Below are positions 1-64,000 of a stretch of 64,000 nt of DNA, in pieces. The stretch comes from Mesorhizobium loti. GTDB taxonomy: Bacteria > Pseudomonadota > Alphaproteobacteria > Rhizobiales > Rhizobiaceae. Made by a program: the position numbers and the translations under genes. The notes below the pieces were generated by a model that made no database searches, had not been told where the DNA came from, and saw nothing but the letters and a program-made list of their open reading frames with translations. The stretch is from the NCBI GenBank assembly GCA_002356515.1, contig AP017605.1:248001-312000 (forward strand), in the 5' to 3' direction. Numbering within the stretch: the first letter of the stretch is position 1; every line of letters begins with the position of its first letter.

Positions 1-1
1 C

Positions 2-709
2 ATGAGCGATGGCGACGGACGCGCCTCGCTGACGCTGGCCGAGGAAGTCTGGCGTGCCGCCAAGCCCGGCGAGGTTTTCGATCCCGAAGGGCTGCAGCGT
101 ATCGTCCAGCGCCGTGCGCCGATCTATGACAAGGGCCAGGACGGCCACTACAATCTGATCTCGGCGCTGCACAAATCGGTGCGCGGCTCCGATCCCGATG
201 CAGCGCTCTACTATCTCGCGCGCATGTTCGACGCCGGCGAGGATCCGCTCTATCTCGGCCGCCGTCTGGTGCGCATGGCGATGGAGGACATCGGCCTTGC
301 CGATCCGCAGGCGCTGGTCATCGCCAATGCCGCCAAGGACGCCTACGACTATCTGGGCTCGCCGGAGGGCGAACTGGCCTTTGCCGAGGCCACCGTCTAT
401 CTCGCCACCGCGCCCAAATCCAATGCCGTCTACACCGCCTTTAAGGCGGCCACCCAGGCAGCCAAGCAGCATGGCTCGCTGCTGCCGCCAAAGCACATCC
501 TCAATGCGCCGACCAAGCTGATGAAGGAGGAGGATTACGGCGCGGGCTATCGCTACGATCACGATGAGCCGGACGCTTTTTCAGGCCAGGACTATTTTCC
601 GGAGAAGATGGGCCGCCAGACCTTCTATGATCCGCCTGAGCGTGGCTTCGAGCGCGATATACGGAAGCGGCTCGATTATTGGGCGAAGCTGCGCAAAGAG
701 CGGGAATAG
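2..709 (+). CDS. rarA: RarA/MgsA replication-associated recombination ATPase, C-terminal part (5' end outside window)
   Basis: The frame is open from the window edge, so only the C-terminal 235 residues are seen. They match the tetramerisation and C-terminal region of RarA (MgsA), a clamp-loader-like AAA+ ATPase acting at stalled replication forks. Recognisable blocks are YDKGQDGHYNLISALHKS, the run around DPDAALYYLARM and GEDPLYLGRRLVRMAMEDIG, and the YDHDEPDAFSGQDYFPE tail. The Walker motifs must lie upstream of the window. The stop at 707-709 sits just before the next gene, probably co-transcribed. Confidence 0.93.
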   Translation: MSDGDGRASLTLAEEVWRAAKPGEVFDPEGLQRIVQRRAPIYDKGQDGHYNLISALHKSVRGSDPDAALYYLARMFDAGEDPLYLGRRLVRMAMEDIGLADPQALVIANAAKDAYDYLGSPEGELAFAEATVYLATAPKSNAVYTAFKAATQAAKQHGSLLPPKHILNAPTKLMKEEDYGAGYRYDHDEPDAFSGQDYFPEKMGRQTFYDPPERGFERDIRKRLDYWAKLRKERE

Positions 710-714
710 CTGAT

Positions 715-1392
715 TTGCGTCGGCCGGTGGTCGTCACGCTGCGATACGAGGCTTCGCCTTGGGGCATCTCAACCTCGGTTGTTCTCCACACGCTGCTCGC
801 CGCGACGCTGGCGCTTATGCCGCTGCCAAAGCGGCCGAAGCGGCTGGAAGAGGAGCGGGTGTCGGTCGCCATTCTGACGCCGCAGCAGTTCGAGGCGTCG
901 ACCAAGCCACCGCCGGTGCAAGCACCGCCGCCGGCACCAGAGGCGCGAGCGCCGATGCCCACGCCATCGCCGAGTGCTCCTCCAGCTCAACTGCCAACCG
1001 CGCCGGCCATGATCCGTCCGACCGAAATGCTGTCGGCCAAGACGCTCGCCGATCCGCGCAGCCGGCAGGCGCGCGCCGATCTTGCGACCTTCGCTTCCGA
1101 CGAGCGCATGGTGCAATTGTGCAATCTCGAGGCCATGGATCAGATCCGGCGTTGGCGCGCGGATTTTCAACCGGAACGCGTCGTGTCTTACGCAACGGCC
1201 GAGGAGAAGATCCGCGGCACCACCATCGCCGCGGATGGCGCGGCTTTCCGCAGCCGCAAAAACTGGTATAGTCTGAAGTTCAAATGCCAGCTCGCACGAG
1301 ACGGCGAAAGCGTCATCGGCTTTGAGTTCCTAGTCGGCGATCCCGTGGCCAGGGAGAAATGGGACGAGTTCGGCTTGCCAGCCGTGCATTGA
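715..1392 (+). CDS. DUF930 domain protein with N-terminal anchor and proline-rich linker
   Basis: About 225 residues if the TTG at 715 is the start; an ATG at 679 would overlap rarA by 31 bases. Visible layout: a short basic segment, one hydrophobic stretch (about residues 14-32), a Pro/Ala-rich linker (about 45-95), then a globular C-terminal half with two cysteines (VQLCNLEAMDQIRRW and LKFKCQLARDG). This TonB/TolA-like shape plus the C-terminal block fits the DUF930 family, found mainly in Rhizobiales and of unknown function. The likely location is the inner membrane with the domain in the periplasm. The start is uncertain. Confidence 0.75.
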   Translation: MRRPVVVTLRYEASPWGISTSVVLHTLLAATLALMPLPKRPKRLEEERVSVAILTPQQFEASTKPPPVQAPPPAPEARAPMPTPSPSAPPAQLPTAPAMIRPTEMLSAKTLADPRSRQARADLATFASDERMVQLCNLEAMDQIRRWRADFQPERVVSYATAEEKIRGTTIAADGAAFRSRKNWYSLKFKCQLARDGESVIGFEFLVGDPVAREKWDEFGLPAVH

Positions 1393-1551
1393 CCGAAGTC
1401 TGGCAAATTCCACCAGGCAGCCGCAGGGCCACGACGTCGTGGCGTTGTGCGGCGACCCAAAAAACCTTATCAAGGCGCACGGCCGGGCGGTGGTCGTTGC
1501 CGAGATTTGGCACACTCATTCGCAACAGGATCGCGCTCCGCGCGTGGAAAA

Positions 1552-2382
1552 ATGACAAAAACCCTTCGCAAATCCCTTCGCAAATTCGCCATCGCCATCC
1601 CGCTTCTCGCTCTTGGCTTTTACTTCATCCCCATCCTGACGACGATCTTCATCGTTTGCGGCCTGATCGATGTGCTGCGCAACGACAGGAAGGATCTGTC
1701 GCTGTTCTCAGGCTACTTCCTCGGCAACGGCATCTTCACCTGGCTGCTGTCGCCGTTCAACCTGCTGGTCGATCTGCTCTGCTACAGGAACCCCGGCGTG
1801 TGGAAGCTGGAACAGTTTCCGGAGGACTATCAGCGCGAGGTCAATGAGGTCCTGGACATCTTCAAGGCGCGCAAGGACGAGATCATCGCCGACATCGACG
1901 CCAATTTCGGCGCCGGCCGGCGCGGCATGTATGTCTACCAGTGGTACGGCAAGCACCGGATCGACAACGTCGCCGAGTTCAACAAGGATTTCAAATACAT
2001 CAAGACCATCGCCGTTTCGGTCTTCAGCAAGCGCGAATCGACTTCCTGGCATTTCGGCCCGCTGCGGCTCAGCCTGCGCATCCTCTACAATCTGATCCCG
2101 GTGAAAGCGGAAATCTTCGTCGAATGCGGCAACGTCAAGAACTACTGGTACGACAATCCGCAGTTCATTTTCGACGATACGCTGCTGCACCGTTCGGTCA
2201 ACGAATATGACGGCCGCCGCTACTGCGTGTTCATGGACATCATCAGGCCGTCCCCGTTCCCGAGGTTAATCGCCGGCATGCTCGCGGTTGTCTCCGTCAG
2301 CGTCGAGCGCATCAATTCGATGTTCTACAAGAACTGGAAGATGATCGGCTCGACCAAGCCGAAGAAGGTCGAAACCACCTGA
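1552..2382 (+). CDS. Unknown membrane protein
   Basis: 276 residues starting at the ATG at 1552; the frame is open further upstream, but that part is low-complexity and lacks a better start. The N-terminus is strongly basic (MTKTLRKSLRKF) followed by two hydrophobic segments at about residues 11-41 and 50-75. The remaining hydrophilic part contains a Tyr/Trp-rich stretch (GMYVYQWYGKHR) and a last amphipathic region near residue 245. No family is recognised with certainty. It is a stand-alone gene; the next gene begins about 185 bases downstream. Confidence 0.6.
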   Translation: MTKTLRKSLRKFAIAIPLLALGFYFIPILTTIFIVCGLIDVLRNDRKDLSLFSGYFLGNGIFTWLLSPFNLLVDLLCYRNPGVWKLEQFPEDYQREVNEVLDIFKARKDEIIADIDANFGAGRRGMYVYQWYGKHRIDNVAEFNKDFKYIKTIAVSVFSKRESTSWHFGPLRLSLRILYNLIPVKAEIFVECGNVKNYWYDNPQFIFDDTLLHRSVNEYDGRRYCVFMDIIRPSPFPRLIAGMLAVVSVSVERINSMFYKNWKMIGSTKPKKVETT

Positions 2383-2566
2383 GCTGAAAGCTTCGCGGCT
2401 GCTGGCAGCGTTCTGGCGCGCTTTTAGCGGTCGGCCGCCTCCCGCAATTGCTGTTGGACCATTGTCTTATAGCGCCAACAGGCGCTGATCCTCTACAACT
2501 CGATGCAGCGGATATATCTGAGCGGATATAACGCTGCTTGAGTTGGAAGCGCCTTGGGAGGATGAG

Positions 2567-3532
2567 GTGAGCGGACAGCCGGCCCATCATGCCGATATCG
2601 TCCAGGCGGCCATTGCCACCAGCGATGCCGCCCGATCGGCGTTGGTTGCCTCCTGGAGGCGCTCGCTCACGGTGCATGGGCTGGATCCTGGCCAACGACA
2701 GGCGCATCGACGACTGACCGAAGGCGAGTTCAGGCTGGCGCGGCAGCGGGTCGAGCAGCTGCTGCGTGCTGCGGATGCGAGCCTTGATCGTCTCTATCTT
2801 GCGGTCGGCGGCATTGGCTGTTGCGTGCTGCTTGCCGATCGCGACGGTATCCCGGTCGAACGCCGCGGGGCTTCCGCCGATGACGAGACCTTCGACGAAT
2901 GGGGCCTGTGGACCGGCACAGTATGGAGTGAGGACTCCGAGGGCACCAACGGCATCGGCACATGCCTCGCCGACCAACGCGCGCTGACCATCCACCGCGA
3001 CCAGCACTTCTTCTCGAGCAACACGCTGCTCAGCTGCACCACGGCACCGATTTACGACCACGAGGGTAATCTGGTTGCCGCGCTCGATGTCTCGTCGTGC
3101 CGGTCGGATCTGACCGAAGGCTTTGTCGGCCTGATCGCCATGGCGGTCGGTGACGCCGCTCGCCGCATCGAGGCCGAGAATTTTCGCCTGTCTTTTCCCA
3201 ATGCCCGCATTCTGCTTGCCTCGGCGGCCGAGCGCGGCGCCGGCGCGTTGATTGCGGTCAACGGTGATGATCTTGTCGTCGGTGCGACACGCTCGGCGCG
3301 GCAGAGCCTCGGTATCACGCAACAGGCTCTGGCTAGGGGGCTGCCCGCCGCCGACATCCTTGGTGACGTCGCCAGGGCCGCGGAGGAGCTCGAGGAAGCG
3401 GAGCGCGGAGTAATCCAGCGGGCGATCGCGCGCGCCGATGGCAACGTCTCCGCCGCCGCGCACAATCTCGGCATTTCGCGAGCCACTCTGCATCGCAAGC
3501 TCGCCCGCTTCGGCATCCGCCGGCCGCATTGA
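2567..3532 (+). CDS. AcoR-like transcriptional regulator: GAF-type sensor plus Fis-type helix-turn-helix, no AAA+ domain
   Basis: 321 residues from the GTG at 2567, which has GGGAGGA just upstream; a TTG at 2543 is the alternative. The N-terminal two thirds resemble the sensor part of AcoR/AcxR-type activators (WRRSL..HGLDP, then a GAF-like region with TVWSEDSEGTNGIGTCLADQ). The last 50 residues are a Fis-type HTH (IQRAIARADGNVSAAAHNLG, ISRATLHRKLARFGI). The central sigma-54-contacting AAA+ domain of full AcoR proteins (Walker A, GAFTGA) is absent, so this form cannot drive sigma-54 open-complex formation alone. The aldehyde dehydrogenase downstream is the likely target. Confidence 0.85.
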   Translation: MSGQPAHHADIVQAAIATSDAARSALVASWRRSLTVHGLDPGQRQAHRRLTEGEFRLARQRVEQLLRAADASLDRLYLAVGGIGCCVLLADRDGIPVERRGASADDETFDEWGLWTGTVWSEDSEGTNGIGTCLADQRALTIHRDQHFFSSNTLLSCTTAPIYDHEGNLVAALDVSSCRSDLTEGFVGLIAMAVGDAARRIEAENFRLSFPNARILLASAAERGAGALIAVNGDDLVVGATRSARQSLGITQQALARGLPAADILGDVARAAEELEEAERGVIQRAIARADGNVSAAAHNLGISRATLHRKLARFGIRRPH

Positions 3533-3548
3533 GTTTCGGCGCCAAACC

Positions 3549-3566
3549 TGTCGCAATCTTGCGACA
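3549..3566. promoter_or_regulatory. Perfect 8-bp inverted repeat, candidate operator of the AcoR-like regulator
   Basis: TGTCGCAA-TC-TTGCGACA is a perfect palindrome 17 bases after the regulator stop and about 108 bases before the aldehyde dehydrogenase ATG. Fis-type HTH proteins bind such dyads, so it is the natural site for the regulator encoded just upstream. This assignment is inferred from position. Confidence 0.6.
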
Positions 3567-3575
3567 GTCGGCCTT

Positions 3576-3590
3576 GGGTGGATGACTTGC
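3576..3590 (+). promoter_or_regulatory. Possible -24/-12 element ahead of aldehyde dehydrogenase
   Basis: GG at 3577-3578 and GC at 3589-3590 are separated by exactly ten bases and the -12 half reads TTGC, but the -24 half (GGGTGGA) matches the TGGCACG consensus only at GG. It lies 10 bases after the palindrome. The match is weak and could be chance in GC-rich DNA. Confidence 0.3.
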
Positions 3591-3634
3591 CCGGGCTGAC
3601 AAAGCCCGAGGCTGTCCGCAATCTCCCTAGCAGC

Positions 3635-3653
3635 GCGGTACATCCCGTACCGC
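3635..3653 (+). other. Perfect 7-bp inverted repeat in the aldehyde dehydrogenase leader
   Basis: GCGGTAC-ATCCC-GTACCGC ends 20 bases before the ATG and about 7 before the GGGAGGA ribosome-binding site. It could be a leader hairpin or a second protein-binding dyad. No run of T follows, so it is not a terminator. Confidence 0.45.
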
Positions 3654-3673
3654 TGTTTCCTGGGAGGAAGACG

Positions 3674-5191
3674 ATGAACAAGGTGGAATTTTCCCGCACG
3701 GCCAAGGTTCCCTTCGCCAAGCGCTACGACAACTACATCGGCGGCAAATGGGTGGCGCCGCATTCAGGAAAGTATTTTGACAACATCTCGCCGGTGAACG
3801 GGAAGCCGCTTGGCGAAATCGCCCGTTCGGATGCGAACGACATCGAGGCGGCACTCGATGCCGCGCACAAGGCCAAGGACACCTGGGGCAAGACCAGTGC
3901 CGCGGCCCGTGCTCTCATCCTCAACCGCATCGCCGATCGCATGGAAGACAATCTCGACCTTCTGGCGCTCGCCGAGACCTGGGACAATGGCAAGCCGATC
4001 CGCGAGACGACCGCGGCCGACCTGCCGCTCGCCATCGACCATTTCCGCTATTTCGCTGGAGCTGTACGCAGCCAGGAAGGCGGCATCTCCGAGATCGACC
4101 ACGACACCGTCGCCTATCATTTCCATGAGCCGCTGGGCGTCGTCGGCCAGATCATTCCCTGGAATTTCCCGCTGCTGATGGCGGTGTGGAAACTGGCGCC
4201 GGCTCTTGCCGCCGGCAATTGCGTGGTGCTGAAGCCGGCCGAACAGACGCCCGCCACCATCATGCTATGGGCGGACCTGATCGGCGACCTGTTGCCGGAT
4301 GGCGTGCTCAACATCGTCAACGGCTTCGGCCTTGAAGCAGGCAAGCCGCTCGCTTCCTCGAACCGCATCGCCAAGATCGCCTTTACCGGTGAGACGACGA
4401 CCGGTCGGCTGATCTCGCAATATGCCAGCCAGAACCTCATCCCGGTGACGCTCGAACTCGGCGGCAAGTCGCCCAACATCTTTTTCCAGGACGTGACGTC
4501 GGAGGACGACGATTTCTTCGACAAGGCGATCGAAGGCTTCGTCATGTTCGCGCTCAACCAGGGTGAGGTCTGCACTTGCCCTAGCCGGGCGCTGGTGCAT
4601 GAGAAGATCTATGACAAGTTCATGGAAAGGGCGCTGAAGCGCGTGGAGGCGATTGTCCAGGGCGATCCGCTGGACCCGGCAACGATGATCGGCGCACAGG
4701 CATCGGGCGAACAGCTGGAAAAGATTCTCAGCTACTTCGATATCGGCCGCAAGGAGGGCGCCGAAGTGTTGGCCGGTGGCGAACAGAACCATCTGCCGGG
4801 CGATCTGGCCGGCGGCTACTACGTCAAGCCGACCGTGTTCAAGGGCCACAACAAGATGCGCATCTTCCAGGAGGAAATCTTCGGGCCGGTCGTCTCGGTG
4901 ACGACCTTCAAGGATGACGACGAGGCATTGTCAATCGCCAACGACACGCTCTATGGCCTCGGCGCCGGTATCTGGAGCCGTGACGCGAACCGCTGCTATC
5001 GCTTCGGCCGCGCCATCCAGGCCGGCCGTGTCTGGACCAACTGCTACCACGCCTATCCGGCGCACGCGGCGTTCGGCGGCTACAAGCAGTCCGGCATCGG
5101 CCGTGAAAACCACAAGATGATGCTCGACCACTATCAGCAGACCAAGAACATGCTGGTCAGCTACAGCCCGAAGAAGCTCGGCTTCTTCTGA
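3674..5191 (+). CDS. aldB: NAD-dependent aldehyde dehydrogenase, AldB/AcoD type
   Basis: 505 residues from the ATG at 3674, preceded by GGGAGGA. It oxidises acetaldehyde or similar short aldehydes to the acid in the cytoplasm. Family hallmarks: [20 protein letters not shown], the general-base Glu at about residue 261 in LELGGKSPN, and the nucleophile at about Cys300 in [11 protein letters not shown]. That [11 protein letters not shown] signature separates AldB/AcoD/ExaC enzymes from betaine or succinate semialdehyde dehydrogenases. Context supports the assignment: an AcoR-like regulator upstream and a DUF779 gene downstream, the usual companions of this subgroup. Confidence 0.92.
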
Positions 5192-5206
5192 TCGCCTTCC
5201 AAGGCA

Positions 5207-5236
5207 GCGCATGATCCTTTCCGAGGGATCATGCGC
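5207..5236. repeat. 11-bp perfect hairpin containing GCGCATGATCC / GGATCATGCGC
   Basis: The arms at 5207-5217 and 5226-5236 are perfectly complementary around an 8-base loop. Hairpins built on this GATCATGCGC core are scattered through intergenic DNA of Rhizobiales. It lies 15 bases after the aldehyde dehydrogenase stop and could slow transcription into the next gene, but lacks a T tract. Confidence 0.65.
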
Positions 5237-5295
5237 GCTCTGTTCATGTGGCCAGGCTCGCCGGCCGCGCCCGAGGTTTCGTCGTGGAGGACGGC

Positions 5296-5664
5296 ATGCC
5301 AGACAAGGTTTCCCTGAGAAAGGTCTCGGCCACGCCGGAAGCCATCGCTCTCCTGGCGGAGATCATCGCCGATCACGGTCCGGTGCTGTTCCACCAGTCC
5401 GGCGGCTGTTGCGACGGCTCCTCGCCAATGTGCTACCCCCGCGGCGATTTCATCGTCGGCGATAATGACGTCTTGCTGGGCGAGATCGGCGACACCCCGG
5501 TCTACATCAGCGCTTCGCAATATGAGGTGTGGAAGCACACCGACCTCCTCATCGATGTGGTGCCGGGCAGAGGTGGCATGTTCTCGCTCGACAATGGGCG
5601 TGAGAGGCGGTTTCTGACGCGCTCAACCGTCTGTGCTATCCCGGAAGTGCTTTCACGGGCGTGA
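5296..5664 (+). CDS. DUF779 family protein, aldehyde dehydrogenase partner
   Basis: 122 residues from the ATG at 5296 with GGAGGA five bases upstream; a longer frame from 5248 lacks a site. The cysteine-rich block HQSGGCCDGSSPMCYP and the ending FLTRSTVCAIPE are typical of DUF779. Genes of this family usually neighbour acetaldehyde dehydrogenases; the function is unknown, though metal or thiol chemistry is plausible from the Cys cluster. It follows the aldehyde dehydrogenase by about 100 bases on the same strand. Confidence 0.85.
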   Translation: MPDKVSLRKVSATPEAIALLAEIIADHGPVLFHQSGGCCDGSSPMCYPRGDFIVGDNDVLLGEIGDTPVYISASQYEVWKHTDLLIDVVPGRGGMFSLDNGRERRFLTRSTVCAIPEVLSRA

Positions 5665-5705
5665 AGGGATTGACGCCACCGCCTTCGCAGGGGCAGTAGA
5701 CGGCG

Positions 5706-6080
5706 ATGTTCAATCTGCTTCTCGTGGTCGTCGGCGGTGGCATCGGCGCCGGCATTCGCCATCTCACCAGTATGGGCGCGCTGCGCCTTTTCGGCCCCAA
5801 TTATCCCTGGGGCACGATGGCGATCAACATTGTCGGCTCCTTTGCCATGGGCCTGTTCATCGCCATACTGGCGCGTCGCGGCGGATCGACCGAAGTCAGG
5901 CTGTTTGTCGCCACCGGCATCTTTGGCGGCTTCACGACGTTCTCCGCCTTTTCGCTCGATTTCGCGACGCTGTGGGAGCGGGGAGCCACGCTGCCGGCGT
6001 TTGGATATGTGCTGGCCAGCGTCATTGGCGCCATTGTCGCCCTGTTTCTGGGACTTTGGCTCGCAAGAAGCCTGCCTTAA
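5706..6080 (+). CDS. crcB: CrcB/Fluc fluoride ion channel
   Basis: 124 residues with four predicted membrane helices. Family signatures are GGGIGAGIRH near the N-terminus, the PWGTMAINIVGSFAMG helix with its conserved Asn, and the GGFTTFSAFSLD segment carrying the Phe and Ser/Thr residues that line the fluoride path. It acts as a dual-topology dimer in the inner membrane exporting fluoride. Only 41 bases separate it from the preceding gene and no fluoride-riboswitch fold is visible there, so expression probably depends on read-through. Confidence 0.95.
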   Translation: MFNLLLVVVGGGIGAGIRHLTSMGALRLFGPNYPWGTMAINIVGSFAMGLFIAILARRGGSTEVRLFVATGIFGGFTTFSAFSLDFATLWERGATLPAFGYVLASVIGAIVALFLGLWLARSLP

Positions 6081-6141
6081 TGCTATTGCCGCGCCAAGCG
6101 CAGGCCGAGCCCTGCTTTGGAAACGGGTAAGCGAAGAAAAA

Positions 6142-7122
6142 ATGGCAGGCGTTGAACAGATCACGGTGGAGGCCGGCGAGGCGGGCATGCGGCTCGATCG
6201 CTGGTTCAAAACCCATTTCCCGGGCCTTGGTTTCGGCCATTTGCAGAAGCTGCTGCGTTCCGGCCAGATCCGCGTCGATGGCGGCCGCGTCAAGGCCGAC
6301 AGCCGTGTCGAGCCTGGCCAGGTGGTGCGCATCCCGCCACTCGAGGTCGACAAGAAGGGTGAGAGCGCGCTGACCGGCCATTCGATCCGCAATCAGGGCG
6401 ATGCCGACGTTCTGGCAAAAATGCTGATCCATGAGGATCCGAAGGTTTTCGTCTTCAACAAGCCGGCGGGCCTTGCGGTGCAGGGCGGCTCGGGCGTCAC
6501 CCGCAATGTCGACGACATGCTGGAAGCCTGGCGCAACCAGAAGGGCGAGAAGCCACGGCTGGTCCACCGGCTCGACCGCGACACGTCGGGCGTGCTGGTC
6601 GTCGCCCGCACGAGACTGGCCGCCATGAAGTTGTCGGAAGCGTTCCGCGCCCGCGAAACGAAAAAGACCTATTGGGCGCTGGTCAAGGGCGTGCCGCCGA
6701 AGCGCGAGGACAAGATATCGACCTGGCTGATCAAGGAGCCGACGGAGGACGGCGATCGTGTTCGGGTCGCCGCGCATGGCGAAAAAGGCGCCGATCACGC
6801 CGTGTCCTACTACCGCATCATCGAGCAGGCGGCGCAGACCATGACCTGGCTGGAGATGGAGCCCTATACGGGCCGCACCCACCAGCTCCGCGTCCATGCC
6901 GCCTATATCGGCTGCCCGATCATCGGCGACCCGAAGTATTTCGAGGCCGACACCAACTGGGATTTTCCGGGCGGCATCCAGAACCGCCTGCATCTGCATG
7001 CGCGCCGCATTATCATTCCGCACCCGGACAAGGGCGTGATCGACGTCACCGCGCCGATGCCGCCGCATATGCGCCAGAGCTGGAACCTGATCGGCTTCGA
7101 CGACGCCAGCGCGGAGGATTGA
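6142..7122 (+). CDS. rluC: RluC/RluD-family 23S rRNA pseudouridine synthase
   Basis: 326 residues from the ATG at 6142; the frame is open far upstream through crcB, but that part is a shadow. An N-terminal S4 RNA-binding domain (about residues 10-75: GMRLDRWFKTHFPG, LLRSGQIRVDGGRVK) is followed by the catalytic domain with HRLDRDTSGVLVVART, whose Asp is the universal pseudouridine synthase nucleophile. GRTHQLRVHAAYIGCPIIGD matches the C-terminal family motif. The family modifies helices of 23S rRNA; the exact sites cannot be told from sequence alone. The stop is followed two bases later by the next start. Confidence 0.9.
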   Translation: MAGVEQITVEAGEAGMRLDRWFKTHFPGLGFGHLQKLLRSGQIRVDGGRVKADSRVEPGQVVRIPPLEVDKKGESALTGHSIRNQGDADVLAKMLIHEDPKVFVFNKPAGLAVQGGSGVTRNVDDMLEAWRNQKGEKPRLVHRLDRDTSGVLVVARTRLAAMKLSEAFRARETKKTYWALVKGVPPKREDKISTWLIKEPTEDGDRVRVAAHGEKGADHAVSYYRIIEQAAQTMTWLEMEPYTGRTHQLRVHAAYIGCPIIGDPKYFEADTNWDFPGGIQNRLHLHARRIIIPHPDKGVIDVTAPMPPHMRQSWNLIGFDDASAED

Positions 7123-7124
7123 GC

Positions 7125-8039
7125 TTGAGCGGCGCCACCGACGCGCTCGATCGGCGCGACGCAGTCGACATGGCCGCCGCCGCCATCATGGTCGGCCTGA
7201 CCTTTTCCTGGGGCTTGAACTACGTCGCGGCCAAAATCTCCTATGCCGGCTACGACCCTGTCTTCCTGTCGATTGCGCGCTCGATCATCGGCGGCTTCTG
7301 CGTCTTCCTCTGGTGTCGCTGGCGCGGCATCGCGCTGTTCACGCGCGATGGCACATTGCTGGCTGGCATTGCCGTCGGCGTGCTTTTCGGCATCGAGTTC
7401 CTCTGCCTCTATGTCGGCCTGGAGCATACGACGGTTGCCCGCAACACGCTGCTGGTCAACTCGATGCCGTTCTGGATGCTGATTGGCGGGCACTTCCTGC
7501 TTGGCGAACAGATCACCCTGCGCAAGTTCCTTGGCCTGCTGCTGGCCTTCGCCGGCCTTGCCACCGTCTTTTCCGACAAGCTTGGCGGCGGGGACATGCT
7601 GTTCGGCGACCTCCTCAGTCTCGGTTCCGGATTCTTCTGGGCTTTGACCAACATCCTCATCAAGCGGTCTAAACTGGTCGAGGCGAGCGCCGAGAAGCTG
7701 CTGCTCTATCAGCTCGCCGGCGCGGCGATCGTCGGCATATTGGTGCTGCCTCTCGCCGGTCCCCCGGTGCGCGATCCCTCCTTGTTGCCGACCTTGGCGC
7801 TGCTTTTCCAGGCTATCTACATCGTCGCTTTCACCTATGTCCTGTGGTTCTGGCTGCTGCGCCGCTATCCGGCCTCCGGCCTGTCCAGCTTCACCTTCCT
7901 GTCGCCGGTTTTCGGCGTTTTGTGCGGCGCGATCATCTTGAACGAGCCGCTGACCATTCGCATTTTCCTGGCGCTTGGCTTGATTGCGGCGGGTCTGATC
8001 ATGGTCAACCGGCCGGCACGCAAGCTGACACCGGTGTGA
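7125..8039 (+). CDS. EamA/DMT-family metabolite exporter
   Basis: 304 residues with ten predicted membrane helices in two EamA repeats. TTG at 7125 is chosen because GGAGG lies seven bases upstream inside the rluC end; ATG at 7170 is the alternative. Typical features: SWGLNYVAAKISYAG in helix 1, ARNTLLVNSMPFWM before the first repeat ends, and FTFLSPVFGVLCGAIILNEP in the second repeat. DMT exporters move amino acids or other small metabolites; the substrate is unknown. Tight spacing with rluC and atp12 suggests one transcript. Confidence 0.88.
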   Translation: MSGATDALDRRDAVDMAAAAIMVGLTFSWGLNYVAAKISYAGYDPVFLSIARSIIGGFCVFLWCRWRGIALFTRDGTLLAGIAVGVLFGIEFLCLYVGLEHTTVARNTLLVNSMPFWMLIGGHFLLGEQITLRKFLGLLLAFAGLATVFSDKLGGGDMLFGDLLSLGSGFFWALTNILIKRSKLVEASAEKLLLYQLAGAAIVGILVLPLAGPPVRDPSLLPTLALLFQAIYIVAFTYVLWFWLLRRYPASGLSSFTFLSPVFGVLCGAIILNEPLTIRIFLALGLIAAGLIMVNRPARKLTPV

Positions 8040-8051
8040 GAGAGATTTTTC

Positions 8052-8843
8052 ATGCGTGACATCCTCAACGACCTCGAAGCCGGAAAATATCTTTCCGATC
8101 CGGATCCGGTGCGCCGCGCCCAGATCCAGATGAAGACACCGCTGCCCAAGCGCTTCTACAAGGCCGTCTCGGTGGTGCCGGTAGAGGACGGTTTCGCCGT
8201 GCATCTCGATGGCAAGCCGGTGCGCACGCCGGGCAAGGCACTGCTGGCGCTGCCGACCGAGGCCGCAGCAGTGCTGGTCGCCGACGAATTCGCCGAGCAG
8301 GGCGAGACGATCAATCCGGTGACGATGCCGGTGATGCGGCTGGTCAACACCGCCATCGATGGCGTCGCCAGCGATCCGCAGGCGGTGCTGGAAGACATAC
8401 TGCGTTTTGCCGCGTCCGATTTGCTCTGCTACCGCACGGATGCGCCGCAGGGGCTGGTCGAGCGGCAGAACGAGCACTGGGATCCGGTCATCGATTGGGC
8501 GCGCGCCGCACTCGGAGCCCGCTTCAACCTTGCCGAGGGGATCATCCATGTCGAGCAGCCGCGTGAGACGATCGCTATTCTTGGCAGTCATCTCGCTCAG
8601 CGCGCCGAGCCGCTGCGGCTGGCCGCCATCCACCTCATGACCTCGCTGACCGGTTCGGCGCTGCTGGCGCTGGCGGTCGATTTCGGCGAGCTCGACGTCG
8701 AGGCCGCCTGGGCCGCCGGCCATGTCGACGAGGACTGGCAGATCGAGCATTGGGGGCAGGACGCCGAAGCGGTCGCCCGACGCACCGCCCGCAAACGCGA
8801 CATAGTGGCTGCCGTCAGCCTTCTCGAAGCGCTCAAGGCCTGA
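8052..8843 (+). CDS. Atp12-family F1 ATP synthase assembly chaperone
   Basis: 263 residues matching bacterial Atp12: KRFYKAVSVVPVEDGFAVHLDGKPV and RTPGKALLALPTEAAA near the N-terminus, WDPVIDW in the middle, and an all-helical C-terminal part. In mitochondria Atp12 binds unassembled F1 alpha subunits; alphaproteobacteria retain homologues, commonly next to rluC as here. It follows the EamA gene by 12 bases and probably ends the operon; 177 bases without a gene follow. Confidence 0.9.
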   Translation: MRDILNDLEAGKYLSDPDPVRRAQIQMKTPLPKRFYKAVSVVPVEDGFAVHLDGKPVRTPGKALLALPTEAAAVLVADEFAEQGETINPVTMPVMRLVNTAIDGVASDPQAVLEDILRFAASDLLCYRTDAPQGLVERQNEHWDPVIDWARAALGARFNLAEGIIHVEQPRETIAILGSHLAQRAEPLRLAAIHLMTSLTGSALLALAVDFGELDVEAAWAAGHVDEDWQIEHWGQDAEAVARRTARKRDIVAAVSLLEALKA

Positions 8844-8868
8844 CCTGCCGGTCCTACCGCACCGCACC

Positions 8869-8886
8869 TAATACCAAAGTCATAAT
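8869..8886. promoter_or_regulatory. AT-rich motif TACCAAAGTCATA upstream of the MHS transporter
   Basis: In the 177-base intergenic DNA, the segment reading TAATACCAAAGTCATAAT stands out as AT-rich against GC-rich flanks. It lies about 135 bases before the transporter ATG, a reasonable distance for an activator site. Assignment rests on composition and position only. Confidence 0.25.
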
Positions 8887-9020
8887 CCCATCGTCGCTCT
8901 GCCTTCGGCGGGCGCTTTCTGTCATTTTTTCCGTGATGGCTGTCGTGAGTCCGCGTTCGGAGGAGTACGCGGACGATTGAACGCAGCATCGAGGACAGTG
9001 TCTCACGGGAGGACAACTCA

Positions 9021-10910
9021 ATGGCAATTGCATCGACCGCCGGCGGAACCAGCCGCGGCATGACACGGGAAGAGAAGAAGGTCATCTTCGCTTCCTCGCT
9101 CGGCACCGTTTTCGAATGGTACGATTTCTATCTCTACGGCTCGTTGGCGGCCTTCATTGGCTCGACCTTTTTCAGCCCGACCATTCCGGAGGCGACGCGC
9201 AACATCTTCGCGCTGCTGGCATTTGCCGCCGGCTTTCTCGTCAGGCCGTTCGGGGCTCTGGTGTTTGGGCGTATCGGTGACCTTGTCGGCCGCAAATATA
9301 CCTTCCTCGTCACCATGACGATCATGGGTCTGTCGACTTTCCTGGTCGGCCTGCTGCCTGGTTATGCAAGCTGGGGTATTGCCGCTCCAGTGATCCTGAT
9401 CATCTTGCGCATGCTGCAGGGTCTGGCGCTCGGCGGCGAATATGGCGGTGCAGCCACTTATGTCGCCGAGCACGCGCCTGACGACCGTCGCGGTTTCTAC
9501 ACGTCGTGGATCCAGACGACGGCGACACTCGGCCTGTTCCTGTCGCTGATCGTCATCCTGATCGTGCAGGGGTCTCTGAGCAAGGAGACCTATGCCGACT
9601 GGGGATGGCGCATTCCATTCATCGTCTCCTTCCTGCTCCTTGCAGTTTCAGTCTGGATCCGGCTGTCTCTTTCCGAGTCTCCGACATTCCAGAAGATGAA
9701 GGACGAAGGTAAGGGGTCCAAGGCACCGCTCTCGGAAGCCTTTGGCCAGTGGAAGAATGCCAAGATCGCACTGCTGGCGCTGCTTGGCCTCACTGCTGGC
9801 CAGGCCGTGGTCTGGTACAATGGCCAGTTCTATGCGCTGTTCTTCCTGCAGAACGTGCTCAAGGTCGACGCGCAGTCGGTCAACATCATGATCGCCATCG
9901 CGCTGGCGCTCGGTTCGATCTTCTTCGTCGTGTTCGGCTGGCTTTCCGACAAGATCGGCCGCAAGCCGATCATCATGGCGGGTCTCGCCTTGGCGATCGT
10001 CTGCACCTTCCCGCTGTTCAAGGCACTGACCTGGGCCGCCAACCCGGCGCTCGCCAATGCCCAGAAGAACACGCGTGCGACGGTGACCGCCGCACCTGGC
10101 GACTGCAGGTTCCAGTTCAACCCGGTCGGCACCGCCAAGTTCACGACGTCCTGCGACATCGCGACCTCGTTCCTGACCAAGAACTCGGTTCCCTTTGACG
10201 TGTTGTCGACGGCCGCCCCCGGAACGGCTGCGTCGGTGAAGATCGGCGGTGAGACGGTGGACTCCTATGATGCCATCGCAGCCGGCGACCAGGCGAAAGC
10301 CAAGGACGCGGCCTTCGTGAAGGCCGTCAACATGTCCCTGCAGGACGGTGGCTATCCACTGAAGCGTGCGGCGATCAAGATCGCTGACCAGAAGCTCGAC
10401 GCGTTTGTCGCCGCCAATCCGGAACTGAAGCTCGATGCCGCCGCCATCCGTGCCGGTGAGAAGGCGACTGTTCCTGTCGACCAGGCAATCAAGGACAAGA
10501 TCCTGACCAAGGACGAGGCCGCGGGTGCATCGGAGGTCACAGTCTACAACATCCCGGGCGGTGGCGCCTTCGCCATGTTCGCCGACCCGGCAGGGATCAA
10601 CTGGCCGATGACGATCGGTATCCTGTTTATCCTGATCCTCTTTGTGACCATGGTCTACGGGCCGATCGCGGCGATCCTGGTCGAGATGTTCCCGACCCGC
10701 ATCCGATACACCGGCATGTCGCTGCCCTATCACATCGGCAATGGCTGGTTCGGCGGACTGCTGCCGGCGACGGTGTTCGCGCTCAGTGCCTATAAGGGCG
10801 ATATCTACTATGGCCTTTGGTATCCGGTGGTGATTGCGGCCATGACGCTGGTCATCGGCATGATCTTCGTTCGGGATACGCTTGGCACGGATTTGCACGC
10901 CAAGGACTAG
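9021..10910 (+). CDS. MHS-type major facilitator (ProP/ShiA-like H+ symporter) with a large extra loop
   Basis: 629 residues, about 180 longer than the usual 430-450 of this family. The start has GGAGGA upstream. MHS signatures: GTVFEWYDFYLYGSLAA, FLVRPFGALVFGRIGDLVGRK, and LQGLALGGEYGGAATYVAEH. Helices stop near residue 335 (FPLFKALTWAANPAL), and a hydrophilic stretch of roughly 180 residues precedes the last helices (WPMTIGILFILILF onwards). By the topology of the fold this loop faces the periplasm. Its two cysteines (GDCRFQF, TTSCDIAT) could form a disulfide. Relatives transport carboxylates, shikimate or betaines; the substrate is not known. Confidence 0.85.
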   Translation: MAIASTAGGTSRGMTREEKKVIFASSLGTVFEWYDFYLYGSLAAFIGSTFFSPTIPEATRNIFALLAFAAGFLVRPFGALVFGRIGDLVGRKYTFLVTMTIMGLSTFLVGLLPGYASWGIAAPVILIILRMLQGLALGGEYGGAATYVAEHAPDDRRGFYTSWIQTTATLGLFLSLIVILIVQGSLSKETYADWGWRIPFIVSFLLLAVSVWIRLSLSESPTFQKMKDEGKGSKAPLSEAFGQWKNAKIALLALLGLTAGQAVVWYNGQFYALFFLQNVLKVDAQSVNIMIAIALALGSIFFVVFGWLSDKIGRKPIIMAGLALAIVCTFPLFKALTWAANPALANAQKNTRATVTAAPGDCRFQFNPVGTAKFTTSCDIATSFLTKNSVPFDVLSTAAPGTAASVKIGGETVDSYDAIAAGDQAKAKDAAFVKAVNMSLQDGGYPLKRAAIKIADQKLDAFVAANPELKLDAAAIRAGEKATVPVDQAIKDKILTKDEAAGASEVTVYNIPGGGAFAMFADPAGINWPMTIGILFILILFVTMVYGPIAAILVEMFPTRIRYTGMSLPYHIGNGWFGGLLPATVFALSAYKGDIYYGLWYPVVIAAMTLVIGMIFVRDTLGTDLHAKD

Positions 10911-10932
10911 TGGACGGAGCAACGGCCAACAG

Positions 10933-10965
10933 AAAGCCCGGCGTGAGCGATCACGCCGGGCTTTT
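10933..10965 (+). terminator. Rho-independent terminator of the MHS transporter
   Basis: An 11-bp GC-rich stem (GCCCGGCGTGA / TCACGCCGGGC) with a GCGA loop, preceded by AAA and followed by TTTT, 22 bases after the stop. The A run on the other side could let it also serve minus-strand gstI, which ends at 10992. Confidence 0.9.
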
Positions 10966-10991
10966 CCGTGTCTCGGATACGAAGAAGCGGA

Positions 10992-11183
10992 TCAGCTCTT
11001 GCGCTGATTTTCTTCCTCGACCGCCGCTTCGTGGTACCAGCCGTCAAAATCGGCGTGCGTGTAACGCAGCGAGGCGAGCTCTGCCGCGAATTTCGCCTTC
11101 GCGCCTAAATTTGAGGCAGAGTTGCGCGCTGCCAGAGGGAACATCAGAATTTTTGCCGACGGACGGGAGGGAACGACTTCCAT
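10992..11183 (-). CDS. gstI: GstI, small inhibitor of glutamine synthetase II translation (DUF2735)
   Basis: Starting at the ATG at 11183 (AGGAG about nine bases upstream) it encodes exactly 63 residues, the reported length of Rhizobium GstI; the longer frame to 11252 is ignored. The AKILMFPLAAR block and the GWYHEAAVEEE tail match the DUF2735 family. In Rhizobium leguminosarum, gstI is transcribed divergently from glnII and its product blocks GlnII synthesis under nitrogen excess. The same divergent arrangement is seen here, with glnII starting at 11500. Function is assigned from family and position. Confidence 0.88.
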   Translation of the reverse strand: MEVVPSRPSAKILMFPLAARNSASNLGAKAKFAAELASLRYTHADFDGWYHEAAVEEENQRKS

Positions 11184-11253
11184 GGGCGGTCTCCTTTCTT
11201 TTTCAGGAGCTTGTCGATTCAGCTTTCCCTCAAGATAGGTCCTGCGATTCATT

Positions 11254-11290
11254 TAGGCAATATGCCTACGAAAAGATCAGCAATTGCCTA
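11254..11290. promoter_or_regulatory. TAGGCA-ATA-TGCCTA dyad with a second TGCCTA two helical turns away
   Basis: A perfect 6-bp inverted repeat at 11254-11268 is followed by another TGCCTA at 11285-11290, 22 bases after the first, on the same face of the helix. The pair lies between gstI and the glnII promoter, closer to gstI, in an unusually AT-rich stretch. It is a candidate operator for either gene, but it does not match the usual NtrC site (GCAC-N-GTGC). Confidence 0.4.
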
Positions 11291-11397
11291 ATATTTATGC
11301 ATAATCCTGGTTTGACTGATATGGGTCCAGTGATGAGGCGGCTCAGCAAATTCAACGTGATCTCGCGGCCATTTTGCCGCACCTGCCGGCACCGGAG

Positions 11398-11412
11398 TGG
11401 CACACGAATTGC
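11398..11412 (+). promoter_or_regulatory. Sigma-54 (-24/-12) promoter of glnII
   Basis: TGGCACACGAATTGC matches the consensus TGGCAC-N5-TTGC with perfect GG-N10-GC spacing, placing +1 near 11424, about 76 bases before the glnII ATG. glnII of rhizobia is known to be driven by sigma-54 RNA polymerase with NtrC. No clear NtrC dyad was recognised upstream. Confidence 0.9.
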
Positions 11413-11499
11413 ATTTTAGGGACCGGCAGCGCCGGCTGCCGACGGCAGACGCATGTCGACGCCGTTTGGTGTTCGGTGAACAAGCAACGAGAGGCTAGA

Positions 11500-12540
11500 A
11501 TGACGAAATATAAGCTCGAGTACATTTGGCTCGATGGTTACACCCCGGTCCCCAACCTTCGCGGCAAGACGCAGGTCAAGGAATTCGCCGAATTCCCGAC
11601 GCTCGAACAGCTGCCGCTGTGGGGCTTTGACGGTTCCTCGACCATGCAGGCCGAAGGCCGTAGCTCCGATTGCGTGTTGAAGCCGGTGGCACTTTACCCG
11701 GATCCGGCCCGCACCAACGGCATTCTCGTCATGTGCGAGGTCATGATGCCCGATGGCGTCACCCCGCATGAATCGAACAGCCGCGCGACCATCCTCGACG
11801 ACGAGGACGCCTGGTTCGGTTTCGAGCAGGAATATTTCTTCTACAAGGATGGCCGTCCGCTCGGCTTCCCGGAGAGCGGTTATCCCGCGCCGCAGGGCCC
11901 TTACTACACCGGCGTTGGCTACAAGAACGTCGGCGATGTCGCGCGCAAGATCGTCGAAGAGCATCTCGACCAGTGCCTGGCCGCCGGCATCAACCATGAA
12001 GGCATCAACGCCGAAGTGGCCAAGGGCCAGTGGGAATTCCAGATTTTCGGCAAGGGCTCCAAGAAGGCCGCCGACCAGATCTGGATGGCGCGCTACCTGC
12101 TCCTGCGTCTGACCGAGACCTACGGCATCGACATCGAATTCCACTGCAAGCCGCTCGGCGACACCGACTGGAACGGCTCGGGCATGCACTGCAATTTCTC
12201 GACCAAGTTCATGCGCGAGGTCGGTGGCAAGGCCTATTTCGAGGCCCTGATGGCGCAGTTCGACAAGAACCTGATGGACCACATCGCCGTCTACGGCCCG
12301 GACAATGACAAGCGCCTGACCGGCAAGCACGAGACCGCGCCATGGAACAAATTCAGCTACGGCGTCGCCGATCGTGGCGCCTCGATCCGCGTGCCGCACT
12401 CTTTCGTCAAGAATGACTACAAGGGCTATCTGGAAGACCGCCGTCCGAACTCGCAGGGCGACCCCTACCAGATCGCCTCGCAGGTGCTGAAGACGATCTC
12501 GCAGGTTGCGACCGACGCGAAGGTCTCTGCCGCCGCCTGA
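11500..12540 (+). CDS. glnII: Glutamine synthetase II (eukaryotic type)
   Basis: 346 residues from the ATG at 11500 (AGAGG upstream). It makes glutamine from glutamate, ammonia and ATP. Type II hallmarks: EYIWLDGYTPVPNLRGKTQV, LPLWGFDGSSTMQAEG, the catalytic region WFGFEQEYFF, GINAEVAKGQWEFQIF, NGSGMHCNFSTKFM, and the C-terminal IRVPHSFVKNDYKGYLEDRRP. Unlike GlnA it lacks the adenylylation loop, so control is by synthesis: the sigma-54 promoter at 11398 and the divergent gstI. The strong hairpin right after the stop ends the transcript. Confidence 0.97.
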   Translation: MTKYKLEYIWLDGYTPVPNLRGKTQVKEFAEFPTLEQLPLWGFDGSSTMQAEGRSSDCVLKPVALYPDPARTNGILVMCEVMMPDGVTPHESNSRATILDDEDAWFGFEQEYFFYKDGRPLGFPESGYPAPQGPYYTGVGYKNVGDVARKIVEEHLDQCLAAGINHEGINAEVAKGQWEFQIFGKGSKKAADQIWMARYLLLRLTETYGIDIEFHCKPLGDTDWNGSGMHCNFSTKFMREVGGKAYFEALMAQFDKNLMDHIAVYGPDNDKRLTGKHETAPWNKFSYGVADRGASIRVPHSFVKNDYKGYLEDRRPNSQGDPYQIASQVLKTISQVATDAKVSAAA

Positions 12541-12591
12541 TTGTTTTCGCGGCGCGGATAACAAGCTCTCGCCGCGACCAAGCTCTGCAAC

Positions 12592-12622
12592 AAAAAGCCC
12601 TGGCGGAAACGCCAGGGCTTTT
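12592..12622 (+). terminator. Rho-independent terminator between convergent glnII and the P1 peptidase gene
   Basis: A stem AGCCCTGGCG / CGCCAGGGCT with a GAAA-type loop, flanked by five A and four T, lies 52 bases after glnII and 36 bases before the end of the minus-strand peptidase gene. It can serve both directions. Confidence 0.9.
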
Positions 12623-12657
12623 CGCGTTTGCGAGGCGCTGGTGCGTCTGCCGTTTTC

Positions 12658-13821
12658 TCAGCCGGTGACAGCTCCACGCGCCTTCAGCGCCGCTAAAACC
12701 TTGGCATGCGGCAAAGCAGGCGTGCGGTTGCCGTCGCGTCCGGTCATGTCGCTGTTGGCGATGAGCGCGTTGAGCACAGCCTCCTCCGTCGCCTGCACGA
12801 CAGCGGCATAGAAATCGTCCATGCGTCCCCATGGGATGAAATTGATGTGGCTGTAGCTGTCTTCGCCGGCTGGACCTTTGGGAAAGCGGCCGTTGAGCGC
12901 ATCGCGATTAGCGGTTGAGAAGCCGAGAAAAATATCGCCTGAGAAATGCGAGCCGGTGGTGCCGGTCCGCGCCAGGCCGAGCGGCGCGCGCCTGGCCAGC
13001 GCCTTGCATTGGCCGGGCAGAAGTGGCGCGTTGGTGGCGACGATGCCGATGCAGGAGCCGGCACCCGTCGGGCCGCCCCCGAAATACGACTCCATCGGAT
13101 TGTCGTCCGCCAGCTGATCGCCGAGTGGCACGCCGGCGATGGTGAGTTCGCGACGCGAACCGAAATTGGCCTGCAGGAAGACGCCGACCGTGTAGGAGCG
13201 ATGGCCGTAGTCGACGACCCGCGAGGCGGTGCCGGAGCCGCCCTTGAAGGCGTAGCAATTCATGCCCGTGCCGCCGCCGACCGAGCCTTCCTCGATACGC
13301 CCGCTGGTCGCATTGTCGATCGCGGCGATGGCGTGGTCGACCGTGACATGCGAGCCATTGATGTCGTTGAGATAGCCGTCCCAGGTTTCGGCCACCACCG
13401 GGAGCAGCCACTGGTTAGCGACTTCGGGCTTATGGCGCGCCACCCAGTCGATGACGCCACGATGGCAAGGGCCGACCGCATGGGTGTTGGTGATAAGGAT
13501 CGGCAGGCTGATGCTGCCGGCCTCCTCGATCCACGATGCGCCGGTCATCTCGCCATTGCCGTTGAAAGAATGATAGCCGGCGGCACAGGCGACACCGACG
13601 CCGTCATGGCCGAACGGCAAAATGGCCGTAACGCCGGTGCGCACCGGTCCTTGTCCATTGAGCTTGCCTTCGCCCTTGATGATCGTGGAGTAGCCGACCA
13701 GGACACCGTCGACATCGGTGATGGCATTGGCGGGGCCGGGCGTCCCTTGCAAGGGAATGGCGAGCGCGCGGGCTCGCTCCTTGCCGGCTGGCGTGGTGGT
13801 GTGGGTCGGCAATTGGTCCAT
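12658..13821 (-). CDS. dmpA: P1-family (DmpA-type) L-aminopeptidase/D-esterase
   Basis: 387 residues, close to the 375 of Ochrobactrum anthropi DmpA. These are N-terminal-nucleophile hydrolases that cleave themselves before a Ser to give two chains. Here the site is probably the Gly-Ser of GPTGAGSCIGIVATNAPL, which includes the conserved SxGIVA run. Other family blocks are GPANAITDVDGVLVGYSTI and TNTHAVGPCHRGVIDW. They remove N-terminal residues from peptides, amides or esters, often including D-amino or beta-peptide substrates. It lies 33 bases downstream of a TetR gene in the same operon. Confidence 0.9.
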   Translation of the reverse strand: MDQLPTHTTTPAGKERARALAIPLQGTPGPANAITDVDGVLVGYSTIIKGEGKLNGQGPVRTGVTAILPFGHDGVGVACAAGYHSFNGNGEMTGASWIEEAGSISLPILITNTHAVGPCHRGVIDWVARHKPEVANQWLLPVVAETWDGYLNDINGSHVTVDHAIAAIDNATSGRIEEGSVGGGTGMNCYAFKGGSGTASRVVDYGHRSYTVGVFLQANFGSRRELTIAGVPLGDQLADDNPMESYFGGGPTGAGSCIGIVATNAPLLPGQCKALARRAPLGLARTGTTGSHFSGDIFLGFSTANRDALNGRFPKGPAGEDSYSHINFIPWGRMDDFYAAVVQATEEAVLNALIANSDMTGRDGNRTPALPHAKVLAALKARGAVTG

Positions 13822-13854
13822 GCTTGGGGGTTCGCTCCGTTGATGTAAGCCGGC

Positions 13855-14457
13855 TCAGCGAAGGCTGCAGCCGGTCGCAAGCTCGGCGTAGCTGGTCAGG
13901 ATTGCCAGTGCTGACGATTGATCGACCGCGGGCACAACGTTGACGAGATGCAGCCCCAGCCCGTCCTCGAGCACCACCAGGCTGCGCGCGATCGTCTCAC
14001 TGGTCGCCTGCAGCTTGAAGATGCCGGTGGCGGCGCCCGCTTCCAGGATGCCGACATAGATCGACACCTGCCGTTCGAACAAGGTGATGTGGCGGGCGGC
14101 ATAGCTCGCATCCGATCGCGAATAGGCGCCGAGCTCGAGCAGCAGCCGGCAGAGCTGGTCGTCCGTGTCGGTCGGCAGCCCGTTCTCGATCATCGTTTTC
14201 AGCCGCAGCCGCGGATCGGCGATCTCGGCGACCGACGCCGCGCGTATCGTGCAGAACCGCTCGACGGCCTTGCGCTGCACATCGTCCAGCAGGTCCTTGA
14301 GGCCGGGATAGTAGTAGAGCAGGGCGCTCGAACTCATCCCTGCCTCATTGGCTACGTCGCGCAGCGTGACGCCGGCAAGGCCGCGCCTTGCGATCATCGA
14401 TTCTGCAGCCGCGACGAGGGTGAGGCGGCGATCGGTCTGGGTTTTGGGTCGTCCCAT
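13855..14457 (-). CDS. TetR/AcrR-family repressor
   Basis: 200 residues. The N-terminal HTH (about residues 10-55) reads VAAAESMIARRGLAGVTLRD, VANEAGMSSSALLYYYPGLK, typical of TetR proteins with the final Tyr-Tyr helix. The remaining all-helical part is the ligand-binding dimer domain and cannot be assigned to a ligand. It shares an operon with the DmpA-like peptidase and is divergent from an amino-acid permease, so it most likely represses both, releasing them on a peptide or amino-acid-derived inducer. Confidence 0.88.
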   Translation of the reverse strand: MGRPKTQTDRRLTLVAAAESMIARRGLAGVTLRDVANEAGMSSSALLYYYPGLKDLLDDVQRKAVERFCTIRAASVAEIADPRLRLKTMIENGLPTDTDDQLCRLLLELGAYSRSDASYAARHITLFERQVSIYVGILEAGAATGIFKLQATSETIARSLVVLEDGLGLHLVNVVPAVDQSSALAILTSYAELATGCSLR

Positions 14458-14466
14458 TTCTATTTC

Positions 14467-14481
14467 CTGAATTTGATTCAG
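14467..14481. promoter_or_regulatory. CTGAAT-TTG-ATTCAG dyad, candidate TetR operator
   Basis: A perfect 6-bp inverted repeat with a 3-base centre lies nine bases upstream of the TetR start codon in the 147-base divergent region. Autorepressor sites of this family sit in such positions. The permease side has a plausible -35 TTGACG at 14530 and a weak -10 (TAGGTT) at 14553 with a 17-base spacer, so a repressor here could also affect that promoter. Confidence 0.55.
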
Positions 14482-14604
14482 TTTAAAACTGGCATGAAAA
14501 ATTTTGCAAGCACCATTGCTCCATATTTGTTGACGATATCCGACTCCATCGATAGGTTCCGCAGCGGAGGATAATTTTTATCTTATTAAAAAAAGGGGAG
14601 GACG

Positions 14605-16026
14605 ATGTCTACAAACGAAGCAACAACAGGGGCGGTCGACAAGGCCGCGCCAACCGCCAAGGGACTGGACCGGGCGCTCAACGCGCTGGGCACGCTGATG
14701 ATCGTGCTGTCGGCCGTGACGCCGGCATCCTCGGTGTTCATCATCGTGCCAGGTGTCATCGCGCTCGCCGGCACCGGCTCATTCTTCAGTTTCGTCGTTG
14801 CCGCGGTCATCGGGCTGTTCATGGCCTTTGTCTACGCCGAGCTGTCGTCGGCCTACCCGATGGCCGGCGGCGAATACACCATGATCGGCCGCACGCTTGG
14901 CCGCTTCTGGGGCTTTGTCACGCTGGTGCTGGTGTTCGTCTCGATCGTGCTGATCGTCGCCGTCATCGCGCTCGGCGTCGGCACCTATCTCGGCGTGCTC
15001 ATTCCCAACCTCAGCCCGCAATGGGTCGGCGTGGTGACGATCGCGCTGGCCGGCACGGTCGCGGCCATGCGCATCAAGCTCAACGCCTTCGTCACCGGCA
15101 TCTTCCTCGGCATCGAGATGCTGGCGCTGCTGATCCTGACCGGCCTCGGCTTCGCTCATGTCGAGCGGCCGCTGTCGAGCTTGTTCACCTCGCCGCAATT
15201 GCTCGATGCCACCAACACGCTGGTGCCGGCGTCGGCCGGAATCATCCTTGCGGCCACCGCCGTTTCGCTCTTTGCCTACAATGGCTATGGCGCGGCTGCC
15301 TATTTCGGCGAGGAGACGCAGGACGCCAAACGCAACATCGGCAAGGTGGTGGTCTGGGCGCTGTTGATCACCGTCGCCGCGGAGCTCATTCCGCTGACCG
15401 CCGTGCTGCTCGGCTCACCGGATCTTCCGGGCCTGCTCGCCGCACCGCAGAAAATAGAATATTTCCTCGAGGCGCGTGGCGGCCATGCGTTGACGGTGCT
15501 GATCAGCCTTGCCATCGCCGTCGCCATCTTCAACGCGGTCATCGCCATCATCCTGCAGGCGGCGCGGCTGCTGTTCAGCTCCGGCCGCGACAAGACCTGG
15601 TTCGGTCCGATCAACGCCGCCGTCGCCTCTGTCCATGGCAGCTACGCGTCACCCTGGATCGCCACCATCGTCGTGTCGGTGCTGGCGGCGGTCGCCTGCT
15701 TCATCGACATCAACCTGTTGCTGGTGGTCAGCGGAACGTCGCTGGTGGTGATCTACGCGCTTCTGTGCGTGGCGGTGTTTGCCGGCCGCCGCAACGGCAG
15801 CACGGCAGGCGGGCACTACCGCATGCCGCTGTTTCCGGTGCCGGCCATCATGGCCTTCGTGGCGCTGGTCTATGTCGCCTACCAGAACCTGCTCGACGCA
15901 GCCTTCGGCCGCCCGAGCCTGATCGCGACGCTGCTGATCATGGCCGTGGCGGCGATCTACTATGTGCTGGTGCTGGCCAGGCGAACGGACTGGAACCTGC
16001 ACGGCCCAGACGAACTTGCCGGATAG
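14605..16026 (+). CDS. APC-superfamily amino-acid permease
   Basis: 473 residues with about twelve membrane helices, preceded by GGGGAGGA. APC features: GTLMIVLSAVTPASSVFIIVPG in helix 1, the AYPMAGGEYTMIGRTLGRFWGF segment, and FAYNGYGAAAYFGEETQDAKRNIGK between helices 6 and 7. It probably imports an amino acid or short peptide-derived compound using the proton gradient; the substrate cannot be told. It is divergent from the TetR and P1 aminopeptidase genes, pointing to one catabolic unit for an amide or peptide. Confidence 0.88.
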   Translation: MSTNEATTGAVDKAAPTAKGLDRALNALGTLMIVLSAVTPASSVFIIVPGVIALAGTGSFFSFVVAAVIGLFMAFVYAELSSAYPMAGGEYTMIGRTLGRFWGFVTLVLVFVSIVLIVAVIALGVGTYLGVLIPNLSPQWVGVVTIALAGTVAAMRIKLNAFVTGIFLGIEMLALLILTGLGFAHVERPLSSLFTSPQLLDATNTLVPASAGIILAATAVSLFAYNGYGAAAYFGEETQDAKRNIGKVVVWALLITVAAELIPLTAVLLGSPDLPGLLAAPQKIEYFLEARGGHALTVLISLAIAVAIFNAVIAIILQAARLLFSSGRDKTWFGPINAAVASVHGSYASPWIATIVVSVLAAVACFIDINLLLVVSGTSLVVIYALLCVAVFAGRRNGSTAGGHYRMPLFPVPAIMAFVALVYVAYQNLLDAAFGRPSLIATLLIMAVAAIYYVLVLARRTDWNLHGPDELAG

Positions 16027-16054
16027 GCGTCACCCTCCGACTCTTGTCCCTGCA

Positions 16055-16083
16055 AGAACCCCGGCTTCGGTCGGGGTTCTCTT
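16055..16083 (+). terminator. Rho-independent terminator of the APC permease
   Basis: AGAACCCCG / CGGGGTTCT form a 9-bp stem around a GC-T-T-CGGT loop 29 bases after the stop, followed by CTTT. The T tract is short but the stem is strong. Confidence 0.75.
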
Positions 16084-16642
16084 TGCCGGACCTGGCCGGC
16101 GGAGCGAATACCCCCAAAAAAAGTCAGGCTGAAAAGTATCGAACAAATTCACCGGACGGGGAGGCTTTTGACGGACACCCGTCGGCGCCACTGGTGTCGT
16201 CCGTTTCCGAGTTCGTCGAAAAAGCCCGGAAAACGGCCTGTTCCGGCTCATCCGTACACCAATGATCCTGTCTATAAGCCTCTGTTCATACATCGAAATT
16301 GGCGATTCATGCCTTCGTCCGGCGGCGTTGACAGATCACGCTGCGGCATGCGTATTCACCGCATGGGGTTACGCCAAAGCGATGCTGTTCGAACGGGGCG
16401 GGGTTTCTTGAACGACGGCATTGGCGGGGGCGCCGGACGAGCGGGCATTGCAGCCTGAGGCAGTGTACCGCTCGCTCCTGGCGTTTTGTTGCGCTGGAAA
16501 TGGCTGCTCGTTAGCCTTCATTTGGATTTTCTGCCGGGGCACTGGTCCAGGCAAGTCCGACCATCAAACAATCATTAAAAACCAAAAGAGCTCGCCACGC
16601 TGTTGGCTGGCCACGCGGTTCATCGCGGAGCGTCGAGACAGC
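16084..16642. other. About 560 bases without a supportable protein gene
   Basis: Several short frames exist here, but none has a ribosome-binding site together with recognisable protein character. One stretch reads TTGACA near 16333 followed about 18 bases later by GTATTC, a possible promoter. The plus-strand hairpin at 16643 would end any transcript starting there, so a small RNA of about 300 bases is conceivable. No tRNA or IS-like structure is visible. Confidence 0.35.
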
Positions 16643-16680
16643 AAAAAGCCCTTGAAGGGGAAAACCTTCAAGGGCTTTTC
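16643..16680 (-). terminator. Rho-independent terminator of glnA (structure works in both directions)
   Basis: A 13-bp stem AAGCCCTTGAAGG / CCTTCAAGGGCTT with a GGAAAA loop has five A on its left and four T on its right. On the minus strand it lies about 20 bases after the glnA stop and is followed by TTTTT. Confidence 0.92.
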
Positions 16681-16698
16681 GACTATCCCAACGGAATC

Positions 16699-18108
16699 TT
16701 AGACTGAGTAGTACATGTCGTATTCGACCGGATGCGGGGTCATTTCGAAGCGCATCACTTCGGCCATCTTCAGCTCGATATAGCTGTCGATCTGGTCGTC
16801 GTCGAAGACGCCGCCGGCCTTCAGGAAGCCGCGGTCCTTGTCGAGGCTCTGCAGGGCTTCACGCAGTGAGCCGCAGACGGTCGGAATCTTCTTCAGCTCC
16901 TTCGGCGGCAGGTCGTAGAGATCCTTGTCCATCGGCTGGCCGGGATGGATCTTGTTCTTGATGCCGTCGAGGCCGGCCATCAGCATGGCGGCGAAGGCGA
17001 GGTAGGGGTTCGCGCCCGGATCGGGGAAGCGGACCTCGACGCGCTTGGCCTTCGGAGACGAGCCGAACGGAATGCGGCAGGAGGCCGAGCGGTTGCGCGC
17101 CGAATAGGCGAGCAGCACCGGCGCTTCGTAGCCGGGCACCAGACGCTTGTAGGAGTTGGTCAGCGGGTTGGTGAAGGCGTTGATCGCCTTGGCGTGCTTG
17201 ATGATGCCGCCGATGTAGAACAGGCAGGTTTCCGACAGGCCGGCATATTCATTGCCGGCGAAGGTCGGCTTGCCGCCCTTCCAGATCGACTGGTGGACGT
17301 GCATGCCCGAGCCGTTGTCGCCGAAGATCGGCTTCGGCATGAAGGTGGCCGTCTTGCCGTAGGCGTTGGCGACCTGGTGCACGACATACTTGTAGATCAG
17401 CATCTTGTCGGCGTTGCGGACCAGCGTGTCGAACTTGATGCCGAGTTCATGCTGGGCGGCGGCGACCTCGTGGTGATGCTTTTCGACGCGCACGCCCATT
17501 TCGGCGAGCACGGTCAGCATCTCGGAGCGCATGTCCTGCGCGCTGTCGATCGGCGGCACCGGGAAATAGCCGCCCTTGACGCGCGGACGGTGGCCGAGAT
17601 TGCCGGTCTCGTAGTCGGTGTCGTCGTTCGACGGCAGTTCGGTGGAGTCCAGCTTGAACCCGGTGTTGTAGGGATCGGCCTTGTACTTGACGTCGTCGAA
17701 CACGAAGAACTCGGCTTCCGGGCCGACATAGATGGTGTCGCCGATGCCTTCCGCCTTCATATAGGCCTCGGCCTTCTTGGCCGTGCCGCGCGGGTCGCGG
17801 TTGTAGGATTCGCCCGAGACCGGATCAAGAATGTCGCACAGGATGACCATGGTCGACTGGGCGAAGAACGGGTCCATATGGACGGTGTCCGGATCGGGCA
17901 TCAGCACCATGTCGGACTCGTTGATGGCCTTCCAGCCGGCAATCGAGGAGCCGTCGAACATGACGCCATCGGCAAACATGTCTTCCTCGACCTCGACGAC
18001 ATCCATCGTTACGTGCTGCAGCTTGCCCTTCGGGTCGGTGAAGCGCAGGTCGACGAATTTCACGTCGTTGTCCTTGATCTGCTTCATGATGTCTTTGGCT
18101 GTCGTCAT
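16699..18108 (-). CDS. glnA: Glutamine synthetase type I
   Basis: 469 residues from the ATG at 18108; the frame is open upstream into the glnB spacer, but the family starts at [20 protein letters not shown]. It condenses glutamate and ammonia using ATP as a dodecamer. Key parts: [48 protein letters not shown], and NRSASCRIP. The adenylylation tyrosine is Tyr398 in KDLYDLPP, so activity is controlled by GlnE. It lies 61 bases downstream of glnB in a glnBA operon, the usual rhizobial arrangement. Confidence 0.98.
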
Positions 18109-18169
18109 GTCATGTATCCCTGTTTGATGACGTTTTTTGATGGATGACGTTTCTTGGAGGATGGTCGCG

Positions 18170-18863
<694 letters not shown>

Positions 18864-20402
18864 ATGAGCGATGAACTTCTTACCTCCGCCGAAATGGGCG
18901 AGGCAGACCGGCTGGCGATTGCCGCCGGCCCGGTCGATGGTATCGGCCTGATGCGCCGCGCCGGCGAAGCGGTCGCGGCCGAGATTCTCAGGCATTATCC
19001 CTCAGCGACACATGTCCACGTGCTGTGTGGTCCCGGCAACAATGGCGGCGACGGCTATGTCGTCGCCCGCATCCTGGCTGGCAGCGGCGTCGCCACCACG
19101 GTCTGGACGTCCGGTGCGCCGAGGCCGCAAAGCGACGCGGCACTCGCCGCGGCGGAGTGCCCGATCGCGCCCCGGCCGCTGTCCGGCTTTGTAGCCGAGC
19201 CCGGCTCGATTGTGGTCGATGCGCTTTACGGGGCCGGGCTGTCCAAGCCACTGTCCGGCGATGCCGCCAGGGCGGTCGGCATCGCCACCGATAGGCGTTT
19301 GCCAGTTGTCGCGGTTGATCTGCCCTCGGGCGTTTCCGGCGACAGCGGCAAAGTATTGGGCGTGGCATTTACCGCTATCACCACAGTGACCTTTGCGCGC
19401 AAGAAGCCCGGCCATCTGCTGCTGCCGGGCCGGGAGCGATGCGGCGAGATCGTGCTGGCCGATATCGGCATCGGCGACGACATCATTGCACAGCTCCAGC
19501 CCAGGGCGTTCGAGAACAGGCCGGCGCATTGGCTGCGCGATTTTCCGATTCCGGCAGTCGACGCGCACAAATACAAGCGCGGCCATGTCGGCGTCTTTTC
19601 CGGCGGGCCGAGCGCCACCGGTGCGGCGCGGCTGTCGGCGCTTGCCGCGGCCCGAAGCGGGGCAGGGGCGGTGACCGTGCTGTCGCCCGGCAACGCCATG
19701 CAGGTCAATGCCGCCCATCTGACCTCGATCATGCTGCGCAAGACGGATGACGTGTCAGACATCAGGGAGTTTGTCGGCGAGCGCCGGCCTTCGGCCTTCG
19801 TTCTTGGCCCCGGCTTTGGCGTCGGGGAGAGAACGCGGACCTTTGGACTTGCGCTCCTCGCCTCCGGCCAACCGCAGGGTGCTTCCGCACAGGTCGATGG
19901 CCTCGTATTCGACGCCGACGCGATCACCGCGTTTCGCGAGGCGCCGGAAATCTTGTTCGAAGCAGCGCGCGGGCCGCATGCGCCGGCCCTGGTGATGACG
20001 CCGCATGAGGGTGAGTTCGCCAGGCTGTTTCCCGACATCGCTGCTGACGATACTCCGTCCAAGCTGGACAAGGCGCGCGCGGCGGCCGCACGTGCCAATA
20101 CAGTTATCGTCTACAAGGGCGCCGACACGGTGATCGCCGCTCCCGACGGCAGGGCGGCGATCAATACCAATGGCGCGGCCTGGCTTGCCACTGCCGGATC
20201 AGGAGACGTGCTGTCAGGCATCACCGCCGGGCTGCTGGCGCAAGCCATGCCGGCGTTCGAAGCAGCGTGTGCGGCGGTGTGGATCCATGCCGAGACCGGC
20301 AGCCGGTTCGGTCCTGGGCTGATCGCCGAGGATCTGCCGCTGGCGCTGGTGTCGGTGCTGCGCGAACTGGTCGAAGCACGTTGCAAGGTGCTCGTCGAAT
20401 GA
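18864..20402 (+). CDS. nnr: Bifunctional NAD(P)H-hydrate epimerase / ADP-dependent NAD(P)H-hydrate dehydratase
   Basis: 512 residues, the length of the fused enzyme. The N-terminal YjeF epimerase half (to about residue 215) has CGPGNNGGDGYVVARILAG and VDLPSGVSGD. The C-terminal kinase-like dehydratase half has HKYKRGHVGVFSGG, DADAITAF, MTPHEGEFARLFP and the ATGSGDVLSG-like loop (LATAGSGDVLSGI). It repairs damaged nicotinamide cofactors in the cytoplasm. It is divergent from glnBA. Its stop overlaps the next start (ATGA), so the two are translationally coupled. Confidence 0.95.
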   Translation: MSDELLTSAEMGEADRLAIAAGPVDGIGLMRRAGEAVAAEILRHYPSATHVHVLCGPGNNGGDGYVVARILAGSGVATTVWTSGAPRPQSDAALAAAECPIAPRPLSGFVAEPGSIVVDALYGAGLSKPLSGDAARAVGIATDRRLPVVAVDLPSGVSGDSGKVLGVAFTAITTVTFARKKPGHLLLPGRERCGEIVLADIGIGDDIIAQLQPRAFENRPAHWLRDFPIPAVDAHKYKRGHVGVFSGGPSATGAARLSALAAARSGAGAVTVLSPGNAMQVNAAHLTSIMLRKTDDVSDIREFVGERRPSAFVLGPGFGVGERTRTFGLALLASGQPQGASAQVDGLVFDADAITAFREAPEILFEAARGPHAPALVMTPHEGEFARLFPDIAADDTPSKLDKARAAAARANTVIVYKGADTVIAAPDGRAAINTNGAAWLATAGSGDVLSGITAGLLAQAMPAFEAACAAVWIHAETGSRFGPGLIAEDLPLALVSVLRELVEARCKVLVE

Positions 20403-22399
20403 AGCGTTTCGCGCTCGCCATTGCGACCGTCATCGCGCTGTTCGCATCGCATGGCGTGCGCGCCGAGCAGCCGGTGACCATCGTCGACGATCCGGCAGTC
20501 CTCGCCGCCCTCGATGCCAAGGGTTTTGGCTTCGCCGGCATTTTCGGCGCCGATGGCGCCGGCGACCTGAAGGCGCTCTATGACAAGGTGCCGGCCTATC
20601 ATGCGATCGTCGATACGGTGGCATCAGACATCGCCACGCTGCGGGCCGAGATGAAGGCCGGCGGGCGCACGCTCTATGAGGTGACCGACGGCAATGTCGG
20701 CCGCATCATGGATATGCGCTGGCTGAAGACCGAGGCAGCGCGCTTCCGTCTGGTCGGCGTCGTCAATCGGCTCGACCGGCGCGATTTCGCTGCCTTGGAA
20801 GGCGACAAGAGCTGCGGCGAGGTGCGTTTCATCTATCGCCTGGCCTATAGTTTCAAGAAGGACGACAAGCTCCTGGCCTCGCGGCTGCCGTTCAACTTCA
20901 ACGCGGTCTACAGTGCGGCACCCGATGCCGATGGTGGTTGTGTCGGTGTTGCAGGACGCTGGACGCCGCAACTCAATGAGCACGTCGACGCCGGCTGGCT
21001 GAGCGGCGGGCCGCTGGAACCGGCCGAGTTGACCTTCAAGCAGCTCGAACTCAATGCACAAATTGTGCGCTTTCCCTCGGGCCAGGAGACCGAGTTCGGC
21101 GGGCAGGCCGCCTATCTCATGCGGATATTCGGCATCGATGGCGCTACCGTCAGCGAGAAGCCGCTCGAGAACACGCCGGACATTGGGCGACTTTCGATAG
21201 ACGCGGCGTTGAAGAAAAAGCTCGCCGACTATGTCAATGCCAATGTCGCGTCGGTCGATCTCGGCGTCTACGAACTCCCCGACGCATTCCTGGCAAAAAA
21301 GATCATCTCGTGGTCGACCTTCGGCAGTGCACGGCAGGCCAACCATCCGTTTACGCAAATATTCCAACCCAAGGAACTCGGATCGCTCGATTATTCCTCG
21401 ATGAAGCTGGTGCGCACGCCGGAGGCGCTGGTCGAGCGGCTGGACAATGGCGCTTGTCAGGGCTGCCATCAGGCGGGTTCCACGGCCGGCTTCCACTTCA
21501 TCGGCCTCGACGACAAAACGACGTCGCCACTCAACCGCATCGAGGTCGGCATCTCGCCGCATCTCCATGCCGAGATTCCCCGGCGCCAGGCCTGGCTGCG
21601 CGCAACGCAACAAGGCAAGGAGCCGAACCGCTACCGGCCGCTGTCCTTCGCACCGCCAGCCACCTGGACCGATACCGGCGACGTCGACTACGCGCCGGCG
21701 GAAATGGCGATGCCGTGCCTGATGCCGGAGGACGCTAAGCGTTTCGGCGCGACTTGGGCATGCGGCGGCGGCACGGTCTGCACGCCGCTGGCAACCGCGT
21801 CAGGCGTGCGCACCACTCTGGCGCAATGTCTGTTGCCCAAGGACGGCCCAAAAATGTTCTCCGGCCATCCCTGCCTGACCGGGTCGATTGCCAGCAACCA
21901 GTCGCAGCCCTTTAATGACCGCTACACGATATCAGGCCAGTTCGCAGCCTTCGCGCCGGGGATTTCGCGGACCGCCTACACCTGCCGGCCACCGAAGATC
22001 GGCGTGCCGGCCGGCATCGCTTACCGCGCCTGTGACGACAAGGACCGCAGCTTTGCCGCCTTCAAGAAGGGCAAGCCGATGCCGAATGAAATCTGCGGGC
22101 TGGTCGGCGGCAAGAAATTCGACACTTGCGTGGCGACCAACAATTTCGACCAGTGCCTCGGCGGCGCGGTCAATCGCGGCAACCGGCCGGCCTGCTCGGC
22201 CGATCATTTCTGCCGCGAGGACTATATGTGCCAGTCGCTGCCGCCGGACACGCCGGGTGCTGCTAAAGTGAAAGGCATCGGCTTCTGCTCGCCGACCTAT
22301 TTCATCTTCCAGATGCGTATCGACAACCACGCAACACCCTGGGCGAGCGCGACCAGCGTGCCCAGGGACGCGGGGTTCGGCGCGGCCGAGGCGGAGTAG
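20399..22399 (+). CDS. Secreted cysteine-rich protein with a single CXXCH motif, function unknown
   Basis: 666 residues from the ATG at 20399, which overlaps the nnr stop by four bases. A signal peptide is clear (MKRFALAIATVIALFASHGVRAE), so the product is periplasmic or exported. A haem-c-type motif CQGCH lies at about residues 353-357 (DNGACQGCHQAGSTAGFHF). The C-terminal third holds about fifteen more cysteines (WACGGGTVC, SADHFCREDYMCQS, GFCSP), suggesting several disulfides. The N-terminal half (VNRLDRRDF, CGEVRFIYRL) is not recognised. It could be a cytochrome-like redox protein or a secreted enzyme. Coupling to nnr may be only positional. Confidence 0.8.
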   Translation: MKRFALAIATVIALFASHGVRAEQPVTIVDDPAVLAALDAKGFGFAGIFGADGAGDLKALYDKVPAYHAIVDTVASDIATLRAEMKAGGRTLYEVTDGNVGRIMDMRWLKTEAARFRLVGVVNRLDRRDFAALEGDKSCGEVRFIYRLAYSFKKDDKLLASRLPFNFNAVYSAAPDADGGCVGVAGRWTPQLNEHVDAGWLSGGPLEPAELTFKQLELNAQIVRFPSGQETEFGGQAAYLMRIFGIDGATVSEKPLENTPDIGRLSIDAALKKKLADYVNANVASVDLGVYELPDAFLAKKIISWSTFGSARQANHPFTQIFQPKELGSLDYSSMKLVRTPEALVERLDNGACQGCHQAGSTAGFHFIGLDDKTTSPLNRIEVGISPHLHAEIPRRQAWLRATQQGKEPNRYRPLSFAPPATWTDTGDVDYAPAEMAMPCLMPEDAKRFGATWACGGGTVCTPLATASGVRTTLAQCLLPKDGPKMFSGHPCLTGSIASNQSQPFNDRYTISGQFAAFAPGISRTAYTCRPPKIGVPAGIAYRACDDKDRSFAAFKKGKPMPNEICGLVGGKKFDTCVATNNFDQCLGGAVNRGNRPACSADHFCREDYMCQSLPPDTPGAAKVKGIGFCSPTYFIFQMRIDNHATPWASATSVPRDAGFGAAEAE

Positions 22400-22571
22400 G
22401 GGTTCGATTGTCCTGCGCGGCACTTGATACCCAAGTGTCCTGAGGTTCTCTGAACAGGGCCTTTGCCAACCCACCGATTGTTCGGCCACAATCTACCGTC
22501 GCTCCAACGGTCACGTGGACTTGGGTGGGTAGCACTTCAACTCGGTATTTGGCTTAGTCGTTTCAGTAAAT

Positions 22572-23186
22572 TCATGGAACCTGCACCTCGATAGCGTCAA
22601 CGATAGCTATTCCCTCGAAGAGGATTTCGGGCTCTTTCTGATCACGGGCCTTGCCGGCCCAGTACTCGGAAGCCCGATGTAGGCTCACGGAATAAGGTTC
22701 ACTGTCCTTCATCAGAAGAGCAGCATCCGTTCGGAATACCTTGCCTGTTGCCCGAAGGCTGAAGATCGTAGCGGGTCCGCCCAAGATCTTAGACCACTCC
22801 AAAGCTTGGCCCAGTGTGTCGGTTGTCCAGAGGGACTTCATCCTTGAAGGTGCGTCAGCAGCTTCCTTCATACGCACAATTTCCATCAACAGTTCACGGC
22901 TTAGGTTCTTGAAATGATTGGCGGTATCCCAAGCCATCTTTGGTAGGGCCGCTGTAGCAAATTCTCCCTTTTGGATTCGAAACAGCAACTCGACGGCTGG
23001 CACCATTTGCTGCTTTCCGTTGATTGGAACGCTAAAAGCCACTGGCCGTTCGAAGGAACCGAAGAATGAATTGTGAGCAGGCCCGGCTTCAATGATTGAT
23101 CCTACGGTCATAGCCGGACGCTCGTTGTAGGTCAGAGCCGTGCGCGCAACGTGGAATAATTCGACATCCACAACACGTTCCAGCAT
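22572..23186 (-). CDS. Unknown protein, possibly DUF2441 family; last gene of the nuclease operon
   Basis: 204 residues. The opening (ERVVDVELFHVARTALTYN) followed by GSIIEAGPAHNSFFG and, near the end, VSLHRASEYWAGK recalls DUF2441-type proteins, whose N-terminal layout is somewhat like ADP-ribosyltransferase toxins; this link is tentative. No signal peptide or membrane helix is seen. It begins 9 bases after the 83-residue gene. It sits in the AT-richer stretch between two GC-rich housekeeping blocks and is read in the same direction as the nuclease gene. Confidence 0.6.
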   Translation of the reverse strand: MLERVVDVELFHVARTALTYNERPAMTVGSIIEAGPAHNSFFGSFERPVAFSVPINGKQQMVPAVELLFRIQKGEFATAALPKMAWDTANHFKNLSRELLMEIVRMKEAADAPSRMKSLWTTDTLGQALEWSKILGGPATIFSLRATGKVFRTDAALLMKDSEPYSVSLHRASEYWAGKARDQKEPEILFEGIAIVDAIEVQVP

Positions 23187-23195
23187 TTTCGCGCC

Positions 23196-23447
23196 TCAGC
23201 CAGGACCGCTGTTTATCATACGCCAATATTCGTTGATCTCGGTTTCAAACCAGCCTGAGGCTTCGGTGTCCGTCCCGACATTCGATCGGAAGTTCAGGTA
23301 GTGTGAAAAATGCTTTCCCTCTAGCCAGGTCTTGAAGGTGCCAAAATTGGGATAGTGCCCGGCCTTCTTCTGGTAGCCGGTTTCGCGCATCCACTCGAGC
23401 GCCAGACGCTCGATTGCTTCCTTCGCATCTGCTTTCTTGTGCATCAT
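23196..23447 (-). CDS. Small unknown protein, third gene of the nuclease operon
   Basis: 83 residues, acidic/basic mixed, no membrane segment. Its ATG (23445-23447) overlaps the stop of the previous gene in an ATGA arrangement, strong evidence that it is translated. The stretch AIERLALEWMRETGYQKKAG looks like an amphipathic helix; aromatic residues are frequent (HYPNFGTFKTWLEGKHFSHYLNF begins the central part). No family recognised. Confidence 0.6.
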   Translation of the reverse strand: MMHKKADAKEAIERLALEWMRETGYQKKAGHYPNFGTFKTWLEGKHFSHYLNFRSNVGTDTEASGWFETEINEYWRMINSGPG

Positions 23448-23635
23448 CGATCCGACCGGAGAAGCTGGCGGCCAACTGCGGTAATGACAGGTCCACCTAG
23501 CATTTGCTTAGCAACGCCCAGGTTGATGAGGTGCTCCAGATCCTTGGCGTCAACACTCAGGGCCATTCCACCTCTCTCCATCACTTTGAGAGCTTCGAGC
23601 TGTGAACTCGTAAGATTACTTTTGGTCAATCCCAC
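23444..23635 (-). CDS. Tiny winged-helix-like protein, second gene of the nuclease operon
   Basis: 63 residues if started at the GTG at 23635, which has GGAGGAG upstream inside the nuclease gene; TTG at 23629 is the alternative. The pattern LTSSQLEALKVM, then DLEHLINLGVA, then PVITAVGRQLL matches the spacing of a winged-helix domain (helix, recognition helix, wing, ITAxGRxLL) as in MarR-like proteins. It overlaps both neighbours: about 20 bases with the nuclease and 4 with the next gene. It may regulate the operon or be a DNA-binding partner. Confidence 0.5.
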   Translation of the reverse strand: MGLTKSNLTSSQLEALKVMERGGMALSVDAKDLEHLINLGVAKQMLGGPVITAVGRQLLRSDR

Positions 23636-24347
23636 CAGCCATCTCCTCCAGCTTCGGGCCACCCACCGCATCCAGTTTAGCCTCGAGTTCCGTCAGGAGC
23701 GGGTCCAACACCTCAACAACTTGCTGAGGGCCCTCCAAGAGTTCGGGAAGGTTGGGCCGAACATATCGCAGTAGAGAGTCGTTCAGGATAGGATAGCTTC
23801 CACGAAGAGCTTTCGCCAGAATTTCTGATGAGAACTCTACGATGCGCGCGCCCGAATACATGTCCCCGCCACCGCCGACATCGAACCGAAGCCCGTTTGC
23901 AATACGAACGTCCTTGGGAATATCCCAATATCTTGTACGAGCGATTTCCGTTCGATCAAATAAGTTACGAAGACGCACCGCATTGATCGCCTCTTTCGAG
24001 GACTCCGCCAGAGAAGCGAGTGATGTTACCTGCACATTTGTTAAGTTCGCAGCCTCAACTGCCCCGCTCTGGAATCCTTTTTCGCAAAGGATGATCCCTC
24101 GGTCAGCGCCGCATTCTGCAACGATCTGTCTCAAGCCCATGACGTGCAGCTTTGTGACAGGAGTGCTCCAGTGCTTGCACTCGACAAGCCACTTTATCTC
24201 AAATCCTCCTATGTCGATCGTTACAAACACGTCAATATCGTGTGGTGTTCTTACACCTTGAAGCCTGACGTCCGTGGCTGCCCTCAACCCAAGTGATCGG
24301 AAGAACTCGGCGGCCTCTTCCTGGTATTGCCTCCAGTCGGGAACCAT
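23616..24347 (-). CDS. Mrr-like PD-(D/E)XK restriction endonuclease, first gene of a four-gene operon
   Basis: 243 residues. The N-terminal 100 residues have the Mrr catalytic layout: YQEEAAEFFRSLG, then DVRLQGVRTPHDIDVFV with Asp39, and WLVECKHW with Glu56 and Lys58 giving the D...ExK site. IVAECGADRGIILCEKGFQS is the usual helix and strand after the core. Mrr-type nucleases cut modified or invading DNA. The C-terminal half (about 110-243) is not recognised and could sense a signal. Flanking genes overlap downstream. Base composition is lower in GC than the neighbours. Confidence 0.8.
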   Translation of the reverse strand: MVPDWRQYQEEAAEFFRSLGLRAATDVRLQGVRTPHDIDVFVTIDIGGFEIKWLVECKHWSTPVTKLHVMGLRQIVAECGADRGIILCEKGFQSGAVEAANLTNVQVTSLASLAESSKEAINAVRLRNLFDRTEIARTRYWDIPKDVRIANGLRFDVGGGGDMYSGARIVEFSSEILAKALRGSYPILNDSLLRYVRPNLPELLEGPQQVVEVLDPLLTELEAKLDAVGGPKLEEMAGGIDQK

Positions 24348-24464
24348 GGCGCGTCTTCCCGTTAAATTGCTTGCATCCAGTTAGAGGCGGTAACCCTCGG
24401 GGTAGTCAAGCCAATGGGCAACGCCTCTTGGCATCAGGCTTCGCGTCTCTTGGACAGTAAAACA

Positions 24465-25997
24465 CTACAGCGGAATGTTGTCGTGCTTCTTCCAGGGGTT
24501 CTGCATATCCTTGTTGCGCAGCATTCTGAGCGCGCGCGCAATACGGCGGCGGGTCGAGTGCGGCATGATCACCTCATCGACATAACCGCGTTCGGCGGCG
24601 ACGAAGGGCGACAGGAAGCGATCCTCGTAGGTCTTTGTATGGGCTGCGATCTTTTCGGCGTCACCAATGTCCTTGCGGTAGATGATCTCGACCGCGCCTC
24701 TGGCGCCCATGACCGCGATCTGCGCCGTCGGCCAGGCATAATTCATGTCGCCGCGCAGATGTTTCGACGCCATCACGTCATAGGCGCCGCCATAGGCTTT
24801 GCGGGTGATGACGGTGATCTTCGGCACGGTCGCTTCGGCATAGGCGAAAAGCAGCTTGGCGCCATGCTTGATCAGCCCGCCATATTCCTGCGCGGTGCCG
24901 GGCAGGAAGCCCGGCACATCGACGAAGGTGACGATCGGGATCGAGAAACAATCGCAAAAACGCACGAAGCGCGCCGCCTTGCGGCTGGCATCGGAATCGA
25001 GCACGCCGGCCAGCACCATCGGCTGGTTGGCGACGAAGCCGACCGTGCGGCCTTCGACGCGTCCGAAGCCGGTGACGATGTTCTTGGCGAAGCTCTGCTG
25101 GATTTCGAAGAAGTCACCTTCATCGGCGACCTTCAGGATCAGCTCCTTGATGTCGTAGGGCTTGTTGGCGTTGTCGGGGATCAGCCGGTCGAGCGACAAA
25201 TCATGGTCGGTGACCGACTGGTAGCATTCGATCTCGGGAATGTCAGATGTGTTCGACGCAGGCAGCAGATCGACCAGCCGGCGCATCTGCAAAAGCGCCT
25301 CGACGTCATTGTCATAGGCGCCGTCGGCGATCGAGGATTTCGTCGTGTGCACCGAGGCGCCACCGAGGCTTTCTGCGGTCACCGTCTCGTTGGTGACAGT
25401 CTTCACCACATCCGGGCCGGTGACGAACATGTAGGAGGTGTCGCGCACCATGAAGATGAAGTCGGTCATGGCGGGCGAATAGACGTCGCCGCCGGCGCAC
25501 GGGCCCATGATCACCGAAATCTGCGGAATGACGCCGGAGGCCAGCACATTGCGCTGGAAGATCTCGGCATAGCCGCCAAGGGCGGCCACGCCCTCCTGGA
25601 TGCGCGCGCCACCGGCATCATAGAGCCCGATGATCGGCGCGCGGTTGCGCAGCGCCATCTCCTGCACCTTGATGACCTTTTCGGCATGGGCTTCCGACAG
25701 CGACCCGCCGAACACAGTGAAATCCTTGGCGAAAAGGTAGACCGGGCGACCGTTGACCGTGCCCCAGCCGGTGACGACACCGTCGCCGGCGATCTTCGTC
25801 TTCTCCATGCCGAAATCGGTCGAGCGATGCTCGACATACATGTCGAATTCCTCGAACGAACCCTCGTCGAGAAACACCTCGATGCGCTCTCGCGCCGTGA
25901 GTTTGCCCTTCTTGTGCTGGGCATCGATGCGCGCCTGCCCGCCACCCATGCGGGCGATCTCACGCCGGCGCTCGAGTTCCTTCAGCACGTCCTTCAT
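24465..25997 (-). CDS. pccB: Propionyl-CoA (acyl-CoA) carboxylase beta subunit
   Basis: 510 residues from the ATG at 25997; the frame is open upstream but [20 protein letters not shown] is the family start. It transfers carboxyl from biotin to propionyl-CoA to form (S)-methylmalonyl-CoA. Carboxyltransferase marks: [67 protein letters not shown] and the C-terminal [18 protein letters not shown]. The biotin-carrying alpha subunit gene (pccA), often close by, is not in this window; the accessory operon lies downstream instead. Confidence 0.95.
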
Positions 25998-26386
25998 CGC
26001 TCGGTCCCCAGTGGAAGCTGCTTTGTGGTAATGATGCCCGCCAGGGAGCGCAAGCGTTGGCTTTTGACCGGTTTTTGCTGCACTGCAACATGACACCCCT
26101 TGCATTCCGAGGCGAACTCAGCCATATGCAGCCCATAGGCGCTTGGGCCGGGAGATTCCGGCCTTCTCGACAAATGAGACTGGTTGCGTCTGTTTTCCCT
26201 CTTTCCGGCAAATCGGTAAGGCGGCGAAAAAAGCCCCGTGGCATGATGCCTGCGGGCACGACAGCGCAGCCGAGTGGACGATACCGTCCGCCCGCCTTGT
26301 CGTTCCATATCAAATTTTTCGACGGCAGGTTGCGCCCTGCCGCCATTGATGTTTGCGGCCATAGAGCCGCGTGAAAGAAGATTATT
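25998..26386. other. 389-base divergent intergenic region between pccB and the DEAD-box helicase
   Basis: Short frames exist but none is supported. The DNA must contain the promoters of both genes; no convincing -35/-10 or sigma-54 pair was seen. The half next to the helicase could be a long leader, as seen for some DEAD-box helicase genes induced by cold. Confidence 0.35.
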
Positions 26387-27808
26387 TTGACCAACGAAAA
26401 CACATTGCCCGGCAACGACACCGCGGAACTCACCGGTTTCGCAGCGCTGGGAATTACCGGTGCGCTGCTCAAGGCCACCCACAATGCCGGCTTCACCGAG
26501 CCGAAGCCGATCCAGATGCAGGCCATCCCGCCGCAGCTGGAAGGCCGTGACATTTTCGGCATCGCGCAGACGGGCTCCGGCAAGACCGCGGCCTTTGCGC
26601 TGCCGATCCTGTCGAAGATCATCGCGCTCGGCACCAAGCGCCGTGCCAAGACGGCCCGTGCGCTCATCCTGGCGCCGACGCGCGAACTTGCCGTGCAGAT
26701 CGAAGACACCATCAAGATCCTCGCAAAAGGCCAGCATGTCTCCACCGCACTGGTGCTGGGCGGCGTCTCGCGCTTCAGCCAGGTGAAGAAGGTTGCTCCT
26801 GGCGTCGACATCCTGATTGCCACGCCCGGCCGTTTGACCGACCTGGTGCGCGAGGGCGACCTCATCCTCTCCGACACCAAATGGCTGGTTCTGGACGAGG
26901 GCGACCGCATGCTCGACATGGGCTTCATCAACGACGTCAAGCGCATCGCCAAGGCGACCGCGCCCGACCGCCAGACGGCGCTGTTCTCGGCCACCATGCC
27001 GGACGAGATCGCCGAACTGGCCAAGGGTCTCTTGAAGAACCCCGTCCGCATCGAAGTCTCGCCGCAAAGCACCGCGGCGGCCGAGATCGTGCAGGGTGTC
27101 GTCTTCGCCCGCACCAAGCAGAAGCGTCAGGTTCTGTCGACCATGCTCGCCGATGAGGCGATGAAGTCCGTCATCATCTTTTCGCGCACCAAGCATGGCG
27201 CCGACCGGGTGACCAAGGACCTCGAACGCGATGGTTTCAAGGCCGCCGTCATCCATGGCAACAAGTCGCAGAACGCCCGTCAGAAGGCGCTCAACGATTT
27301 CCGTGAGGGATCGGTGCGCATTCTCGTCGCGACCGACATCGCGGCGCGCGGCATCGACGTGCCCGGCATCAGCCATGTCGTGAATTTCGACCTGCCGGAC
27401 GAGGCCGAAAGCTATGTCCACCGCATCGGCCGCACCGGCCGCAACGGCATGGACGGCATCGCGATCACGCTTTGCGATCCTTCGGAAAACAGCAAGCTGC
27501 GCCAGGTCGAGCGCATCATCCGCACCAAGCTGCCGATCGTTGCCGACCATCTCGGCAGCCCCGATCCGCAGCGCAATCCGGCTGAAAAGAACGAGCGCTT
27601 CGAGCCGGCCAATGATCGCAACGACCGCAATGGCCGTCGCGACGGCAGGCGGCCGGGCGGTGAGAACAAGGGCAACGGCTTTGGCAAGAAGCGCTTCGGC
27701 GACAAGCCGGCCTTCGCCGGTGAGCGCAAGCCGGAAGGCGCCAAGCCCTTCAAGGGCAACAACAAACGCCGCTTCGGCGGCAAGCGTCCGGCGGCGCGCG
27801 CTGCCTAA
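26387..27808 (+). CDS. DEAD-box-family ATP-dependent RNA helicase (RhlE-like) with motif II written DEGD
   Basis: 473 residues from a TTG at 26387 (GAAAGAAG upstream). Helicase motifs appear in order: Q motif EPKPIQMQAIPPQ, motif I QTGSGKT (about 61-67), PTRELAVQ, TPGRLTDL, motif II DEGD (about 170-173) where DEAD is expected, motif III SATMP, and HRIGRTGR. The last 80 residues are basic, rich in Arg, Asn and Gly (NDRNDRNGRRDGRRPGG), typical of RNA-binding tails. It remodels structured RNA, probably in ribosome assembly or mRNA decay, in the cytoplasm. Confidence 0.92.
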   Translation: MTNENTLPGNDTAELTGFAALGITGALLKATHNAGFTEPKPIQMQAIPPQLEGRDIFGIAQTGSGKTAAFALPILSKIIALGTKRRAKTARALILAPTRELAVQIEDTIKILAKGQHVSTALVLGGVSRFSQVKKVAPGVDILIATPGRLTDLVREGDLILSDTKWLVLDEGDRMLDMGFINDVKRIAKATAPDRQTALFSATMPDEIAELAKGLLKNPVRIEVSPQSTAAAEIVQGVVFARTKQKRQVLSTMLADEAMKSVIIFSRTKHGADRVTKDLERDGFKAAVIHGNKSQNARQKALNDFREGSVRILVATDIAARGIDVPGISHVVNFDLPDEAESYVHRIGRTGRNGMDGIAITLCDPSENSKLRQVERIIRTKLPIVADHLGSPDPQRNPAEKNERFEPANDRNDRNGRRDGRRPGGENKGNGFGKKRFGDKPAFAGERKPEGAKPFKGNNKRRFGGKRPAARAA

Positions 27809-27868
27809 ACGAAGCGTCGTGACGATTGGCCAAGCCTTGGCGCCTGGCTGGTTGCCTGACCGATAGAG

Positions 27869-27905
27869 AAAGGGCGGTTGAAGCGATGCTTCAGCCGCCC
27901 TTTTT
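27869..27905. terminator. Terminator between convergent helicase and hydrolase genes
   Basis: AGGGCGG-T-TGAAGC / GCTTCA-G-CCGCCCT form a stem with one G-T pair and a GAT loop, preceded by AAA and followed by five T. It lies 60 bases after the helicase stop and 12 before the end of the minus-strand hydrolase. Confidence 0.88.
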
Positions 27906-27916
27906 GTCTCCGAACC

Positions 27917-28903
27917 TTACTTCGCGACCGCCTCGATCCAGACGGCAATCCGTTGCGCCAGGAAGGCCGTGGTCGACGGCGACAGCGCGTCGCCTGCGAT
28001 GACGTGATTGTCGGGATCGCCAGTGCTTTCGATCGGGACCAGCTCATGCGCGCCACCCCAGCGCCCGGCGATCTCACGCGTGCGGTCCGGCCGCACCACT
28101 TTGTCCATATCCGAGAAGATGAACAAAGCCGGGATATCAGCCTTCTCCACCGGCGCGCCATAGGCAAGTTCCGTCAGCGCCTGCATCGGCAGCGTCGCGG
28201 CAACCGGATATTTGGTGGTCCAGAATTTCTCGTGCAGCGCGTTGCGCGCCACGAAACTGCGCTCCTTGCCGATCACCAGTTCGGCAATCTGCTTGCCCCA
28301 CGGCATGGTCAGGAGCTCGGCGCCGGATGCCTTGACGCCGAAATTGGGCGAGATGAACGCAATCGCCGCCACCCCATCCGATGCACCGGGCTGTGTTGCC
28401 GCCCATGCCGCCAGCGAGCCGCCGGTCGAGGTCGAGATGACGACCACCTTGTCGCCGATCGCCCGGCCGATGGCGAGCGCTTCCTCATAGTCGTTGATCC
28501 AGGAATTGATGCTGCCTTGCGCCATTGCCGCGCCGTCCTGCCCGTGACCGGTGAGGCGGGTGTAGAAGAGGTTGGCGTCGAGCTGGTCGGCCACGTCGTC
28601 GGGCAGGGGGCGGACCTCGCCCTTCGAAGCCGAGAAGCCGTGGATATAGACGATCGACAGCGGCGTCTTGGCATGCACCATCGGGTTGGCCCAGACGATC
28701 TCCTTCTCCAGCCCGTCGCGGATACCGGGCACGGCAGCTTCCACCTTTGCCACATAGGCCTGCGGATCGTCACCGATGACGGACGGATCGAAGCGGATCG
28801 TGGCGTCTACGGGAACGCGTGGGCCGAAGACGAAAGCCAGAGCAAGAACGGCGATCAGGCCCAGCACAGCAAGCACGATCCGTCGCCCCATTGCAGACTC
28901 CAC
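27917..28903 (-). CDS. Membrane-anchored alpha/beta hydrolase
   Basis: 328 residues. One N-terminal hydrophobic segment (about 9-28: VLAVLGLIAVLALAFVFG) suggests a membrane anchor or uncleaved signal. The fold is shown by IVYIHGFSASKGE (oxyanion loop), the nucleophile region VVISTSTGGSLAAW and a possible acid/histidine pair FIFSDMDKVV and DNHVIAGDAL. The nucleophile elbow reads S-T-S-T-G instead of G-X-S-X-G, a mild departure. Substrate unknown. It is the downstream gene after an SDR on the same strand, separated by about 80 bases. Confidence 0.8.
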   Translation of the reverse strand: MESAMGRRIVLAVLGLIAVLALAFVFGPRVPVDATIRFDPSVIGDDPQAYVAKVEAAVPGIRDGLEKEIVWANPMVHAKTPLSIVYIHGFSASKGEVRPLPDDVADQLDANLFYTRLTGHGQDGAAMAQGSINSWINDYEEALAIGRAIGDKVVVISTSTGGSLAAWAATQPGASDGVAAIAFISPNFGVKASGAELLTMPWGKQIAELVIGKERSFVARNALHEKFWTTKYPVAATLPMQALTELAYGAPVEKADIPALFIFSDMDKVVRPDRTREIAGRWGGAHELVPIESTGDPDNHVIAGDALSPSTTAFLAQRIAVWIEAVAK

Positions 28904-28984
28904 GCAACAACAACAAACCTATGGTGGTGGCCATGACCAGGCAACGGCCGTCCGGGCAACCACACCACCAATCCTGTGGGCATC

Positions 28985-29806
28985 CTATATGTTGGGCGGC
29001 TTGCGCTCGTAATGCAGCGGCCTTGCCTTCCAGCTGGTCGTCAAGATGATCACCCACCGGGTGATCGGCCTGGGCAACAAAGCGAGAAACTTCAGCGGCC
29101 AGCTCGTGCGGTATGGAAAGGTGACTTCGAAGCCACCGGACTTAATTGCCTTCACCATGCGGCGCGTCGCCCGGCTGACCGGCATCAGGCCCGGCATCGG
29201 CAGCATGTTCTTTTCGGTCAGCGGCGTGTCGACAAAACCGGGGTTTATCACCTGGACGCGGATGTTCATCTTGTCGAAGTCATATTTCAGCGACTCGGCC
29301 AAGATGTTGATCGCCGCCTTGGTGCCGCCATAGGCGGCCGTGGTCGGCCAGCCGAAATAGGCGGTGACCGATCCGACGAGCACGACATGGCCGCGCGATC
29401 GCACGCGCATATGCTCCACAACCGGCACCAGCCCGTTGATGATGCCGAAATAGTTGACCTCGAAGGACTTGCGAAAGTCGCTGACGACGAGAGCCTCTCC
29501 AGGCGTCGAAATGTAGTTCCCCGCATTGAAGACGGCGAGCACGATCGGGCCGAGCTCCTTCTCGATCGCGGCGACCGTTCTTGCCATGCGCGGTTCGTCG
29601 GTGACATCGCAGGGAAAAGCCTTGACGCTGCCCGGCATCTGCGCGGTCTCGACGATGAGCGTGTCGATCGGATCGTCGTCCAGTGCCGTTACCGCCACCG
29701 CATAGCCCTGGGATGCCAGATCCCTGGCCAGCGAGCGGCCAATGCCGCTCGAGCCGCCCGTGACCCAGGCGACGCCGTGTTTCGGATCGGCCCGATAGAG
29801 TGTCAT
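28985..29806 (-). CDS. Short-chain dehydrogenase/reductase
   Basis: 273 residues with the classical SDR order: nucleotide-binding TGGSSGIGRSLA at about 17-28, NAG at about 94-96, catalytic Ser in GSVTAYFG, and YGGTK supplying the Tyr and Lys (YxxxK), then INPGFVDTPLT. The hydrophobic C-terminal tail (WPLKFLALLPRPITRWVIIL) may dock on the membrane, as in SDRs acting on lipids. The substrate is unknown. It is upstream of the hydrolase on the same strand. Confidence 0.9.
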   Translation of the reverse strand: MTLYRADPKHGVAWVTGGSSGIGRSLARDLASQGYAVAVTALDDDPIDTLIVETAQMPGSVKAFPCDVTDEPRMARTVAAIEKELGPIVLAVFNAGNYISTPGEALVVSDFRKSFEVNYFGIINGLVPVVEHMRVRSRGHVVLVGSVTAYFGWPTTAAYGGTKAAINILAESLKYDFDKMNIRVQVINPGFVDTPLTEKNMLPMPGLMPVSRATRRMVKAIKSGGFEVTFPYRTSWPLKFLALLPRPITRWVIILTTSWKARPLHYERKPPNI

Positions 29807-30020
29807 GCTGCGCCCTGCCGAGTTTGTTGGTGCCTTGCTCTAGCGGTCAGGAAATCGAATGAAAAGAGTGCTTTTCGACCGCAGACACAAATGAGCTGTG
29901 CGATATCGAGCCCGGTCTAGATCGCAGTGCCTGAAATGCGACTGGACCAGACGAATTCTTGCCTTGAAACCGAAGCTTCGGGTTTCTAGGGTTTCGGCGC
30001 ACGCACACAAGGAATCCCGA

Positions 30021-31055
30021 ATGCCCCGTTCTGTGATCGACGCGATCGGCAACACGCCTCTGATCCGCCTCAACAAAGCTTCCGAAGAAACCGGCTGCGA
30101 GATCCTGGGCAAGGCCGAATTCATGAATCCGGGGCAATCGGTCAAGGATCGCGCCGGCCTGTTCATCATCCGGGACGCCGAACAGCGCGGCCTGTTGAAG
30201 CCGGGCGGTGTCATCGTCGAGGGGACGGCCGGCAACACCGGCATCGGGCTGACGCTGGTCGCCAAGGCGCTGGGTTATCGCACGGTCATCGTCATTCCCG
30301 ATACGCAGAGCCAGGAAAAGAAGGACACCATCCGGTTGCTCGGTGCCGAGCTGATCGAGGTGCCGGCGGTGCCCTACAAGAACCCCAACAACTACGTGAA
30401 ACTGTCGGGACGGCTGGCCGAACAGATGGCCAGGAGCGAGCCGAACGGTGCCATCTGGGCCAACCAGTTCGACAATGTCGCCAACCGAGATGGACATATC
30501 CGCACCACGGCCGAGGAAATCTGGGCTCAGACCGGCGGCAAGGTCGACGGTTTCGTCTCGTCGGTCGGTTCCGGCGGCACGCTGGCCGGCGTTGCTTTCG
30601 GGCTGAAAGCCAGGAGCAAGGATGTGAAGATTGCGCTCGCTGATCCGCTGGGCGCCGCGCTCTACAGTTTCTACACCAGTGGCGAGTTGAAATCCGAGGG
30701 CAGTTCGATCACCGAAGGCATCGGGCAGGGGCGCATCACCGCCAATCTCGAAGGGTTCAGACCGGACTTCTCCTTCCAGATCAAGGACGAGGACGCGCTG
30801 CCGATCGTCTTCGACCTCATCCAGGAAGAGGGCCTGTGCGTCGGCGGCTCGACCGGCATCAACATTGCCGGCGCCATCCGGCTGGCCAGGGAATTGGGTC
30901 CTGGCCACACCATCGTGACCATTCTTTGCGACTACGGCACGCGCTACCAGTCGAAGCTGTTCAACCCGGAATTCCTGCGCGAGAAGAACCTGCCTGTACC
31001 GGGCTGGATGGAGCTGCAGAGCAAGATTTCGGTGCCTTTCGAAAAGGTTGCGTGA
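30021..31055 (+). CDS. cysK: Cysteine synthase A-type PLP enzyme
   Basis: 344 residues from the ATG at 30021. It makes cysteine from O-acetylserine and sulfide. Hallmarks: AIGNTPLIRLNKA at the N-terminus, the PLP lysine in NPGQSVKDRAG, the substrate loop EGTAGNTGIGL, the phosphate loop VGSGGTLAG, and GGSTGINIAGA. It is slightly longer than E. coli CysK and the TAGNTGIG loop differs a little from TSGNTG, so a different acceptor is possible. A GAAACC/GGTTTC hairpin lies in the leader near 29966-29986. The stop overlaps the next ATG by one base. Confidence 0.92.
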   Translation: MPRSVIDAIGNTPLIRLNKASEETGCEILGKAEFMNPGQSVKDRAGLFIIRDAEQRGLLKPGGVIVEGTAGNTGIGLTLVAKALGYRTVIVIPDTQSQEKKDTIRLLGAELIEVPAVPYKNPNNYVKLSGRLAEQMARSEPNGAIWANQFDNVANRDGHIRTTAEEIWAQTGGKVDGFVSSVGSGGTLAGVAFGLKARSKDVKIALADPLGAALYSFYTSGELKSEGSSITEGIGQGRITANLEGFRPDFSFQIKDEDALPIVFDLIQEEGLCVGGSTGINIAGAIRLARELGPGHTIVTILCDYGTRYQSKLFNPEFLREKNLPVPGWMELQSKISVPFEKVA

Positions 31056-31798
31056 TGGCGCACAAGACGGAAGCGCTGTTTCGCGACGATGCCTATCTCA
31101 GCACGGCGGACGCGACGGTCGTTGCCGTCAATGATCGCGGCGGCATCATTTTCGATCGGACGATCTTCTACGCCACCTCGGGCGGCCAGCCAGGCGATAC
31201 CGGCTATCTCGAACGCGCCGATGGCAGCCGCATCGCAATTGCGGCCACCATCACGGGTGAGACCAAGGACGAGATCATCCATGTGCCGGCGCCGGAGCAG
31301 GCGGCACTGGCGCTAGGCGAGAAGATCAAACTCGCGATCGACTGGGAGCGCCGGCATCTCCTGATGCGCATGCACGCGGCCTGCCACCTGCTTACAGTCG
31401 TTTGCCCATTTCCGATCACGGGTGCGGCGGTTTCCGAGGATGACAGCCGCGTCGATTTCGACATTCCGGACGCCAGCTTCTCGAAGGAAGAGGTGACCGC
31501 GCGCCTGATGGATCTGGTGCGCGCCGATCATCCGATTTTCACCAGGCTGATCAGCGATGAGGAACTCGCCGCGAATCCCGGCCTGGTGAAGTCGAAGAAC
31601 GTCCGGCCGCCGGTCGGCACTGGCAAGATCCGCCTTGTCTGCATCGGTGACAATGCTTCGGTGGACAGCCAGCCCTGTGGCGGCACGCATGTCAAAAGCA
31701 CTGGCGAAATCGGTGAAATCCACATCGGCAAGATCGAAAAGAAGGGCCGCGAAAACCGGCGCTTCCGCATCCGCTTCGGCCCGATGCCGGCGGCCTGA
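31055..31798 (+). CDS. alaX: AlaX-type trans-editing alanyl-tRNA deacylase
   Basis: 247 residues; the ATG uses the last base of the cysK stop (TGATG), so the genes are coupled. AlaX proteins hydrolyse mischarged Ser- or Gly-tRNA(Ala). Visible are the TSGGQPGDTG block, the zinc-binding histidines in MHAACHLL (HxxxH), and the second pair in SQPCGGTHVKSTGEIG (CxxxH). The length fits the medium AlaX class, covering only the editing domain of AlaRS. Pairing with a serine-derived cysteine pathway is unusual and may reflect control of serine-related mischarging. Confidence 0.9.
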   Translation: MAHKTEALFRDDAYLSTADATVVAVNDRGGIIFDRTIFYATSGGQPGDTGYLERADGSRIAIAATITGETKDEIIHVPAPEQAALALGEKIKLAIDWERRHLLMRMHAACHLLTVVCPFPITGAAVSEDDSRVDFDIPDASFSKEEVTARLMDLVRADHPIFTRLISDEELAANPGLVKSKNVRPPVGTGKIRLVCIGDNASVDSQPCGGTHVKSTGEIGEIHIGKIEKKGRENRRFRIRFGPMPAA

Positions 31799-31849
31799 GG
31801 TCAGACAGTGGTCGGCCTGCTACAATTCTTCAGGCGGCCGTGAGACACC

Positions 31850-32713
31850 TTACGCAAGGTGTCGGAAACTGGAAGGCGGTCTCTCCACCCAGGCTTCGAT
31901 CTGCTCGGTGACGAACTTCGCCGCCTGATGGTGGATGAAATGACCGGCGCCGGGCAGAGCTATCAGCGCGGTCACATTGTCGACCTCGCGGTACGTGCCA
32001 TCGAAAGCGCTGACGGGAACATAGGGATCGTCGGTGCCAAACAGGACCAGGGTCGGTGCCTTGACGAGTGGCAATTGCCCCAGACTTGGCACCTTGCCGA
32101 GCGGAATGTTGGCTCTGTAATAACCCAGCATTGCTTCCGGACTGGATCGCCGCAGCGAGTCCGTCAGCGCCTGCCTATCCTGCGGATCGGCGACCCAGGT
32201 AGCAAGGTCGTCGATGTTCAGCATCTGGGCTGCGCCGGGTACCTGGAAGCTGCGTATGTAGGCGATCATCTCGGCATTGGCCGGATCGGCAATGGCGTTG
32301 AGATGATTGCGCGGATGCGGCGTCGACAGCAGGACGAGATGGCGCACGACCTGCGGCGCGCGTATGGCAAGCCACCATGCAACGATGCCACCCCAGTCGT
32401 GGCCGACAATGGCGGCCTGGGTCAGCTTTTCCGCGGCCAGAACGGCCAGCACGTCGTTGACCAGGTTTGCCAGCACATAGTTGCCGTAGCCCTGCGGCGC
32501 ATCGCTTTGCCCATAGCCCCGCAGGTCGGGCGCAATCACGCGGTAGCGGCCGCAAAGTGCTTCCAACTGCCGGCGCCAACCCATGCCGTGATCCGGAAAG
32601 CCGTGCAGAAACACAATCGGCGGGCCAGAGCCCGCCGCCGTGTAGTGCAGTTTGACGTTGCCGTTTACGGCAAACTTCGATTCAAACGCCACTTCCAGTT
32701 CAGTCAATTGCAA
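31850..32713 (-). CDS. Alpha/beta hydrolase, epoxide hydrolase type
   Basis: 287 residues. HGFPDHGMGWRRQ forms the oxyanion loop, DLRGYGQSD follows, and the nucleophile elbow is GHDWGG with Asp as nucleophile, the mark of epoxide hydrolases and related dehalogenases. The acid is probably in FGTDDPYVP and the histidine in GAGHFIHHQ. It may open an epoxide or cleave a small ester; substrate unknown. Its stop overlaps a short hairpin at 31844-31863. Confidence 0.87.
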   Translation of the reverse strand: MQLTELEVAFESKFAVNGNVKLHYTAAGSGPPIVFLHGFPDHGMGWRRQLEALCGRYRVIAPDLRGYGQSDAPQGYGNYVLANLVNDVLAVLAAEKLTQAAIVGHDWGGIVAWWLAIRAPQVVRHLVLLSTPHPRNHLNAIADPANAEMIAYIRSFQVPGAAQMLNIDDLATWVADPQDRQALTDSLRRSSPEAMLGYYRANIPLGKVPSLGQLPLVKAPTLVLFGTDDPYVPVSAFDGTYREVDNVTALIALPGAGHFIHHQAAKFVTEQIEAWVERPPSSFRHLA

Positions 32714-32758
32714 TCCATTCGACGCCGCGGTCCGAACTCGGCAGCCCGAACCGCTAGG

Positions 32759-33703
32759 TTACATCTTGACTTCGAGGCGCAGGAACGGCCCGTTGAACGT
32801 CTGGGTGCTCTTATCGGAGAGCTGGAGAAGATTGTGCCACTGCTCGACCCGATAGCCAGCAGTGAACGTGGTGTTGTCCCATGGCTTGAAAGTCACGCCA
32901 CCGGAAAGGTCGACATTGGTCACCACTTCGCTGGAATGCTGGCTTTCGCTTGCATTGATGGTCTGATCGATCGGATCAGGCGGGATAGCGCCCGGATCGT
33001 GCTGCGTCGCGCTCAGGCTGATCTTGTTCGTGCGCCGGCCCCACATGGCCGAACCGGAAACCGCGCCAGTCAGACCCCATGTCTCGCCCAAGGGATAATA
33101 GACTTCTGCGCCGAGGCGAGGACCGATGCCGTAAAATTCGGACGAGCCGAGCTTGTCGGCGCTGCCGGACTTGTCCGCCGGATTATCCCGGGTAATGCCT
33201 TCGTGCAGGCTGATTTCCTCCTTGGAGTGCAGCAGCCGCAAGCCGCCGAAGAAGCGGATGTCGGCGCTTTGTGCCTGGACGTGCTTGCCGATATCGAAGT
33301 CCAACGTCTGAAAATTGTAGCTGTTTCCAAACGAAAGATTGACGTTGCCGGGGTCGCTGCCCGTTATCGGTATGTCAAAACTGGTGTCATTATCCTGCCC
33401 TGCATGAAAGGACCCGGCGAGGCGCCAGTCGACATCCGGAGAAATCGCTTTGGTCAGCGCGACCGATCCATAGAGATCGCCAAAGCCGTTGTTGCTGCCT
33501 AGTTTGTCCGTGGTGTCACCAAGCTTGTCGACGTTGGACTGATAGACCGCGCCTTCGAAGGCAATCTTGATGCGGGAATCGACCACTGCTGGATCAATTG
33601 CCTGCGCATCGGCGGCATGGGCCGCAACCACACCAACAGATGTCACCGAAGCAGCCGACGCTGCAACAGTAGCAAGAAGCTTGCTTGAAACGTGATTTCG
33701 CAT
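32759..33703 (-). CDS. Outer-membrane beta-barrel protein, Lpg1974-like
   Basis: 314 residues with a long signal peptide ending near AAHAADAQA. The rest has no long hydrophobic helix but many alternating strands (DWRLAGSFHAGQD, FFGGLRLLHSKEE, FYGIGPRLGAEVYYPLG, FTAGYRVEQWHNLL) and ends in a terminal strand GPFLRLEVKM, as expected of a beta-barrel. The FYGIGPRLG block fits the Lpg1974 pore-forming family. The transported molecule is unknown. It is divergent from the P450 gene with 218 bases between. Confidence 0.75.
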   Translation of the reverse strand: MRNHVSSKLLATVAASAASVTSVGVVAAHAADAQAIDPAVVDSRIKIAFEGAVYQSNVDKLGDTTDKLGSNNGFGDLYGSVALTKAISPDVDWRLAGSFHAGQDNDTSFDIPITGSDPGNVNLSFGNSYNFQTLDFDIGKHVQAQSADIRFFGGLRLLHSKEEISLHEGITRDNPADKSGSADKLGSSEFYGIGPRLGAEVYYPLGETWGLTGAVSGSAMWGRRTNKISLSATQHDPGAIPPDPIDQTINASESQHSSEVVTNVDLSGGVTFKPWDNTTFTAGYRVEQWHNLLQLSDKSTQTFNGPFLRLEVKM

Positions 33704-33921
33704 TTTTCCCCGCCTGGAAACAAATCAATAGTTATTAGCCCACTCGCACATTACCGCAGCGGTACCCCGCGAGATAGCTGTTATAATAATTTGCTCGGCA
33801 GTGTTACGCGTTTGCCACAGATGGCTTTTTCTCCCCGAGAATCAAATAAGATAGCCGCGGGTTTTGTAGGCGAATGTTAGCGCGACGCCTGTGGCGTTCG
33901 GGACTGCCGGGGGGAGCATTG
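33704..33921. promoter_or_regulatory. AT-rich divergent region between the outer-membrane protein and P450 genes, with a TATAAT box
   Basis: A consensus -10 hexamer TATAAT is at 33782-33787 on the plus strand, in an AT-rich stretch unlike the flanks, but no good -35 is found 17 bases upstream. It could drive the P450 gene with activator help. Confidence 0.35.
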
Positions 33922-35124
33922 ATGGACAATCAGGCGCAGATCGAAAGCGTTCTCAACAACCTCGTCTATGCACTTTTTGCCCAAAGCGGGCAGATGGAAA
34001 CGAATGGAAGGGCTGGCAGTCTCGGCAACCTGATTGTTTTCGACAACCCGGAAGCCGTTGACACCATCGTCAAGGCGCCGGAGCTCTTCCGCAAGAATTT
34101 CTCCCTGATCTCGGCTCTCGGTTTCAGCCGCTTCAACACCAATGGCGAGGATTGGTCGGTTCGGCGCGCCATCACCCAGGATACCTACCTGGCGGCAGCC
34201 AGGCCGGCGCAGCAGCACCCGATGGCAGAGCTCTACGCCGCCGGTCTTGCCGGGAGTGACGCAACGCTGCCCTCCATCCAGCAAGCTCTGTTCGCGGCGT
34301 CGATGACGATATTTTACCGGGCTTTCGGCCTTGTTCCCGATATGGCAGCGACGCTCTTGCTGCTCGACAGGGTCCGCGACGTGCTGAGGCGCCTCCAATA
34401 TTATTCCTGGGTATCGCCGACGAGCGTCGAGCGCACGAATGTCATCCAGGAAGCCCGCGCGGTTGTTGCCGATTTCACATCGCTGCTGATGGCGGACTCC
34501 CGGGCGGCCGCTGAGATGGACCGCTTCAGGGATCTGGCCTCCGACCTGGAGGACTTCTCACCGGTGGAGGAGTTCGTCATGAATTTCTTCGCTGGCGTCG
34601 AGACGACGGTGACCACCGCGCTTTGGGTGATCGATCGGCTGGGTGCCAACCTGCAGGTGCAGGAGCGTATCCATGCGGAGGTTCTCTCGGGCGAGGCACA
34701 AACGCCGTACACCGATTGCATGATCAACGAGACGATGCGCTATTTCCCGCCGATACCGTTCCTGACCCGGGAAGTCGGCGCCGATACGGTTCTCGACGGC
34801 CAGAAACTCTATGCCGGGCAACTGATCATGGTATCGATCGTCGGCGTGCACCAGAATCCAGCCTTCTGGTCAAACCCGCGTGTCTTCGACGCCAGCCGCA
34901 GGGAATTCCTCGAGAACAGCTTTGATCGACGGGCCTTTATTCCCTTCCTTACCGGACCGCGCATGTGTGGTGGCGCGCGCCTCGGCCGGCTGGAAGTCAG
35001 GGAGGCGGTCCTCGCCATTGTGCGGCAGTTCGCTTTCAGCCGGGCCGACGATGTGATCCGGTTCGACTATGCGTTGGCCTTGCGCCCGGCGCAGGGGTCT
35101 TCGGTCAGTGTTTCGAGGCGATGA
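33922..35124 (+). CDS. Cytochrome P450
   Basis: 400 residues from the ATG at 33922 (GGGGGAG upstream). It is a soluble haem-thiolate monooxygenase. Landmarks: the I-helix oxygen-binding site AGVETT (about residues 224-229), the ExxR pair Glu270/Arg273 in INETMRYFPP, and the haem loop FLTGPRMCGGARLG with Cys349. No ferredoxin or reductase gene lies nearby, so redox partners are elsewhere. Substrate is unknown. It converges on a three-gene operon including a sulfotransferase only ten bases away, suggesting a shared pathway. Confidence 0.93.
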   Translation: MDNQAQIESVLNNLVYALFAQSGQMETNGRAGSLGNLIVFDNPEAVDTIVKAPELFRKNFSLISALGFSRFNTNGEDWSVRRAITQDTYLAAARPAQQHPMAELYAAGLAGSDATLPSIQQALFAASMTIFYRAFGLVPDMAATLLLLDRVRDVLRRLQYYSWVSPTSVERTNVIQEARAVVADFTSLLMADSRAAAEMDRFRDLASDLEDFSPVEEFVMNFFAGVETTVTTALWVIDRLGANLQVQERIHAEVLSGEAQTPYTDCMINETMRYFPPIPFLTREVGADTVLDGQKLYAGQLIMVSIVGVHQNPAFWSNPRVFDASRREFLENSFDRRAFIPFLTGPRMCGGARLGRLEVREAVLAIVRQFAFSRADDVIRFDYALALRPAQGSSVSVSRR

Positions 35125-35134
35125 GGCGCCAGCG

Positions 35135-35923
35135 TTAGGCGTGGTCCTGCCAGAACCGCCTGACGTAGTCCCCAAACTGACGTTTGATCATGGTCTTGAG
35201 CTCGACATCATGCGCATAGCGCATGCTTGTCGATATGGTTTTTGATTTCAATTCGAAGTCTGGGAACCAGTTGCCCATCGTGGCGGAAGCGCTTTCCTGC
35301 TGGTTTGCGATAAAGTCCTCGTAGCAGACCTCCGCCACCCTGCGCCGATCAAGGGCGTTCAGGTAGTTTTTCCACCTGATCTCGCTATCGAGAATATACT
35401 GGGCGGTATCCCTGACAACCCTCTCGGTCAAAGTTGTTACTGTGGGAATTCCAGGCAGTGTCTCCTGGCTGTCGAACGGTTGGCCCGTATGCAGCATCGA
35501 GAGCAGGCTTATGGTCTGATCGACCTTGTTTCTCCTGGAGAGGAAGACATAGAACGAGTTGCCGTTGTCATCGCCGATTGAACTGCGCGCGAATGGCAGG
35601 TTTTCAAAGAAGATCTTGGCGGCGAATACGCCGTTCTCCGTCCTTTTCGCCAGAAGATGGCGACCATAGGCCGGCGCCTGCTGATTGAGTTTTTCAAGGT
35701 CCATGGTGTCGTCAGCCGACCACCGTCTCATCAGCGGCAAGGCGTACTGCCACTGAAAATACTCCGTCGGCATTCCCAGGCCGAACTGCCGCAAGACCTG
35801 ACAATAGGAATGCCCCGCCGTTCGCGGTGTCGTGCAGATGAGGATTTTGGCAGGGTTTTCGATGGAGCTCTGGCGATCATGGGTCGCGGTGACATATTCG
35901 CTGTACAAATCGTCGAAATGCAT
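35135..35923 (-). CDS. Stf0-type sulfotransferase
   Basis: 262 residues from the ATG at 35923; an open frame continues upstream but overlaps the hydrolase. PAPS-dependent sulfotransferase signs are the 5'-phosphosulfate loop ICTTPRTAGHSYCQVL followed by GMPTEYFQ, and the 3'-phosphate region FLSRRNKVDQTISL, close to the RRDKxxQxxSL of Stf0 (trehalose 2-sulfotransferase) proteins. The loop departs from the usual PRSGS by reading PRTAGHS. It would move a sulfo group onto a hydroxyl of a sugar or lipid. Third gene of a minus-strand operon. Confidence 0.82.
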   Translation of the reverse strand: MHFDDLYSEYVTATHDRQSSIENPAKILICTTPRTAGHSYCQVLRQFGLGMPTEYFQWQYALPLMRRWSADDTMDLEKLNQQAPAYGRHLLAKRTENGVFAAKIFFENLPFARSSIGDDNGNSFYVFLSRRNKVDQTISLLSMLHTGQPFDSQETLPGIPTVTTLTERVVRDTAQYILDSEIRWKNYLNALDRRRVAEVCYEDFIANQQESASATMGNWFPDFELKSKTISTSMRYAHDVELKTMIKRQFGDYVRRFWQDHA

Positions 35924-35958
35924 TTCCGAAACCAACCCCACCACGACACGCCAGTTTT

Positions 35959-36825
35959 TCAAGCGGCAGACAGAAATCCCAGGATGAGCAGAGCCTGGTC
36001 CAGTGTCATCAGCGATGGCGGATCGCCCGCATCGATGTTGTCCACAAGCCACAGATCAGGCCGTGCCAGCCGCGTACGCTCGATGGCCCGCCGGTCGATG
36101 ACTTGGCTATCGCGACCGTATAGCAGCAGGATGCGGGCGTCGATCTTGGCGGCGATTGGGAAGAGATCGTATTCGCGGCCGGCGAGGGCGCCGAAATTTC
36201 CCGTCGTGGCCGGGTCGTAGGCGAGCCGGAAGCCATCGGGACCGGCGGTGATCCGGTTCTCGACATAGCGGTTGAACACCGAGTCCTCGACCGGGCCCAT
36301 GGCCGCTCTGGTGGCGCTTAGATAGTCCCTGGCCGCCGTGCGGGTGTCGAACGCAAGCGTACTTTCCCTGAGGACTTCGTGTCTCATCGCGTCAACCTTC
36401 GGTCCGCCGAGCATGGGGACGTCATTGAGAATGATTCTCGCGGCCTTGGAGCGGGTCATCTGCAGAAACAGCAGCAAAATCGTACCGCCCCACGACGTGC
36501 CGATGAAGTGGTTCTCCGTACCAGCGAACTCGCCGAGCGCGCGCAGGCATTTGGAGTAGACGTTGATGTCGTATCCCGACCCCAGATAGGCACTGCGCCC
36601 GCGCCCCAGCAAATCGGGGCAGATAACCAGGAAGCCATTGCGGCACAGGAAGGTGGCGAGGAAATCGAAGTCGGCACCATTGCCGGTGAAGCCGTGCAGG
36701 CAGAACACCGTTGCGCGCGGCGTGCCGGCCGGTCGCCAGATGCGCACGAACATTGCGGCATAGCGGTCATCCAGCCGGATGAGGATTTCTTGCGTCAGCG
36801 CCTCGGCGAAGCCGGCCGGATCCAT
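35959..36825 (-). CDS. Alpha/beta hydrolase in the sulfotransferase operon
   Basis: 288 residues. FCLHGFTGNGADFDFLATFL and PDLLGRGRS are typical of the fold, the nucleophile elbow is GTSWGGT with Ser, and LLLYGRDSQVI carries the probable acid. It may be a thioesterase-like or lipase-like enzyme that releases or hydrolyses an acyl intermediate. Its start codon overlaps the upstream gene's stop by one base (TGATG), and the sulfotransferase start lies 35 bases downstream, so the three genes form one unit. Confidence 0.82.
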   Translation of the reverse strand: MDPAGFAEALTQEILIRLDDRYAAMFVRIWRPAGTPRATVFCLHGFTGNGADFDFLATFLCRNGFLVICPDLLGRGRSAYLGSGYDINVYSKCLRALGEFAGTENHFIGTSWGGTILLLFLQMTRSKAARIILNDVPMLGGPKVDAMRHEVLRESTLAFDTRTAARDYLSATRAAMGPVEDSVFNRYVENRITAGPDGFRLAYDPATTGNFGALAGREYDLFPIAAKIDARILLLYGRDSQVIDRRAIERTRLARPDLWLVDNIDAGDPPSLMTLDQALLILGFLSAA

Positions 36826-37256
36826 CAGGCGTTGCGCTTGCGGACGGCACGCTTGACCGAGCCGCGGTTGTCGATGAAGTCGCGCTTCCAGAATACCGAT
36901 TTGTCCAGGTTGATGCGCTTGGCTTCCTTGATCATCGGCAGAATGTGGGACGAAGACCGCGCCGCCAGCACCGTCACCGCGGTGGCGTCGCCGCCGGGGA
37001 AGGGGTTGAGCGGCCCACCATTCGTCGCCCAGGCTTCGGCTATTTCGCGGCTGGTCTGGATCCAGCCAACGTAAGCGACGATGGCGTCGTCGATCGAGCC
37101 GATCATATGGGTCTGCTGATCCAGCTGATAGCGCAGCGTCTTCACCATCAGGCCGAATTCGTAGCCGTCAAAAGGCGGATAATGCGCGATGAAGTTGCAA
37201 ACGAGTCCCAGCGAAACCGGATTGCTGGGAATACGGGAAAACAGAAGATTGCTCAT
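36825..37256 (-). CDS. Possible HlyC-like (GNAT-fold) acyltransferase
   Basis: About 143 residues from the ATG at 37256; a GTG at 37280 is the alternative start. The order LGLVCNFIAHYPPF, a Gln-rich helix, VAYVGWIQTSREIAEAW, then PGGDATAV and a basic tail (VKRAVRKRNA) parallels the toxin-activating lysine acyltransferases (HlyC: PVAYxSWxxLS.E then SGD). The match is a pattern read by eye, so the family is tentative. It is first in a tightly coupled operon with a hydrolase and a sulfotransferase; no RTX toxin gene is in the window, so another acyl acceptor is likely. Confidence 0.45.
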   Translation of the reverse strand: MSNLLFSRIPSNPVSLGLVCNFIAHYPPFDGYEFGLMVKTLRYQLDQQTHMIGSIDDAIVAYVGWIQTSREIAEAWATNGGPLNPFPGGDATAVTVLAARSSSHILPMIKEAKRINLDKSVFWKRDFIDNRGSVKRAVRKRNA

Positions 37257-37450
37257 GCCGAGATTATTGACCCCGCCCACCCCAGATCATAACGATCAAT
37301 CCGTACTCGCCACGAAACACGAAAACAATCGGAATCAACGGACCGCAGCGGCCGGTCGCGTCGCGTATCCAAAGCGAATGTCGAGTGCTCGAACGCATCC
37401 AAATTGCCAAGCTAAACAAAGTTTTGCCGAACATGAGCAGGAGAACGAGA

Positions 37451-38317
37451 ATGGCCGAGGACAGCCCTTTCACAGTCGACGCGGATTGGCTGCAGGCGCG
37501 CCTCGGTCAGCCGGGCCTGACCGTTGTCGACGCATCCTGGTACCTGCCTGCGCAAAAGCGCGACGCGCGGGCCGAATATGAAGCGGCCCACATTCCAGGC
37601 GCCCGCTTCCTGGATCAGGACGCGGTTTCTGATCCCCACGCTGCTTTGCCGCACACGCTGCCTTCGCCTCAGCATTTCGCGCAATATGTTGGTTCGATGG
37701 GCGTGTCCGCCGACGACACCATTGTCGTCTATGACGGTCCCGGCTTTTTCTCGGCACCCCGAGCCTGGTGGATGTTCCGGATCATGGGTGTTTTCCAGAC
37801 CTATATTCTGGATGGCGGGTTCGACGCCTGGAAGGCGGCCGGCCGGCCGGTGACGGCCGAGCCGACGAAGATCGCGCCGAGCGTGTTTCATGCCGATTTC
37901 GACGCCGGCCGCGTCGCCAGTCTCGCCGATATGCGCCGGATCGTCGAGACCGGCGCAAGCCAGATTGCCGATGCCCGTGGATCCGGCCGCTTCACCGGTG
38001 CCGAGCCCGAGCCCCGCGCGGGTATCCGCTCCGGTCATATGCCGGGCGCGCGCAATGTGCCGTACTCAGCACTGTCGGAAAACGGCATGCTGTTGTCGAA
38101 GGACCGTTTGCGCAAAGTGATCGAGGACGCCGGCATTGACCTGTCGAAGCCCGTCGTCACATCTTGCGGCTCTGGTGTTACGGCTGCGGTGGTTACGCTG
38201 GCGCTGGAGACGCTTGGCCATACCGACAACAGGCTTTATGACGGCTCATGGACCGAGTGGGGCGGGCTCTCCGACACGCCTGTCGTGACCGGCCCCGCCA
38301 AGACCGGCAAGGAATGA
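37451..38317 (+). CDS. sseA: 3-mercaptopyruvate sulfurtransferase (tandem rhodanese)
   Basis: 288 residues from the ATG at 37451, with CAGGAGAA upstream. Two rhodanese domains are seen: the first with VVDASWYLPAQKRDA, EYEAAHIPGARFLDQD and GGFDAWKAAGRP; the second with the active-site loop VTSCGSGVTA, whose CG-S-G-V-T-A form marks 3-mercaptopyruvate rather than thiosulfate specificity. YDGSWTEWG is the C-terminal signature. It transfers sulfur from 3-mercaptopyruvate to thiol or cyanide acceptors. Its stop overlaps the next start (ATGA). Confidence 0.95.
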   Translation: MAEDSPFTVDADWLQARLGQPGLTVVDASWYLPAQKRDARAEYEAAHIPGARFLDQDAVSDPHAALPHTLPSPQHFAQYVGSMGVSADDTIVVYDGPGFFSAPRAWWMFRIMGVFQTYILDGGFDAWKAAGRPVTAEPTKIAPSVFHADFDAGRVASLADMRRIVETGASQIADARGSGRFTGAEPEPRAGIRSGHMPGARNVPYSALSENGMLLSKDRLRKVIEDAGIDLSKPVVTSCGSGVTAAVVTLALETLGHTDNRLYDGSWTEWGGLSDTPVVTGPAKTGKE

Positions 38318-38886
38318 ACGCGATGGAAAACGGTGTGCTGCAGGACATTGAAGTCACGGTGACTTTTCTTGAAATGCATGCCCCTCCTGCCATCTCGCCG
38401 CCAGTGCCCTACAACCGCCAGGTCGCGCTGCTGAAGACCAAGGATATTCCCTTGCATTTCTATCGCTATTTGATGGACCGGGTCGGGCGCAAATGGCACT
38501 GGGTTAATGTTCTCAGGCTGGACGATGACGAGCTTGCGGCCGGCATCCACCGTGAGGACCGCGACATCAGGGTGCTTTATCTCGACGGCGCGCCGGCCGG
38601 CTTCTTCGATCTCAAGCCGCATCTGCCTGATGAGGTCGAGCTTGCCTATTTCGGCATGATGGAACATGCCACTGGGCAAGGCATTGGCCGCTGGTTCCTG
38701 GGCTCGGCGATTTCAGCCGCTTGGTCGCATGGGCCGAAACGGGTGACGGTGCAAACCTGCACGCTTGACCATCCGGCGGCTCTGCCGCTCTACCAGAAAC
38801 TCGGTTTCAGGCCGGTCGCGCAGAAGAAAGAGGTCGTGCATCCGCTGCCTTTCGCCGAGCGCTCGGCCAGCGTCATGCGGCCCTGA
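38314..38886 (+). CDS. GNAT-family N-acetyltransferase
   Basis: 190 residues, translationally coupled to sseA by an ATGA overlap. The C-terminal half has the GNAT core: ELAYFGMMEHATGQGIGRWFLG with the acetyl-CoA loop GQGIGR, then VTVQTCTLDHPAALPLYQKLGF, and a short C-terminal tail. The N-terminal part (YNRQVALLKTKDIPLHFYRYLM) probably forms the substrate site; the substrate is unknown. The next gene starts 117 bases on. Confidence 0.9.
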   Translation: MNAMENGVLQDIEVTVTFLEMHAPPAISPPVPYNRQVALLKTKDIPLHFYRYLMDRVGRKWHWVNVLRLDDDELAAGIHREDRDIRVLYLDGAPAGFFDLKPHLPDEVELAYFGMMEHATGQGIGRWFLGSAISAAWSHGPKRVTVQTCTLDHPAALPLYQKLGFRPVAQKKEVVHPLPFAERSASVMRP

Positions 38887-39002
38887 TTTCAGCCGGAATC
38901 CGAGATCAGCCGGAACCTGAACCGTTCGTTCATCGCTGCTTCAGCCTGCCTTTGGCATGTTGCCCGCATCATCAATGCGGCAGAGGCCGAAGGAGAAAAG
39001 AC

Positions 39003-39560
39003 ATGCTGACACGCCGTACCCTTGCCGCCGCGCTGATCGCCGCGATTGCCATGCCGAGCCTTGCCGCCGCCCAGGCGACGACGCCCTCGGCCGAGACGAT
39101 CGAGCGCAAGCTCGAGGCGGCGCCCCGGGTGAAGCTGCGGCCGAACGAGCGCGTCACCATCCGCGAATTCAAGCGCCGGCCCGATTTGCGCCGCATGGCG
39201 CGCTCGATCGACATCCAGTCGATCAATTTTGCCTTCGGCTCGGCCGCCATCTCCAATTCGCAATACGACAAGATCGAAAACATCGCCGACGCGCTGCAAC
39301 GCATCCTGCGCCGCGATCCTGGTGCGCGCGTGCTGATCGAGGGGCACACCGATGCCGTAGGCTCCTTCCAGTCGAACCAGATTCTGTCCGAACGGCGCGC
39401 TGCTTCGCTGAAACGCACGCTGGTGCGCGAATTTGGCGTGCCCGGCTATGCCTTGGAAACCGTGGGTTACGGCGAGGAGTTCCTGCTCGTGCCGACGCAG
39501 AACGAAAACTGGCAGAACCGCAGGGTCACATTGCGGCGCTTTGACGATTTCATCCGGTGA
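39003..39560 (+). CDS. OmpA-domain lipid-free periplasmic/outer-membrane protein
   Basis: 185 residues. A signal peptide is clear (about 22 residues, ending SLAAAQA, no lipobox Cys). The C-terminal 110 residues are an OmpA-like peptidoglycan-binding domain: INFAFGSAAISNSQ, IEGHTDAVGSFQSNQ, LSERRAASLKRTLV, and QNRRVTLRR. The region before it (VKLRPNERVTIREFKRRPDL) is basic and unlike a barrel, so the protein is likely a free periplasmic peptidoglycan binder. GGAGAA lies upstream of the ATG. Confidence 0.88.
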   Translation: MLTRRTLAAALIAAIAMPSLAAAQATTPSAETIERKLEAAPRVKLRPNERVTIREFKRRPDLRRMARSIDIQSINFAFGSAAISNSQYDKIENIADALQRILRRDPGARVLIEGHTDAVGSFQSNQILSERRAASLKRTLVREFGVPGYALETVGYGEEFLLVPTQNENWQNRRVTLRRFDDFIR

Positions 39561-39635
39561 TCCGGAGCTCTGCCAACTTTAGTTAGCCGGTTTAGATTGT
39601 TGGCATGGCGCCATCACAGGTGCTTTTGATCTATG

Positions 39636-39671
39636 CGAGGGACTGATCACGAACATCGGGTCGGTCCCTCG
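39636..39671. other. 8-bp inverted repeat downstream of the OmpA-like gene
   Basis: CGAGGGAC and GTCCCTCG are perfect complements 20 bases apart, 76 bases after the stop. There is no T tract, so it is at most a weak terminator or a binding site for the next gene (start 39747). Confidence 0.35.
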
Positions 39672-39746
39672 ATTCTTGGCAGGAATCGGGTGGGAAGCAT
39701 CGGCTCGAGTAGATAATTTCCGGCCGACAACACCGGAGATTTCACG

Positions 39747-40214
39747 ATGACCATTCAGTTCAAGGCGCTACCCACCGACCATGTCAGGGCACTGCAGGGC
39801 GGTGGTCCCGATTCATACGGCCAGACGCCCGAACGCAGGATTTCAGACGGTGACGGCATGCCTTGCCGGCATTGCCTGAAGAACATCGCTGCTGGCGATG
39901 CTTATCTCATCCTTGCTTACCGCCCCTTTCCGGAGCTTCAGCCCTATGCCGAAACCGGCCCGATCTTCCTGCACGCCGAGCAGTGCGAGCGTGCGGCCGC
40001 GACCGAAGAACTTCCCGAGATTCTCGAAGGCCCGGACTACATCGTGCGCGGCTATTGCAAGGACGACCGCATCGTCTACGGCAGTGGCGGTGTCATCCCG
40101 ACCGAGGCAATCATTGCGCGGGCCGAGATGCTGTTCGAACGCGACGACATTGCCTACGTGCATGTCCGCTCGGCGCGCAACAACTGCTATCAGTGCCGGA
40201 TTGAACGGGCCTGA
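39747..40214 (+). CDS. DUF1203 family protein
   Basis: 155 residues with GGAGA upstream of the ATG. The order FKALPTDHVRALQGG, MPCRHCLKNIAAGDAYLILAYRPF, the central GPIFLHAEQCERA, IVRGYCKDDRIVYG and the end HVRSARNNCYQCRIERA matches DUF1203. Paired cysteines (CRHC at the front, CYQC at the back) and HAEQC could bind a metal such as zinc; that is an inference. The function is unknown. It stands alone, followed by a terminator. Confidence 0.85.
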   Translation: MTIQFKALPTDHVRALQGGGPDSYGQTPERRISDGDGMPCRHCLKNIAAGDAYLILAYRPFPELQPYAETGPIFLHAEQCERAAATEELPEILEGPDYIVRGYCKDDRIVYGSGGVIPTEAIIARAEMLFERDDIAYVHVRSARNNCYQCRIERA

Positions 40215-40331
40215 ACCACAAGGATTGCGGTCAGGAAAGCTGTCGTACTCCCGTCGCATAGATGCGATAGAAAGCGACTGTCGATCGATTGGCCGACCGC
40301 GGATGAACCGGCGGCAATCTCGATATCGAGG

Positions 40332-40357
40332 AAGCGGGGCTTTGGCTCCGCTTTTTT
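40332..40357 (+). terminator. Terminator of the DUF1203 gene
   Basis: AAGCGGGGC / GCTCCGCTT form a 9-bp stem (one G-T pair) with a short loop followed by TTTTTT, about 120 bases after the stop. Confidence 0.75.
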
Positions 40358-40380
40358 GTTGCCTGCGTTTACCAGGCAAG

Positions 40381-40410
40381 AAAAAACCCGCCGGCACGGG
40401 CCGGCGGGCT
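40381..40410 (-). terminator. Terminator of ald
   Basis: On the minus strand, a CCCGCCGGC / GCCGGCGGG 9-bp stem with a four-base loop is followed by six T, starting about 28 bases after the ald stop. Confidence 0.9.
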
Positions 40411-40437
40411 GATAGGAGGAAACTCTCGTAGTTCAGC

Positions 40438-41553
40438 TTATGCAGCCAGAACAGCTTTCGGCTCGACCAGTTCGTAGCCGAGCGCTTCGGCTACCGCGCG
40501 ATTCGTGATCTTGCCCTTGTGGACATTGAGGCCGTTGCGCAAATGATGATCGTCGACCAGCGCCTTGAGGCCCTTGTCGGCGAGTTGCAGGCCATAGTGC
40601 AACGTCGCGTTGTTGAGGGCATGGGCCGAGGTGACCGGAACGGCGCCTGGCATGTTGGCGACGCAATAGTGGATGACGCCGTCGACCTCGTAGGTGGGCT
40701 CGGCGTGAGTCGTCGCATGCGAGGTCTCGAAGCAGCCGCCCTGGTCAATGGCGACGTCGACCAGCACCGAGCCCTTCTTCATGCCCGACAGCATCTCGCG
40801 GGTGACGAGCTTGGGTGCCGCGGCACCCGGGATCAGCACGGCGCCGACGACGATGTCGGCCGAGAAGCATTCCTCCTCGAGCGCCTCGACGGTCGAGTAG
40901 CGGGTGTGCACACGGCCGGCGAAAAGGTCGTCGAGCTGGCGCAGGCGCGGGATCGAACGGTCGATGATGGTGACGTCGGCGCCAAGGCCGGCGGCCATGC
41001 GGGCCGCGTGCAGGCCAACGACGCCGCCGCCGAGCACGGTGACTTTGCCGGGCAGCACGCCGGGCACGCCGCCGAGCAGCACGCCACGGCCGCCATTGGC
41101 CTTCTGCAGCGCCGTAGCGCCGGCCTGGATCGACAGGCGGCCGGCGACTTCCGACATCGGTGCGAGTAGCGGCAGGCCGCCTCGATCGTCGGTGACGGTC
41201 TCGTAGGCGATCGCGGTCACGCCGGATGCAAGCAGGCCCTTGGTCTGCTCCGGATCCGGAGCCAGGTGGAGATAGGTGTACAGGATCTGGCCGTCGCGCA
41301 GCTGCACCCACTCATTGGGCTGCGGCTCCTTGACCTTGACGATCATGTCCGACTTGGCGAACACATCGGCGGCGGTCTTGGCGATGGTGGCGCCGGCGGC
41401 GCGATAGGCGTTGTCATCGGCGCCGATGCCGGCGCCGGCTCCGGCCTCGACCAGCACTTCGTGGCCGTGCGCCACATATTCGCGCACCGAGCCTGGCGTG
41501 AGGCCGACGCGATATTCGTGGTTCTTGATTTCCTTGGGGCAACCGACGCGCAT
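40438..41553 (-). CDS. ald: Alanine dehydrogenase
   Basis: 371 residues. It converts L-alanine and NAD to pyruvate, ammonia and NADH. Family marks: [20 protein letters not shown], the substrate-binding KVKEPQP, the Rossmann loop [17 protein letters not shown], and the C-terminal [18 protein letters not shown]. It is divergent from an Lrp/AsnC regulator, the standard arrangement for ald/aldR. Alanine dehydrogenase lets the cell use alanine as carbon and nitrogen and balances ammonia release. Confidence 0.97.
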
Positions 41554-41583
41554 TGTCTTCTCCTGATCCGGGCCCTTTTGGGC

Positions 41584-41607
41584 TCACTCCCTGTATTGTT
41601 GGAGTGA
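41584..41607. promoter_or_regulatory. TCACTCC-N10-GGAGTGA dyad between ald and the Lrp gene
   Basis: A perfect 7-bp inverted repeat lies 31 bases upstream of the ald ATG. An AT-richer imperfect dyad (GCGAAATA...TATTCGC) is nearer the regulator at about 41677-41696. Lrp/AsnC proteins bind such spaced or AT-centred dyads, so both are candidate AldR sites. Confidence 0.5.
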
Positions 41608-41710
41608 ACCACGAATCGGCGCGCAGGTGTTTGCGAATGCGCTTGCGCGGACAGGCGGGTTTCGATAATCGTTGCGCGAAATAGCCGGATATTCGCAGGA
41701 TTCACGAAAA

Positions 41711-42184
41711 ATGCCGCTCGACAGGATCGATATCGCCATTCTCGAGACATTGCAGAAGGACGGCAGGATACCCAATGCGGCGCTCGCCGAGAAGGTTGGC
41801 CTGTCGCAGTCGGCCTGTTCGCGCCGGCTCGACAATCTGGAAAAATCCGGGACCATTCGCGGCTACCACGCCCGGCTGTCCAATGCAGCACTTGGTCATC
41901 AGATGACGGCGATCGTGCATATATCGCTGTCGGGCCAGTTCGAGAAGACGCTGTCGGATTTCGAGGCGGCGATCAAGCGTTGCCCCAACGTGCTGTCCTG
42001 CCATCTGATGTCGGGCGAGTACGACTACATCCTGCGTATCGCGGCAAAAGACCTGGTCGACTATGAGCGCATCCACAAGGAGTGGCTGTCGGCGATGCCG
42101 CATGTGACGAAGATCAACTCGTCATTCGCCTTGCGCGAAATCGTCGACCGCACGGCCATGGGCATGAAGCCGGAAATGGCTTGA
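41711..42184 (+). CDS. aldR: Lrp/AsnC-family regulator, probable AldR
   Basis: 157 residues from the ATG at 41711. The N-terminal HTH reads LDRIDIAILETLQKDGRIPN, then LAEKVGLSQSACSRRLDNLEKSG; the C-terminal RAM ligand-binding domain has HISLSGQFEKTLSDFEAA and VLSCHLMSGEYDYILRIAAKD. Divergence from ald indicates it is the alanine-responsive activator AldR. The 157-base gap holds the dyads described there. Confidence 0.92.
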   Translation: MPLDRIDIAILETLQKDGRIPNAALAEKVGLSQSACSRRLDNLEKSGTIRGYHARLSNAALGHQMTAIVHISLSGQFEKTLSDFEAAIKRCPNVLSCHLMSGEYDYILRIAAKDLVDYERIHKEWLSAMPHVTKINSSFALREIVDRTAMGMKPEMA

Positions 42185-42210
42185 GGTCTAGTTCGACACA
42201 AGTCAGCCGC

Positions 42211-42396
42211 TTCGTCATCCTGGGGCGGAGCAAGGAGCGAAGCGACGCGACGCAGACCCCAGGATCCATGCCGGGACTCAAACGCGTCACCACGGTGCAG
42301 AATTCTGCTCCGCTGCACTCCTCGACTAGGGTCACGGAATGGATCCCAGGGTCTCCGCGACGCCGCTCCGCGGCTGCTTCGCCCAGGGATGACGAA
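42211..42396. repeat. About 186-base palindromic intergenic repeat of Mesorhizobium type
   Basis: The outer ends are inverted (TTCGTCATCCTGGG at the left; CCCAGGGATGACGAA at the right), with inner modules (GGAGCAAGGAGCGAAGCGA; CCCAGGATCCATG versus ATGGATCCCAGGG). This structure, CGTCATCCTGGGGCGGAGCA with its inverted partner, recurs between genes in Mesorhizobium and related genomes. It is non-coding and folds as a long hairpin between convergent aldR and the cyclo-ligase gene, so it may also end both transcripts. Confidence 0.8.
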
Positions 42397-42411
42397 ATCG
42401 GGAGCTTCGGC

Positions 42412-43068
42412 CTAGCTGCTGGCCTCCGTCACCACCCGATCCATCGGAATGTCGTGCGGCTGCGGGTAGATGGTCGGGATGCGCTGCAATTCGTAGCCGA
42501 CGCCGATGACCAGCGGCTTGAACGGCATGGCGGCGAGCGTGCGGTCGAAGAAGCCGCCGCCATAACCCAGGCGATAGTTTGCCGGATCGATGCCGACGAT
42601 CGGCGAGATGACGATATCCGGCAGCACCGGATTGCCCTCGGCCGGTATCGGGATGTTCCAGATGCCCTTTTCCAGCCGGTCGCCCGCTTTGTAGGCGCGA
42701 AAGATCAACGGCTGCCCTTTCTCGACGACGATGGGCAGCGCCGTGCGGCCGCCGCGCTCGTTGATTGATGCCATCCAGGGACGCAGATCCGGTTCGCCGC
42801 GAAACGGCCAGTAAAGACTGACCATGCGGCCGCTGATCTCGCCGATGATCGTGTCGAGCCCTTCGGCGATGCGCTGGGACATGGCCGTCCGCGCGTCGGC
42901 CGAAACAGCAAGGCGGGCGGCGATCAGGCGCTCGCGCTCGGCCTTGCGCCAGCGCCGCACATCGGTCCAGTCGGATAGCGGTGTCCGGAATTCCGGATCG
43001 AGCTCGTGCATGAAGCAAGGCGGCGAGGAGTACTGCACCGGGCTGTCGCCGTCATGATCGTTGGCCAT
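42412..43068 (-). CDS. 5-formyltetrahydrofolate cyclo-ligase
   Basis: 218 residues, a little long at the N-terminus (an ATG at residue 20 is possible). It converts 5-formyl-THF to 5,10-methenyl-THF using ATP. The LRRWRKAERERLIAARL-type helix at the start of the domain, SLYWPFRGEPDLRPWM and the signature RLGYGGGFFDRTLA (G-x-GGG-[FY]-[YF]-D-R) identify it. It ends against the palindromic repeat. A dyad ATAGCGT...ACGCTAT at 43079-43100 lies just upstream of its start. Confidence 0.93.
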   Translation of the reverse strand: MANDHDGDSPVQYSSPPCFMHELDPEFRTPLSDWTDVRRWRKAERERLIAARLAVSADARTAMSQRIAEGLDTIIGEISGRMVSLYWPFRGEPDLRPWMASINERGGRTALPIVVEKGQPLIFRAYKAGDRLEKGIWNIPIPAEGNPVLPDIVISPIVGIDPANYRLGYGGGFFDRTLAAMPFKPLVIGVGYELQRIPTIYPQPHDIPMDRVVTEASS

Positions 43069-43231
43069 GCATCACCTCATAGCGTGTTCTATGACGCTAT
43101 ACCTCGCGACACGATACAACTTGTGCATTCACGACATGGTACGGCGAGTCCCGGGCACCGTCCTTCTGTTGCTGCATTGCACAAAAATACCTACATCTAG
43201 GCTAGGCAATCTCGCCGTCAGGGTGAATGAG

Positions 43232-44497
43232 ATGAACGAAGCCAGCCATCATGTCGTTGTTGTCGGCGCGGGGTTCGGCGGCCTCGAACTCACCCACGCG
43301 CTGTCAGGCGCACCGGTGCGCATCACCATGATCGACAAGCGCAACCATCATCTTTTCCAGCCGCTGCTGTACCAGGTGGCGACGACGGCCTTGGCAACCT
43401 CGGAAGTTGCCTGGCCGATCCGCCATCTCTTGCGCAAGCGCAAGGACGTGACGACGCTGCTGGCCAATGTCACCGGCGTCGACCGTGCCGGCAAACGCGT
43501 GCTGCTCGATGACGGCAGCGCCGTCGCCTACGACACGCTGGTGCTCGCCACCGGCGCCCGCCATGCCTATTTCGGCCACGACGAATGGGAGCCTTTCGCG
43601 CCGGGGCTGAAGACGCTGGAGGACGCCACCACCATCCGGCGCCGCATTCTCCTGGCCTTTGAGCAGGCCGAGCGGGAAACCGATCCCGCCAAGCGCCAGG
43701 CGCTGCTGACCATTGCGATCGTCGGCGGTGGGCCGACCGGGGTGGAACTGGCTGGCACCATCGTCGAGCTGGCGCATGACACGCTGCGCGGCGAGTTCCG
43801 CAACATCGATACGCGGCAAACACACGTGGTGCTGATCGAGGCAGGTGACCGCATCCTGGCCAATTTCGCGCCAAAACTCTCCGACTACGCCAGCAAGGCG
43901 CTCGAGCGGCTCGGCGTGACGGTCGAACTCGGACGTGCGGTGACACGCTGCGATGCCGAAGGGGTCGTCTTTGGCGACAAGCAATTGGCGGCGAAGACAA
44001 TCTTGTGGGCAGCCGGCGTTGCCGCTTCGCCCGCCGCCGAATGGCTGGGAGCCAAGGCGGATCGCGCGGGCAGGGTGCTCGTCGAGCCTGACCTCAGCGT
44101 GCCCGGCAGCCCGGAGATTTTTGTCATCGGCGACGCCGCCCTTGTGCTGCGGCCGGATGGACGGCCAGTACCCGGCGTGGCGCCCTCCGCCAAGCAGGAG
44201 GGCCGGCATGTCGCCGCGACGATCAAAGCCAGGCTCGGCGGTGACGGGACCACCCGTCCGTTCCACTACAAGCACGCCGGTGATCTGGCGACGATCGGCA
44301 AACGCGCCGCCGCGATCGATTTCGGCTGGATCAAGCTGACGGGCTGGCTCGCCTGGTGGCTGTGGGGCATCGCGCACATCTATTTCCTGATCGGTTTCCG
44401 CAACCGGCTTGCGGTTTCCCTGAGCTGGCTATGGATCTACGTCACCGGCCAGCGCAGCGCCCGGCTGATCACCCAGGGCGACGACGACAAGACCTGA
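43232..44497 (+). CDS. ndh: Type II NADH dehydrogenase (NDH-2)
   Basis: 421 residues from the ATG at 43232 (AGGGTG upstream); upstream codons in the frame lack family character. FAD site: VVVVGAGFGGLELTHAL. NADH site: IAIVGGGPTGVELAGTI. The second FAD contact VIGDAA and the quinone-site region GVAPSAKQEGRHVA are followed by a C-terminal amphipathic tail (LTGWLAWWLWGIAHIYFLIGF) that docks on the membrane. It passes electrons from NADH to ubiquinone without pumping protons. Confidence 0.95.
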   Translation: MNEASHHVVVVGAGFGGLELTHALSGAPVRITMIDKRNHHLFQPLLYQVATTALATSEVAWPIRHLLRKRKDVTTLLANVTGVDRAGKRVLLDDGSAVAYDTLVLATGARHAYFGHDEWEPFAPGLKTLEDATTIRRRILLAFEQAERETDPAKRQALLTIAIVGGGPTGVELAGTIVELAHDTLRGEFRNIDTRQTHVVLIEAGDRILANFAPKLSDYASKALERLGVTVELGRAVTRCDAEGVVFGDKQLAAKTILWAAGVAASPAAEWLGAKADRAGRVLVEPDLSVPGSPEIFVIGDAALVLRPDGRPVPGVAPSAKQEGRHVAATIKARLGGDGTTRPFHYKHAGDLATIGKRAAAIDFGWIKLTGWLAWWLWGIAHIYFLIGFRNRLAVSLSWLWIYVTGQRSARLITQGDDDKT

Positions 44498-44646
44498 CTT
44501 TCTTCACTGTCCCATTCATCCGCGCGTCATCTGTTGCTGATCGACTGATGTCCGGATGCGCGCGACTTCTTGAGTAGACTTGAGCTGATTTCGGCGCGAA
44601 GTTCGCTTCGGGGCAGGGCGTGTCACGTTGTCTATGAGGAGAAAAC

Positions 44647-46626
44647 ATGTCGCAACTGCTCCACCCAGTCTCTCGCCGCGGTTTCCTCGCTGGCGCCGCA
44701 GCCACAGGGGCGCTGATCGTGCTTCATCCCTTCTCCGCCCGGGCACAGGCCAACCAGGCGCATCTTCGGATCATGGAAACCACCGACATCCATGTGAACG
44801 TGCTGCCTTATGATTACTACGCCGACAAAGCCAACGACACGATGGGCCTGTCGCGCACGGCGTCGCTGATCGACGCGGTGCGCAAGGAAGCCGTCAATTC
44901 GATGCTGATCGACAATGGCGACCTTTTGCAGGGCAACCCGATGGGCGACTACATCGCCTACGAGAAAGGCCTGAAGGACGGCGATCTGCATCCGATCATG
45001 AAAGGCATGAACCTACTCGGCTACGAGTGCTCGACGCTCGGCAACCACGAGTTCAATTACGGCCTGTCCTTCCTGGACAAGGTGCTGGCCGGTGCCAATT
45101 TCCCGTTCGTTTGCGCCAATCTGATCCGCGGCACCGAGCTCGCCGCCAACCCCCGCGACGACAAGCTCTATCTCAAGCCCTATGTGATCCTCGACAGGAA
45201 GATCAAGGACGGTTCGGGCACTGATCAGCCGATCCGGATCGGCATTATCGGCTTCGTGCCGCCGCAGATCATGGTCTGGGACCTCAAGAATCTCGAAGGC
45301 AACGTCAAGACGCGCGACATCGTCGAGGCGGCCAAGGCCTGGGTCCCGCAGATGAAGGAAGAGGGCGCCGACATCGTCATCGCGCTCTCGCATTCCGGCA
45401 TCGATGTGAAGCAGGGCGACATGATGGAGAACGCCTCGTTCTTCGTCGCCGGCGTCGATGGCATCGATGCCGTGTTCACCGGCCACCAGCATCTGGTGTT
45501 CCCCGGCAAGAAGGATTTCCAGTCCCTCGACGGTGTCGACACGCAAAAAGGCACGCTGCAGGGCAAGCCCGCCGTGATGGGTGGCTTCTGGGGCTCGCAT
45601 ATGGGGCTGATCGACCTGATGCTGGAGCGTGACGGATCGAAGTGGAAGGTCGTTTCCGCCACCTCCGAGGCGAGGCCGATCTTCGAGCGCGTCGACAACA
45701 AGAACAAGCCGACTGTCCCCGACGACAAGCGCATCATCGCCGCCCTCGAACGGGACCACCAGGCGACCCTGGCCTATGTGCGCCGTCCCGTCGGCAAGAC
45801 CTCCGCGCCGCTCTATTCCTATTTCTCGCTGGTTGCCGACGATCCGTCGGTGCAGGTCGTCAGCCAGGCGCAGACCTGGTATTTGAAGGACATCCTCAAG
45901 AGCACGCAGTGGAAGGATGTGCCGCTGCTGTCGGCCGCCGCTCCCTTCAAGGCCGGCGGGCGCAACGGCGCCGACTACTACACCGACGTGCCGGCCGGCG
46001 ACATCGCCATCAAGAACGTCGCCGACCTTTATCTCTATCCCAACACCGTGCGCGCCGTCGAAATCACCGGAGCGCAGGTCAAGGAATGGCTGGAAATGTC
46101 GGCCGGAATCTTCAACAGGATCGAGGTGGGGAAGGCTGACCAGCGGCTTATCAACACCGATTTCCCATCTTACAATTTCGACGTCATCGACGGCGTCTCC
46201 TACAAGATCGATCTGTCGCAGCCGCCGAAATACGATGCCAAGGGCGGTGTCGCGAACGCCGGTTCGAGCCGCATCGTCGACCTGATGTTCGACGGCAAAC
46301 CAATTGATCCCAATCAGAAATTCGTCGTCGCGACCAACAATTACCGGGCCGGCGGCGGCGGCAACTTCCCCGACATCAATGCCTCGAAGATCATCTACGA
46401 GGCGCCGGACACCAACCGCGACGTCATCGTTCGCTACATTGTGAGCCAGGGCACGATCAACCCGTCCGCCGACGGCAACTGGTCGTTCGCGCCGCTGCCG
46501 GGAACCAGCGTCGTGTTCGAGACGGGCGTCAAGGCAAAGGATTTCATCGCCGATGTGAAATCGCTGAAGATCGAACCGGCGGGCGAGGGCGAATCCGGCT
46601 TTGCGAAATATCGCATCACTCTTTGA
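44647..46626 (+). CDS. cpdB: 2',3'-cyclic-nucleotide 2'-phosphodiesterase / 3'-nucleotidase, Tat-exported
   Basis: 659 residues. The N-terminus has a twin-arginine signal ([13 protein letters not shown]) ending near ARAQA, so the enzyme is folded before export to the periplasm. The metallophosphatase domain shows [34 protein letters not shown] and GHQHLVFPG; the C-terminal 5'-nucleotidase domain has [11 protein letters not shown]. It cleaves 2',3'-cyclic nucleotides and 3'-nucleotides, salvaging nucleosides and phosphate. AGGAGA lies upstream of the start. Confidence 0.95.
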
Positions 46627-46698
46627 AGATTGGTGCGCAATCCGCGGCAAGCGAACTCACGCCAGTTAGGCGCGAGCTCGTCCTTGCCTCGCGCAGCT

Positions 46699-47013
46699 TC
46701 AATTGGTTGCGGGCACCGGTGTCAGCGGCAAGGCTGTCGCGGGCGCTTGCGGGCTGACTGGCTGCGTCGGCTCAAGCGACGTGCCAGTCGGGTCGCTGGG
46801 CACGGTCAAGGGCGACATCCCGGCCGGAGCATGGACCTCGTGGAGGGTCGAGCTTGGTGTGTTGTCGATCAGATCGCTCGCACCAGGCCTCAAGGTTGGG
46901 CTGATGCTGAGGCCCAGCGGATCGTTCATGACGGTCGGTGGAGCGACGCGCCGTGCGTCGGCTGCGGATACCGCGGCAAGCAGGATGGCAATGGCGGCAA
47001 CTATTCGCTTCAT
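46699..47013 (-). CDS. Secreted proline-rich small protein, function unknown
   Basis: 104 residues. A clear signal peptide (MKRIVAAIAILLAAVSAADA) is followed by a Pro/Thr/Ser-rich unstructured chain with no cysteine, ending TALPLTPVPATN. GGAGG lies a few bases upstream of the ATG at 47013. It has no recognisable domain and is probably a periplasmic or secreted disordered protein. It converges with cpdB. Confidence 0.65.
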   Translation of the reverse strand: MKRIVAAIAILLAAVSAADARRVAPPTVMNDPLGLSISPTLRPGASDLIDNTPSSTLHEVHAPAGMSPLTVPSDPTGTSLEPTQPVSPQAPATALPLTPVPATN

Positions 47014-47188
47014 GGAAGCCTCCTGTGGTCAGAGGCGCTCGGCGTTGGTTGGGGCGCGGGGCGTCGGGTGCGTGAGAACGGGCGCCGCGCGATCGCGGTT
47101 GCATCACGTTCGCATGAAGACGTCGCGATCGCCGCTTTTGGCGTAAGCCCGCAATTTCAACGCTGCGGGGACATGCTCACCGGCCAGC

Positions 47189-48445
47189 TTACGCCTTGTA
47201 GACCACCTGGCGCACATCGATGTAGCTGGCGCGGAAGCCGGCTTCGCAATAGTGCAGGTAGAACTCCCAGAGCTTCTTGAAACGATCGTCGAAGCCGAGC
47301 GGCACGATCTTCTCCCACGACGCCCAGAAGCGATGCCGCCATTCGGCGAGCGTGCGCGCATAGTCGTCGGGAAACACCCGCTCACGCAGATGCGCAAGGC
47401 CATGGTCCGCACCGAGCGTCTTCAGGATCGACGGCGTCGGCAGCATGCCGCCCGGAAAGACATAGCGCTGGATGAAATCCGGCCTGGCACGATAGGTATC
47501 GTAGGCGGCTTCGTTGATGGTGATAATCTGCAGGCCAGCGGTGCCGCCGGGTTTCAGGCAGGCCTTCATCTTCGAGAAGAACACCGGCCAGTACTTCTCG
47601 CCGACCGCTTCGAACATCTCGATCGACGCGATGCGATCGTAAGTCCCTGTTTCGTCGCGGTAATCCTGCAGCTTGATGTCGACCTTGTCGGAAAGCCCAG
47701 CCTTGGCGATGCGCGCCTTGGCGAAATCGTGCTGTTCGCGGCTGATCGTCAGTCCGGTAACGCGGCAGCCGATTTCGCGCGCCGCGAATTCGGCAAAGCC
47801 ACCCCAGCCGCAGCCGATCTCCAGCACATGATCCTTGTTGCCGATACCCGTATCCCTGGCCAGCGCCCGGTATTTGGCAGCCTGGGCGCTCTCCAGGTCA
47901 TTGGCGCCATTGGCGTAGAGCGCCGAGGAATAGGTCATGCTCGGGTCGAGCCACTCCTTATAGAAGGCGTTGCCGAGATCGTAATGAGCCGAGATGTTGC
48001 GCTTCGAACCGGTGTGCGTGTTCTCGTTGAACCAGTGGCGGATGCGTTGAACGGTGTTGATGAGCCAGCTGGCGCCGCCGGCGACGCGTTCGCCGATCGC
48101 CGAATTGACGACGAACAATTCCAGGAAGCTGGTGACATCAGGGCTTTCCCAATCGCCGTCCATATAGGATTCGGCAACGCCGATCGTGCCGCCGGAAAAG
48201 GCGCGGCCGGGCAGGCGCCAGTTCTTGAGCACCAGTTCGGCGTCCGGGCCAGGTCCCTTGCCGCCAACGAGGACGGCGCGGCCATCCGGCATCCTCACCT
48301 TGAGCGAACCGCGCGGCAGGTTCATTGCCGCCGACAGCACCATGCGCGCCTTGGCCGGCAGGCCCTTGACGATTTCGGCGAAATTGAACTCGTCGAGCCT
48401 GACCGCTTCGCCCGGCGCTATACTCTGATGGTCCCCGTGTGCCAT
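47189..48445 (-). CDS. cfa: Cyclopropane-fatty-acyl-phospholipid synthase
   Basis: 418 residues from the ATG at 48445; a longer frame to 48508 is less likely. It methylates cis-unsaturated acyl chains of membrane phospholipids using SAM. The SAM site is LEIGCGWGGFAEFAA, and NISAHYDLGNAFYKEWLDPS, MTYSSALYANGANDLESAQ and FEAVGEKYWPVFF are characteristic; the catalytic Cys lies in LHYCEAGF near the C-terminus. The N-terminal 120 residues form the usual lipid-binding domain. It contributes to acid and stationary-phase tolerance. Confidence 0.95.
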   Translation of the reverse strand: MAHGDHQSIAPGEAVRLDEFNFAEIVKGLPAKARMVLSAAMNLPRGSLKVRMPDGRAVLVGGKGPGPDAELVLKNWRLPGRAFSGGTIGVAESYMDGDWESPDVTSFLELFVVNSAIGERVAGGASWLINTVQRIRHWFNENTHTGSKRNISAHYDLGNAFYKEWLDPSMTYSSALYANGANDLESAQAAKYRALARDTGIGNKDHVLEIGCGWGGFAEFAAREIGCRVTGLTISREQHDFAKARIAKAGLSDKVDIKLQDYRDETGTYDRIASIEMFEAVGEKYWPVFFSKMKACLKPGGTAGLQIITINEAAYDTYRARPDFIQRYVFPGGMLPTPSILKTLGADHGLAHLRERVFPDDYARTLAEWRHRFWASWEKIVPLGFDDRFKKLWEFYLHYCEAGFRASYIDVRQVVYKA

Positions 48446-48783
48446 TTCACGCCCCTGGATTTCCGTGGTGCCGGCGCAAATTGCCGAGCCGCGGTTCTCT
48501 TGGATCATTCGCCAGGTTCGAACGCCTTGCCGGGTCCCGGCAACTCGCGGGTCCGGCGACAGGCGGGCTCGAACGAAAGTGCGCGCCCGTTAGCCGGAGC
48601 TTGTGCACTTCCCAGCGAATGCCTGCCAACAATCTTCCACGTCATGAGGGCAAACTTCAAGAGGCAGGTCGTTAGCTGGGCTGTGCCACATGGCGCCTGG
48701 GCATCTGCCCTTGCGTCGGCTGGCTGCTGCCCAAAAACGAAAACGTCTATGGCCGCCGCCGCGCTTGTGCGATAGCTTTAGCC
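48446..48783. other. 338-base divergent region between cfa and a small membrane protein gene
   Basis: Short frames occur but none has protein character or a ribosome-binding site. The region must hold the cfa promoter. No terminator, tRNA or repeat was recognised. Confidence 0.35.
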
Positions 48784-48918
48784 ATGCGTTATGTAATCGT
48801 CATTGCGGCAATCGCGTTCTTCCTGATCTGGGACGGTCTCTACAATCAGGGCCGGTATCTCGACATCTCGGTCAGGGAGCTTTCCCATGTCGTGCGCTAC
48901 GTCACCGGCAAGGCCTGA
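48784..48918 (+). CDS. 44-residue single-span membrane protein
   Basis: ATG at 48784 to TGA at 48918 encodes 44 residues: a hydrophobic start (MRYVIVIAAIAFFLIWDGL), then a hydrophilic tail (NQGRYLDISVRELSHVVRYV). The pattern of one N-terminal helix and an amphipathic tail with basic residues is typical of real small membrane proteins. GC-rich third positions throughout fit coding use. There is no strong ribosome-binding site, so the gene is likely but not certain. Confidence 0.6.
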   Translation: MRYVIVIAAIAFFLIWDGLYNQGRYLDISVRELSHVVRYVTGKA

Positions 48919-49088
48919 TATCCCTTCTGAAAAGAGCAGCCCGGCGCGCCATTCGCGGTGTTTTATCGCCGCGAGATGAGGTCCGGCACCGTGCGGGGCG
49001 CGTCGCAAGGACGCGTGGCGCCATGAACGGTTGACGCGAGGGGACCGCCCTCACTAAAGACCCCGACATTCAGATCGAGGAGGCGGGA

Positions 49089-49379
49089 TTGATCCGGCAT
49101 ATCGTTTTCTTCAGCGCGCGGCGCAAGGAGGATGTCGAGTCCGTGCGCACCGGGCTTTTGGCGCTCGGCAACATTCCTCATTCCAGTCTCTTCGAGGTTA
49201 CCTTGAACACCAAGGTCGACCCACTGTCGGACGAAGTCGATGTCGTCGTCTATGCCGAGTTCGCCGATGATGCGGCGCTGGCCGCCTACAAGGCGCATCC
49301 GCTCTATGCACAGACCACGGCCCAGGTCAAACCATTGCGCGAACTACGCTATTCCGCCGATGTCGTGGCCGGCAGCTGA
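49089..49379 (+). CDS. Dabb-domain (stress-responsive alpha/beta barrel) protein
   Basis: 96 residues from a TTG at 49089 with GGAGGCGGGA upstream. The start IRHIVFFSARRKE, the central VTLNTKVDPLSDEVDVVVYAEF and the AYKAHPLYAQ motif match Dabb proteins, which form dimeric ferredoxin-like barrels. Some members bind small molecules or have catalytic roles; the function here is unknown. It is 70 bases upstream of the glyoxalase-like gene and may belong with it. Confidence 0.85.
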   Translation: MIRHIVFFSARRKEDVESVRTGLLALGNIPHSSLFEVTLNTKVDPLSDEVDVVVYAEFADDAALAAYKAHPLYAQTTAQVKPLRELRYSADVVAGS

Positions 49380-49449
49380 TCCGCTGCCGGCGGTCAGGAT
49401 CGCAATCACGTCTTGAACCGTTCTGCGGAATGATGCACATCGCGCCGCT

Positions 49450-50328
49450 ATGACCCGAACAACCGGCATTCATCCGCTCGATCATCTGGTGCTGCCGACG
49501 CGGAGCCTCGATGTGGCAAGAGCTCGGCTCAGTTCGCTTGGCTTCGTCGTCGCCCCGACAGGCATCCATCCCTTTGGAACGGAAAACTGCTGCGTTTTCC
49601 TCGCCCACGGCACCTATCTGGAGCCGCTCGCGATTGGCAGCAAGCAGGCGGCGATCGAGGCCGCCGCCACGGGCAACGTCTTCGTCACACGCGACCGTGC
49701 CTATCGCGAAAGCCGCGGCGATGAGGGGTTTTCCGCGGTGGTTCTGGGGACCGGCAATGCCGATGCCGACCACGCACGCTATATCGAGGCCGGACTGTCG
49801 ACGGGGGATACGCTGAGCTTTTCGCGCGCTTTCACGGATACATCGGGTAAAAGCGATATCGCATCGTTCAAGCTCGCCTTCGCCTCGGCTAGTGGCGCGA
49901 CCGACGCGTTCCTGTTTGCCTGCCAGCGGATCAACGCGCCGAAAGTGGACCGTGCGGCCCTGCAGGACCACGCCAACGGTGCCAGCGGAATCCTCGAGGT
50001 GGTGGCGGTCAGCGACCAACCTGCCGAACAGATCAGGCTGATCTCCGTGGCGGTAAACGATCCTGCCGCCGACGGTGAGGCGTTTTTCCTGCCGAATGCA
50101 ACCTTGAGCGTGCTCGACCCCAAATCTTTCACCGCCCGCTTTGGCATTCCGGCCGGGTCATCGACGAAACTTCGCTTCGCGGCGATCGTCTTTGCCGTCC
50201 GCAGTGCGGATGCCACGTCGAGCCTGCTTGCAGCCAATGCCATCCAGCACGATATAGCGGGCACTGATATTGTCGTGCGGCCGACCTCCGGACAGGGCGC
50301 GGCTTTCATCTTCCGGGAGATCCAATGA
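49450..50328 (+). CDS. VOC/glyoxalase-like protein, coupled to kdsA
   Basis: 292 residues. The start HPLDHLVLPTRSLDVARARL and SLGFVVAPTGIHPFGTENCC match the glyoxalase-like (PF13468-type) VOC domain with its metal-binding His in LDHLV; the rest is a longer, paired-domain form. Its activity is unknown. The kdsA ATG overlaps its stop (ATGA at 50325-50328), so it is translated together with the LPS-core enzyme. Confidence 0.85.
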   Translation: MTRTTGIHPLDHLVLPTRSLDVARARLSSLGFVVAPTGIHPFGTENCCVFLAHGTYLEPLAIGSKQAAIEAAATGNVFVTRDRAYRESRGDEGFSAVVLGTGNADADHARYIEAGLSTGDTLSFSRAFTDTSGKSDIASFKLAFASASGATDAFLFACQRINAPKVDRAALQDHANGASGILEVVAVSDQPAEQIRLISVAVNDPAADGEAFFLPNATLSVLDPKSFTARFGIPAGSSTKLRFAAIVFAVRSADATSSLLAANAIQHDIAGTDIVVRPTSGQGAAFIFREIQ

Positions 50329-51170
50329 GCAAACCCCTGACGCCCAACGCTTCGGTAACCGTCGGCAACGTCGTCTTCGACAACAACGCGCCTTTGGCGC
50401 TGATCGCCGGCCCGTGCCAGTTCGAATCGCGCCAGCATGCCTTCGACATGGCCGGCGCGCTGAAGGAACTGACAGCCAAGCTCGGCATCGGCCTCGTCTA
50501 CAAGACCAGCTACGACAAGGCCAACCGCACCTCGCTGTCGGCAACGCGCGGCGCTGGCATGGACGCCGCACTTCCGGTCTTCGACGAACTGCGCAAGGAA
50601 TTCTCGCTTCCCGTTCTGACTGATGTCCACACCGAGGAGCAGTGCGCGATCGTCGCGCCGCATGTCGATGTGCTGCAGATTCCGGCCTTCCTGTCGCGCC
50701 AGACCGACATGCTGGTCGCCGCCGCGAAGACCGGCAAGGTCATCAACGTCAAGAAGGGGCAGTTCCTCGCCCCTTGGGACATGAAGAACGTCGTGGCCAA
50801 GATCACCGGTTCCGGCAACGCCAATGTCTTGACTACCGAGCGCGGCGCGTCCTTCGGCTACAACACGCTGGTGTCGGATATGCGCGCACTGCCTGTTATG
50901 GCCGAGATCGGCGCTCCGGTCATCTTCGATGCTACGCATTCGGTCCAGCAGCCTGGCGGGCAGGGCGGCTCGTCTGGTGGCGAGCGCCGCTTTGTCGAGA
51001 CGCTGGCCCGTGCGGCCGTCGCTGTCGGCGTCGCCGGCGTGTTCATCGAGACCCATCAGGATCCTGACAATTCGACGTCTTCAGATGGTCCGAACATGCT
51101 GCCGCTGAAGGATATGCCGGCTCTGCTCGAGAGGCTGATGGCATTCGATCGCATCGCCAAGGGCCGCTAA
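50325..51170 (+). CDS. kdsA: 3-deoxy-8-phosphooctulonate synthase
   Basis: 281 residues. It condenses phosphoenolpyruvate and arabinose 5-phosphate to Kdo-8-phosphate, the first step to Kdo of lipopolysaccharide. Family marks: LIAGPCQFESRQHA, YKTSYDKANRTS, TDVHTEEQC, KGQFLAPWDMKNV, and DATHSVQQPGGQGGSSGG. The start overlaps the VOC gene. Enolase, which makes phosphoenolpyruvate, lies 1.9 kb downstream, though other genes intervene. Confidence 0.97.
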   Translation: MSKPLTPNASVTVGNVVFDNNAPLALIAGPCQFESRQHAFDMAGALKELTAKLGIGLVYKTSYDKANRTSLSATRGAGMDAALPVFDELRKEFSLPVLTDVHTEEQCAIVAPHVDVLQIPAFLSRQTDMLVAAAKTGKVINVKKGQFLAPWDMKNVVAKITGSGNANVLTTERGASFGYNTLVSDMRALPVMAEIGAPVIFDATHSVQQPGGQGGSSGGERRFVETLARAAVAVGVAGVFIETHQDPDNSTSSDGPNMLPLKDMPALLERLMAFDRIAKGR

Positions 51171-51203
51171 AGCGCCCTGAGGAAAGCTGCAAGCGCCTGC
51201 ATG

Positions 51204-51893
51204 TCAGTTGTTCTGGCCTGACCGCCTCATGTCGATCGCGAACACCGCGTAATAGTCGACGCCTGGCATCGGCGCCGTGACGGTCAGGATCCAGCGCACA
51301 TTGCCATGCTGGCGCCCGTAAACCGGCGGGCCGTTCGACGGCAGGGCATCGGCCGGGATTGCAAAGGCGAAGGGGATGCCCACGCTCGACTGCACGGAAC
51401 CACGCGGCACGACGAGCTTTTCCTCGTATCTGAGCTCTTCCTTGTAGGTCGATTTGTCCCCAGCGGTCGAATTCACGGCCGGTCCGCCGACGCGGTAGGT
51501 TCTGATACATCGCAATTTGACGACGTAGTCACCGGAAGGAGCCAGATCGCGGCTCGACCGCAGCCGGCCTTCGAAGCGTCCGCCAGGTTTTGCCGGCCCC
51601 GCCTCTAGCGTCGTTGCGCCGAATTTGCGCACGCGCAATGTGTCACGGATCGCCTTCAGCAATGCGTAGAGCCCGATGACGGCAAACACGACCGGGACGA
51701 AGACCAATGGATTGAATTCGCGGTCGTTAACGTTGAAGTTGAGCGGCAGCTCGAAATACCAGGGGATCAGGGCGGCGATCAGCACCATGGCGCCGGCAAA
51801 GAAGTAGCCGCTGGACGCATTCGCGGCATTGGCATCGACCACAGGTGCCGGCGGCTGCGCCGCCGCTGGCTGCTGACTGCGCCTTCGGGCCAT
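51204..51893 (-). CDS. Membrane protein of unknown function (DUF3592-like layout)
   Basis: 229 residues. A Gln/Pro/Ala-rich N-terminus is followed by two helices (about 28-48: YFFAGAMVLIAALIPWYFEL; about 62-82: LVFVPVVFAVIGLYALLKAI), then a soluble beta-rich domain (YVVKLRCIRTYRVGG, YEEKLVVPRGS, VRWILTVTAPMPGVDYYAVF). The layout recalls DUF3592-type proteins, but the family is not certain. It converges with kdsA. Confidence 0.6.
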   Translation of the reverse strand: MARRRSQQPAAAQPPAPVVDANAANASSGYFFAGAMVLIAALIPWYFELPLNFNVNDREFNPLVFVPVVFAVIGLYALLKAIRDTLRVRKFGATTLEAGPAKPGGRFEGRLRSSRDLAPSGDYVVKLRCIRTYRVGGPAVNSTAGDKSTYKEELRYEEKLVVPRGSVQSSVGIPFAFAIPADALPSNGPPVYGRQHGNVRWILTVTAPMPGVDYYAVFAIDMRRSGQNN

Positions 51894-52036
51894 TGCCGCC
51901 TCGCAAAACGACCGGACGCTCCCTCAATGCCACGCTAGACGGCGACATGACAATGGCCCGGCGGGGCCGCGCTTGTGGAAGGCATAGACCGGTTGTACGC
52001 TTGGCCGGCAAATGAGCGTTTTGGCAGGAGGAAGCC

Positions 52037-52240
52037 ATGTCCGTCGCCCGCGTCACCGAAATCACCTCGTCGTCGAAGAAGAGCTTTCAGGACGCCATCG
52101 AAAAGGGAATCGCCCGCGCTTCAAAAACCCTGAAGAACGTCGAAGGCGCCTGGATCCAGGATCAGAAGATCGTCGTCGAGGACGGCAAGATCGCGGCCTA
52201 TCGCGTCAACATGAAGGTCACTTTCATCCTCGCGGAGTGA
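52037..52240 (+). CDS. Dodecin family flavin-binding protein
   Basis: 67 residues with AGGAGGAAG upstream. VARVTEITSSSKKSFQDAI, GIARASKTLKNVEGAWIQDQK and YRVNMKVTFILAE match dodecin, a dodecameric shell that stores riboflavin or FMN between tryptophans; the Trp is in GAWIQD. It is likely a flavin reservoir in the cytoplasm. The next gene begins 84 bases downstream. Confidence 0.95.
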   Translation: MSVARVTEITSSSKKSFQDAIEKGIARASKTLKNVEGAWIQDQKIVVEDGKIAAYRVNMKVTFILAE

Positions 52241-52323
52241 TCGGCCGCCGCCGAAAAAGTCGGGAACTTTCGCCCGCTCCCCTCATTGTCAAAGCAGAGT
52301 TCAACGACAACGAGGAGCAGATC

Positions 52324-52689
52324 ATGACAACCCAGACAGGCCACACCGAAGCCATTGCCGCTTCGCGGGTCATCGGCACGTCAGTCTACAACACCGAAGG
52401 CAGGAGCATCGGCAGCATCGAGGACATCATGCTCGACAAGACGTCGAACGGCATCATGTTCGCGGTGATCGCCTTTCGCGGTTTTCTCGGCATTGGCGAG
52501 AAGTACCACGCCATCCCCTGGGCCAGTCTCGACTACGACGAGGACAAGGGCGGCTATGTCGTGCCGTTCTCGAAGGATCAGCTGAAGGCAGCGCCCGCTT
52601 ATTCGATCAACGAACTGGCCGGCGCGGATGGCGAGGCGGCGCGCGACGCGTCCTATGAGTATTACAAGGTCACGCCCTATTGGCATTGA
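52324..52689 (+). CDS. PRC-barrel domain protein
   Basis: 121 residues from the ATG at 52324 (GAGGAG upstream). The block RVIGTSVYNTEGRSIGSIED and AVIAFRGFLGIGEKYHAIPW belong to the PRC-barrel fold of photoreaction-centre H subunits and RimM. Free-standing members in alphaproteobacteria are often stress-linked; the function is unknown. The aromatic C-terminus (YYKVTPYWH) is typical of this subgroup. A strong terminator follows at once. Confidence 0.92.
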   Translation: MTTQTGHTEAIAASRVIGTSVYNTEGRSIGSIEDIMLDKTSNGIMFAVIAFRGFLGIGEKYHAIPWASLDYDEDKGGYVVPFSKDQLKAAPAYSINELAGADGEAARDASYEYYKVTPYWH

Positions 52690-52702
52690 CGCAACCACGA
52701 TC

Positions 52703-52736
52703 AAAAAAGGGCCTCGTTTCGACGAGGCCCTTTTTT
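52703..52736. terminator. Terminator after the PRC-barrel gene, usable from both sides
   Basis: GGGCCTCGT / ACGAGGCCC with a TTCG loop, flanked by six A and six T, 14 bases after the PRC-barrel stop and ten bases before the minus-strand lipoprotein gene ends. Confidence 0.95.
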
Positions 52737-52746
52737 CAAGGCAGTG

Positions 52747-52872
52747 CTATTCGCTGAGGTGCAACACCGGCAAAGGCTCGAAAGCCTTCGGCGGCGATTG
52801 CTGTGTGTCGCACGACGTCAGGAACGCCGCCGCGATCAGGAACAAACTCACGATACCGCTCCACTCGGACAT
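52747..52872 (-). CDS. 41-residue predicted lipoprotein
   Basis: ATG at 52872 to TAG at 52747 gives 41 residues. AGGAGG lies nine bases upstream, a near-perfect ribosome-binding site. A hydrophobic segment (SLFLIAAAFL) runs into the lipobox LTSC, so the mature chain would start at Cys21 and be about 21 residues, Pro-rich (QQSPPKAFEPLPV). It shares a bidirectional terminator with the PRC-barrel gene. The function is unknown; its size recalls small entericidin-like lipoproteins, but no such family match can be claimed. Confidence 0.7.
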   Translation of the reverse strand: MSEWSGIVSLFLIAAAFLTSCDTQQSPPKAFEPLPVLHLSE

Positions 52873-52951
52873 GGCGAAACTCCTCCTGTTTCGCCCCGCG
52901 CGACACCAGCCATAACCCGGAATGCGTGTCCGGGCGCATGACTTATGATGA

Positions 52952-54346
<1,395 letters not shown>

Positions 54347-54374
54347 TCGGGAAACATTGAACTTAGATACGGTG

Positions 54375-54402
54375 AAGGGCGGGATCATTCCCGCCCTTTT
54401 TC
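54375..54402 (+). terminator. Terminator of eno
   Basis: AGGGCGGGA / TCCCGCCCT around TCAT, followed by TTTTT, 28 bases after the stop. Confidence 0.92.
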
Positions 54403-54503
54403 ATTTCGCCGATCGCCGGACGGATCTCCGTAACCGTCCGTTAAGCACAATCAGGCGAAAAAGGTGCTAGGTCGTTTGAGTTTGCGGCCATGGGGAATCG
54501 GTC

Positions 54504-54827
54504 ATGTGGACGCGTCAGCACAAGCAGAGAAATACCGGCAGGCTGATCATCCCTTCGCTTTGCGTCCTGTTCCTGGCCTATTTCGGCTTCCACGCCTATC
54601 ACGGCGAATTCGGTATCAATTCGAAATATCAGCTGGAAGCCCAGACGGTTGCGCTGCAGGCCCAGCTTGACGCCATCAAGGCCCGCCGGATGGAACTCGA
54701 ACGCCGCGTCCGGCTCATGCATGACGGCACGCTGGAGAAGGACATGCTCGACGAGCAGGCGCGCCGGGCGCTCAATCTGTCCCAGGCTGACGAAATCACC
54801 ATCATGTTGCCGGTCTCGTCGAAATAA
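54504..54827 (+). CDS. ftsB: FtsB/DivIC-family septum formation protein
   Basis: 107 residues: a short basic cytoplasmic tail, one membrane helix (IIPSLCVLFLAYFGFHAY, about 15-32), then a coiled coil (LEAQTVALQAQLDAIKARRMELERRVRLM) and a tail (MLDEQARRALNLSQADEI). This matches FtsB, which forms the FtsQLB complex of the divisome. It is commonly found between eno and pdhA in rhizobia, as here. About 190 bases separate it from pdhA. Confidence 0.9.
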   Translation: MWTRQHKQRNTGRLIIPSLCVLFLAYFGFHAYHGEFGINSKYQLEAQTVALQAQLDAIKARRMELERRVRLMHDGTLEKDMLDEQARRALNLSQADEITIMLPVSSK

Positions 54828-55019
54828 CTGAATGCCAGTTAATCGACAATATTTTCAATGATTTTAATCGCTTAGGCGCATGCCAGCTATGCAAATTCGT
54901 CATGGCGCAACGCTGTGACGCGTGTTAGCTTTGCATAAATCGGTGGGGAGAGTTCATCTTCCCAGGGCAGGTTTCATCCTGCCCTAATGTCCGCAAAGAG
55001 ACGCAACAGGGAGTGATGC

Positions 55020-56057
55020 ATGGCCACCGCAGCCAGAAAAGCGCCTGCCAAATCGAAATCCGACGGCAAATCAGGGCTTTCGACCCCCAGGCCCGCTGAA
55101 TTCACCAGGGATGAAGAGCTTGCCGCCTACCGGCATATGCTGCTCATCCGCCGCTTCGAGGAAAAGGCCGGTCAGCTCTACGGCATGGGTTTCATCGGCG
55201 GCTTCTGCCATCTCTATATCGGCCAGGAAGCTGTCGTCACCGGCATGAAGATGGCGCTGATAGACGGCGACCAGATGATCACGGCCTATCGAGACCACGG
55301 CCACATGCTGGCGATGGAGCTTTCGCCGCGCGGCGTCATGGCCGAGTTGACCGGACGCCGTGGCGGCCTGTCACGGGGCAAGGGCGGCTCCATGCACATG
55401 TTCTCCAAGGAGAAGCATTTTTACGGCGGCCACGGCATTGTCGGCGCGCAGGTGTCGCTCGGCACGGGCTTGGCCTTCGCCAACCGCTACCGCGACAACA
55501 ACAATGTCTCGTTGACCTATTTCGGTGACGGCGCCGCCAACCAGGGCCAGGTCTATGAAAGCTTCAACATGGCCTCGCTGTGGAAGCTGCCGGTGATCTA
55601 CATCATCGAGAACAACCGCTATGCCATGGGTACTTCGGTCTCGCGCTCTTCCGCCGAGACGGATTTTTCGCATCGCGGCGCTTCCTTCAAGATTCCCGGC
55701 ATCCAGGTCGACGGCATGGACGTGCGCGCCGTCAAGGCGGCCGGCGATCTCGCCACCGAATGGTGCCGCGCCGGCAACGGCCCGCTGATCCTCGAAATGC
55801 AGACCTATCGCTACCGCGGCCACTCGATGTCCGACCCGGCGAAATACCGCTCGAAGGAAGAAGTGCAGAAGATGCGCTCGGAGCACGATCCGATCGAGCA
55901 GGTAAAGGCGCGGCTGATCGAGAAGAAGTGGGCAACCGAGGACGAGCTGAAGACCGTCGACAAGGAGGTTCGCGACATCGTCGCCGACGCCGCCGAGTTT
56001 GCCCAGAACGATGCAGAGCCGGATCCGTCCGAGCTCTGGACCGATATCGTATTGTAA
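55020..56057 (+). CDS. pdhA: Pyruvate dehydrogenase E1 alpha subunit
   Basis: 345 residues with AGGGAG upstream. E1 alpha binds thiamine diphosphate and decarboxylates pyruvate. Landmarks: [17 protein letters not shown], the loop [10 protein letters not shown], the ThDP motif [17 protein letters not shown]...ENN (GDG-x-NN), and the phosphorylation-loop-like [11 protein letters not shown]. The N-terminal 30 residues are Ala/Lys-rich and unlike the core. First gene of the pdh operon; pdhB starts 16 bases later. Confidence 0.97.
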
Positions 56058-56073
56058 GGGGGAGGGCCAGGAC

Positions 56074-57462
56074 ATGCCGATCGAAATTCTCATGCCCGCT
56101 CTCTCGCCGACCATGGAAGAGGGCAATCTTTCCAAGTGGTTGAAGAACGAGGGCGACAAGGTCGTCGCCGGCGATGTCATCGCCGAGATCGAAACCGACA
56201 AGGCGACGATGGAAGTCGAAGCCGTTGATGAAGGCACGCTTGCCAAGATCGTGGTTCCCGCCGGCACCGAAGGCGTCAAGGTCAACGCGGTGATCGCCGT
56301 GCTCGCGGTTGAAGGCGAAGACACCGACAAGGCCGGCGAAGGCATTGGCGAAGAGCCTGCCAAGGCTGAAACGGCTGCACCGGCACCAGTTGCGGCCAAG
56401 AGCGAGGCCGCGGCACCGGTCGCGGCGGCACCGAAGACCGAGATCGCCGCCGATCCGGATATCCCTGCCGGCACGGAAATGGTCTCGACCACGGTGCGCG
56501 AAGCGCTGCGCGATGCCATGGCCGAGGAAATGCGCCGCGACGGCGATGTCTTCGTCATGGGCGAGGAGGTCGCCGAATACCAGGGCGCCTACAAGATCAC
56601 GCAAGGCCTGTTGCAGGAATTCGGGCCGCGTCGCGTCGTCGACACGCCGATCACCGAGCATGGTTTTGCCGGCGTCGGCGTCGGCGCGGCGATGGCCGGG
56701 CTGAAGCCGATCGTCGAATTCATGACCTTCAACTTCGCCATGCAGGCGATCGACCAGATCATCAACTCGGCTGCCAAGACGCTCTACATGTCGGGCGGCC
56801 AGATGGGTGCGCCGATCGTGTTCCGCGGGCCCAACGGCGCCGCTGCCCGCGTCGCCGCCCAGCATTCGCAGTGCTATGCCGCCTGGTACAGCCACATTCC
56901 TGGCCTGAAGGTGGTGATGCCGTATACGGCCGCCGACGCCAAGGGCTTGCTCAAGGCGGCGATCCGCGATCCGAACCCGGTCATCTTCCTCGAGAACGAA
57001 ATCCTCTACGGTCAGTCCTTCGACGTGCCGAAGCTCGACGATTTCGTGCTGCCGATCGGCAAAGCGCGCATCCACAAGCAAGGCAAGGACGTCACCATCG
57101 TCTCCTTCGGCATCGGCATGACCTATGCGGTCAAGGCGGAGGCGGAACTGCGCGGTCTGGGCATCGACGCCGAGATCATCGATTTGCGCACCATCCGCCC
57201 GCTCGACCTCGACACCATCATAGCCTCGGTCAAGAAGACCAACCGGCTGGTCGTGGTCGAAGAAGGCTTCCCGCAGAGTTCGGTTGGCGACCATATCGCC
57301 AACCAGGTCTCGCAGCGCGCCTTCGATTTCCTCGACGCGCCGGTCATCACCATTGCCGGCAAGGACGTGCCGATGCCTTATGCGGCCAACCTCGAAAAGC
57401 TGGCCTTGCCGAATGTCGGCGAGGTGATCGAGGCGGTTAAGGCAGTGACGTACCGGAGTTAA
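56074..57462 (+). CDS. pdhB: Pyruvate dehydrogenase E1 beta subunit with N-terminal lipoyl domain
   Basis: 462 residues from the ATG at 56074 (GGGGGAGGG upstream). The first 83 residues are a lipoyl domain with the lipoylated Lys43 in [15 protein letters not shown], almost the same as that of pdhC; a linker rich in Ala/Pro/Glu (about 90-135) follows, then the E1 beta domain ([54 protein letters not shown]). E1 beta with its own lipoyl domain is a known trait of rhizobial complexes. Confidence 0.97.
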
Positions 57463-57466
57463 CGAG

Positions 57467-57760
57467 ATGGCTCGCGAACTCGAAGTTCCGGCAGCGGTAT
57501 TCGAGCATAGCGAATTCGATGAAATACTCCGCGTCTGGATTGGTTCGGACGCGGTCGTCGCGATGCAAGACCTCTTCGGACCAAACGCTCACAACTGGGG
57601 CATGGTGCTCGCTGATGTCGGGATGCACATAGCCAGGATGAGACTGGAACAAGATGGCATCCCTGAAATCGAGACGCTTCAGGCATTGGAAGAAGGCTAT
57701 CGCGGCAGAATGTCGGAGCAGTTCAATATCCAGCACCGTTCGCTGACAGGACGGAACTGA
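57467..57760 (+). CDS. Small conserved protein inside the pdh operon (probable DUF5076)
   Basis: 97 residues, starting four bases after the pdhB stop. VFEHSEFDEILRVWIGSDAV and FGPNAHNWGMVLADVGMHIARM, with a C-terminal DGIPEIETLQALEEGYRGRMSEQ begun here, are like DUF5076 proteins of Rhizobiales, which occur between pdhB and pdhC. It has no signal or membrane segment. The function is unknown; the position suggests a regulator or assembly factor of the complex. Confidence 0.8.
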   Translation: MARELEVPAAVFEHSEFDEILRVWIGSDAVVAMQDLFGPNAHNWGMVLADVGMHIARMRLEQDGIPEIETLQALEEGYRGRMSEQFNIQHRSLTGRN

Positions 57761-57769
57761 GGAGGAAAA

Positions 57770-59134
57770 ATGCCAATCAACATCACCATGCCGGCGCTGT
57801 CGCCCACGATGGAAGAGGGCAATCTGTCAAAGTGGCTGGTCAAGGAAGGCGATAAGGTTTCGCCGGGCGATGTCATCGCCGAGATCGAGACCGATAAGGC
57901 GACGATGGAAGTTGAAGCCGTCGATGAGGGAACGGTCGCCAAGCTGGTCGTTCCCGCAGGCACCGAGGGCGTCAAGGTCAACGCGCTGATCGCCGTGCTT
58001 GCCGCCGAGGGCGAGGATGCGGGTGCTGCCGCCAAAAGCGGTGGCGGTGCCGCACCGGCGAAAGCCGAAGCGCCGAAGGTGGACGCTCCCAAGGCTGAGG
58101 CACCAAAGGCTGAACCTGCCGCCGCGGCCGCTCCCAAGGCAGAGCCGGCTCCGGCCGCCAACGGCCATGCGGCTGGCGAGCGCACCTTTGCATCGCCGCT
58201 CGCACGCCGTATCGCCAAGGACGCTGGCGTCGATGTATCTAATGTGACCGGCACCGGCCCGCATGGCCGTGTGGTGAAGGCCGATGTCGATGCGGCGATC
58301 GCTGGTGGCGGTGCCAAGGCCGCACCCGCGGCCAAGGCTCCCGCCGGCGCACCGGCTGCTGCTTCGGCTCCGGCCGTGAAAGCAATGTCGGACGATCAGG
58401 TGCTGAAGCTGTTCGAGCAAGGCTCCTACGAACTCGTCCCGCACGACAATATGCGCAAGACCATTGCGCGCCGCCTGGTCGAAGCAAAATCCACCATCCC
58501 GCATTTTTATCTCACGCTCGACTGCGAGCTCGATGCGCTGCTGGCGCTGCGCACGCAGATCAATGCCGCCGCCCCGATGAAGAAGACCGACAAGGGTGAA
58601 GCTCCAGCCTACAAGCTGTCGGTCAACGACATGGTCATCAAGGCGATGGCCTTGGCATTGAAGGCGGTGCCGGATGCCAATGCCTCGTGGACCGAGAGCG
58701 CCATGGTCAAGCACAAGCATGCCGATGTCGGTGTCGCCGTGTCGATCCCCGGTGGCCTGATCACGCCGATCATCCGGCATGCGGACGAAAAGACGCTGTC
58801 CACCATCTCCAACGAGATGAAGGATCTGGCCAGCCGCGCGCGCAGCCGCAAGCTGAAGCCGGAAGAGTACCAGGGCGGCACCACGGCGGTGTCGAACCTC
58901 GGCATGTTCGGCATCAAGGACTTTGCCGCGGTCATCAACCCGCCGCATGCGACGATCCTGGCGGTCGGTGCCGGCGAGGAGCGGGCGGTGGTCAAGAATG
59001 GCGAGATCAAGATCGCGACCGTGATGTCGGTGACACTGTCGACCGACCATCGCGCCGTTGATGGAGCGCTCGGCGCCGAGTTGCTGGTCGCCTTCAAGCG
59101 GCTGATCGAGAACCCGATGGGCATGCTGGTCTAG
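57770..59134 (+). CDS. pdhC: Dihydrolipoamide acetyltransferase (E2) of pyruvate dehydrogenase
   Basis: 454 residues, nine bases after the small gene with GAGGA in between. The order is lipoyl domain (Lys43 in ETDKATMEV), an Ala/Pro/Lys linker, the E1/E3-binding domain (ASPLARRIAKDAGVDV, GTGPHGRVVKADVD), a second linker and the catalytic domain. The DHRAVDGALGAELL end carries the catalytic His and Asp. It transfers acetyl from lipoamide to CoA and forms the core of the complex. Confidence 0.97.
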   Translation: MPINITMPALSPTMEEGNLSKWLVKEGDKVSPGDVIAEIETDKATMEVEAVDEGTVAKLVVPAGTEGVKVNALIAVLAAEGEDAGAAAKSGGGAAPAKAEAPKVDAPKAEAPKAEPAAAAAPKAEPAPAANGHAAGERTFASPLARRIAKDAGVDVSNVTGTGPHGRVVKADVDAAIAGGGAKAAPAAKAPAGAPAAASAPAVKAMSDDQVLKLFEQGSYELVPHDNMRKTIARRLVEAKSTIPHFYLTLDCELDALLALRTQINAAAPMKKTDKGEAPAYKLSVNDMVIKAMALALKAVPDANASWTESAMVKHKHADVGVAVSIPGGLITPIIRHADEKTLSTISNEMKDLASRARSRKLKPEEYQGGTTAVSNLGMFGIKDFAAVINPPHATILAVGAGEERAVVKNGEIKIATVMSVTLSTDHRAVDGALGAELLVAFKRLIENPMGMLV

Positions 59135-59149
59135 GAAAGGAAAAGGCTC

Positions 59150-59569
59150 GTGCGGAAATTCTTCACCAGCCCTTTTTCCTTCATCCTTTCGGGTTTTGTC
59201 GGCGGCCTGGTCGCGCAGCAACTGGCCGTCGCTACTGGTGCCGAGGAAGAATACATCATCGTCTTCATGTTCTCGGTGCTGGTGACGTGTGTCGTCACCT
59301 TCGTCTTCGTGGCGCAGTTGATGAATGATCCGGTTGCGGCCGCGGCCAGGACGGGCAAGTGGACACTGATTGTTTTTGTGGTGTTGCTCGTCCTGTTGAT
59401 CGCGCTGATCCTCTACAGCGATAGCAGCGCCGCGGTGGTGAAGAAGGACATTCCAATGGTAGCTGGCCTTGGTCTGCCGGGCCTGGTGACCATCATTTTG
59501 CAATGGCTGTTCGTGCGCTGGCGCGGGAGACGCGGTTTGATCAAAGCACAAATGGGTGTGAGTGCATGA
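59150..59569 (+). CDS. Four-helix membrane protein of unknown function in the pdh operon
   Basis: 139 residues from a GTG at 59150 (AGGAAAAGG upstream). Hydrophobic segments at about 8-24 (FILSGFVGGLVAQQLAV), 31-55 (IIVFMFSVLVTCVVTFVFV), 68-88 (WTLIVFVVLLVLLIALILY) and 101-118 (VAGLGLPGLVTIILQWLF) suggest four membrane passes. No family is recognised. The stop overlaps the next start by four bases (ATGA), so it is coupled to the SGNH hydrolase. Confidence 0.75.
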   Translation: MRKFFTSPFSFILSGFVGGLVAQQLAVATGAEEEYIIVFMFSVLVTCVVTFVFVAQLMNDPVAAAARTGKWTLIVFVVLLVLLIALILYSDSSAAVVKKDIPMVAGLGLPGLVTIILQWLFVRWRGRRGLIKAQMGVSA

Positions 59570-60204
59570 AGACAGTTCTTTGCTACGGCGACTCGCTGAC
59601 CTGGGGACACAACCCGGAGACTTTGGGTCGACATGACTATGAGGATCAATGGCCGACCGCGCTGGCGACAACGCTCGGACCGGGCTTCCGCGTCATAGCC
59701 GAGGGACTGGGCGGTCGCACCACGGCCTATGACGACTTCCTGTCGGCCGCGGACCGAAACGGCGCGCGGGTATTGCCGACGGTCCTGAGCACGCATTCGC
59801 CGATCGATCTGATCGTCATCATGCTTGGCTCGAACGACATGAAGCCGTCTATACACGGCAGCGCCGTCATAGCGTCCTATGGCATGCGGCGCCTCGTTGA
59901 GATCGTGCGAGGGCACGCTTATCCATTCGGCGGCGTCGCCCCCAAAATTATCCTGGTTTCGCCGCCGCATATCGTGGAGACCCGCAAGGCGGACTACGCC
60001 GAAATGCTGGGAACGGGCGCAATCGAGTCGCCCAAGCTCGCCGGCTTTTATCAAATCGCCGCCCAGGAGATGGGCTGCGGCTTTTTTGATGCCGCGACCG
60101 TCGCCAGATGTACACCGCTCGACGGCGTCCATCTCGATGCAGAGAATACGCGCAGCATCGGCACGGCATTGGCGCCTGTCGTGCGCGGCATGCTGGAATT
60201 GTGA
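59566..60204 (+). CDS. SGNH/GDSL-family hydrolase
   Basis: 212 residues. The four blocks of the family are seen: CYGDSLTWGHNPE (catalytic Ser), the Gly of AEGLGGRTTAYDD, MLGSNDMKP (Asn), and DGVHLDAENTRSIG with Asp and His. There is no signal peptide, so it acts in the cytoplasm, likely as an esterase or arylesterase. It sits between pdhC and lpdA, coupled to the membrane protein before it; whether it concerns the complex is unknown. Confidence 0.92.
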   Translation: MKTVLCYGDSLTWGHNPETLGRHDYEDQWPTALATTLGPGFRVIAEGLGGRTTAYDDFLSAADRNGARVLPTVLSTHSPIDLIVIMLGSNDMKPSIHGSAVIASYGMRRLVEIVRGHAYPFGGVAPKIILVSPPHIVETRKADYAEMLGTGAIESPKLAGFYQIAAQEMGCGFFDAATVARCTPLDGVHLDAENTRSIGTALAPVVRGMLEL

Positions 60205-60220
60205 TTGAAGGAGAAAATCC

Positions 60221-61669
60221 GTGGCTGAGAACTACGACGTCATCATCATCGGCTCAGGCCCCGGCGGCTATGTCACGGCGGTGCGTTCCGCCCAGCTTGG
60301 CTTCAAGACGGCGATCGTCGAGCGCGAGCATCTCGGCGGCATCTGCCTCAACTGGGGCTGCATCCCGACCAAGGCGCTGTTGCGTTCGGCCGAGATCATG
60401 CACTATTCCGATCATTTGAAGGATTACGGGCTGAAGCTCGAAGGTGGCAAGATCAGCGCCGATACCGCCGCTATCGTCGACCGCTCGCGAAAAGTCTCGC
60501 TGCGGCTCAATGGCGGCGTGGCCTTCCTGATGAAGAAGAACAAGGTCGACGTCATCTGGGGTGAAGCCAAGCTGTCGAAGCCCGGTGAAATCGTCGTCTC
60601 CAAGACGGCCAAGAAGCCGATGGAGCCGCAGCCGCCGGTGCCGAAGGGCGTCAAGGGTGAGGGCACCTACACCGCCAAGCACATCATCCTGGCGACCGGC
60701 GCGCGGCCGCGCGCGCTGCCTGGCATCGAACCGGACGGCAAGTTGATCTGGACCTATTTCGAAGCCATGGTGCCGAAGGAGATGCCGAAGTCGCTGCTGG
60801 TGATGGGCTCGGGCGCCATCGGCATCGAATTCGCCTCTTTCTACCGCACCATGGGCGCCGACGTGACGGTGGTCGAACTGCTGCCGGCGGTGATGCCGGT
60901 CGAGGATGCCGAAGTCTCGAAATTCGCGCAAAAGCAGTTCGAGAAGCAAGGCATGAAGATCATCCTCGAAGCCAAGGTGACCAAGGTCGAGAGGAGTGCG
61001 AACTCGGTTACCGCGCATGTCGAGATGAAGGACGGCAAGGTCGAGAAGATCACCGCCGACCGCATGATATCGGCCGTCGGCGTGCAGGGCAATATCGAGA
61101 ACCTCGGCCTCGAAGCGCTCGGCGTGAAGACCGACCGCGGCTGCGTCGTCGTCGACGGCTACGGCAAGACCAATGTGCCGGGCATCTACGCCATCGGCGA
61201 TGTCGCCGGCCCGCCCATGCTTGCTCACAAGGCCGAGCATGAGGGCGTTGTGTGCGTCGAGAAGATCGCCAACTTCCCCGGCGTGCACGCCATCGACAAG
61301 CTCAAGATCCCCGGCTGCACCTATTGCAACCCGCAGGTCGCCTCCGTCGGCCTGACGGAAGCCAAGGCCAAGGCCGAGGGCAAGGATATCCGTGTCGGCC
61401 GCTTCCAGTTCGCAGCCAACGGCAAGGCGATCGCGCTGGGCGAGGACCAGGGCTTCGTCAAGACCATCTTCGACAAGAAGACCGGTCAGCTGCTCGGCGC
61501 CCATATGGTCGGCGCCGAAGTGACCGAGCTGATCCAGGGCTTTGTCGTGGCTATGAACCTCGAAACGACCGAGGAAGAACTGATGCACACCATCTTCCCG
61601 CATCCGACACTGTCGGAGATGATGAAGGAAAGCGTGCTCGACGCCTATGGCCGCGCCTTGAACGCATGA
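60221..61669 (+). CDS. lpdA: Dihydrolipoamide dehydrogenase (E3)
   Basis: 482 residues from a GTG at 60221 with AAGGAG upstream. FAD site: IIIGSGPGGYVTAV; redox disulfide: GGICLNWGCIPTKALLRS; NAD site: LLVMGSGAIGIEFASF; FAD contact YAIGDVAG; C-terminal HPTLSEMMKES carries the catalytic His-Glu pair. It reoxidises dihydrolipoamide of E2 and passes electrons to NAD. An insert-like KKPMEPQPPVPKGVKGEG loop in the FAD domain is seen in rhizobial E3 of the pyruvate complex. Confidence 0.97.
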   Translation: MAENYDVIIIGSGPGGYVTAVRSAQLGFKTAIVEREHLGGICLNWGCIPTKALLRSAEIMHYSDHLKDYGLKLEGGKISADTAAIVDRSRKVSLRLNGGVAFLMKKNKVDVIWGEAKLSKPGEIVVSKTAKKPMEPQPPVPKGVKGEGTYTAKHIILATGARPRALPGIEPDGKLIWTYFEAMVPKEMPKSLLVMGSGAIGIEFASFYRTMGADVTVVELLPAVMPVEDAEVSKFAQKQFEKQGMKIILEAKVTKVERSANSVTAHVEMKDGKVEKITADRMISAVGVQGNIENLGLEALGVKTDRGCVVVDGYGKTNVPGIYAIGDVAGPPMLAHKAEHEGVVCVEKIANFPGVHAIDKLKIPGCTYCNPQVASVGLTEAKAKAEGKDIRVGRFQFAANGKAIALGEDQGFVKTIFDKKTGQLLGAHMVGAEVTELIQGFVVAMNLETTEEELMHTIFPHPTLSEMMKESVLDAYGRALNA

Positions 61670-61768
61670 TAGATTCGCCGCAGGAGACTCAGCCGCGAAC
61701 GCCCTGGGAACTCGGCGGCAAGGCAGTTCGTTTCCGGATGCATTTTTACATGCGCAAGGAGAAGGCAT

Positions 61769-62026
61769 ATGCACTTGAACGGCGTGGGCTGGATCGCAGC
61801 CATCATCATCGGCGGCCTGGCAGGCTGGTTCGCCGAAATGTTCATGAAGAGCAACACCGGCATTTTCATGAACATTATCATGGGCATCGTTGGTGCGGTC
61901 GTGTTGAACGCCATCCTTCAAGCGCTCAATGTCGGCCCGTTCGGCGTCGGCTGGATCGCTTATCTGATCACCGGCTTCATCGGTGCCTGCCTGCTGATCT
62001 GGGTCGGTCGCCTGGTGCGCCGCTAG
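61769..62026 (+). CDS. GlsB/YeaQ/YmgE-family small membrane protein
   Basis: 85 residues with AAGGAG upstream. Three hydrophobic segments (GWIAAIIIGGLAGWFAEMF, FMNIIMGIVGAVVLNAIL, GWIAYLITGFIGACLLIWVG) and the GLAGWFAE and NIIMGIVGA motifs are typical of transglycosylase-associated/GlsB proteins. Members are inner-membrane proteins linked to stress. Between lpdA and lipA on the same strand; about 140 bases on each side. Confidence 0.92.
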   Translation: MHLNGVGWIAAIIIGGLAGWFAEMFMKSNTGIFMNIIMGIVGAVVLNAILQALNVGPFGVGWIAYLITGFIGACLLIWVGRLVRR

Positions 62027-62163
62027 CCGATATTGTTCCCTTCTATGCGAAAACGGTTGTAGCGGCATGCGCCGCTGCAGCCTTTTTCTTTGTGCCGAAA
62101 AGTCCTAGATGACGTAAAAGTGACGATCGCCGACGGGCGGTCGCAAGAAAAGCCAGGGTTCAG

Positions 62164-63129
62164 ATGGTCACTGTCCTCGACACGATCGCCAACGCGCCGC
62201 GGCTGCGGCACCCCGAGAAGGCGCACAAGCCCGACCAGGAGGTGTTGCGCAAGCCGGACTGGATCCGCGTCAAGGCGCCGGTCTCGAAAGGTTACGCCGA
62301 GACACGCGAGATCGTGAAATCGCATAAGCTGGTGACGGTCTGCGAAGAGGCCGGCTGCCCCAACATCGGCGAGTGCTGGGAAAAGAAGCACGCCACCTTC
62401 ATGATCATGGGCGAGATCTGCACGCGCGCCTGCGCCTTCTGCAATGTCGCCACCGGCATTCCGACCGCGCTCGATGCCGATGAGCCGGCCCGTGTCGCGC
62501 ATGCCGTCAAGCAGATGGGGCTCAGCCACGTCGTCATCACCTCGGTCGACCGCGACGATCTCGCCGATGGCGGCGCGCAGCACTTCGCCGAAGTGATCCG
62601 GGCGATCCGCGCGGCGACGCCCTCAACAACGATCGAAATTCTGACGCCCGATTTCCTGCGCAAGGACGGCGCGCTGGAGATCGTCGTGGCGGCGAAACCC
62701 GACGTCTTCAACCACAATCTCGAAACCGTGCCGTCGAACTATCTGACGGTTCGGCCGGGCGCCCGCTATTTCCACTCGATCCGGCTGTTGCAGCGGGTCA
62801 AGGAACTCGACCCCTCGATCTTCACCAAGTCCGGCATCATGGTCGGCCTGGGCGAGGAGCGGAATGAGATCCTGCAGCTTATGGACGATTTGCGTTCGGC
62901 CAATGTCGACTTCATGACCATCGGGCAATATCTGCAGCCGTCGAAGAAGCACCATCCGGTGATCCGCTTCGTCACGCCCGAGGAATTCAAGTCCTTCGAG
63001 ACGATCGGCCGGACCAAGGGTTTCCTGCTGGTGGCATCGAGCCCGCTGACGCGCTCATCGCACCATGCCGGCGACGATTTCGCGCGGCTGCGCGCGGCGC
63101 GGGAAGCCCAGCTCCAAAAAACGCTCTAG
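62164..63129 (+). CDS. lipA: Lipoyl synthase (radical SAM)
   Basis: 321 residues. LipA inserts two sulfurs into protein-bound octanoyl chains. The auxiliary cluster cysteines are in [20 protein letters not shown] and the radical SAM cluster in [15 protein letters not shown] (CxxxCxxC); the C-terminal Arg-Ser-Ser ([11 protein letters not shown]) gives the terminal serine ligand. It supplies the lipoyl groups for PdhB and PdhC encoded upstream, so the location fits function. ratA starts eight bases downstream. Confidence 0.97.
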
Positions 63130-63137
63130 CCGATTTT

Positions 63138-63596
63138 ATGCCCAAATTCGAAGCCACCCGCCGCGTTGCCCATACGCCGCAGCAGATGTTTGCGTTGGTT
63201 GCCGACGTCGAAGCCTACCCGCAATTCCTGCCGCTTTGCGAAGCGCTGACGGTGCGCTCGCGCAAGGAGCGCGATGGCCGCACTGTTCTCCTCGCCGACA
63301 TGAGCATCGGCTACAAGGCCATCCGCGAGACCTTCACCACGCAGGTGCTGCTGAAGCCTGACGAGAAGACCATCGACGTCAAATACATCGACGGGCCGTT
63401 CAAATACCTCAGCAATATCTGGCGCTTCGACCCGGCCGGCAGCGGTTGCGAGGTCCACTTCTTCATCGACTACGAGTTCAAGAGCCGCATTCTCGGCGTG
63501 CTGATGGGAACGATGTTCGACCGTGCCTTCCGCATGTTCGCCGAGGCTTTCGAAAAGCGCGCCGACGTCATCTATGGGGTCGCACCGTCGGCCTAA
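63138..63596 (+). CDS. ratA: RatA/Coq10-type START-domain protein
   Basis: 152 residues, the length of the family. PKFEATRRVAHTPQQMFALVADVEAYPQFLP begins here (first 20 residues) and KYIDGPFKYLSNIWRFDP with the end RAFRMFAEAFEKRA match COQ10/RatA. In alphaproteobacteria it is best seen as a ubiquinone-binding chaperone for respiration; toxin activity described for E. coli RatA is not implied. It overlaps the stop of the convergent gene by three bases. Confidence 0.9.
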   Translation: MPKFEATRRVAHTPQQMFALVADVEAYPQFLPLCEALTVRSRKERDGRTVLLADMSIGYKAIRETFTTQVLLKPDEKTIDVKYIDGPFKYLSNIWRFDPAGSGCEVHFFIDYEFKSRILGVLMGTMFDRAFRMFAEAFEKRADVIYGVAPSA

Positions 63597-64000
63597 CTCC
63601 GGCCAAGCGCTTGCAACCCAAGTTGGAGCGCGTGTCTCACCGTCTCGTGGCGGATGAATTCGCGGCCCTTGTGGCCAAACAGCTGGCGCTCGGCGACAAC
63701 CGGCTGGCCGGCCAGGGCCAGGCCGAACCAGACGAGACCGACCGGTTTGTCGGCCGAACCGCCGCTTGGGCCGGCAATGCCGGTGACGGCAAGAGAAAGG
63801 CTCGCGCGCGAATGCGCCAGCGCGCCGGCCGCCATCTCCAGCACTGTTTCGCGCGACACGGCTCCGTGCGCGTCAAGTGTTTCAGCGGAAACGCCGAGCA
63901 TCTCCATCTTGGCTTCGTTGGAATAGGTGATGAAGCCGCGGTCGACCACGGCCGAGGAGCCGGCAATGTCGGTGAGCGCGGCGATGATCAGGCCGCCGGT
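63593..64000 (-). CDS. pncC: CinA C-terminal domain (nicotinamide-nucleotide amidase), start outside window
   Basis: The frame runs off the right edge on the minus strand; 136 residues are visible. TGGLIIAALTDIAGSSAVVD, GFITYSNEAKMEMLGV, AVTGIAGPSGGSADKPVG and the final helix match the CinA/PncC domain, which deamidates nicotinamide mononucleotide to nicotinate mononucleotide. It is not clear whether the gene is a single-domain PncC or a full CinA, because the start lies outside. The stop overlaps that of ratA. Confidence 0.92.
   Translation of the reverse strand, partial: TGGLIIAALTDIAGSSAVVDRGFITYSNEAKMEMLGVSAETLDAHGAVSRETVLEMAAGALAHSRASLSLAVTGIAGPSGGSADKPVGLVWFGLALAGQPVVAERQLFGHKGREFIRHETVRHALQLGLQALGRS

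Follow-up and report, generated by a model that had tools for sequence, protein, structure and literature searches.

An acquired four-gene block of Mesorhizobium loti and its predicted Mrr_cat nuclease, a candidate defence gene

The four-gene block that lies next to pccB in Mesorhizobium loti is acquired DNA and not part of the core genome, and its leading gene, as judged from its sequence, encodes a genuine Mrr_cat nuclease with an intact and invariant catalytic centre, a member of a large family. We favour, with moderate confidence, the reading in which the block is a short accessory island of one Mesorhizobium lineage, with a solitary Mrr_cat nuclease that cuts foreign DNA as its main piece: one lineage would have gained the island; the solitary endonuclease would cut the DNA of a phage, a plasmid or another element without a neighbouring methyltransferase; its specificity would likely come from the helical C-terminal half of the protein; and genes 2 to 4, i.e. 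a probable regulator, an orphan and an ADP-ribosyltransferase-clan protein of separate origin, would ride in the same transcript and would be dispensable for the action of the nuclease. As the island illustrates, small accessory genes that differ in origin can be packed into a short space between two core genes. The features are located as follows in the window, i.e. the whole 64,000-nucleotide stretch of DNA that was analysed:

20399..22399, plus strand: left flank, 666-aa product, counted from an ATG inside a 710-aa frame (ORF 20267-22399)
22400..24464, no strand: insert between two convergent 3' ends, 2,065 bp, GC 53.3%, with flanks that are collinear in relatives
22572..23186, minus strand: gene 4, DUF2441 protein (Pfam ADP-ribosyltransferase clan; relative of PDB 2aua), 204 aa
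23196..23444, minus strand: gene 3, orphan without a family match, 82 aa, or 83 aa with the ATG three bases further upstream
23444..23635, minus strand: gene 2, winged-helix-like small protein, 63 aa, GTG start, fold read from the sequence pattern
23616..24347, minus strand: gene 1, Mrr_cat (PD-(D/E)xK) nuclease by Pfam match, predicted model and alignment, 243 aa
24465..26105, minus strand: right flank, carboxyl transferase (pccB-like), core, 3' end matched across the genus

The four minus-strand genes overlap or nearly touch, as an earlier sequence-only reading of this DNA had described: genes 1 and 2 overlap by 20 nt, with the GTG start of gene 2 at 23635, preceded by a purine-rich GGAGGAG that was read by eye; genes 2 and 3 overlap where the one stops and the other starts; and genes 3 and 4 are separated by a gap of 9 nt. 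The two overlaps and the short gap suggest that translation may be coupled, and the tight packing suggests selection of the four genes as a unit; all four are presumably made from one transcript. One promoter-like site was found in the insert, against 1.0 expected, and five terminator-like sites, against 2.6 expected (sd 1.6). A search of the insert for a small RNA yielded nothing in Rfam up to E 1.

The lower GC content that had been noticed for the block relative to pccB is confirmed: the four genes have 52.6-53.3% GC, compared with 61.4% in pccB and 63.9% in the left flanking ORF (20267-22399), and their GC3 is 53-66%, compared with 78-80% in the flanking genes. When the whole window was scanned, stretches of 2,065 bp with GC of at most 55% were confined to 22031-24973, and a fraction of 0.001 of all stretches of this length was as GC-poor as the insert, all of these overlapping the insert itself. 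The insert is bounded by two stop codons, that of the left gene (22399) and that of pccB (24465), and fills the space between them. The genus has 145 other genomes, and we have compared this site in 48 of them, namely 40 of the first 43 listed and eight that were picked for holding the left flank, a choice that favours comparable sites: a gap of 13-42 bp separates the flanking genes in 22 of the 48 relatives and one of 115 bp in a single relative; other DNA, of 624-2,241 bp and 57-66% GC, occupies the site in 11; the left flank aligns partly, with no measurable gap, in two; and it falls outside the 4 kb taken in the remaining 12. The insert itself was matched at the site in none of the 48 (E 1e-4). 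The insert is therefore acquired and not core, since its DNA is GC-poorer, the site is nearly empty in 22 of the 48 relatives and the insert is found in none. Had the nuclease and its neighbours always stood as core genes next to pccB in the genus, the idea of a defence module would have been undercut; gene 1 is present in 2 of the 146 genus genomes and the insert at none of the 48 sites, while the 3' end of pccB is matched in all 146 (in G013 and G120 weakly, E 1e-4 to 1e-3).

No terminal repeats, inverted or direct, are convincing at the ends of the insert, family scans of the four genes found neither a transposase nor an integrase, the window contains no tRNA gene, and the insert is present as a single copy in its own genome. 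The interval between the left flank and pccB holds contents that vary by species, or almost nothing; the 11 alternative occupants (loci L088, L092, L094, L095, L143, L148, L149, L159, L164, L165 and L166) carry a peptidase-like or glycosyltransferase-like gene, named by the look of the sequences. A milder second dip in GC, to about 56-57%, is located at 18000-19000, upstream of the left flank. Neither Pfam nor NCBIfam gave a family for the 666-aa product of the left flank; read by eye, its start resembles a signal peptide, and it contains a haem-type CxxCH motif.

That an Mrr-like nuclease leads the operon is borne out by the match of gene 1 to the Mrr_cat family (PF04471), at 45.2 bits with a Pfam cut-off of 21, and the proposed D...ExK centre is present: in an alignment of 183 rows, drawn up without L001, L002 and P0001, residues Asp39, Glu56 and Lys58 are never replaced, all three being found in 180 rows and the other three rows being incomplete. 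The protein search returned 1,365 matching proteins, of which 120 were listed. In its catalytic domain, its D-ExK centre and its length, gene 1 resembles the solitary Mrr_cat proteins of about 230 aa that are named "restriction endonuclease", and it is 60-76% identical to the nearest of them among the matches listed; unlike most of these relatives, it has a C-terminal extension, the last residues of which overlap gene 2. No methyltransferase was found among the four genes or the two flanking genes.

The predicted model of gene 1 has a pLDDT of 89.9. In the structure comparison, residues 1-118 match 1y88, EndoMS/NucS, Can2/Card1-type nucleases, AspBHI, FokI and MspJI; the likeness to the modification-dependent restriction enzymes MspJI and AspBHI is one of nuclease domain fold, within residues 1-118 only, and AF1548 (PDB 1y88), whose title says that its function is unknown, shares 18% identity with gene 1 over 111 residues. 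The C-terminal half is predicted to be helical, in a part that few rows of the comparison cover. The nuclease fold of the model is thus sure. Since the matches include EndoMS/NucS, a role of gene 1 in repair or recombination stays a candidate. It seems to us rather unlikely that gene 1 serves DNA repair or the maintenance of elements, with a specificity for structures or mismatches like that of EndoMS/NucS or AF1548, and resides on mobile DNA without being a restriction enzyme: its three best matches by VIA-align, namely 1y88 and two EndoMS/NucS chains, speak for such a role, as do the phage-type integrases (3 of the 115 neighbour frames scanned, and one beside the nearest relative) and the conjugation genes found near its relatives, but a shared fold shows no function, the gene is patchily present in the genus, and its family is linked to the nucleotide-modification block that is described below.

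The closest relative of gene 1 among the matches listed is found in Mesorhizobium sp. AR10, where it occupies a different genomic position, with a phage-type integrase 2.4 kb away. The two copies are identical at 82, 88 and 41% of codon positions 1, 2 and 3, and dN between them is 0.16, with dS undefined; these values point to strong selection on the protein. This conservation of the gene 1 protein, with third codon positions not conserved, counts against the island being passive cargo, i.e. a set of accessory genes brought together by chance, with no present function, as do the four intact, overlapping frames and the conserved residues of genes 1, 3 and 4, which are largely kept; the set is known from a single genome and every piece has separate relatives, which would suit such a collection, and on balance we find it very unlikely.

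Relatives of gene 1 occur on plasmids (40 of 72,556 records, six of which match along 80% or more of the length), where one adjoins a type I restriction system and another adjoins conjugation genes, and on five viral contigs, with no match in phage records. In the defence models of PADLOC, PDC-S02 is matched weakly by 10 of 29 aligned members of the gene 1 family (best E 2.5e-6), the likeness lying in the nuclease stretch and the two models being longer than gene 1, at 346 and 390 positions; the same model is the best PADLOC match of the window's own protein, at E 0.015, short of E 0.001. The nuclease family is thus large and mobile, with an invariant centre, and is touched weakly by the PADLOC models. 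Other weak matches of the four genes to PADLOC, PHROGs, Pfam and NCBIfam models (e.g. Cmr3, CARF and DUF3383) have been set aside as noise. Taken alone, gene 1 is a fair defence candidate: its nuclease would be active, and probably attacks foreign DNA.

Gene 2, which appears winged-helix-like and would be a probable regulator, was searched for in 397 genomes of the order, and eight match, its own included; the relatives are nearly full-length, 31-37% identical and confined to seven genomes of one other genus, and they start at the same place as the GTG start. It has no plasmid match. Five proteins of the collection searched are close relatives of gene 3, with 61-72% identity in the aligned region; the gene also has a relative in one further genome of the genus, relatives on four plasmids and distant relatives in 7 other genomes of the 397, the weakest of which, at E 8e-4, may be due to chance; none was found on viral contigs or in phage records. 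It most likely starts at the second of its two ATG codons, since its relatives start there.

Gene 4, for which a likeness to DUF2441 had been proposed as possible, matches that family (PF10386) at E 3.1e-13 and 50.3 bits, with a Pfam cut-off of 25, and it also matches PDB 2aua, both on its own (E 1.4e-10) and as a profile with three relatives (E 2.4e-23). According to the part of PMC7955679 that was available, DUF2441 is included in Pfam's ADP-ribosyltransferase clan, and that part gives no activity for the family. The predicted model of gene 4 is poor (pLDDT 51, built from three sequences). The gene was found in none of 140 other genomes, and the protein search returned only the protein itself; translated searches found relatives on four plasmids, in prophage phiES15 and on a second viral contig. 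When searched against the viral contigs, two phage DUF2441 proteins returned two contigs, one of them phiES15 itself, while two plasmid DUF2441 proteins and the gene 4 alignment returned none. On one plasmid, a DUF2441 gene adjoins a PtuA/PtuB (Septu-like) pair, in divergent orientation (L116, 1404-4450).

The sequence-only reading had tentatively joined the nuclease, a small DNA-binding part and a partner into one defence system, and this part of its proposal is not supported: likenesses to genes 2, 3 or 4 (ORFs of at least 30 aa, E 0.01) were found in none of 58 genome loci and none of five viral loci of gene 1, full flanks being available for 32 of the 58. Genes 2 to 4 are likewise absent beside the AR10 copy, and genes 1, 2 and 4 are absent beside the relatives of gene 3 in nine loci, from two surveys that share three of them; on the plasmids and phage looked at, the relatives of gene 4 lack the other three genes. 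The four genes are thus not conserved together elsewhere as far as they were searched for, in a survey that left out the neighbours of gene 3's closest relatives and of gene 1's second to twelfth closest; genes 2, 3 and 4 are seen elsewhere separately, and the full set in a single genome. What stands of the proposed defence module is the intact Mrr_cat nuclease, the acquired DNA and the mobile or defence-like contexts of the nuclease family.

Co-occurrence, then, does not support the four genes being one defence system, which is unproven. In such a system, the nuclease would be the effector, gene 2 a DNA-binding sensor or repressor, gene 3 a partner, and gene 4 an ADP-ribosyltransferase that marks or blocks the target. 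The tight packing, with the coupled translation that it suggests, is the main argument left for it, and the preferred reading of a solitary nuclease does not explain this packing of all four genes; the low GC that is common to the four genes also fits, as does the occurrence of DUF2441 relatives beside the Septu-like pair and in a prophage which also encodes a kinase with matches to the PD-T4-6 and mad6 models. Against these points stand the lack of joint occurrence in all 58 genome and five viral loci and beside the closest relative, the absence of gene 4 from the 140 other genomes and its relatives' occurrence without the other three genes, and the nine gene 3 loci without the others, and we consider such a system unlikely. 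One plasmid relative of gene 1 and one DUF2441 relative lie beside defence genes (the type I system and PtuA/PtuB, respectively). Neither of the two genes that flank the insert, both of which were scanned, is a defence gene.

A more general result comes from the neighbours of the gene 1 relatives, where the nuclease family is repeatedly located beside a block of thymidine-nucleotide-modifying genes: TS-like, aGPT-Pplase3/ADDT, M78 and HigB-like genes are found within 5 kb of the nuclease in 7 of the 58 genome loci (L021, L027, L028, L029, L032, L039 and L053), from two phyla. All four genes are present in each of the seven, at full or nearly full length and in the same internal order, and the nuclease lies 43-4,618 bp away, at the TS end in six loci and at the HigB end in L021. 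Family names were assigned from two of the loci, L053 and L029. For HigB, the match in L053 falls short of the Pfam threshold, and Pfam recognises nothing in the small gene of L021, and so the name HigB-like rests on likeness among the seven loci. On a nuclease tree from which 14 of 65 loci were dropped (the window's own and those that were weak, short, broken or near-duplicate) and to which seven database proteins were added, four of the block loci are close kin, one (L039) is among the two longest branches, and the block label needs four changes, gains or losses, which means that nuclease and block either came together on several occasions or were parted on several. Unlike these loci, the window has the nuclease alone, and its genome has no match to aGPT-Pplase3, a search in which all three positive-control genomes and none of 14 well-known genomes matched.

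In the portion of the DefensePredictor paper (PMC13092281) that was available, aGPT-Pplase is a predicted, unvalidated defence domain and thymidylate synthase is among the newly validated ones, and that portion names no Mrr gene alongside aGPT-Pplase. It is conceivable, and in our view quite improbable, that the gene 1 family is the restriction arm of an uncharacterised modified-thymidine-nucleotide system of Bacteroidota, Alpha- and Betaproteobacteria, composed of the TS-like, aGPT-Pplase3, M78 and HigB-like genes, and that the Mesorhizobium island is a re-wired descendant, with the nuclease governed by the winged-helix protein and partnered by the ADP-ribosyltransferase-clan protein. The repeated placement of the nuclease by nucleotide-modification genes offers a direct test of the function of the family.

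The evidence from neighbouring genes is, for gene 1, of a descriptive kind, and it places the family in mobile and in some defence-like contexts. The neighbour scan covered 115 frames, i.e. 113 hand-chosen from 208 candidates and two from the L021 block, and its family counts come from the 25 most frequent families out of 227 in one listing and out of 83 in another. Among the matches listed, 3 of the 115 frames fit PADLOC reverse-transcriptase models (two of them Drt8), one is an ABC-3C component, one is a Schlafen-type helicase, and three are phage-type integrases; most loci of the gene 1 relatives, again among the matches listed, have diverse neighbours, including housekeeping genes such as those for HSP90 and dehydrogenases.
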